Part shown: positions 1-32,161 of the stretch, in pieces | How the letters are laid out: each line of letters starts with the position of its first letter | Position numbering within the stretch: position 1 is the first letter of the stretch | Source: Patescibacteria group bacterium | GTDB lineage: Bacteria; Patescibacteriota; Patescibacteriia; Patescibacteriales; UBA12465 | Assembly (NCBI GenBank): GCA_027858435.1 | Contig: JAQICS010000035.1 | Coordinates: 1 to 32,161 of the forward strand | Direction: 5' to 3' | DNA length: 32,161 nucleotides | Made by a program: the position numbers and the translations under genes | The notes under the pieces: model-generated | The model's input: the letters and a program-made list of their open reading frames with translations, nothing else | The model's database searches: none | What the model was told of the DNA's origin: nothing

Positions 1-590
1 TCACAGGACTTCTTGCTTTAATTTTTTCTTTTTCTCGTGCTTCTTGGTTAGCCTTTGTTGTTAGTTTAATTACTTTGCTTATAGTTTTCCTTGTAAAAAA
101 GAATTTATCAGCCTTTAAGAGACTTTTAATTTTAACTTTTTTCTCTTTAATTTTAGCGGGTATAATATTTGTTCCTTTTAGCGATCTTTTTACTGGGCGC
201 CTTCAAGCCTCCGGTAGGTTAGAGGAAAAATCATTAAATGAAAGACAGGCTCAAGTTTATGAAGCCTCTGATTTATTAAATCAGAATTGGTTATTTGGAG
301 TAGGTTTAGGAAATTATACGCAAAAATTAAGAGAAAATGATGAAACCAAAAAAGCCTATTGGCAATATCAACCAGTTCATAACTCATTTTTATTGCTATT
401 ATCTGAAACTGGAATTTTTAGCTTATTATTTTTCCTAGCTATTTTAATTGCTCTTTCAAGAGATAAAAGAAAAGCAGAATATTTTTGGCCTATTATTTTA
501 ATGCTTCTTATTTTACTTACCTTTGATCATTGGTTAATTAGTTTGCCATTTGGTACACTTTTTCTTTTCTTTGTTTTAGGATTAATATAA
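1..590 (+). CDS. O-antigen ligase/polymerase (Wzy/WaaL) family membrane protein, 5' truncated by the window edge
   Basis: The frame is open from base 3, so the listed TTG start at 75 is not the real start; only the C-terminal part of the protein is present. The visible part has several hydrophobic segments, an SFSRASWLAF stretch like the 'GSRaaWla' motif of the Wzy_C family, a loop with GVGLGNYTQ, and a PVHNSFLLLLSETG motif. The His in that 'HN' motif is characteristic of O-antigen ligases and related polymerases. Members of this family act in the cytoplasmic membrane and join or polymerise lipid-linked glycans at the outer face. The exact substrate cannot be told. The gene converges on the small minus-strand ORF, overlapping it by nine bases. 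A second member of the family starts at 30775. The family assignment is firm; ligase versus polymerase is open. Confidence 0.85.
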   Translation, partial: TGLLALIFSFSRASWLAFVVSLITLLIVFLVKKNLSAFKRLLILTFFSLILAGIIFVPFSDLFTGRLQASGRLEEKSLNERQAQVYEASDLLNQNWLFGVGLGNYTQKLRENDETKKAYWQYQPVHNSFLLLLSETGIFSLLFFLAILIALSRDKRKAEYFWPIILMLLILLTFDHWLISLPFGTLFLFFVLGLI

Positions 591-833
591 CTGCCTACTG
601 TTTATTTGATAATTTTTTTGTAAATAAAGCAAATCTTTTTCAAGATTCTTTAAAGTCTTTTCAATTTTAATTACCTCTTCTTCATTTTCAGCTTGAACAT
701 TTTTTAAGTCTTGTTCAATTAAGCTAAGAATGGTAGCGATAGTGCCAAAATAATCTTCTTTTTTGATATGAAATTTTACACTTTCTCTATCATTTAGAAT
801 TAAGTAGTTTTTTCCTATTTTATACTTTTTCAT
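582..833 (-). CDS. Small coiled-coil protein of unknown function downstream of radC
   Basis: This 83-residue protein is not recognised. Its start overlaps the radC stop in an ATGA junction, so it is probably translated by coupling with radC. The 3' end overlaps the convergent ligase-family gene by nine bases. The N-terminal third is short and basic (MKKYKIGKNYLIL). The rest is strongly charged and helical, with heptad-like Leu/Ile spacing through VIKIEKTLKNLEKDLLYLQ, which suggests a coiled coil. There is no signal peptide or membrane segment. The ATGA overlap and normal composition favour a real gene. No function is claimed. Confidence 0.65.
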   Translation of the reverse strand: MKKYKIGKNYLILNDRESVKFHIKKEDYFGTIATILSLIEQDLKNVQAENEEEVIKIEKTLKNLEKDLLYLQKNYQINSRQLY

Positions 834-1567
834 TGAATTATGCTTTTGTAATCATCTGCGCTAATTAAGATGTGATCTAAAACTTCGATTCCAATAATTT
901 TACCAGCTTCAATTAAATTTTTAGTTATTTCAATATCAGCGTCACTTGGCTCTAGGCTACCAGAAGGGTGATTGTGAGCTATAATAATAGCGGCAGCTGA
1001 ATATTCAAGGGCTGGTTTAAACACTTCTCTTGGGGCAATCAGAGAAGAATCAAGGGTTCCTATTGAGACAACCTCATCGTGTATTAGTTGATAGTGTGAG
1101 TTTAAATACAATCCTCTAAATTGCTCTTTATGTAATTTACTCATATCTTTTAAGTGTTCAAAGGCATCCTTAGCGGTTCTAATGGTAATATTTGCACCAG
1201 GCTTTTTTTGATAAAACCTTCTACCAATCTCAAAGCAAGAAACTAATTGACAAGCTTTAGATAGAGGAATATCTAAATCTTTTTCAATAATTTCAGGATT
1301 TTTTTGATAAATTATTCCTTTTTCACCGTATTCTTTTAATAATCTACTAGTCATATTCATTACTTCTTCTTTTTTAGTTCCAGTGTTTAAAATAATAGCT
1401 AGAAGTTGAGCCGAGCTTAAACTACTTATTCCATCTTTTAATAGTTTTTCACGAGGTTTCTCTTCTTTTGGTAAGTCTCTAACTCTAGTAATCTCGTATT
1501 TTTTGTTTTTAGATTTTATTAAATTATCTACTAAGATAATATTATTATCCTTTATTTTATAGTTCAT
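830..1567 (-). CDS. radC: RadC family JAMM/MPN protein (UPF0758)
   Basis: At 245 aa this is close to the usual RadC length. The N-terminal part has the LPKEEKPREKLL and SAQLLAIILNTGT segments of the RadC helix-hairpin-helix region. The C-terminal domain carries the JAMM zinc metallo-isopeptidase signature HNHPSG...PSDAD near residues 195-212, preceded by an APREVFKPAL segment typical of RadC. All metal ligands visible in the motif are kept. The family has long been linked to DNA repair, but its substrate is unsettled. It is the first gene of a two-gene minus-strand unit with the 83-aa ORF. An extended -10 lies about 57 bases upstream of the ATG. About 50 N-terminal residues precede the RadC motif start and are poorly conserved. 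Confidence 0.93.
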   Translation of the reverse strand: MNYKIKDNNIILVDNLIKSKNKKYEITRVRDLPKEEKPREKLLKDGISSLSSAQLLAIILNTGTKKEEVMNMTSRLLKEYGEKGIIYQKNPEIIEKDLDIPLSKACQLVSCFEIGRRFYQKKPGANITIRTAKDAFEHLKDMSKLHKEQFRGLYLNSHYQLIHDEVVSIGTLDSSLIAPREVFKPALEYSAAAIIIAHNHPSGSLEPSDADIEITKNLIEAGKIIGIEVLDHILISADDYKSIIQ

Positions 1568-1613
1568 ATAATTGTTTAGAGTAAATAGTTAAATATATAG
1601 CCTTATTTATTTT

Positions 1614-1642
1614 TTGTCTTTCAATTATAGCATAATTATGTT
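1614..1642 (+). promoter_or_regulatory. Possible sigma-70-type promoter for the M16 peptidase run
   Basis: TTGTCT (1614-1619) and TATGTT (1637-1642) are separated by 17 bases, giving a predicted start near 1649 and a leader of about 42 bases. The -10 match is modest. The element overlaps the opposing radC promoter, so the two may compete. The -10 for radC is the better of the two. Confidence 0.35.
1624..1632 (-). promoter_or_regulatory. Extended -10 promoter element for radC
   Basis: Read on the minus strand, the sequence is TGCTATAAT, a perfect extended -10 (TG-n-TATAAT). The predicted start is near 1617, about 50 bases before the radC ATG. The -35 region is only T-rich, which is common where an extended -10 is present. 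Confidence 0.55.
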
Positions 1643-1690
1643 AAATTAAAAAAAGATTTTTAATAATAATAATTAACTAATTTTTAAGAT

Positions 1691-2965
1691 ATGAACAATT
1701 TTAAAGTAAAGAAAAGCAAAAATGGTGTACCAATGTATTTAATTCCAGTTAAAGGCGCTAAAACCGCTACAGTATTATTTATATTTAACACTGGTTCTCG
1801 CTATGAAAACAAAGATAACAATGGAATTTCTCACTTTTTAGAACACATGTTCTTTAAAGGCACAAAGAAAAGACCGGATACTGCTACAATTTCTAGTTCT
1901 CTTGATTCACTTGGCAGTGAATTCAATGCTTTTACTGGAAAAGAATACACCGGATATCATGTAAAGGTAACTTCTTCAAAAATTAAGAAAGCAAGTAATA
2001 TTATTGGTGATATGCTTCTTAATTCCGTTTTTGATAAAGATGAAATTGAAAGAGAAAAAGGAGTAATAATTGAGGAGTTAAATATGTATGAAGATAATCC
2101 TTTAATGCACATCGAAGATGTTTTTGAAAAATGTCTATACAAAGACTCCCCCGCTGGTTGGGATACAATTGGTACCAAGAAAAACATTAAAGGTTTTAAA
2201 AGAGAAGACTTTACTAATTATTTTAAAAGCCAATATGGTACTAAAAGTCTTTCTTTTGTTATCGCTGGTAACTATAGCAATGATGATATAAAAGCAGTTG
2301 AGAAAATAATTAATCAATTTGAGGATAATAAATTTAAAAATAAAGAAAAGGTAGTAGAAAATCAAAAGAAACCAGAAATTTTGGCTGAGTATAAGAAAGT
2401 TGATCAAGTAACTCTTTCCCTAGGAGTTAGAACAGTACCAGCGGGACATAAATGGCAAGCAAAATTAAAATTACTTTCAATTATTTTAGGAGGTTCAATG
2501 AGCTCTCGTTTATTTATCAAACTCAGAGAAAGAAGTGGTTTAGCGTATTTTGTTAGAACAACGACGGAGTTTAATAGTGATTCTGGTTATTTAACTACTC
2601 AAGCAGGAGTACCAATTGAAAAAGCTAAAGATGCAGTTAAAATTATTTTAGATGAGTATAATAATATTTCTCAAGAGTTAATAACTGACAAAGAATTAAA
2701 AAGAGTTAAAGACATGTATAAAGGAAAATTAAATTTAAACATGGAAACAAGTGATGAGGTAGCTAACTGGTATGGAAGACAAGCAATACTTCATAAAAAT
2801 GATATTACTTCACCTAAGAAATTTTTAGAAAGTATTAATAAGATTACTGCTAAAGATTTAAAGAAAGTTGCTAAATCTGTATTTAAAGATGAAAATTTAA
2901 ACTTAGCTTTAATTGGCGATGTTAAAGAGGATCAATTTAAAAAGGTATTGAAATTAAATAAATAA
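1691..2965 (+). CDS. M16 family zinc metallopeptidase (insulinase/processing-peptidase type)
   Basis: This 424-aa protein has the inverted zinc motif HxxEH (HFLEH, His48/Glu51/His52). Glu129, in EELNMYEDNP, lies exactly 76 residues later, as in the family's HxxEHx76E signature. The C-terminal half has the RERSGLAY segment that supplies the Arg/Tyr pair for substrate binding. Both M16 halves are therefore in one chain and the enzyme should be active, probably as a homodimer. No signal peptide is visible, so it is likely cytoplasmic and could degrade peptides or process a precursor. The ATG at 1691 has no Shine-Dalgarno. It heads a tightly packed run with the helicase-nuclease four bases downstream. 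Substrate unknown. Confidence 0.92.
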   Translation: MNNFKVKKSKNGVPMYLIPVKGAKTATVLFIFNTGSRYENKDNNGISHFLEHMFFKGTKKRPDTATISSSLDSLGSEFNAFTGKEYTGYHVKVTSSKIKKASNIIGDMLLNSVFDKDEIEREKGVIIEELNMYEDNPLMHIEDVFEKCLYKDSPAGWDTIGTKKNIKGFKREDFTNYFKSQYGTKSLSFVIAGNYSNDDIKAVEKIINQFEDNKFKNKEKVVENQKKPEILAEYKKVDQVTLSLGVRTVPAGHKWQAKLKLLSIILGGSMSSRLFIKLRERSGLAYFVRTTTEFNSDSGYLTTQAGVPIEKAKDAVKIILDEYNNISQELITDKELKRVKDMYKGKLNLNMETSDEVANWYGRQAILHKNDITSPKKFLESINKITAKDLKKVAKSVFKDENLNLALIGDVKEDQFKKVLKLNK

Positions 2966-2969
2966 TTAA

Positions 2970-5918
2970 ATGAAAGATTTTTTAAAACAATTAAATACTC
3001 ATCAAAAGCAAGCGGTTACTCATGGTAATGGTCCTTTATTAATTGTTGCTGGGGCGGGAACTGGAAAAACAACTGTTTTAATTAATCGTTTAGCCTATTT
3101 AATTTTAGAAAAAGATGTTAATCAAGATTCAATCTTACTTTTAACATTTACTGAAAAGGCAGCTTCAGAATTAGAAGAAAGAGCAGATTTAATTCTTCCC
3201 TATGGCTATGTTGATAATTGGATTAGCACATTTCATAGCTTTGCTGAAAAAATACTGCGTGATTATGGCATGGAAATTGGTTTAAATCCGGCTTTTAAGT
3301 TATTAACACAAACTGAACAGTGGGTTTTAATCAAGAAGAATTTAGATAAATTTGAACTTAACTATTACAAACCACTTGGTAATCCGAATAAGTTTATATC
3401 TGAGTTAATTAAATATTTTTCTCGCTTAAAAGATGAAAATATATCTCCTGAAGAATATCGTTTATATGTAGAATCAATTAAAGATAGTGAAGAAATTGAA
3501 GATCAAGAAAAAGATAGACAAAAAGAATTATCTTCAGCCTATATCACTTACACTAAACTACTTCTTGATAATAATTTCTTAGATTTTGGTGATTTAATTT
3601 TCTATGTTTTAAAACTATTTAACACAAGGAAAAATATCTTAAATTATTATCAACAAAAGTTTTCCTATATCATGGTTGATGAGTTTCAAGATACTAACTT
3701 AGCTCAGTATGAGTTAATTAAAATGTTATCAAAACCTGATAATAATTTAACTGTGGTTGGTGATGATAATCAGGCAATATATAAATTTAGAGGAGCCTCA
3801 TTGTCAAATATTTTACAATTTAAAGACGATTACAAGGAGGCAGTAGAGATTGTTTTAAATGAAAACTTTAGATCAAGACAAGAGATACTTGATAGAGCAT
3901 ATCAATTAATTCAAAACAATAATCCTAATACTTTAGAGTATAAATTAAAAATTAACAAAGAGTTAAAAGCTAAAAACTCTAATTATATAGATAAAAAAGA
4001 TAAGGATGCAGTTTCTTTTTTTAACCTACAAAGCCATGAAGAAGAAGTTACTTTTGTAGTGGATAAGATAAGAGATTTAAAAGAAAAAGATAAGGAAGCT
4101 TTTTATTCTGATTTTGCTATTTTAGTTAGAGCAAATGATACTGCAGATGCCTATATCAAAGAACTGGGAAGACATAATATTCCTAATCAATTTATGTCTT
4201 GGAGAGGACTGTACTACAAGCCAGTTATCCTAGATATCATAGCCTATTTCCGGTTACTTGATAATTATCATGAATCTTCCGCTTGTTTTAGAGTGCTAAA
4301 CATGGAAACTTTTAAGGTTTCTCATCTTGATTTGGTTAATATTAACAAAATGGCTAATCGTAAAGCTTGGTCATTATTTGAAGCTTTACAAAATATTTCT
4401 AAAATTAGGAATATAAGCTCTAAAAGTGTAGTTAATATAAAGAAACTTCTAACGCTAATATCTGAGCATTCAAAAATGGTGGCAAATAGTAGTCCTAGTC
4501 AAATATTTCTTAAGTTTGCCTATGATTCTGGTTTTTTAGAAAGTTATGACTTTGATAGAGATATTGAAATTTTTTCCTATCTCAATCAATTTTATCAAAA
4601 AATTAAAACATTAGAGCAAACAGAAATTGACTTAAAGTTAAAAGACTTTTTAACTGCTATTGATTTAGAATTAGAGGCTGGAGAGACTGGTTCTTTAAAA
4701 TTAGATTTTGTTGATAGTGATTCAGTTAAAATAATGACTGTTCACGGAGCTAAAGGTTTGGAATTTAAATATGTATTTTTAGTTAATTTAGTTGATAAAA
4801 AATTTCCAACTATTAATAGAAGTGAAAAGATTTCTATTCCTGAGGAAATTGTTAAAGAAAAAACAATTTCTGATGGAGATATTCACACCGAAGAAGAAAG
4901 AAGACTTTTCTATGTTGCTATTACCAGAGCTAAAGACAAATTGTTTTTAACTGGAGCTAAAGACTATGGTGGTGCTAGAGAGAAAAAGCCATCAAGATTT
5001 ATCAATGAACTAGGACTTGAGAAAATAATTGAACCAGAAATAAAGTTAAGTGAAAAAAATGAGTTTTTAAAAGATCTTCATTTTGTTAATTTAAGAAATA
5101 TGGAAAAAGATGAGAAAAGCAGTGAAGAAAAATTACCACTTCCGGAAAAGTTTTCATTTTCCCAATTAGCTGCCTTTTCAAATTGCCCTCTTCAGTATAA
5201 ATTTGCTTTTATTTTAAAAATTCCAGCTGCTACTGATAAAGCATCTTTAGTTTTTGGACGAGTGATGCATAACACTTTATACAATTTTCTCCTTCCTGCT
5301 TTAAGTGAGAGAAGTTTAGCTCAAGGAAATCTTTTTCCTCTTTCAAAGGAAGAGGCTGAAAAATTATTTAGTTTAAAAAGATTAAAAGAATTATATTCAG
5401 AGTTTTGGCAAAACGATGGCTATGAAAGCAAAAAACAAAGAGAAGAATATAGAAAAAAAGGAGAAGAATCATTAAAATTATTTTATGAAAATTATACTAA
5501 ATTGCCACCTAAAGAAGTTATTTATTTAGAAAAAAGATTTTCTTTTAAGATAAAAGGTGATGTAATTAAAGGTGCAATTGATAGAGTTGATTTGTTAGAA
5601 GATGGAACATTAGAAATTGTTGATTATAAGACTGGTAGTCCTAAGGACAAGCTTGCACCAAAAGATAAAAAACAGTTAATATTGTATCAATTATTTCTTG
5701 AAGATTTCTTAGGTAAAAAAGTATCTCTTTTAAGCTATTATTATCTAGAGAATGGACAAAAGATGTCTTTTACCCCTAAAGAAAAAGATATTGAAAAAGT
5801 GAAGTTGGAAATAATAAATGAGATTAGTGAAATTAAGAAAAGAAATTTTCCGCCTAAACCATCTCATCTTTGTAAATACTGTGATTTTAATAGAATTTGT
5901 GAATTTAAACAGAATTAA
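2970..5918 (+). CDS. UvrD/PcrA-like superfamily 1 helicase fused to a C-terminal PD-(D/E)XK Fe-S nuclease
   Basis: This is a 982-aa DNA helicase-nuclease. The N-terminal SF1A helicase has the Q motif LNTHQKQAV, Walker A GAGTGKTT (about residue 28), Walker B DEFQDTN (about 236), [30 protein letters not shown] and [13 protein letters not shown]. From about residue 727 a RecB/AddB-type nuclease follows: [17 protein letters not shown] and [10 protein letters not shown] supply the His, Asp and Lys of the active site. A lone Cys in SNCPLQYKF plus three Cys in [10 protein letters not shown] make a likely 4Fe-4S clamp as in AddB and Dna2. The protein probably works in double-strand break processing or nucleotide repair. 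No separate AddA/RecC subunit is nearby. It sits between the M16 peptidase and ruvB with very short gaps. Confidence 0.93.
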
Positions 5919-5929
5919 ATATTAATTAT

Positions 5930-6949
5930 ATGGCTGATGATAAAAACAATGAAAGAGTTATAAGTCCGAAAGAAAGTAATAATGATCAAAAATTAGATTT
6001 TTCTCTTAGACCAAAATCTTTAATTGATTATGTTGGACAAAATAGGATTAAAAAAAATCTTAAAATTAGTATTGAGGCTGCAAAAAAAAGAGAAGAACCA
6101 ATTGAACATGTCTTATTATATGGAGCTCCGGGATTAGGAAAAACTACTCTTGCTCATGTAATTGCTAATGAGACGAGTGCTAATATTAAAGTAACTTCTG
6201 GTCCAGCTATTGAAAAAAGTGGTGATTTAGCCGCTATTTTAAGTAATTTAGAAGAAGGAGATATTCTATTTATCGATGAAATTCACAGACTTCATAAAAC
6301 GGTTGAAGAAATCTTATACCCAGCTATGGAAGACTTTGCCCTTGATATTATTATGGGAAAAGGACCAACTGCCAGAACTCTAAGATTAGATTTACCCAAC
6401 TTTACAGTTATTGGTGCCACTACCTTAGCTAGCCTTTTATCCGCTCCTCTAAGAGATAGATTTGGTATAATTCATCATCTAAATTTCTATGAAGGTGAAG
6501 ATCTTGAAAAAATAATTTCTCGTAGTGCTAAAATTTTAAATATTGAAATTGATCAAGAATCAGAAAAAGCGATTGCTAAACGTAGTCGTAAAACTCCTAG
6601 AGTTGCCAACAGACTACTTAAAAGAGTCCGTGATTATTGCCAAGTTGAGGGAAACGGTCACATAGATTATGGTTCTTGCCTGGAAGCTTTTAAGATTTTA
6701 GAAGTTGATGAAATTGGTCTTGATTCAGTTGATAGACATATTATGAGAGTGATAGCTGACAAGTTTAAAGGTGGTCCAGTTGGTTTAAATACTCTAGCAG
6801 CAGCAAGTGGTGAAGAGATTGATACTATTTTAAATGTCTATGAACCATATTTAATGCAAATGGGCTTTTTAGATAGATCACCACGGGGTAGGATATTAAC
6901 AGAAAGAGGTTTTAATCATTTGCAAATTGATTTAGAAGAAATGTTATGA
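5930..6949 (+). CDS. ruvB: Holliday junction branch migration ATPase RuvB
   Basis: RuvB is the hexameric AAA+ motor that, with RuvA, drives branch migration of Holliday junctions. The 339-aa length is normal. Visible features are [12 protein letters not shown] at the N terminus, Walker [10 protein letters not shown] (about residue 64), Walker B DEIHRLH (about 116), sensor 1 GATT, the arginine finger in LRDRFGI (about 175), and a C-terminal winged helix with a [11 protein letters not shown] stretch. A roughly 20-residue polar N-terminal tail precedes the family start. The start has no Shine-Dalgarno. The stop overlaps the queA start by four bases (ATGA). ruvA and ruvC are not in the window. 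Confidence 0.97.
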
Positions 6950-8043
6950 AAAAAGAAGAAATTTTAATTGACGATTTTGATTATTATTTACCCGAGAATT
7001 TAATAGCTCAAAAACCTAGTTTAAAGCGCGACGATTGTCGTTTGCTTTTTTTAAATAAGCGAAACGGCGAAATAAGGCATGATAAGTTTAAAAGTATTGA
7101 AAATGAGTTAAATAGAAACGATGTCTTAGTTTTAAATAATTCAAAAGTTTTCCCAGCCCGGTTACATGGGCAAAAAAAATTAACAGAAGGAAAAATAGAA
7201 TTATTACTTCATCATAGTTTATCAATACAAAATAAAGAAATTTGGGAGGTAATGATTAAAGGAAAAATAAATATTGAAACTATTTTGGAATTTAAAGATG
7301 GATTAGAGGCTAAGGTGTTAGAAAAAAATGAAGATGGTTTGTGTAAAATTGAGTTTAATAAAAAAAATAGAGAGTTTTTTAAGACAATTAATAAAATAGG
7401 TGAAACGCCACTTCCTCCATATATTAAAAGAGAAAAAGGTTTGCACAAAAACGATAAGTCAGATTATCAAACAGTTTTTGCCAGTGATGATAAGGTTGGT
7501 TCAAGTGCTGCGCCAACCGCTGGACTACATTTTAGCAAAGAAATGCTTAATAGATTAGAAGAAAAAGGAGTACAAATTATTTATGTTACTCTACATGTTG
7601 GTCTTGGTACTTTCGCGCCAGTTAAAACAAAAAACATGCTAGATCATAAAATGCATAGTGAATTTGTTAGTATTAAAACTAATTATGTAAAAAAATTAGT
7701 TGAAGCTAGAGAAGAAAAAAGGAGAATAATTGCAGTTGGTACTACATCATGCCGAGCAATTGAATCTCTGGTTAAATTAAAATCAGATGAACTGAATACT
7801 ATAGATAAAGTAGATAATAAAGTTAAAGAAGAAATATCTTTTTGGACAGATATTTATATTTATCCTGGCTATAAATTTGAATTAACCAATGCTTTAATTA
7901 CAAACTTTCATTTGCCTAAATCTACCCTTTTATTACTAGTTGGCGCTCTTGCTAAGGTAGAAAATATTAAAAAAGCATACAAGGAGGCAATTGACTTAAA
8001 ATACCGCTTTTTTAGCTATGGTGATGCTATGTTTATTTATTAA
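6946..8043 (+). CDS. queA: tRNA preQ1 ribosyltransferase-isomerase QueA
   Basis: QueA transfers and isomerises the ribosyl part of S-adenosylmethionine onto preQ1 in tRNA, making epoxyqueuosine. The 365-aa length fits. Family motifs seen are [13 protein letters not shown] at the N terminus, [28 protein letters not shown]-type ([11 protein letters not shown]), [11 protein letters not shown] and [20 protein letters not shown] near the C terminus. It is translationally coupled to ruvB by an ATGA overlap; a ruvB-queA pairing is common in bacteria. No tgt or preQ1 synthesis gene lies in the window, so preQ1 supply cannot be judged here. It is the last gene before the lepB promoter, and no terminator hairpin was seen after it. 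Confidence 0.96.
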
Positions 8044-8064
8044 ATATTAGCTAAAAAAACACAG

Positions 8065-8093
8065 TTGATTTTTTAAGGTTTTTCTGTTATACT
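8065..8093 (+). promoter_or_regulatory. Strong extended -10 promoter upstream of lepB
   Basis: TTGATT (8065-8070), a 17-base spacer and TATACT (8088-8093) are preceded by TG one base before the -10 (TGTTATACT). The predicted start is near 8100, about 36 bases before the lepB ATG. It should drive lepB-hisS-rpsU. Confidence 0.75.
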
Positions 8094-8135
8094 CTAATTG
8101 ATTTTGTTAATAAATTTATTATTTTTTTAAATTAT

Positions 8136-8699
8136 ATGAAAAAATTTCTTTTATTTATCTGGGAGTTAGTAAAAGTGGCCGCAATTTCTGCAGCTATTAT
8201 TATCCCTGTTAGATATTACTTAATACAACCCTTTTATGTAAAAGGAGCTTCAATGGAGCCCAATTTTCATGATAGTGAATATTTAATTGTTGATGAGATA
8301 AGTTATCGTTTTAATGAACCAAATCGTGGCCAAGTAATTGTTTTTAGATACCCTAAAAATCCTCAAGAATATTTTATTAAAAGAATAATTGGTTTACCAG
8401 GAGAAGAGTTACAAATTAAAGATGGAGATGTTGTTGTATATAATGAAAATAATCCTCAAGGTTTAGTGTTAAACGAAACTTACTTGAAAACAGACTTAGA
8501 AACATTTAATTCAGATACAAAAAAAATAAAACTTGCTGATGATGAATATTTTGTTTTAGGGGATAATAGAAATGCTTCAAAAGACTCAAGAAGTTTTGGA
8601 GTACTTGATAATAACTTTATCATTGGAAAAGTATTATTACGTGGCTGGCCACTAGATAATATAACAGTTTTTAATAAGGAATTTTGGCCTATATATTAA
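8136..8699 (+). CDS. lepB: Signal peptidase I (LepB)
   Basis: Type I signal peptidase removes signal peptides from exported proteins at the outer face of the membrane. The 187-aa length is that of the compact Gram-positive-type enzymes. One N-terminal membrane segment (about residues 9-31) is followed by the catalytic serine in GASMEPN (Ser39), the general-base lysine in FIKRIIGLPGE (Lys82), and the conserved GDNRNASKDSRSFG box near the C terminus. The active site is intact. It leads an operon with hisS and rpsU. The giant secreted proteins downstream in the window have A-x-A-type cleavage sites (SLA-Q, VLA-Q, VKA-Q) that would suit this enzyme. The ATG at 8136 follows an AT-rich leader without Shine-Dalgarno. 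Confidence 0.96.
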   Translation: MKKFLLFIWELVKVAAISAAIIIPVRYYLIQPFYVKGASMEPNFHDSEYLIVDEISYRFNEPNRGQVIVFRYPKNPQEYFIKRIIGLPGEELQIKDGDVVVYNENNPQGLVLNETYLKTDLETFNSDTKKIKLADDEYFVLGDNRNASKDSRSFGVLDNNFIIGKVLLRGWPLDNITVFNKEFWPIY

Positions 8700-8707
8700 C
8701 AAATATT

Positions 8708-10108
8708 ATGAATAATCAAAAAAGTAAAACTAAAAAAACAAAAAACACAAATAATTCAAGCTCTTCAAATAAAGCAGTTAAGAAGAGTCATAAGCGACCA
8801 GGAAGAGTGATGGGCGTTAAGGATTACGCTGGCTTTGAAGGTGAATCATTTTCTTTATTAAAAGAAAAGATTAATCAGTTCGCTAATTATTATAGTTTAA
8901 AAAACATTGAAGTTCCGATTATTGAAAGCTATGATTTATATAAAAAATCAAAGAGAGTTGAAAATGATAAGGAGCTATACTTTGTTGAAGGTGAAAAAGG
9001 TGAAAAACTAGTTTTAAGACCTGAGATTACTCAAGGAGTAATTAGATCACTTTTAGAAAATAATTTATTTGAAAATTCAAATTCACATAGACTATTTTCA
9101 TTAGGTAAAGTTTTCAGAAAAGAAAAACTTAAATCTGGTCACTACAGAGAATTTACGCAAGCTAATTTTGAAATTATTGGTGATAGAAAACCTATTACCG
9201 AAGCCCTATTTCTAGCAGCCGTATCCGAGTTATATAAAGACTTAGGTATTAATATTCAAATACAAATAAACTGTTTAGGAGATCATACTTGTCGTAAGGA
9301 ATATTCCTCTAAGTTATCAGCATTTTTTAAAGAGAGAGGAAAAAAATCTAAAATGTGTACATGTTGTAAAAATGTTTTAGCTAAAAACCCTATCGCCCTA
9401 CTAGATTGCACTGAAGAATCTTGCCAATCAATTAGAGAAGAGGCTCCACAAATATTGGATTCCTTATCACCTGATAGTCGTGAATATTTCACTAAAACTC
9501 TAGAGTATTTAGATGAAATGAATGTAAACTACAATCTTTCTCCATATTTAGTTAGAGGCTTTAGCTATTACACCGACACTGTTTATGAATTTTGGTCAGT
9601 AAATGAAGATGGAGAAATTAATGGTAAAAATTCTTTAGCCGCTGGTGGAAGATATGATAACTATATTGAAAGTTTTGATGGAGAAGAAGTCCCAGCTTTT
9701 GGTTTAGCTATTGGACTAGAGAGAACATTAGCTAGAATTAAAGATAAGTCCCTCTTGAATTTTAAAAAAGAAGATGATATTATATTTATCGCCCAACTTG
9801 GAGATCAAGCAAGGATAAAATGTTTAAAATTATTCAAAAATTTACAAGCAGAAGGATTTAAAGTGAGACAGTCTTTAACATCTGATAGTTTAAAAATTCA
9901 ATTGGAAGAAGCTGCTAAAATGAAAGCTAAAACAAGTTTAATTTTAGGAAAAAAAGAGATTATGGATGGCACAGTTCTTCTAAGAGATATGGATTCTGGG
10001 GCCCAAGAAACTGTTATATTTAAAAAAGTAAAAGAAAGGTTAATTAAGATGAATAAAATAACAGAAAAAAAAGTTAATATTAGAAAGGAGGCTGGGATTT
10101 ATGGCTGA
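8708..10108 (+). CDS. hisS: Histidyl-tRNA synthetase
   Basis: This class II synthetase charges tRNA-His. The listed TTG start at 8684 lies inside lepB; the ATG at 8708, eight bases after the lepB stop, is preferred and gives 466 aa. An ATG at 8810 would cut into the GVKDY motif. Motif 2 is FRKEKLKSGHYREFTQANFE. The HisRS signature is LVRGFSYYTDTVYEF, and motif 3 is in GLAIGLER. The C-terminal anticodon-binding domain starts near IIFIAQLGDQ. Unusual points are a Lys/Ser/Asn-rich tail of about 35 residues before the catalytic domain and a Cys cluster (CTCCKNVLAKNP...LDCTEESC) that could bind zinc. HisRS rather than HisZ is favoured by the anticodon domain. The 3' end overlaps rpsU by eight bases and contains its ribosome-binding site. 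Confidence 0.92.
   Translation: MNNQKSKTKKTKNTNNSSSSNKAVKKSHKRPGRVMGVKDYAGFEGESFSLLKEKINQFANYYSLKNIEVPIIESYDLYKKSKRVENDKELYFVEGEKGEKLVLRPEITQGVIRSLLENNLFENSNSHRLFSLGKVFRKEKLKSGHYREFTQANFEIIGDRKPITEALFLAAVSELYKDLGINIQIQINCLGDHTCRKEYSSKLSAFFKERGKKSKMCTCCKNVLAKNPIALLDCTEESCQSIREEAPQILDSLSPDSREYFTKTLEYLDEMNVNYNLSPYLVRGFSYYTDTVYEFWSVNEDGEINGKNSLAAGGRYDNYIESFDGEEVPAFGLAIGLERTLARIKDKSLLNFKKEDDIIFIAQLGDQARIKCLKLFKNLQAEGFKVRQSLTSDSLKIQLEEAAKMKAKTSLILGKKEIMDGTVLLRDMDSGAQETVIFKKVKERLIKMNKITEKKVNIRKEAGIYG
10084..10091 (+). promoter_or_regulatory. Strong Shine-Dalgarno for rpsU
   Basis: AAAGGAGG lies nine bases before the rpsU ATG, inside the hisS coding region. It is the only near-perfect anti-16S match found in front of a gene in this window; nearly all other starts follow AT-rich leaders without one. 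Confidence 0.85.
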
Positions 10109-10337
10109 TTTTAAAAGAAAACCGGGTGAAAGTTTTGAAGGTTTTTTACGTAAGTTTAAAAGAGGATTAAAGAACAGTAAAAAGCTGAATAAAGCTAGAT
10201 CTAAAAAACATTTAGAATCTAAAACCACCAAACAAAAGCAAAAGAAAAAAGCTTTAATTGGTTTAGAACTACAGAAGAAAAATGAGTATTTACGTAAAAT
10301 TGGAAAAATGCCTGAGAGTAACGGCAGACGTAGATAA
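10101..10337 (+). CDS. rpsU: Small ribosomal subunit protein bS21
   Basis: This 78-aa very basic protein matches bS21 in order and spacing: KPGESFEGFLRKFKRGLKNS aligns with the family's 'ENEPFDvALRRFKRsceKaG' start, followed by a Lys-rich helix (SKKHLESKTTKQKQKKKAL). bS21 sits on the 30S platform next to the 3' end of 16S rRNA and the anti-Shine-Dalgarno. A C-terminal extension (LIGLELQKKNEYLRKIGK) makes it slightly longer than the E. coli protein. It is the last gene of the lepB-hisS-rpsU unit, overlapping hisS by eight bases, and is followed by a clear terminator. The strong ribosome-binding site is unusual in this window and may be regulatory. The minus-strand ORF across it is a shadow. 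Confidence 0.9.
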   Translation: MADFKRKPGESFEGFLRKFKRGLKNSKKLNKARSKKHLESKTTKQKQKKKALIGLELQKKNEYLRKIGKMPESNGRRR

Positions 10338-10351
10338 ACAAAAACAAAAAT

Positions 10352-10388
10352 AAAAAACATCATTACTGCAAAGCAATGATGTTTTTTT
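10352..10388. terminator. Bidirectional Rho-independent terminator between rpsU and rel
   Basis: AAAAAACATCATT pairs with AATGATGTTTTTT (13 base pairs) around a short loop that can form two further GC pairs. The A-tract and T-tract on either side allow it to end both rpsU (plus) and the convergent rel gene (minus). Confidence 0.9.
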
Positions 10389-10403
10389 AAGTATTAATTT
10401 TTT

Positions 10404-11870
10404 TTATTTCTCTTTAATTCCTGGTATAAATCTTTTAAGTCTTTCAAGAGATGATTTTCTAGCATATTGTTTAATTCTTTCCTTTGCTCTTCTGGTTTTA
10501 ACAAACTTTAGCCAATCCGGGTTTGGATGATGTCTATTTTTTTCAGTAACAATTTTTACCATATCACCATTTCTTAGTTCTTGATCAAGTTTTCCTAGTT
10601 TGTCATTAATTAAAACACTAGCAGCTTTGTTACCAATATTTGAATGAACAGCGTAGGCAAAGTCAATTGGAGTTGATCTTTCAGGTAGTTCAAAGACATC
10701 TCCTTGAGGAGAGAAAACAAAAATTCTATCTTGAAAAACATCAAGTTTAACCTTTTTAACTAATTCATCAGTGTTAGTTACTTCTTTTTGTACTTCAATT
10801 ATTTCTTTTATCCAGTTTGGACTTTGATAGTTATTTCTTTCAGAGTGTTTGTAATACCAATGCGCAGCTAAACCGTATAAACTTTCTTCATGCATTTCAT
10901 TAGTTCTAATTTGAAATTCAGTTGCTTTTCCTTCAGGTCCATAAATTGTAGTATGAAGAGATTTATATCCATTTGGTTTAGGAACAGCAATGTAGTCTTT
11001 AAAACGACTAGGGTTTGGCTTCCAAAGAGTATGAATTATACCCAACGTTTTATAGCAATCGTTAATACTGGGGACAATAATTCTTAGAGCAAATACATCG
11101 TAAATTTCATCAAATTTACGATTCTTTTTTTGCATTTTTTGGTAAATACTATATAGATGTTTAAAACGAATTTCAATTCCGTAATCTACATTTGCCTCCT
11201 TTAGTTTTGGAGTTAAAATATTTTTTATTTTTTGAAAAAACTGATTTCTTTCAACTTTCTTTTCCACTTCATATTTATATTCTAGTTCATGAAATTTATC
11301 AGGGTATAGGATTTTAAAACAAATATCTTCCATTTGCCATTTTAGTCGACTAATGCCCAGTAATCCGGCAATTGGTACATATATTTCTAAAGTTTCTCTA
11401 GCAATTCTTTTTTGTTTTTCAACTGGGAGACCTTCAATAGTTCTTAAATTATTTAAACGATCACAAAATTTAATAAATATTACACGTAAGTCATTTGTCA
11501 TTGCTAAAAACATTTTCTTTAGATTTTCTTTGTATCTTTCAATTCCGCGGTATTTAATTTTACCCAGTTTGGTAATTCCTTTAACAAGATTAGCTACCTC
11601 TTCACCAAATTCTTTTTCAACATCATCAAGAGTTCTATATGTATCTTCAGGCACATCATGAAGAAGACCAGCAATCACTGTTGCTAGATCTGCTTTAATC
11701 TCAGTTAGAATATAGGCGGTGTGTAGGGGGTGGTTAATATATGGTTCACCTGTTTTTCTCATTTGTCCTTGATGAGCTTCTTTAGCATACTCATAAGCAA
11801 GGTGTAGAATTGATGCATCAACACCCGGATGATTCTCTTTAAATTTGTTTATAATTCTATCTATTGTCAT
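10404..11870 (-). CDS. rel: Bifunctional (p)ppGpp synthetase/hydrolase Rel, short form lacking ACT
   Basis: This protein makes and breaks the alarmone (p)ppGpp. The N-terminal HD hydrolase domain keeps Arg38, His47, His71-Asp72 (LLHDVPEDT) and the FCDRLNNLRT motif, so hydrolysis is likely active. The synthetase domain (about residues 225-350) has RFKDYIAVPKPNGYKSLHT and TEFQIRT. A TGS domain (about 385-445) starts at DRIFVFSPQGDVFELP. The chain ends at residue 488, soon after TGS. The zinc-finger/RRM and ACT domains of the usual roughly 730-aa Rel are therefore missing, and ribosome sensing may differ. The gene converges on rpsU and shares its terminator. It is divergent from the giant surface cluster, with closely apposed promoter elements. 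Confidence 0.93.
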   Translation of the reverse strand: MTIDRIINKFKENHPGVDASILHLAYEYAKEAHQGQMRKTGEPYINHPLHTAYILTEIKADLATVIAGLLHDVPEDTYRTLDDVEKEFGEEVANLVKGITKLGKIKYRGIERYKENLKKMFLAMTNDLRVIFIKFCDRLNNLRTIEGLPVEKQKRIARETLEIYVPIAGLLGISRLKWQMEDICFKILYPDKFHELEYKYEVEKKVERNQFFQKIKNILTPKLKEANVDYGIEIRFKHLYSIYQKMQKKNRKFDEIYDVFALRIIVPSINDCYKTLGIIHTLWKPNPSRFKDYIAVPKPNGYKSLHTTIYGPEGKATEFQIRTNEMHEESLYGLAAHWYYKHSERNNYQSPNWIKEIIEVQKEVTNTDELVKKVKLDVFQDRIFVFSPQGDVFELPERSTPIDFAYAVHSNIGNKAASVLINDKLGKLDQELRNGDMVKIVTEKNRHHPNPDWLKFVKTRRAKERIKQYARKSSLERLKRFIPGIKEK

Positions 11871-11900
11871 TAAAAAATATTTTTATTTTTTTATCTTATA

Positions 11901-11909
11901 TGCTATTAT
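11901..11909 (+). promoter_or_regulatory. Possible extended -10 for the giant surface-protein cluster
   Basis: TGCTATTAT fits an extended -10, but no good -35 is seen. A TATACT at 11913-11918 is an alternative. It forms one arm of the inverted repeat TATGCTAT/ATAGCATA (11899-11906, 11925-11932) whose other arm is the rel -10. Confidence 0.3.
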
Positions 11910-11921
11910 TTATATACTGAA

Positions 11922-11930
11922 ACTATAGCA
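11922..11930 (-). promoter_or_regulatory. Possible extended -10 for rel
   Basis: On the minus strand the sequence is TGCTATAGT, close to TG-n-TATAAT, with a weak TTTAAA at -35 spacing. The predicted start is near 11915, about 45 bases before the rel ATG. Confidence 0.4.
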
Positions 11931-11968
11931 TAAAAAATGCAAATTTTAAACACTTTAATTTTTTTCAA

Positions 11969-14719
11969 ATGAAAGGAAAAATAAAATTTTTAGTCTTGTT
12001 TTTTGGTATATTAGCTTTCTTCTTTATAGCTAATACTTCATTAGCGCAGACAAATCAAACAAATGACTACGGAGTTCAAAAGGTGGGAGAACAATTAGAT
12101 GGAAGATTAGGTGAAACTCAAGATGTTAGAGTTACTGTGGTGCGCTTTATTCAACTAGCTCTAAGTTTCTTGGGTATAATTGCAGTTATTATTATTCTTT
12201 ATGCTGGTTTTCTCTGGATGACATCAGGTGGTAATGAGGAAAAAATAGCTCGAGCTAAAAAAATATTAATAAATGCAGTAATTGGTTTAGTAATTATTTT
12301 ATCAGCTTGGACAATAGCTACTTATTTAATTAATAGGATAAGTGGTATTACCGGTGAAGGCGGCGGCAGTGGATTGGTTTATGACACACCACCAACTGGT
12401 TTTTATAACCCAGGTGCAGGAGCAATTGGAGTTTGCTCAGTACAAAGTACTTATCCAGAACATAAACAAAAAGATGTAGCTAGAAATTCTTCAATAATGA
12501 TTATGTTTAAAGAGGAAGTTGATTTAAACTCTATTTGTATAGATAATGCTGGTACAAGTTGTGCTTGTGATAATGATGTATGTAATAAATTAAATCCTGA
12601 GGTAATCAAAATATATAAGACCGATTTTGGTGATGCTTGTGGTAGTGGTACTTGCCCAAATAATGATGCCAACACAAATGTTACTGATGTGTTAGTATCT
12701 GTTCCAAGTAGTAATAAAACTTTAGTATTAAAACCATTAAATAATCTTGGTTCAAGTGATGGATATACTCCCTATACAGTTAATTTTAGTGAAAGAATTA
12801 AAAAACTAGATGGAGATTCTATTTTTAGAGGTTGTTCTAGTAATTACTTAGAAATAAACTTTACCGTTAGCAATGTCTTAGATTTGAGTCCTCCTCAAAT
12901 AATTGATGGAGGAGTTTTTCCACCACCAGATAATGAAAAAGATTATGTTGGTGAAGATAATCCTGCTCAAGCAGCTAGTGCGGAAATAAAAGTAAATTCT
13001 TGTCCACAAAAATATAATTCAGCTTCAATTATTTCTGTTAAAGATGGAGAGGGTCAAAGTGAAAACTTTGAAGTAAATATTTCTGATTACAGTGGAGAAA
13101 TAGATAAGTTTGAAATTTCTGTTCCTACTGATAGTGAAAATAAAGCCCAATTATTTAACGGAAACACTGGCGCTTTATTAGGAGTTACAGATTTTGTAAA
13201 CAATGAGGCATATTTTAATGATTTTGATTTAACTCTTACAGTAGATGAACATCCAGAAGGAAGTTTTTGGGAGATAGAAATAATGACAGAAAAATTAGCA
13301 GATAGTTTAAGAATTAACTCATCTGTTTATATATTTTATGATTCAAGTGTTAATAATAAAATAGAAGTGGTTGAGAATTGTAATTCAAATTCTAATGAAG
13401 ATTTAGCTACTCAAGCTACAAAGATAAAAGCGATAATTAGTGGCAACTCGAGTATTGAAATAATGGAATCAGAAGATTCTAGTTTAATATCTCTTGAAGC
13501 TAAAGTAGCTGGTAGTTCTGGAAATAATATTGCTCTTGAATTTGAAGGAAGTGAAGCGATAAGTGTAACCCCATTTTCAGGAGGCGTAGATAGTGATAGT
13601 ACAAGTCAAATAAATAAAAAAGAAGATAAACCAAGAAACTCAGCTCTACAAATTAATTTTAATGAAGCTATTAATCCCGTAACAGTTTCTGGGACTGCTG
13701 AGGAAGTTTCAAAGGCTATTAAGCTTGTTAATTATAATTCCCAAGCTGGTGGAAGCAATGATCAGTGTAGTGCTAATTCTGATTGCTTGTCATATAAATG
13801 TGAAAATTCTAGATGCATTGGTGATTTTGTAAATGGAAGCTATACTCTTTCAAGTGATTATGAAACAGTTGAATTTGTTTCTGATAATGAATGTGGTGTA
13901 AATGGTTGTGGGGAAGTTATATATTGTCTTCCAGCAAATAGTCATTTAAAGGTGGAAATAAATGCCGCTAATTTAAAAGAGTGTAGCAATGATAATAATT
14001 GTGCTGCTTTAAGTCCGTATACTTCTTGTACGACAAACGAGCTCAATTACAATACTTGTCAGGATGATGAAGGTAATAACTATCCATCAGCTAATTTAAC
14101 TAATCTTGATGGGGTAGTTGACGCTGCTATTAATTCTTTAGATGGTAATAGAAATTTATACAGTGATGGACCGGTAAATTTTTATAATCAAAATAATGCA
14201 AATATTGAAGACGGTGATAGTTATAGTTATTCTTTCTTTATCACAAATGATATTAAATTAGATCCTCCTAAAATTATTTCAATTAGTCCAAGTCAAGGAG
14301 GAGAAGGGGTGAAGCCAAGTAAAAATATTGATATTAGATTTAATTCTTTAATATTAAATAACACACTGCGAAGCGGAGATGTTGACATAGAAAGTGGAGA
14401 TAATATTTTTAATCATAAATATATTAATCTAAAAAGTGGGTCACCAGCTGCTTTTGGTTTTTGGATTAGATCAGAAAATATTGACACTGAGCCAATGGAC
14501 GGGGAACCTGATTTGTCAATTGCATCAATTAACCATACTCCTCTACCTGAATCAATGACTTTCTATAGCCAAGTTGGCTCAGGTGTTAAAGATATATATC
14601 AGAATTGCTACAAACCTGCCGTTGGGCCAGGATGTAGTCAAATTGATGCGTCTTGTTGTTTCGGTAATAATACTAATGTACTAGATCTAGATCAGGATGG
14701 TAATTGTATAATAGAGTAA
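11969..14719 (+). CDS. Secreted protein with VirB2-like pilin head and Big_5 ectodomain (first pilin-headed surface protein)
   Basis: This is a 916-aa surface protein. Residues 1-26 form a signal peptide ending SLA|Q. Residues about 59-84 and 99-121 are two membrane segments joined by the loop MTSGGNEEKIARAKK, the pattern of the short TrbC/VirB2-like pilins common in CPR genomes. With the N terminus outside after cleavage, the long C-terminal part should also be outside. From about residue 154 there is a Big_5-like Ig fold (YPEHKQKDVARNSSIMIMF). A middle segment has GSSGNNIALEF...SGGVD, reminiscent of modules in phage tail proteins. Near residue 768 a second Big_5 begins (ISPSQGGEGVKPSKNIDIRF). 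The C terminus is Cys-rich and ends in an Asp-rich loop. It heads a set of three similar giant genes. The head assignment is firm; the role (adhesion, pilus tip or surface layer) is inferred. Confidence 0.85.
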   Translation: MKGKIKFLVLFFGILAFFFIANTSLAQTNQTNDYGVQKVGEQLDGRLGETQDVRVTVVRFIQLALSFLGIIAVIIILYAGFLWMTSGGNEEKIARAKKILINAVIGLVIILSAWTIATYLINRISGITGEGGGSGLVYDTPPTGFYNPGAGAIGVCSVQSTYPEHKQKDVARNSSIMIMFKEEVDLNSICIDNAGTSCACDNDVCNKLNPEVIKIYKTDFGDACGSGTCPNNDANTNVTDVLVSVPSSNKTLVLKPLNNLGSSDGYTPYTVNFSERIKKLDGDSIFRGCSSNYLEINFTVSNVLDLSPPQIIDGGVFPPPDNEKDYVGEDNPAQAASAEIKVNSCPQKYNSASIISVKDGEGQSENFEVNISDYSGEIDKFEISVPTDSENKAQLFNGNTGALLGVTDFVNNEAYFNDFDLTLTVDEHPEGSFWEIEIMTEKLADSLRINSSVYIFYDSSVNNKIEVVENCNSNSNEDLATQATKIKAIISGNSSIEIMESEDSSLISLEAKVAGSSGNNIALEFEGSEAISVTPFSGGVDSDSTSQINKKEDKPRNSALQINFNEAINPVTVSGTAEEVSKAIKLVNYNSQAGGSNDQCSANSDCLSYKCENSRCIGDFVNGSYTLSSDYETVEFVSDNECGVNGCGEVIYCLPANSHLKVEINAANLKECSNDNNCAALSPYTSCTTNELNYNTCQDDEGNNYPSANLTNLDGVVDAAINSLDGNRNLYSDGPVNFYNQNNANIEDGDSYSYSFFITNDIKLDPPKIISISPSQGGEGVKPSKNIDIRFNSLILNNTLRSGDVDIESGDNIFNHKYINLKSGSPAAFGFWIRSENIDTEPMDGEPDLSIASINHTPLPESMTFYSQVGSGVKDIYQNCYKPAVGPGCSQIDASCCFGNNTNVLDLDQDGNCIIE

Positions 14720-14756
14720 TTAATTAATTTAAAATCATTTTAATAATATAAAGAAA

Positions 14757-17700
14757 ATGATAAAAAGAAAACAAATTTTTAAATATTTAGGCTTTTTTCT
14801 AATTTTTGTTGGAATTTTAGCTTTTCGTTTTGTTCTAGCACAAAACTATGGTGTTGATGAAGTTGGTACTCAACTGGGAGGAAGTTTAGGAGAAACCAAC
14901 ACTGACCCTAGAGCACTGGCAACCAGGATAATTAATATTTCTTTGGGATTTTTAGGAATAATAGCTTTGATTATTATTCTATACGCTGGTTTTTTATGGA
15001 TGACTTCAGGTGGCAATGAAGAAAAAATTGCTAAAGCTCGTAAAACTTTAATTGCTGGAGTTATTGGTTTAGTTATTATTCTTTCTTCTTGGGGCTTAGC
15101 TTCTTGGTTGATAAAAACTATAAGTGATACCACAAACGGAACTGGTGGTGATATAACCTATGAAGATGGTGACTCTCGTTCTTGTGGTTGTGTTGGATAT
15201 CAGTTATTTAATAATGGTTCCTGGGGCTCATGTCTTGGTGAAGGAGATTGTAGCGGTCCTGGCGGAGGTTTACCAGAAAGCTGTGATGCAAATGGGCTTG
15301 TTTCTGGTTGTCAGGTCGACAATGATATTTGTGGTGCTAGTGCATATTGTAATGATGAATGTGTTTGTGAGACTTTAGGTGATTCAGGTGATTCTTGTAA
15401 TTTAAGTGGTGAAGAAGGTGTTTGTCAGGCTAGTGATGACTTATGTGGTCAGTATTTAACTTGTAATCCTGATTCTTGTGTTTGTGAAGGATCTCCTGTC
15501 ATTACAGGAATAAGTCCAGTTGGGGGATTTTGTCAAAATGAGCAAAATAAAAGTTGTCAGGATGATAGTGATTGTGAAGACGTATGTAATTTAACTGCCC
15601 CAAATGGAGCACCAAGCAATTTCTTAACTATTAGTGGTCAAAATTTTGGTGAATATGATCCAGAATTAAGTAGGGTTATTTTTGTCGGAAACAATAATTT
15701 AAAAGAAGGAGTATTACCGGATACTATAAACCCAAACTGTATTAGTTTCTGGAGAAATGATCAAATAATTATTGCAATTCCTGAAGGTGCTGGTACTGGT
15801 CCAATTAAAATAATTGATTATCAAGATAAATCAGATCAAACTAATGATGAATATGGACCAATAATTCCTGATTTTAGATCAAATAATATAGTTAGACCGG
15901 GATTATGTGAAATAGATCCAGTTAGTGGAAAATTAAGTGCTGAAATTTCATACTCAGGTGTTAATTTATACAATGGTAGAGCATATTTTGGAAATTATAA
16001 TAGTAATGTAAAAGCTCTATCATCTGATTTTGAAAATAACGGCTTAACTGGTAAATCAGTAATACCTAACATTGAAGCTGGTGAATCTGGTAGTTTTGTA
16101 AAGGCTAGTATAAGTGGTAATGAAGAAAATAGTAATTACCTTACTTTTATAAAAGAAAGAGAGGAAAATGAGGGTTCTTTTATTTCCTACTTTAAACCTT
16201 TAGATGGAAATGCTGGTCAATACGTTACCATTTATGGATCTGGTTTTGGTAGAACAAAAGGGGCTAAATCAGTATATTTTGGTGAAACTGAGGCTTCATA
16301 TGATTTTCCTGAAGTTTGTTTAAATTCTGTTTGGAGTGAAGATGAAATAACAGTTAAAGTTCCGGCTGGATTAGAGGACGATGATTATATAATTAGAGTA
16401 GAATTAGACGAGACTAGTATTAGTACTGAAGAATTAAATCCAGATTCTTTTGAATTTGATAAAAATAAAGATTTAAAAACAAGTTTGTGTAAAATTGATC
16501 CAGAAAGAGGAACTATTAACACTGAAGTTTCACTATGGGGGGAATATTTTGGAGATAAAGATGCTGAGGTCCTAGTCAGTTTTAATGGTAGTGCTGATTA
16601 TATAAGTGAAAAAGTTGAAAAAGATGGAAGAGCTGACTTGCTTCAAACTTCAGTTCCAGAAGGTGCTATAACAGGACCCGTTAAAGTTAAAAAAAATAAT
16701 GAATATGGAAATGAATTAAATTTTACAGTTGGTAAATGTAGTAGTAATTCAGATTGTGGAGGGCAGTTTTGTTGTCCAGAAGGAACATATAAAGAAGGAT
16801 CTTGTGTAAGTAATTTTGGTGGTTGTTATGTTGATGTTCCAAGTTCAGTTTATGAATGGAGTTTTAGTACAACATTTTCTGAAACAATACCCGATGCAGA
16901 TAGTTGTGCAGGCTTAGCTCAAGCCACAGGTTTTTGTAGTACTGGTATGTGTCCTAATGTTCCAGGTATGTGTTCACCTTATTCTGGTGGAGAAAAAGTT
17001 TATGGAGAAGATTGTAGTTACGATTGTACTAAGGTTATTGGTTGTCGTTTGGGTGAAAAAGACTGTTCATATAATGTAAACTTAGATAAATGTTTACAAA
17101 TATTAGAAGGTGATGAAAGTAATAATTGTAATTTAGAGAAAGATGTTGAATATGAATTTAACGGTGAAACAATAAATACAACTGCAACTTGTAATAATAA
17201 TGGAAACTGGGAGATAAATGTTTCAACTACTTGCCCAGAAAACTACGATAAAGGAATAGGGGATATTTGTTATAACCCTGAGTCCGAATGTAGAAATTGT
17301 GAAGATGGTCTTAGTTGTCAATTGGTAGGTGGTTCAGAGCGTTGTGTTTCTGAAAAACTTTGTGATGAAGGATCGGTGTGTGAATCAGAAAACGGTTTAT
17401 CCAATGGACAATGTGTTTCAATAACTAGTGCTAGTTGTGAATGTTGTTGCACAATTGGTAAAAGTGCTCGTGATTGTTGTAGTTTTCAAACTGAATCAGA
17501 AGTTACAGTTCAACTTGAATGTGGCGGAACTTGTGGTAGTGCAAGTGATGTTGATAATGGTTATGGAGTTTGTGGTGGTTGCGCTGCTGCTTCTGATTCA
17601 TCAGCTGAGCTAAGAGATGCGGCTTGTAGTTGTAGTGGTCATAGTGGCCAATATTGTGAAGTTAATGATGATGCTCCTGAAGGATATTGTACTGATTGCT

Positions 17701-20700
17701 CAAGTTTAAGCTCTGAAGCTTGTGTTGAACACGCTGATGTTTGTTGTCTAGATTCAAATGGAACAGAAGAAACTTCTGATGACATATGTCGTGGAGGAGT
17801 AGGGGATATAATTACAGATAATGAAAATAGTGGAGACTATGGCTATTGCGCATATTATGATTGTTCAGATGATAGTACCTGTGCTAGTAGTACTCCTTTA
17901 AAGGTGGGAGGTTTTCTTGACGTTAATAAATGTGAAACAGGGTGTGCAGTTGAAGATCCTTGTTCTGGTATTAATAACTACGAAGATTGTGTAAATCAAG
18001 CCACTGGTAATTGTTGTTTTGATAATGATAGTAACGAATGTAAATCAGGTGAAGCAATAGACAATAGTTCTGATAATGATGGTTATTGCGCTTATTATGA
18101 TTGCATGGAAAATGAAGATGCTTGTGATAGTAGTACACCTTCAAAAAATGGAGATTATCTTGGTTTAAATGAATGTGAAGATGCTTGTGAAGACCCTCAA
18201 ATTGGAGCTGATTTAGAATGTGTTAATACTACAAGCAAAATTGAAGCATGTAATACATCGTTGTGTGGTGGAAGTGGACTTTCGTGTTTAACTGATACTG
18301 GAGCTTTAGGGCCAGTTGGTGATAGCGATTGTGGCGTTTGTTGTTGTGATCCAAGTCAGGAAAATAATAATTCTGGAGTTGATGGAAACCTTATTTGTTT
18401 AGCTAATCAAGGTGCTTGCACAGGCGGTGATAGGGGTCTTTATTGTGGTTGTGAAAGCGATAGTCAATGCGGGAATATTGATGCTATTGGTTGTGGATTA
18501 GATACTTGTTGTCATGCTAGGCCAGAAATAGTTTCTACAAATCCAGAACATTTAGCAGATAATGTATGTAGAAACGCTAGTTTAAGAGTTCAATTTAATC
18601 AATTAATGAGTGCTGAATCTGTAACAGATAATGTTATATTAATTGAAGAAAAAATTAACGCAAATGAACCATGTGACAACGGAACATTTATTGCTAGCGC
18701 TAATTCAATTGATGGTGTATATGATGATAAAATAAATGTTTTTGCTAAAGTTTCAAATTTCTTTAAAAATACCTACCGAAAAGTAGCAAGTTTAATTTCT
18801 CCTTCGTTTAATAGAAGGGCTCTTGCTAGTCCACCCAGTGAGGATAATCTGTATTGTTTAGTTCCAGGTAATGCAAGTTTAGAAAATGATGAAAATACCA
18901 GCACTATTGTTTATAATTCAAATACCCTACTTGATGCTTCAACTAACTATTATTTAGTTATTAAAGGTGATGAAGTATTAGATAGTAATACTGGAGTTTT
19001 CAGCTTAGATGGAATTGGATTTAATGGAAGTGGATATGAAGGCAGTGAAGAAGAAAATATTAAATTTAATCAAGTTAGTTATAAAAATTCACATATTATT
19101 AAATTTTCAACTATTTCAGATCAAGAAACATCTGGTATTTGTTTAATTGATAGAATGGAATTAGAGCCAGTTAGTTATTTATTTAATACACATGATGATG
19201 CTCTTGACTCTGATGAGTTAGATGAGTATGGAGTAGATAGTTTTGATACGCAAGCTGATAGAGATAAAGTTTGGACAGCTAACGCTTATAGTGATAGTCA
19301 AGTGATTAGACCGGTAATTGGATATTATTGGGATTATAATTTTACCATTTCAAATGATGAGATAGTTAGTGGAGAAAAATTAGAAGATATGCCAGATAAT
19401 CAATACTTTGTAAGTGCTCAGGATGAAATAACTGATGGACACACCAAATTAAACGCAGTAATTGATATGAACCCTTACAGTGAAGATGGAGGATGTTCTT
19501 TTAGTTCTAGTTGTGCTGATAATAATAATTGTTGTAATGATTATTTAAAGGGAGACGGCTTTAGTGACATAAGTGATATTTATGTCTTTATCTGCAATAA
19601 TCCATGGCCTAAAAAAAGTGCTAGTGGACTTTGGTCACCATGGAAAGACACAGATGACAATTGTTCAGTAGGGGATACAAATTGTAATGATTTTAATTAC
19701 AGCTTCTATTACTGCCGTGATGCAGGAAAAGATGGAACCTTTGATGACCTGCCAGCAGTTTTAAATGATCCAGTAATTATTGGACAAAAGGATAATAATG
19801 ACAACTTAGTTTGTAGTTCAGATAGATCCGCTACTTGTGAAAGCGTAAATGATTCCTGTGGAGAAGATGCTAATAATGATGGTATTTCAGATGGTATTTG
19901 TATTTGGAACGTTTTAAAAGAATCATATTTCTTTAGAGAAGAACTTCCTTCATCAGGAGAAATAACAAGAGTAATTGATTTAAAAACTGGTGGAGCAATA
20001 AAAATAGAATGGCAATCAAACGTAGAGCAAGTTGCTTCTTATAAAATATATTATATTAAATCAGGAGATAGTAATATTTCCTTTAAAGAAGTGGGAACTG
20101 ATGTTTGCAATGAAATTGACTCAACATATAAATGTGAAGTTACTCTATCTGGACTTGAAAATGAAATAAATTATTCATTTAGAATCGGGGTTATATCTAC
20201 TGGAGGAGCAGAAAGTCAAGCGATAAATGAAAGAATTAAAATGCCAACAGACAAGGAGGAGCCACCTACACCAGTTGGCTTATCTGCAGAAGTTGAAGGT
20301 GATAGAGTAAAAATTAGCTGGGAGGAAAATGAAGATGACAATGACACTTATTTCTATCGTCTATATATGGGAACTACTTCTGGTATACCTGGTAAATCAT
20401 TTGATACAAGCAATAAAGACGATATTGAAGGAAATGAGTTAAATAGTTTATACATCTCAAAAGAAGAATTTTCCTCCAACATTAATTATCTAAGCTTATC
20501 AGCTTTTGATAGATATAATAATGAGAGTGAAAAAACAGACGAAGAAACAATTGACGTAAGACCAGCTACTCCAACAGACTTAAATGCAGAATTAGGTGAG
20601 GAGGGTAATAATATAAAAATAACTTGGACAGAAAATGATGAAAATGTTTATTTCTACCGTCTTTATTTAGGAAATATTTCTGGTCAATACACAAAATCGT

Positions 20701-20864
20701 TTGACACAGACTTTAAAATAGAAGGAGAGCCGTTAAATAGTTTAAATATTTCTAAAGATGAATTTTATACAGATACCAATTATCTAAGCTTAACAGCTTT
20801 TGATAAATTTGATTTCAAAAGTAATAAATCTGATGAAATAACATTTACTTTTGAAGAAGAATAA
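14757..20864 (+). CDS. Giant secreted protein with VirB2-like pilin head, IPT/TIG, Cys-rich, Big_5 and Fn3-like modules
   Basis: This 2035-aa protein is a paralogue of the preceding one in its head: signal peptide to VLA|Q (residue 28), then two membrane segments (about 60-83 and 99-122) around MTSGGNEEKIAKARK. The ectodomain runs in order: Cys-rich segment (about 140-245); IPT/TIG-like folds starting near 246 (ITGISPVGG), 475 (GQYVTIYGSGFG) and 578 (TEVSLWGEYFG); a long Cys-rich region (about 660-1255) with CC pairs and internal repeats; a Big_5 domain (NPEHLADNVCRNASLRVQF) carrying a basic insertion; further beta-rich sequence; and two 100-residue Fn3-like repeats at the C terminus. Dozens of cysteines imply disulfide-stabilised extracellular folding. 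It lies 37 bases after the first pilin-headed gene, probably in one transcript. Function is likely attachment or cell-cell contact, by inference only. Confidence 0.85.
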   Translation: MIKRKQIFKYLGFFLIFVGILAFRFVLAQNYGVDEVGTQLGGSLGETNTDPRALATRIINISLGFLGIIALIIILYAGFLWMTSGGNEEKIAKARKTLIAGVIGLVIILSSWGLASWLIKTISDTTNGTGGDITYEDGDSRSCGCVGYQLFNNGSWGSCLGEGDCSGPGGGLPESCDANGLVSGCQVDNDICGASAYCNDECVCETLGDSGDSCNLSGEEGVCQASDDLCGQYLTCNPDSCVCEGSPVITGISPVGGFCQNEQNKSCQDDSDCEDVCNLTAPNGAPSNFLTISGQNFGEYDPELSRVIFVGNNNLKEGVLPDTINPNCISFWRNDQIIIAIPEGAGTGPIKIIDYQDKSDQTNDEYGPIIPDFRSNNIVRPGLCEIDPVSGKLSAEISYSGVNLYNGRAYFGNYNSNVKALSSDFENNGLTGKSVIPNIEAGESGSFVKASISGNEENSNYLTFIKEREENEGSFISYFKPLDGNAGQYVTIYGSGFGRTKGAKSVYFGETEASYDFPEVCLNSVWSEDEITVKVPAGLEDDDYIIRVELDETSISTEELNPDSFEFDKNKDLKTSLCKIDPERGTINTEVSLWGEYFGDKDAEVLVSFNGSADYISEKVEKDGRADLLQTSVPEGAITGPVKVKKNNEYGNELNFTVGKCSSNSDCGGQFCCPEGTYKEGSCVSNFGGCYVDVPSSVYEWSFSTTFSETIPDADSCAGLAQATGFCSTGMCPNVPGMCSPYSGGEKVYGEDCSYDCTKVIGCRLGEKDCSYNVNLDKCLQILEGDESNNCNLEKDVEYEFNGETINTTATCNNNGNWEINVSTTCPENYDKGIGDICYNPESECRNCEDGLSCQLVGGSERCVSEKLCDEGSVCESENGLSNGQCVSITSASCECCCTIGKSARDCCSFQTESEVTVQLECGGTCGSASDVDNGYGVCGGCAAASDSSAELRDAACSCSGHSGQYCEVNDDAPEGYCTDCSSLSSEACVEHADVCCLDSNGTEETSDDICRGGVGDIITDNENSGDYGYCAYYDCSDDSTCASSTPLKVGGFLDVNKCETGCAVEDPCSGINNYEDCVNQATGNCCFDNDSNECKSGEAIDNSSDNDGYCAYYDCMENEDACDSSTPSKNGDYLGLNECEDACEDPQIGADLECVNTTSKIEACNTSLCGGSGLSCLTDTGALGPVGDSDCGVCCCDPSQENNNSGVDGNLICLANQGACTGGDRGLYCGCESDSQCGNIDAIGCGLDTCCHARPEIVSTNPEHLADNVCRNASLRVQFNQLMSAESVTDNVILIEEKINANEPCDNGTFIASANSIDGVYDDKINVFAKVSNFFKNTYRKVASLISPSFNRRALASPPSEDNLYCLVPGNASLENDENTSTIVYNSNTLLDASTNYYLVIKGDEVLDSNTGVFSLDGIGFNGSGYEGSEEENIKFNQVSYKNSHIIKFSTISDQETSGICLIDRMELEPVSYLFNTHDDALDSDELDEYGVDSFDTQADRDKVWTANAYSDSQVIRPVIGYYWDYNFTISNDEIVSGEKLEDMPDNQYFVSAQDEITDGHTKLNAVIDMNPYSEDGGCSFSSSCADNNNCCNDYLKGDGFSDISDIYVFICNNPWPKKSASGLWSPWKDTDDNCSVGDTNCNDFNYSFYYCRDAGKDGTFDDLPAVLNDPVIIGQKDNNDNLVCSSDRSATCESVNDSCGEDANNDGISDGICIWNVLKESYFFREELPSSGEITRVIDLKTGGAIKIEWQSNVEQVASYKIYYIKSGDSNISFKEVGTDVCNEIDSTYKCEVTLSGLENEINYSFRIGVISTGGAESQAINERIKMPTDKEEPPTPVGLSAEVEGDRVKISWEENEDDNDTYFYRLYMGTTSGIPGKSFDTSNKDDIEGNELNSLYISKEEFSSNINYLSLSAFDRYNNESEKTDEETIDVRPATPTDLNAELGEEGNNIKITWTENDENVYFYRLYLGNISGQYTKSFDTDFKIEGEPLNSLNISKDEFYTDTNYLSLTAFDKFDFKSNKSDEITFTFEEE
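14844..15126 (+). repeat. Pilin-head segment duplicated from 12057-12354
   Basis: The two pilin heads match at protein level over about 95 residues (YGVxxVGxQLxGxLGET, then GFLWMTSGGNEEKIA) and visibly at DNA level around the loop. The ectodomains that follow are unrelated in layout. This looks like duplication or exchange of an anchoring cassette. Confidence 0.8.
17742..18195 (+). repeat. Tandem Cys-rich YCAYYDC modules
   Basis: Two units inside the 2035-aa protein begin with CC pairs at 17742 and 18012 and share GYCAYYDC, then an SSTP.K..G..L..N.CE..C pattern. The first unit is 90 residues and the second is shorter. They are diverged, so this is an old protein-level duplication. Confidence 0.75.
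20262..20861 (+). repeat. Two 100-residue Fn3-like repeats
   Basis: Units start near PTPVGLSAEVEG and ATPTDLNAELGE. They share FYRLYxGxxSG, KSFDT, LNSLxISKxEF and NYLSLxAFD. The shared TATTTCTA(T/C)CGTCT at 20349 and 20649 shows a period of exactly 300 bases. They form the extreme C terminus of the giant protein. Confidence 0.85.
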
Positions 20865-20881
20865 TTTTTCTATATATTTTT

Positions 20882-23800
20882 ATGAAAAAAATTAACAAAA
20901 AATCATTAATTAAAAAGACAATTGTTTTTTCTTTGCTTTTGTTCTCCTTTATAGTATTTTTTAAAGTAAAAGCCCAAACAGAAAATAATTATAGTGATCA
21001 ATCTGATGCTATTGCGGTTAAGGTAATACCAAATCCTAATCATTACAGTATTTCTACTTGGTATAGTAATCAAGGATTCATTGGCTCACCTCAATCACTA
21101 ACAGTGGATGGCTACGAGGCAATTAGAAATGGAAGAACGGTTTATGTAAACGCCGCTAATGTGTCTGATGATAAAATTTATACAAATATTTATGTGATTT
21201 CCTTCAGTCAACAACCTTCAGAAAAAACTGTAGATATTTTAGGTCAAATTGTTTCTCGTTGGGAGTTTAATGATAATTTAAATGAAGATTTATCTGAGGA
21301 TTTATCTGACAACCCAAATACTTGTATTATTTCTTCATATAATTGTGATACTGATGAGGATTGTAGTGAAGGTCAAAGCTGTTCTACGGAAGGCGAAACA
21401 ATCGGTACCTGTTTACTTGAAGAAGAAAAAAATTGTTTAATAGACGATGATTGTCCTAGTGGTTATTTTTGCAATAGTCCTAAAGCGATAGTAATAAGGG
21501 ATACTAAAAGAATAGGAATGTTAGAGGAAATGAAAACAGCTCTTTCAAACTATTATAAAAGAAATGGGAATTACCCAACTTTTAGCGCTGGAACATATTT
21601 AGCTGATAAGTCTATTTCTGTTTGGCCTAGTTGGAAAGAAAAAGTTTTACCAGAAATTGCTATGTCACCTACTTATACGGATGTAATTAATAGGATTGGT
21701 GATTGCCCAGGTTTTGATAAAGATACTTGTTGGAATGTTGAAGAAAGAAAATTTTACAGTGAACCTGATTATCAATCCTTAGAATTAGAATTACCTGAAA
21801 ATAGTTATGTAATGGTTTATACTACTAATTCAGAGGGTTCAGAATATAATTTATGCTCATCACTAGAAACTTCTAAAATAGAAAAAAGATTTGAACCAGG
21901 AGATTATAGTGGATCTGCTTGTCAAACAAACTTTACCGTATCAGGTCAAACAGGTGAGAATAAAGCGCCGGAGTTAGTTGATTTCTATCTTGAATCACAA
22001 TCAGATAATGAATTAAATGGATATATTAGAGTTAAAGATTTAAATAAAGATAATTTAGATTGGAGTTTAGATACAAGCATGTCAGACTGGTCAGGTTGGA
22101 TTTCTCCTCCTAGATTAATTGATACTAGTAGTAATTATGAAAAAAAGATTTATGCTGAGAAAACAGCTTATAATAATGGAGATCCATATAAAATTAAAGT
22201 TACTGTAACTGATGGAAATGGTGGTCAATATGAAGAAGAATTTGAAATACAAATTAATGAACCCGGTGTTTATATTGAAGCAGAAAATTCTACACACACT
22301 TTAAAAGTTGGTGTTCCTTTTAAATATTCTCTCTATTTTTCTGGAAGCACTTTACCAGAAAATATAGAAGATATTAATTATGGGATTAGTAAAATATCTG
22401 ATCAAAACATAGATATTACCAATTTTATTCAGCTTGAAGCTCCTAGGCCTGAAAAAGTAGGTATTAACAGATATAAGGTTACATACGAGGGTGACATTAA
22501 TCCAGATGATTACCAAAATGATGAATTTGCTGAAGATGTTAGATTGGGTTTTGAAATTTCAGTAGATGACAAAAATGGAAGAGAATTTAAAAAAGAATTT
22601 TATATTGACATTATTTCACCAAAACCACCACTTGATTTTAGTTGTCCATTAGTAACCAGGGTTAATACTGAACATACAAGTGATATTAATGAATATAGTT
22701 GTAAGATAGGTAAAAAAACTTATTTAGGCGGAGAGGTGGAATATTCTTTATCTAATACTCAAGCAAAATTGGAAAACTTTACTTTCAATGATGAAGGCTA
22801 TAATCCTAATATGGTTTACCTTGAAGGTTACCCAGGGTCAACTGGTTCGGTAAACACTTCAATTATTGCTAAAACAGTCTTTGGAGCAACAAGTACAAAA
22901 ATTTTTAATTTAAAAATAAATTCATATTGTGGCGATGGTTATTTGGGAGACCCAAATACAGAAAGGAAAGGAGGACCATACAATGATGGCTATGAATTAT
23001 GTGAAGGAGTATTGGGAATAACAAATAGTGCTACTAGTAGTACTATTAATATGCAATACGCTTGTACTGTTAATAGTGATACAGAAATACCACTGGAAAT
23101 TTCAACTAATAACTATTGTACCTTTAGCGGTTATTTAAGTGGTGGTGGATATTGCGGAGATTATTTTTGTCAAAGCAGCTATGAAGATACAAGTAATTGT
23201 CCAATAGATTGTTCCGATGATGTCGGAGAAGAAAATAATTATTGCATAGATAGCTCTGACTGTGAGCTTGGTTATAAATGTAATACTTTATCTGGGAGTT
23301 GTGTAATTGATGAAGATTATTGTGGAAGCAATGATGATTGTGAAACAGGTTTTGAATGTAATAGTGAAAATGAGTGCGAAGCAAAGTGTTGGAATAAAAC
23401 CGAGACAGTTGCAACTGTTAATGTATTTAGAGGTGATGCTACTGTTCCCGGTGAATACACACGAAAACCCAGTTCATGGGAATTTGCTTATGATTTTACC
23501 TATGATAGCTCACAAATTAACGATACTTTTATTAACGTAAATCAAACAAATGTATGCCAATGGGACGGAGAAAAGAATAATTGTACTGTGATTAGAATTG
23601 ATAATCCTTATTGCTATCAACCAGACCCCTTGGTGTGTCCAACTGGATTTAATGAAAGAGAGTTAGTGGAAACAGCGTATACAAAATGTTGGGCAGACGG
23701 ATTTAATGATTGGCCTGATCAAGAAATATTTGAATGTAGAAAAAATGTGCTTTTTGAAAGATGTTATAATGAACCATGTAGAACTAATACCGAAATTAAT

Positions 23801-24445
23801 GGTTATGAAACTTCTAAAGATATAGATGGTTTAATTGATGCAAGTGGTAATTGTGTTTATATGGATAATCAATATTGTATAAATGATAGTGAGTGTAATG
23901 ATGGTTATGAATGTACTAATCATGAATGTGTTGTAAAATGTTGGGACGCTGAAGAGCAAACTAAAACAATTCAATTTACTGAAGGTGCTGCAGTAAAACC
24001 TTATATTGATTATCCTTATTTTGATCAAACAGCAGGACCTGACGCACCTAGCAATCCCACCGTAAGTTTTAATTCTCAGCAAATAAGCAATAGCAATTCT
24101 AATAAAGAATGTTCACTTGATCCTGTAATAGACTCAACTGAAACTATAGAAGATTGTACAATAGTAAATTTAAATCATGCTTTATGTGAGACTTCTGGAG
24201 GAAATGAACCAGAGTGTCCAGAAGGATATAATAATTTAACTTTATTGGACGAAAAAAGTGATAATTATTATTGTTGGGGTGAAGCAGAAAACCCAAGCCC
24301 AGACAACAGTGGTATTGATTGGCGTCAAACAAAAATATATGAATGCACTAAGACAATAAATGAATTTTGTGTTGGAGAGGATTGTACTATTGACACTATT
24401 TCAGATGGTACAATTAATTCTAATGGAGAATGTGTTAATAAATAA
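20882..24445 (+). CDS. Secreted Cys-rich mosaic protein with an embedded type IV pseudopilin-like domain
   Basis: This 1187-aa protein has a signal peptide ending VKA|Q (residue 31) but no pilin head or other membrane segment, so it is probably released or held by partners. Residues about 200-325 start with RDTKRIGMLEEMKTALSNYY and NGNYPTF, the pattern of the GspG-type pseudopilin globular domain, here without a prepilin leader. It is followed by Ig/cadherin-like folds (for example KIKVTVTDGNGGQYEEEF), a CGDGYLGDPN...YELCEG module like DUF4215, a YCGDYFCQ...NCPIDC module, and short Dickkopf/EB-like Cys repeats (DCELGYKCN, DDCETGFECN, ECNDGYECT). The C terminus holds two diverged units of about 184 residues. 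It is the third giant gene in the run, 17 bases after the second. Function unknown; surface or matrix role inferred. Confidence 0.8.
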   Translation: MKKINKKSLIKKTIVFSLLLFSFIVFFKVKAQTENNYSDQSDAIAVKVIPNPNHYSISTWYSNQGFIGSPQSLTVDGYEAIRNGRTVYVNAANVSDDKIYTNIYVISFSQQPSEKTVDILGQIVSRWEFNDNLNEDLSEDLSDNPNTCIISSYNCDTDEDCSEGQSCSTEGETIGTCLLEEEKNCLIDDDCPSGYFCNSPKAIVIRDTKRIGMLEEMKTALSNYYKRNGNYPTFSAGTYLADKSISVWPSWKEKVLPEIAMSPTYTDVINRIGDCPGFDKDTCWNVEERKFYSEPDYQSLELELPENSYVMVYTTNSEGSEYNLCSSLETSKIEKRFEPGDYSGSACQTNFTVSGQTGENKAPELVDFYLESQSDNELNGYIRVKDLNKDNLDWSLDTSMSDWSGWISPPRLIDTSSNYEKKIYAEKTAYNNGDPYKIKVTVTDGNGGQYEEEFEIQINEPGVYIEAENSTHTLKVGVPFKYSLYFSGSTLPENIEDINYGISKISDQNIDITNFIQLEAPRPEKVGINRYKVTYEGDINPDDYQNDEFAEDVRLGFEISVDDKNGREFKKEFYIDIISPKPPLDFSCPLVTRVNTEHTSDINEYSCKIGKKTYLGGEVEYSLSNTQAKLENFTFNDEGYNPNMVYLEGYPGSTGSVNTSIIAKTVFGATSTKIFNLKINSYCGDGYLGDPNTERKGGPYNDGYELCEGVLGITNSATSSTINMQYACTVNSDTEIPLEISTNNYCTFSGYLSGGGYCGDYFCQSSYEDTSNCPIDCSDDVGEENNYCIDSSDCELGYKCNTLSGSCVIDEDYCGSNDDCETGFECNSENECEAKCWNKTETVATVNVFRGDATVPGEYTRKPSSWEFAYDFTYDSSQINDTFINVNQTNVCQWDGEKNNCTVIRIDNPYCYQPDPLVCPTGFNERELVETAYTKCWADGFNDWPDQEIFECRKNVLFERCYNEPCRTNTEINGYETSKDIDGLIDASGNCVYMDNQYCINDSECNDGYECTNHECVVKCWDAEEQTKTIQFTEGAAVKPYIDYPYFDQTAGPDAPSNPTVSFNSQQISNSNSNKECSLDPVIDSTETIEDCTIVNLNHALCETSGGNEPECPEGYNNLTLLDEKSDNYYCWGEAENPSPDNSGIDWRQTKIYECTKTINEFCVGEDCTIDTISDGTINSNGECVNK
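23319..24445 (+). repeat. Two diverged Cys-rich units of about 184 residues
   Basis: Both units contain Y-C-x(5)-C-x2-GxEC, an x-KCW segment (at 23384 and 23936, 552 bases apart), then a TFI/TVS beta region, CPxGxN, xCWxxG, ECxK and a final DG.I...G.CV. The cysteine pattern is kept while most other residues differ. Confidence 0.7.
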
Positions 24446-24449
24446 ATAT

Positions 24450-24725
24450 ATGAATAAAAAGAAAATTATAATCCTTTCCTCTTTGTTGCTGGTGTTAATA
24501 GTAGTGATTGTTTTATTATTTACCTTAAACAATAACAACAAAGAAAATGAAGGTCAAAAAGAATATACTCCAATGTTTTTAAATGAAGAACAAAAACAAG
24601 AGTTTGGTTTGAACCCAGAGACCCGTGCTCAAGTTTTTTATGATGATAAAGGTAAAGCAATTTATAGAATAATTAGAAAGGATAGTGATATAATAACAAA
24701 TCCAGAAGCTGTAGATTCAAAATAA
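24450..24725 (+). CDS. Small single-pass membrane protein of unknown function
   Basis: The listed start at 24360 lies inside the previous gene. The ATG at 24450, four bases after its stop, gives a 91-aa protein and is preferred. It has a short basic N terminus (MNKKK), one membrane segment (about residues 6-24), an Asn-rich linker, and a compact soluble tail with QVFYDDKGKAIYRIIRKDSDI. No lipobox is seen. The family is not recognised. Its position as last gene of the surface cluster, before the next promoter, suggests it is an accessory of the giant proteins, but this is inference only. Confidence 0.7.
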   Translation: MNKKKIIILSSLLLVLIVVIVLLFTLNNNNKENEGQKEYTPMFLNEEQKQEFGLNPETRAQVFYDDKGKAIYRIIRKDSDIITNPEAVDSK

Positions 24726-24727
24726 GT

Positions 24728-24756
24728 TTGGATAATATATTAAAATATTGTATAAT
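24728..24756 (+). promoter_or_regulatory. Sigma-70-type promoter for the TSP3-repeat genes
   Basis: TTGGAT (24728-24733), a 17-base spacer and TATAAT (24751-24756) predict a start near 24763, 23 bases before the ATG at 24786. Confidence 0.7.
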
Positions 24757-24785
24757 ATAAGTAAATAATAATAACAATAAGAGCT

Positions 24786-25769
24786 ATGTTTAATGATTTA
24801 AATGAGGGTCAAGAAAAAGACTCTGAAAAAGTAGATGATATATTTGCTGAAACTGATAATGTTTCAGAAGATAATTCTGCTTCTTCAAAAGAACAAATTG
24901 AAACAAAAAAAGTTGGTTTAGCGTCTAACTCAAATAATTCGAATCTAAGCCAAGAACAGCAAGAAAACCCTAAAATTAGCTATGACGAACCCGAAGAAGG
25001 TAGTGGTAATAGTAAGTGGTTAAAGATTGCTATTATTGTGGTAGTGGCTGCTATTGTTTTATTAGGTGGTTATTTAGTATATTCTAAATTTATCGCACCC
25101 GATAATGTAAAAAATATTGATAATAACAATAACCAAGATGTTACAAATGGTAATAATGATGAAGGTGATGTAAACAACGATAATAATGGAAATGATAACA
25201 ATGACGCAAATCAAGAAAACAATAACGGAGAGGATAATTTTGTAGATCCTGTAACTGATGTAGATGAAGAAGAAGAAGATGAAGTAGATCTGCAAAACAC
25301 TGATACTGACGAAGATGGTTTAAGTGATTATGAGGAAATTTATATGCACGGAACTGACACAGAAAAAGCTGATAGTGACGAGGATGGATTATCAGATTAT
25401 GATGAAGTTGTTACTCATAAAACTAATCCTTTAAAACCTGACACAGATGGTGATGGTTTAACTGATTATGATGAGATAAATGAATATAGTACAAATCCAA
25501 TGGAAAAAGATACTGACAGTGATGGATATTCTGACGGTGAAGAAGTTGAAGCTGGTTACGATCCACTTAATAAACCAGAAGAAGATACTGGTAGTGAAAG
25601 TGAATATACTGATGAAGAATTAAAGAATATGGATAGCGACAATGATGGATTATCAGATTATGATGAGATAAATGTACATGGAAGTAATCCAAACAACGAG
25701 GACACTGACGGAGATGGTTATCCTGATGGTGAAGAAGTAGAAAATGGTTATTCACCAATTGGCGAATAA
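24786..25769 (+). CDS. Membrane-anchored protein with six TSP3-type calcium-binding repeats
   Basis: This 327-aa protein begins with a polar, probably cytoplasmic tail of about 77 residues containing DDIFAETDN. A membrane segment follows at about 78-100 (WLKIAIIVVVAAIVLLGGYL). A low-complexity Asn/Asp linker then leads to six repeats of about 23 residues with the pattern DxDxDGLxDYDE, the bacterial thrombospondin type 3 fold, in which the Asp side chains bind calcium. There is no cleavable signal peptide; it should sit N-in/C-out. It has its own promoter and lies just after the giant surface cluster. The shape suggests a calcium-stiffened stalk with no obvious head domain. The minus-strand ORFs opposite it are shadows of the repeat. 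Confidence 0.88.
   Translation: MFNDLNEGQEKDSEKVDDIFAETDNVSEDNSASSKEQIETKKVGLASNSNNSNLSQEQQENPKISYDEPEEGSGNSKWLKIAIIVVVAAIVLLGGYLVYSKFIAPDNVKNIDNNNNQDVTNGNNDEGDVNNDNNGNDNNDANQENNNGEDNFVDPVTDVDEEEEDEVDLQNTDTDEDGLSDYEEIYMHGTDTEKADSDEDGLSDYDEVVTHKTNPLKPDTDGDGLTDYDEINEYSTNPMEKDTDSDGYSDGEEVEAGYDPLNKPEEDTGSESEYTDEELKNMDSDNDGLSDYDEINVHGSNPNNEDTDGDGYPDGEEVENGYSPIGE
25302..25766 (+). repeat. Six TSP3 repeats with period about 69 bases
   Basis: Units start DTDEDG, DSDEDG, DTDGDG, DTDSDG, DSDNDG and DTDGDG. A 23-base identity, GATGGATTATCAGATTATGA plus TGA, occurs at 25383 and 25644, pointing to fairly recent unit copying. Confidence 0.85.
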
Positions 25770-25808
25770 TAATTTAAGGTATAAATATAATTATTATATT
25801 TTCAGCTT

Positions 25809-25970
25809 ATGGATGATAAAAAAAAGAAACAAAATAATTCTAAAAATGGAATTAATTTGTTTAAAAAAAAACAACCAAAAAGATTGTCTCTTAATTTACA
25901 TACGATGCCTAAAACAGAAACCGGTCATTTTCAAAAATGGCTAGTTTTGGGATTTTTAGTTTTTGTTTAA
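25809..25970 (+). CDS. Short ORF with a membrane segment cut by an in-frame TAA; mini-protein or decayed gene
   Basis: This 53-codon ORF is too short for the track. It encodes a Lys-rich start (MDDKKKKQNN), then LHTMPKTETG, then a hydrophobic run WLVLGFLVFV ending at TAA. The same frame continues after the stop with nine more hydrophobic residues (IVLLILFFI) to a second TAA at 25998-26000, three bases before the next gene. The LHTMPK stretch resembles VHNMPKE in that next protein. Together this suggests either a nonsense mutation in the membrane helix of a small protein or the remnant of a duplicated N terminus. The overlapping ORF at 25744-25944 has no such features. Real expression is uncertain. 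Confidence 0.45.
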   Translation: MDDKKKKQNNSKNGINLFKKKQPKRLSLNLHTMPKTETGHFQKWLVLGFLVFV

Positions 25971-26003
25971 ATCGTTCTTTTAATTCTATTTTTTATATAA
26001 ACT

Positions 26004-27035
26004 ATGTTTTTTAATAAAAAGAAAAAAAAGAATAATGAGAAAGAACAAGATAATACTGAAAATATTGAAGAAAAAGTAGAAAAAGATTTAATTGTTCATA
26101 ACATGCCTAAAGAAGATTCTCTTCAGGGTAAAACTTCTAATCCAGTTTCGGCTGGAAAGGTTAGTGTATCAAATATTGACAGCTCCGATAAGAAGTCAAA
26201 ATTAGTTGGTGTTTTAATTATAGTTGGAGGATTAATTTTAATATCTGGCCTTGTTTTCATCACTTACAGATATGCTATTTCTCCAGTAGCAAGAGATGGT
26301 AATAATCAAAACAATCAAAATGTAGTTGAAGAAGAACAAAAGGAGGAAAATAATCAGGAGGTCCAAGTAGAAGAAGAGGAAGAAATAATACCAGATGATG
26401 AAGTCGAAATTGAAGTACCAGATAAAGAAGAAGTAGCTACTAGTAGTGAAGAAGTAGAAGTGGAAGTTGAGGTTGCTGTTTTAGATAGTGATGATGATGG
26501 TTTAACTGATAAAGAGGAAATAATATTAGGAACAAACTTAAATGTTTTAGATAGTGATGATGACAGTTATAGTGATTTACAAGAAGTACAAAATTTATAT
26601 GACCCTATTAGTTCTGAAAGATTAGAGGATAATGAGAATATAGAAACATATGTTAATGATGTTTATTCTTTAAGCTTTTTATACCCAAATGATTGGCAAA
26701 TTAAAAACAATGAGAATGAATTATTTATTCTAGAAACCCTTAAGTCTTCATTTGTTCAATTATCAATTTCTGATAATGTTGATAATCAAGGAATACTTAG
26801 TTGGTATGAAACAACTTTTTCACAAAGCAATATTGATCAAGATAGTATAATTGATAAGGATAATTTTGAAGGAGTTATTGGAAGAGATGGTTTAAATGTT
26901 TATTTAACAGATAGTAGTAGAGAGTATATTTATGTACTATCATACACACCAGGAGAAGAAGAAGGCTTGGCATTTGAAAACATCTTTGAAATGATGATTA
27001 ACTCACTTAAAACATCAGATAACAGCGGTGAATAA
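26004..27035 (+). CDS. Single-pass membrane protein with degenerate TSP3 repeats and a PsbP-like C-terminal domain
   Basis: This is a 343-aa protein. The N-terminal tail is Lys/Glu-rich (MFFNKKKKKNNEKEQ) and contains VHNMPKEDS. One membrane segment lies at about 68-90 (LVGVLIIVGGLILISGLVFI). Next come a Glu/Val-rich acidic linker, two TSP3-like units (DSDDDGLTDKEE and DSDDDSYSDLQE), and a C-terminal domain starting NDVYSLSFLYPNDWQIK. That sequence is typical of PsbP/Mog1-like domains found in secreted bacterial proteins. The topology should be N-in/C-out. The Glu-rich linker may act as a spacer through the cell wall. It ends before a bidirectional terminator shared with clpP. Specific function unknown. 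Confidence 0.85.
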   Translation: MFFNKKKKKNNEKEQDNTENIEEKVEKDLIVHNMPKEDSLQGKTSNPVSAGKVSVSNIDSSDKKSKLVGVLIIVGGLILISGLVFITYRYAISPVARDGNNQNNQNVVEEEQKEENNQEVQVEEEEEIIPDDEVEIEVPDKEEVATSSEEVEVEVEVAVLDSDDDGLTDKEEIILGTNLNVLDSDDDSYSDLQEVQNLYDPISSERLEDNENIETYVNDVYSLSFLYPNDWQIKNNENELFILETLKSSFVQLSISDNVDNQGILSWYETTFSQSNIDQDSIIDKDNFEGVIGRDGLNVYLTDSSREYIYVLSYTPGEEEGLAFENIFEMMINSLKTSDNSGE

Positions 27036-27093
27036 TATTTAAACAAAGCTATTTAAAAGATTGTTATATAAAATTGTTATACAAGATTATACA

Positions 27094-27123
27094 AAAAAAG
27101 GATGTTTTAAAACATCCTTTTTT
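27094..27123. terminator. Bidirectional Rho-independent terminator
   Basis: A perfect 30-base palindrome (AAAAAAGGATGTTTT and its complement) with A- and T-tracts lies between the TSP3/PsbP-like gene (plus) and clpP (minus). Further T-runs follow on the plus side. Confidence 0.9.
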
Positions 27124-27173
27124 CTTTTTTTGTCTCTTTTTAAATCTAAACAAGTTTAGATCTTAATTTTAAA

Positions 27174-27752
27174 TTATTTTCCAATAATTTTATCAACTAA
27201 TCCATATGATTTAGCTTTGTCTGCTGTCATGAAATTATCACGATCACTGTCTTTTTCTACATCACTAAAGTTTTTACCAGTGTGTTTAGCTAGAATTTTA
27301 TTTAGCTTCTCTTTTGTTTTTAGAATGTGTTCTGCATGAATTTTAATATCAGAAGCTTGGCCTTCAGTACCACCCATTACTTGATGAATCATTACTTCGC
27401 TGTTTGGAAGAATAAATCTTTTTCCTTTCTTTCCAGCAGCTAGCAATATTGAGGCCATTGAGGCTGCCATTCCAACACAGATTGTAGACACGTTAGCATT
27501 AATATAATTCATAGTATCATATATAGCTAACCCAGCGTTTACTGAGCCTCCTGGTGAATTAATGTAGAACTTAATATCTTGATCTTTGTTTTCTGCGTCT
27601 AAAAAAAGTAGTTGAGCGATGATAATATTTGCTACATGATCATCAATAGCTTCTCCTAAAAAAATTATTCTATCTTTTAGAAGTCTTGAATATATATCAT
27701 AAGCTCTTTCTGTTTGTCCTTCTTTTTCTATCACAGTTGGTATTAATGGCAT
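27174..27752 (-). CDS. clpP: ATP-dependent Clp protease proteolytic subunit ClpP
   Basis: ClpP is the barrel-shaped serine protease that degrades proteins fed to it by Clp ATPases in the cytoplasm. The 192-aa length is typical. The catalytic triad is intact: Ser98 in GMAASMAS, His123 in MIHQVMGG, and Asp172 in DSDRDNFM. The oxyanion-hole segment [11 protein letters not shown] and the [16 protein letters not shown] start are also present. The protein starts [12 protein letters not shown], as in mature ClpP, with essentially no propeptide. The gene stands alone: neither clpX nor tig is next to it. A near-consensus promoter sits directly upstream, divergent from secD. Confidence 0.97.
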
Positions 27753-27783
27753 AAAATTATAATTAGTTTGTAATTTAACTTAA

Positions 27784-27812
27784 ATTATAGAGCAAACAAG
27801 GCTTTTTGTAAA
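27784..27812 (-). promoter_or_regulatory. Near-consensus sigma-70-type promoter for clpP
   Basis: On the minus strand TTTACA, a 17-base spacer and TATAAT are read from 27812 to 27784. The predicted start near 27777 gives a leader of about 25 bases. No CIRCE-like or CtsR-like repeat was seen. Confidence 0.75.
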
Positions 27813-27841
27813 GAAAGAAGACTAATTTTTTATTTAAAGGC

Positions 27842-27870
27842 TTGATTTTTAAAAATATTTATTCTAAGAT
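27842..27870 (+). promoter_or_regulatory. Sigma-70-type promoter for secD-secF
   Basis: TTGATT (27842-27847), a 17-base spacer and TAAGAT (27865-27870) predict a start near 27877, about 65 bases before the preferred secD ATG. Confidence 0.6.
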
Positions 27871-27902
27871 GAAATATAGTTTGAAAATAAGTGATAAAGA
27901 AA

Positions 27903-27932
27903 GCTTTTCCTTTAAGGGGAAGCATCTTTTTT
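27903..27932 (+). promoter_or_regulatory. Leader hairpin plus T-run upstream of secD (possible attenuator)
   Basis: GCTTTTCC pairs with GGGGAAGC (eight pairs, two of them G-U) around TTTAA. ATC and six T follow. It lies between the secD promoter and the ATG at 27942. If the GTG at 27891 were used, it would be coding sequence. Confidence 0.4.
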
Positions 27933-27941
27933 AAAATTAAT

Positions 27942-29696
27942 ATGTCTTTAAATCAAAAAGTTTCGAAAATTTCGGCCAAGGGTCGTATGTGGTGGGTTTT
28001 TTCAGTAGTTATGATTTTGTTATTAACAACTTTAGTGGTTGTATCAGGAGAATCATATAACAATTTTTCTAAAAGTGTGGCTGAAAAGACTAATGATGTA
28101 GTTGTTTTACCAACAATTGAAAAACCTTTAGAATTTAACCTTGGTTTAGATTTAAAAGGTGGTGCTCATTTAGTGTATAAAGCTGATATGAGTGGTATTG
28201 AAGAAGCTGATAGGTCTAATGCTCTTGAATCTGTAAGAGATGTAATTGAAAGAAGGGTTAATGCCTTTGGTGTTAGTGAACCTTTAGTTCAAGCCAATAG
28301 AACTTCATCTGGTGATTATAGAATAATTGCTGAATTAGCTGGTATTAAGAATGTTGAGGAGGCAATTGATATGATTGGTGAAACACCAATTTTAGAATTT
28401 AAAGAAGAAAACAGAGAAGTTGTTAATGAGCTTCAAAACGAAATTGACAAAGCACAGCAGGAACAAGTAGAAGAATCTACTGCAACCAGTACTTCAACTG
28501 AAACAAGTACCTCCACTGAAATAGGTACTACTTCTAAAGACATGCTAGATATCAATTTAGGTGACAATGAAGGCGCTCAAGAAATAAGTGTTGAAGATGG
28601 AGTAGCTCAAGCAGATTTTGATATTGATAAGATGTTAGCAGAAAAACAAGAAGCAGGAGAACTAGATGATATGTGGGTCACAACTGATTTAACTGGTAAA
28701 TATTTAAAAAGAGCTAGTGTTCAATTTAATCCAAATGACGGATCACCAGAAGTATCCTTAGAATTTGATAGTGAAGGATCTGATTTATTTGCCGAAATTA
28801 CTGATAGAAACATTGGTAGACCAGTAGCAATATTTTTAGATGGTTTACCTATTAATGTTCCAAATGTTAATGAAAAAATAACCGGAGGAAAAGCACAAAT
28901 ATCTGGTAATTTTACTCTTGAAGAAGCTAAAGATTTAGTTACTAGACTTAACTCTGGAGCTCTTCCTGTACCAATATCACTTGAATCACAAAAAACAGTT
29001 GAAGCCAGTTTAGGTGCTGCTTCAATTAAAAAAAGTTTAAAAGCAGGAATTATTGGTTTAATCCTAGTTTCAATCTTCTTAATGATTGTTTATAGATGGC
29101 CAGGATTCTTATCAATCTTTTCTTTGGCAGTTTATGGTTTAAGTGTACTTGCAATCTTTAAAGCTCTACCAGTTTGGCTAGCAGTAGCTTTAATTGCTCT
29201 TATGATAGCCTTGCTTTTCTATATTTTTAATGAGTTAAAAATATTTACTGCTTCCTTAGCCTTCTTGTTTGGAATCTTTGGATTATTACTATTTTTCTAT
29301 GCTTTAAAACCAATTACCCTAACAGTAGCGGGAATTGCCGGATTTGTTCTATCACTAGGAATGGCAGTTGATGCTAATGTTTTAATCTTCTCTCGTATTA
29401 AAGAAGAGTTTAGAAATGGAAAATCAATTAAATTAGCTATTGATGAAGGGTTTAGAAAAGCTTGGCCTTCAATTAGAGATGGAAACTTTTCAACCATTTT
29501 AACTTGTTTGATATTAATGTATTTTGGTACTTCAACTATACAAGGTTTTGGAACTACTCTATTTATTGGAATTATAGTTTCATTATTTAGTGCTATTGTA
29601 GTTACCAGAGTTTTAATGATAATTTCCAGCGGTTCATTTTTAGAGAAAAGACCATGGATTTTAGGACTTAAGAAAAATAATAAATTAGATAAATAA
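27942..29696 (+). CDS. secD: Protein translocase subunit SecD with an apparent two-segment membrane insertion
   Basis: SecD works with SecF to pull exported proteins across the membrane using the proton gradient. ATG 27942 (584 aa) is preferred to the listed GTG at 27891, because the sequence before it holds a hairpin and no typical SecD residues. Features are a first membrane segment (MWWVFSVVMILLLTTLVVV), the LGLDLKGGAHLVY motif, a P1 domain with a Thr/Ser-rich low-complexity insert (ATSTSTETSTSTEIGTTS), EASLGAASIKKSL, and GMAVDANVLIFSRIKEE. Between YRWPGFLS and TVAGIAG there are about 65 residues, against roughly 25-30 in usual SecD. The excess is hydrophobic enough for two more helices (about residues 410-456). 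secF follows after 20 bases. Confidence 0.93.
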   Translation: MSLNQKVSKISAKGRMWWVFSVVMILLLTTLVVVSGESYNNFSKSVAEKTNDVVVLPTIEKPLEFNLGLDLKGGAHLVYKADMSGIEEADRSNALESVRDVIERRVNAFGVSEPLVQANRTSSGDYRIIAELAGIKNVEEAIDMIGETPILEFKEENREVVNELQNEIDKAQQEQVEESTATSTSTETSTSTEIGTTSKDMLDINLGDNEGAQEISVEDGVAQADFDIDKMLAEKQEAGELDDMWVTTDLTGKYLKRASVQFNPNDGSPEVSLEFDSEGSDLFAEITDRNIGRPVAIFLDGLPINVPNVNEKITGGKAQISGNFTLEEAKDLVTRLNSGALPVPISLESQKTVEASLGAASIKKSLKAGIIGLILVSIFLMIVYRWPGFLSIFSLAVYGLSVLAIFKALPVWLAVALIALMIALLFYIFNELKIFTASLAFLFGIFGLLLFFYALKPITLTVAGIAGFVLSLGMAVDANVLIFSRIKEEFRNGKSIKLAIDEGFRKAWPSIRDGNFSTILTCLILMYFGTSTIQGFGTTLFIGIIVSLFSAIVVTRVLMIISSGSFLEKRPWILGLKKNNKLDK

Positions 29697-29716
29697 AAGA
29701 GATTAAAGCAAATTAT

Positions 29717-30652
29717 ATGCTACAAATTATAAAAAACAGAAAAATATTTCTAACCATATCTGGACTGCTAGTTACTACTTCAATTATATTTTTATCTCTT
29801 TGGGGTTTAAATTTTGGTATTGATTTTCAAGGAGGAAGTTTACTAGAGGTCAGATACGATGGTTATCAGCCAAGTATTGCTGAAATTCAAGAAAACTTAC
29901 AAGACGTTGAAGTTAATAATTTAATTATTCAGCCCACACAAGATTCATATATCTTGAGATTTAAAGAAAATTCAGAAGATATTCACAGAGAAGTTGTAGC
30001 TGGATTAAGAGGTATTATCTCAGATAATGAAGAAGCCTCACTTACTGAATTACAATTTAATTCTGTTGGTCCTTCAATTGGTAATGAACTTAAAAGCAAA
30101 TCCTTTAATGCAGTAGTTATTGCCTTAATAATGATTATTATTTTTATCTCTTTTGCTTTTAGAAAAGTTTCTCTTCCAGTTTCTTCCTGGAAATACGGAG
30201 TAGCTTCAATTATTGCTCTTGCTCATGATGTTATTATCACCCTAGGTTTATTCTCATTTTTAGGTTATTTCTATGGAGTTGAAATTAACACCCCTTTTAT
30301 TGCCGCTATATTAACAATTCTTGGTTATAGTATCAATGATACAATTGTTGTCTTTGATAGAGTTAGAGATAATCTACCGAAGAGCAAACAAACCTTTGCT
30401 GACACAGTTAACATGAGTTTAAATCAAACTCTAGGTAGATCTCTTAGTACTTCAACAACTACAATTCTAGCTCTTTTATCTATTTATTTCTTTGGCGGAA
30501 ATACTATAAAAGATTTCTCACTAGCCTTAACCATTGGTATCTTTATTGGTACATATAGTTCTATATTTGTAGCTAGTCCAGCCCTTGTTATATGGGATAA
30601 TATTTCTAGAAAAAAGAAAGCAGTAGTTACTGAAGAAGAACAGGTAGAGTAA
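29717..30652 (+). CDS. secF: Protein translocase subunit SecF
   Basis: SecF is the partner of SecD in the Sec export complex. The 311-aa length is normal. It has a first membrane segment (IFLTISGLLVTTSIIFLSLW), the GIDFQGGSLLEVRY motif at the start of the periplasmic-side domain, VGPSIGNELKSKS, a SIIALAHDVIITLGLF helix, and GYSINDTIVVFDRVRDN in the fourth segment. That last motif carries the conserved Asp-x2-Val-Val-Phe-Asp-Arg residues of the proton path. It ends with TLGRSLSTSTTT and the sixth helix. No extra segments are seen, unlike in SecD. It is in one unit with secD and is followed by a short repeat and a terminator. Confidence 0.96.
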   Translation: MLQIIKNRKIFLTISGLLVTTSIIFLSLWGLNFGIDFQGGSLLEVRYDGYQPSIAEIQENLQDVEVNNLIIQPTQDSYILRFKENSEDIHREVVAGLRGIISDNEEASLTELQFNSVGPSIGNELKSKSFNAVVIALIMIIIFISFAFRKVSLPVSSWKYGVASIIALAHDVIITLGLFSFLGYFYGVEINTPFIAAILTILGYSINDTIVVFDRVRDNLPKSKQTFADTVNMSLNQTLGRSLSTSTTTILALLSIYFFGGNTIKDFSLALTIGIFIGTYSSIFVASPALVIWDNISRKKKAVVTEEEQVE

Positions 30653-30660
30653 TGGAGAAA

Positions 30661-30699
30661 GAAAAAAGATAAAGAAAAAAGATAAAGAAAAAAAGAAAA
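30661..30699 (+). repeat. 13-base AG-rich tandem repeat after secF
   Basis: GAAAAAAGATAAA occurs twice in a row (30661-30673, 30674-30686) and is followed by a degenerate third copy. It lies between the secF stop and its terminator. No function is evident; strand slippage is a likely origin. Confidence 0.7.
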
Positions 30700-30704
30700 T
30701 GTAT

Positions 30705-30738
30705 AAAAAAATCACTAAATATTATAGTGATTTTTTTT
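30705..30738 (+). terminator. Rho-independent terminator after secF
   Basis: AAAAAAATCACTA and TAGTGATTTTTTT pair around AATATTA, followed by a T-run. The promoter of the next gene begins almost immediately after it. Confidence 0.85.
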
Positions 30739-30739
30739 A

Positions 30740-30768
30740 TTGTTTAGTTATAGATACTTTGCTATAAT
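30740..30768 (+). promoter_or_regulatory. Extended -10 promoter giving an apparently leaderless transcript
   Basis: TTGTTT (30740-30745), a 17-base spacer and TGCTATAAT (-10 hexamer 30763-30768). Usual spacing places the transcription start at or next to the A of the ATG at 30775. Confidence 0.7.
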
Positions 30769-30774
30769 TTTAAT

Positions 30775-32161
30775 ATGAAAAACAACATTATTTCTAGTAT
30801 AATAACTAAGTTTAATAGCTTACATAGTTTTAGTAAACAAAAGGTATCATACTTATCAATTTTAGATAAGTTAATTTCCTTTTTTATTTTTAGTGGGATA
30901 TTTCTTTTTCCGCTAATTTTTTCTGTATTTTTACAAACTGGTAATACTTTTGCATTATACAAGTTAACATTTTTAAAGGTATATATAATAATATTGTTCT
31001 TTTTATTTGTAATTCGAGAAGTTAGTCAAATATCTCCAATTTGGTCTAAGTTTAAAAAAATATTTAAAAAATATTATTTATTTCCTACTTTATTTATAGT
31101 TTTGTTTGGGGTAAGTATTTTGTTTTCTTCAGATATTACTACTAGTTTTTTTGGAAAAATTGATAGACAACAAGGTTATTTAAGCTATATTTTATATTTT
31201 CTTTGGTTTGTTTTCTTAAGCTTAGAGTTAATTAGAAATAAGTCCTTAAAAAGAAAGTCTAATTTAAATCTATATTTATTCAGTTTTGTGTTATCTGGTT
31301 TTATAGCTTCTCTTTATGGAATAATGCAATATTTAGGTATTGATTTTTACACGTGGTCTGAGGAGCCTTTTATAACCAAAAGAGCTTTTTCAAGTCTTGG
31401 TCAACCTAATTTTTTTGCATCCTGGCTACTTTTAGTCTTACCACTTAGTGTAGCTCTTGGTGTAAAGGCAAAAAAATATAAAACAAAAATATTTTTATTT
31501 TTTGTAAGTTTTATTAACTTATTAGCATTATTTACAACTGGAAGTAGGGCAGCGTGGCTGGCTTTAATTTTTATTTTTTTCCTTATTTTTATTAAATTAA
31601 TAGTAATTAAAAAAATATCTGTTAAAGGTAAGATTATTTCAATTGTTTTCATTATACTTTTTACCCTTAGTTCGCTTTACTTAATCGAGCAACAAATACC
31701 AGGAAGAATTTCACAAATGTTTGATATTAAAAAGGGTAGTACTAGTGCTCGGGTTGACTTTTATTCAGTAGCAGCTGAGGCAATTTCTAAAAAACCAATT
31801 GTTGGTTATGGTGTTGAAAATATACAACAAACCTATGTTGGTTATTATGATGCCAGTTGGGGAGTTCATAGTGACGTTAACCAAGTCCCTGATAGAGCTC
31901 ATAATTTAATTCTTGATATTTTAATGGCTGGAGGAATAATATTATTTATTGCTTATACTTTTCTTTATTTTGATTTTTATAGAAAATATAAATATAGTTT
32001 AATTGGTAATAACAATAGACTTGTTGTTAATGCTTTTTTTCTAGGAGTTTCTGCTTATTTACTGTCTCTTTTATTTGGTTTTTCTATTCCCTCAGGTGAA
32101 CTTTATTTCTTTTCATATTTAGCAATTTTAACTTATTTTACTTTTTCAAGTAATTTTAAAG
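30775..32161 (+). CDS. O-antigen ligase/polymerase (Wzy/WaaL) family membrane protein, 3' truncated by the window edge
   Basis: The frame is open from ATG 30775 to the end of the window (about 462 codons), so the ORF track missed it. The protein is rich in membrane segments. It has LGQPNFFASWLLLVLP, TTGSRAAWLAL, then an external loop with SARVDFYSVAAEAISKKP, GYGVENIQQTY and PDRAHNLILDILMAGG. The 'GxGxxN' and 'AHN' motifs are the Wzy_C family signature, with the likely catalytic His in AHN. It would ligate or polymerise lipid-linked glycans outside the cytoplasmic membrane. An internal ATG at 31324 is too late to be the start. It has its own promoter, directly after the secF terminator. The two minus-strand ORFs opposite it are shadows. 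Ligase versus polymerase, and the glycan, cannot be told. Confidence 0.87.
   Translation, partial: MKNNIISSIITKFNSLHSFSKQKVSYLSILDKLISFFIFSGIFLFPLIFSVFLQTGNTFALYKLTFLKVYIIILFFLFVIREVSQISPIWSKFKKIFKKYYLFPTLFIVLFGVSILFSSDITTSFFGKIDRQQGYLSYILYFLWFVFLSLELIRNKSLKRKSNLNLYLFSFVLSGFIASLYGIMQYLGIDFYTWSEEPFITKRAFSSLGQPNFFASWLLLVLPLSVALGVKAKKYKTKIFLFFVSFINLLALFTTGSRAAWLALIFIFFLIFIKLIVIKKISVKGKIISIVFIILFTLSSLYLIEQQIPGRISQMFDIKKGSTSARVDFYSVAAEAISKKPIVGYGVENIQQTYVGYYDASWGVHSDVNQVPDRAHNLILDILMAGGIILFIAYTFLYFDFYRKYKYSLIGNNNRLVVNAFFLGVSAYLLSLLFGFSIPSGELYFFSYLAILTYFTFSSNFK

Follow-up and report, generated by a model that had tools for sequence, protein, structure and literature searches.

Why does one small ribosomal-protein gene carry a strong Shine-Dalgarno (SD) sequence in a stretch of DNA that otherwise nearly lacks them, and does this point to feedback by its product, bS21? 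The gene, rpsU, lies in a window of 32,161 bases, which is one entire contig of a 916-kb genome in 70 contigs (completeness 92.75%) from a Falkowbacteria-type host (Patescibacteria/CPR). The features that matter at the locus are as follows.

8684-10108, plus strand: hisS, histidyl-tRNA synthetase, the 5' neighbour of rpsU (open reading frame, Pfam)
10081-10091, plus strand: extended SD TAGAAAGGAGG (sequence, 16S tail, duplex energy, conservation in relatives, covariation with 16S)
10092-10100, plus strand: 9-nt spacer CTGGGATTT between the SD and the ATG at 10101 (sequence)
10101-10337, plus strand: rpsU, bS21, 78 aa (Pfam, profile alignment, lineage profile)
10352-10387, no strand assigned: symmetric terminator-like hairpin between the convergent rpsU and rel (scan and sequence)

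The rpsU product scores 22.5 bits against Pfam PF01165, under the curated cut-off of 27; the bS21 family profile aligns to solved bS21 chains (E = 2.8e-6), and the lineage profile has matches in 253 of 286 genomes of the class. The sequence immediately 5' of the gene is ATTAGAAAGGAGGCTGGGATTTATG. The hisS TGA (10106-10108) and the rpsU start overlap by 8 nt, so that the rpsU SD sits within the final hisS codons. The hisS reading frame is listed from a TTG at 8684, and the ATG at 8708 is possibly its true start. An antisense reading frame (10040-10363, minus strand) displaces rpsU in automatic longest-ORF calling, and rpsU was therefore entered manually, giving a set of 824 called genes plus rpsU. 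The hairpin downstream was reported by the scan on the minus strand, and a T run is present on the plus strand as well.

The initial annotation had pointed to a strong SD at ideal spacing, and the sequence confirms it, with AAAGGAGG at 10084-10091 and a 9-nt spacer to the ATG at 10101. This genome's 16S gene contains CCTCC and ends in GGATCACCTCCTTTCTAGGG, which makes TAGAAAGGAGG a perfect 11-nt complement of the tail (CCTCCTTTCTA), longer than AAAGGAGG. The complementary part of the 16S tail is CCUCCUUUCUA, with predicted pairs running from C1535 to the A after U1544 (E. coli numbering). The anti-SD is intact, the genome's own tail being GGATCACCTCCTTTCT, and CCTCCTTTCT is found in its 16S as well as in 25 of 25 family genomes for which the 3' end was read. 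Pairing energies were computed as ViennaRNA duplexes between a 13-nt tail, UCACCUCCUUUCU, and leader positions -21 to -4, and on this scale the rpsU duplex reaches -17.4 kcal/mol. Autogenous operators that mimic an rRNA site are a common mode of control for other ribosomal proteins, and bS21 might likewise bind a structured mimic in its leader. However, the rpsU leader folds no better than its shuffles (z = 0.06), showing no stable fold usable as a classical operator, and the window has zero Rfam matches; we rejected this idea as scarcely credible.

All other called genes in the window have energies between -2.9 and +3.5 kcal/mol, so rpsU is indeed alone with a strong SD there, as the initial annotation had it. 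Genome-wide, strong SDs prove very rare, and the stronger statement that rpsU has the only one does not strictly hold. Three of approximately 825 genes lie at or below -16 kcal/mol (0.05 expected from shuffled leaders), 15 at or below -10 (1.8 expected from shuffled leaders, genome-wide), and 43 of 825 at or below -6 (22 expected from shuffled leaders). Between -3 and -8 kcal/mol, the leaders give fewer matches than a mock region. We do not claim a general depletion of SDs, because the deficit vanishes against composition-matched shuffles, where only the small excess of strong SDs is seen. The genome is nonetheless largely without SDs, a property that counts among the criteria for Bacteroidota-type autoregulation by bS21.

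A first reading of the strong rpsU SD is that it serves expression only, with a few very abundant small proteins (bS21, the T4SS pilin and the H1-like nucleoid protein) relying on ordinary SD initiation in a lineage that has given it up elsewhere, and no feedback involved. E. coli queries recovered 44 genes for comparison, comprising 37 other ribosomal-protein genes and 7 for translation, transcription or secretion, while 6 queries had no match. The strongest SDs among these 44 belong to tufA (-6.4 kcal/mol) and rpsB (-6.2), and none of the 37 other ribosomal-protein genes found is stronger than -6.2, which indicates that high expression alone brings no SD in this genome. One would expect the other ribosomal proteins, EF-Tu and EF-G to equal or exceed bS21 in abundance, bS21 itself being required 1:1 with the other ribosomal proteins, and rpsU alone was seen to have the signal over most of the phylum.

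What speaks for the expression reading is that rpsU shares its extended SD with a few other genes, beyond the excess of some 15 genes at or below -10 kcal/mol over the 1.8 expected. The strongest SDs in the genome besides that of rpsU precede a Lys/Ala-rich H1-like gene (genome G000, C17:15855-16091, locus L018; -21.9 kcal/mol, SD AGAAAGGAGGTGA) and a small T4SS pilin gene (PF18895; G000 C3:4671-5084, locus L004; -16.9 kcal/mol). Relatives share both: the H1-like gene has AGAAAGGAGGTGA in G010 and AGAAAGGGGGTGA in G030, and, judged by matching coordinates, 25 or more of 39 family genomes have CTAGAAAGG[T/G/A/C]GGTGA at the pilin gene. In the Flavobacteriales form of the model, no gene but rpsU has an SD above the chance level; here, the H1-like gene, the pilin gene and about a dozen more lie at or below -10 kcal/mol. 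Since the pilin and H1-like genes have equally strong SDs, such pairing is not reserved for bS21, and the simple Flavobacterium model of rpsU alone is not transferable. Taking both sides together, we consider the expression reading unlikely.

Two side observations concern these genes. The giant secreted proteins of 916 and 2,035 aa encoded in the window (11969-14719 and 14757-20864) have an N-terminal T4SS pilin-type membrane domain, with 50-56% identity to the free-standing pilin that has the extended SD. Furthermore, about a dozen accessory-looking genes have GGAGG-type leaders (in genome G000, C9:7138, C9:8257, C39:1933, C41:14644, C42:926, C42:1361, C46:4839, C54:9439 and C3:8039), two of them having AATATAAACTAAAAC ahead of the SD in common. 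They may be exchanged genes that retain another SD usage, or may come from a contaminating source.

The rpsU SD is deeply conserved. All 25 same-family rpsU loci found with Pfam keep an extended SD, at -15.7 to -17.4 kcal/mol; the 25 family genomes with a 16S tail read are partly other genomes than these. The two outcomes that the initial annotation had named as refuting its idea, many strong SDs across the genome or relatives that lack the SD, were thus both looked for and neither was seen. In named Patescibacteria assemblies, which partly overlap with these genomes, 70 of 74 rpsU loci lie at or below -13 kcal/mol, and rpsU has the strongest SD of its own locus in 71 of the 74. Other families of the class contributed 40 sampled loci, of which 35 pass the same threshold, whereas just 8 of 1,092 neighbouring genes (0.7%) in the family and named-assembly sets do so. 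Outside the class but within the phylum, 20 of 33 families have an extended rpsU SD, in a sample that was read from short loci and is mildly biased by the use of the best of nearby start codons. The extended SD is missing in the short-bS21 clade (families f97, f117, f138, f149, f167 and f178), in f125, f112 and f122, in single members of f3, f45, f24, f57 and f52, and in the six Chloroflexi rpsU genes inspected.

This conservation bears on two further alternatives. Given the 8-nt overlap with hisS in the window, the SD might merely serve re-initiation at a downstream start that is translationally coupled to hisS. In relatives, however, the long reading frame 5' of rpsU ends anywhere between 14 nt inside rpsU and 99 nt ahead of it, and a gap of 36-99 nt goes with an SD just as strong, as is also seen in other families; we therefore rejected coupling, which is very improbable. 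A second possibility is that the element senses 16S 3' maturation, whereby the 5' block (C)TAGAAAG pairs past position 1542, perhaps only on 16S that is still immature or has been trimmed differently, and rpsU is read by assembling subunits. The conservation of CTAGAAAGG at rpsU in many relatives, with pairing that reaches CCUUUCUAG, would fit such a sensor. Against it, many rpsU SDs outside the class are confined to AAGGAGGTGA, and the mature 16S tail of some bacteria includes UUUCU. Although bS21 assembles late (PMC10931766), as a maturation sensor would have it, we regard this explanation as doubtful.

Additional support for the pairing comes from genomes in which the 16S core itself has changed. 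In family f15, the 16S tail is TGGACCATCTCC, with the core UCUCC, and the rpsU SD is GGAGAT(G) in place of GGAGGT(G). Two f15 genomes with UCUCC in their own 16S, G118 and G187, have the rpsU SDs GGAGATGTG and GGAGATGG, respectively; GGAGAT is also present in G205, in G046 and at the second rpsU-like start of G220, all of f15, and G236 has GGAG-C-ATGG, a bulged variant of the same form. Independently, the 16S core of G223 (f21) is ACUCC and its rpsU SD is AAGGAGTTAT (GGAGT). The SDs of f15 and of G223 pair better with the tail of their own genome or family than with the canonical tail; part of the loci in this test were obtained by pattern searches with short matched strings. That rpsU has the compensating base where the 16S core is mutated argues for selection on the pairing, the same kind of evidence as the Chryseobacteria-type anti-SD UCUCA with its compensating SD (PMC8710568). 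Deep conservation, compensatory change and the restriction to a single ribosomal-protein gene together show, at the level of sequence comparison, that pairing of the rpsU leader with the 16S tail is real and under selection.

Anti-SD core variants (UCUCC, ACUCC and CCUCA) were seen in families f15, f21, f56 and f69 (L296, L297, L302, L304, L312 and L323), with CCUCA as the core in f56 and f69. Such changes are perhaps tolerated because few genes use SDs. One f15 genome, G220 (5% estimated contamination), has two rpsU-like starts on contigs C56 and C15, both behind GGAGA-type SDs.

Two findings go beyond the initial annotation: the extended SDs of the pilin and H1-like genes, and a bulge of free identity in most Falkowbacteria-type rpsU SDs. 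Fifty of 64 distinct Falkowbacteria-type rpsU leaders have one extra mRNA nucleotide in their best pairing (51 of 64 under slightly looser settings), mostly between the C1538 and U1537 pairs, in the form (C)TAGAAAGG-N-AGGTG. The bulged N is A, C or T; G is possible too and is scored as a wobble pair. The window's own rpsU SD is of the unbulged type. Other strong-SD genes are bulged in only 10 of 57 cases (Fisher p ~1e-11, uncorrected for relatedness). Deleting the bulge would shift the mean computed energy from -16.6 to -20.3 kcal/mol, and the energies of Falkowbacteria-type rpsU lie close to -16.5 (standard deviation 0.9). Since the blocks on either side are retained whereas the bulged base varies freely, it is the interruption as such that seems to be preserved, and the bulged duplex appears to be held in place by selection. 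We infer that the bulge tunes release of the duplex. If the SD were there for strength only, as the expression reading would have it, a weakening bulge would be unexpected.

The explanation that best accounts for these observations, and the one we consider probable by analogy with the Bacteroidota, is a feedback loop in which bS21 is sensed via the extended rpsU SD. In the Bacteroidota-type model, the 16S tail is reportedly sequestered in a pocket formed by bS21, bS18 and bS6. In CPR, rpsU mRNA pairs with the 16S 3' tail over 11-13 bp, while almost all other mRNAs are translated without SD pairing, and bS21 would be located beside the tail. On 30S subunits lacking bS21, the tail would be more available, or initiation on SD-less mRNAs poorer, so that such subunits would preferentially translate rpsU mRNA and thereby replenish bS21; once bS21 is replete, rpsU translation would drop back. 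With the central bulge of most relatives, the duplex stays near -16.5 kcal/mol, a strength that may let it compete for the tail and still release it. Feedback of the F. johnsoniae type explains both the restriction of the element to rpsU among ribosomal-protein genes and its tracking of the 16S tail.

In F. johnsoniae, feedback of bS21 on rpsU by bS21-lacking ribosomes has been shown experimentally, and such specialisation was predicted only within Bacteroidota (McNutt et al. 2023, PMC9976891). The sequence criteria given there for rpsU autoregulation are that rpsU has the strongest SD of the ribosomal-protein genes and that it lies below -13 kcal/mol (PMC9976891). Of the Flavobacteriia-like feedback suggested for this locus by the initial annotation, part is supported: the genome is nearly SD-less and the anti-SD intact, rpsU is at -17.4 kcal/mol versus -6.2 or weaker for other ribosomal-protein genes, pairing extends past the CCUCC core, and the SD compensates where the core has changed (UCUCC/GGAGAT in f15, ACUCC/GGAGT in G223). 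Other parts do not carry over. The phylum is Patescibacteria, the duplex usually has one bulged mRNA nucleotide, and the extended SD is shared with a few non-ribosomal genes. The bS21 here is longer and has another C-terminus than the Bacteroidia type, and no CPR bS21 in the alignment compared has an aromatic residue at the position of Flavobacterium Tyr54; ABY1-type bS21 does have an almost invariant tyrosine elsewhere, Tyr63. Chlorobia offer a parallel in that their rpsU shows both sequence criteria without Tyr54, with a mechanism that is putative there as in CPR; unlike CPR, they belong to Bacteroidota, and no bulge is mentioned for them (PMC9976891). Phage-encoded bS21 likewise makes this protein a possible handle on the ribosome's choice of mRNA (PMC9723584), but it is a viral paralogue with no part in the CPR rpsU case. 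In the literature searched, we found no report of an extended rpsU SD in CPR; papers beyond that set may exist.

The bS21-sensing loop could also be part of something wider. Tentatively, and with the odds against it, rpsU, the T4SS surface pilin and the H1-like nucleoid protein may form an extended-SD regulon that is preferentially read by bS21-deficient ribosomes, with the conserved central bulge or mismatch at U1537/C1538 tuning release. If so, surface and nucleoid genes would switch together with the supply of bS21 itself whenever bS21 is lost.

We thus view the CPR rpsU signature as a probable variant of the known bS21-type system, in which we infer the feedback step. The same bS21 signature, together with compensatory evolution, now extends across much of a second phylum that is very large and mostly uncultured, and its presence in both phyla reflects either deep ancestry or convergence. 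It provides an example of a bulged SD duplex that is apparently maintained by selection, and a concrete starting point for testing how ribosomes in CPR choose their mRNAs where almost no gene has an SD.
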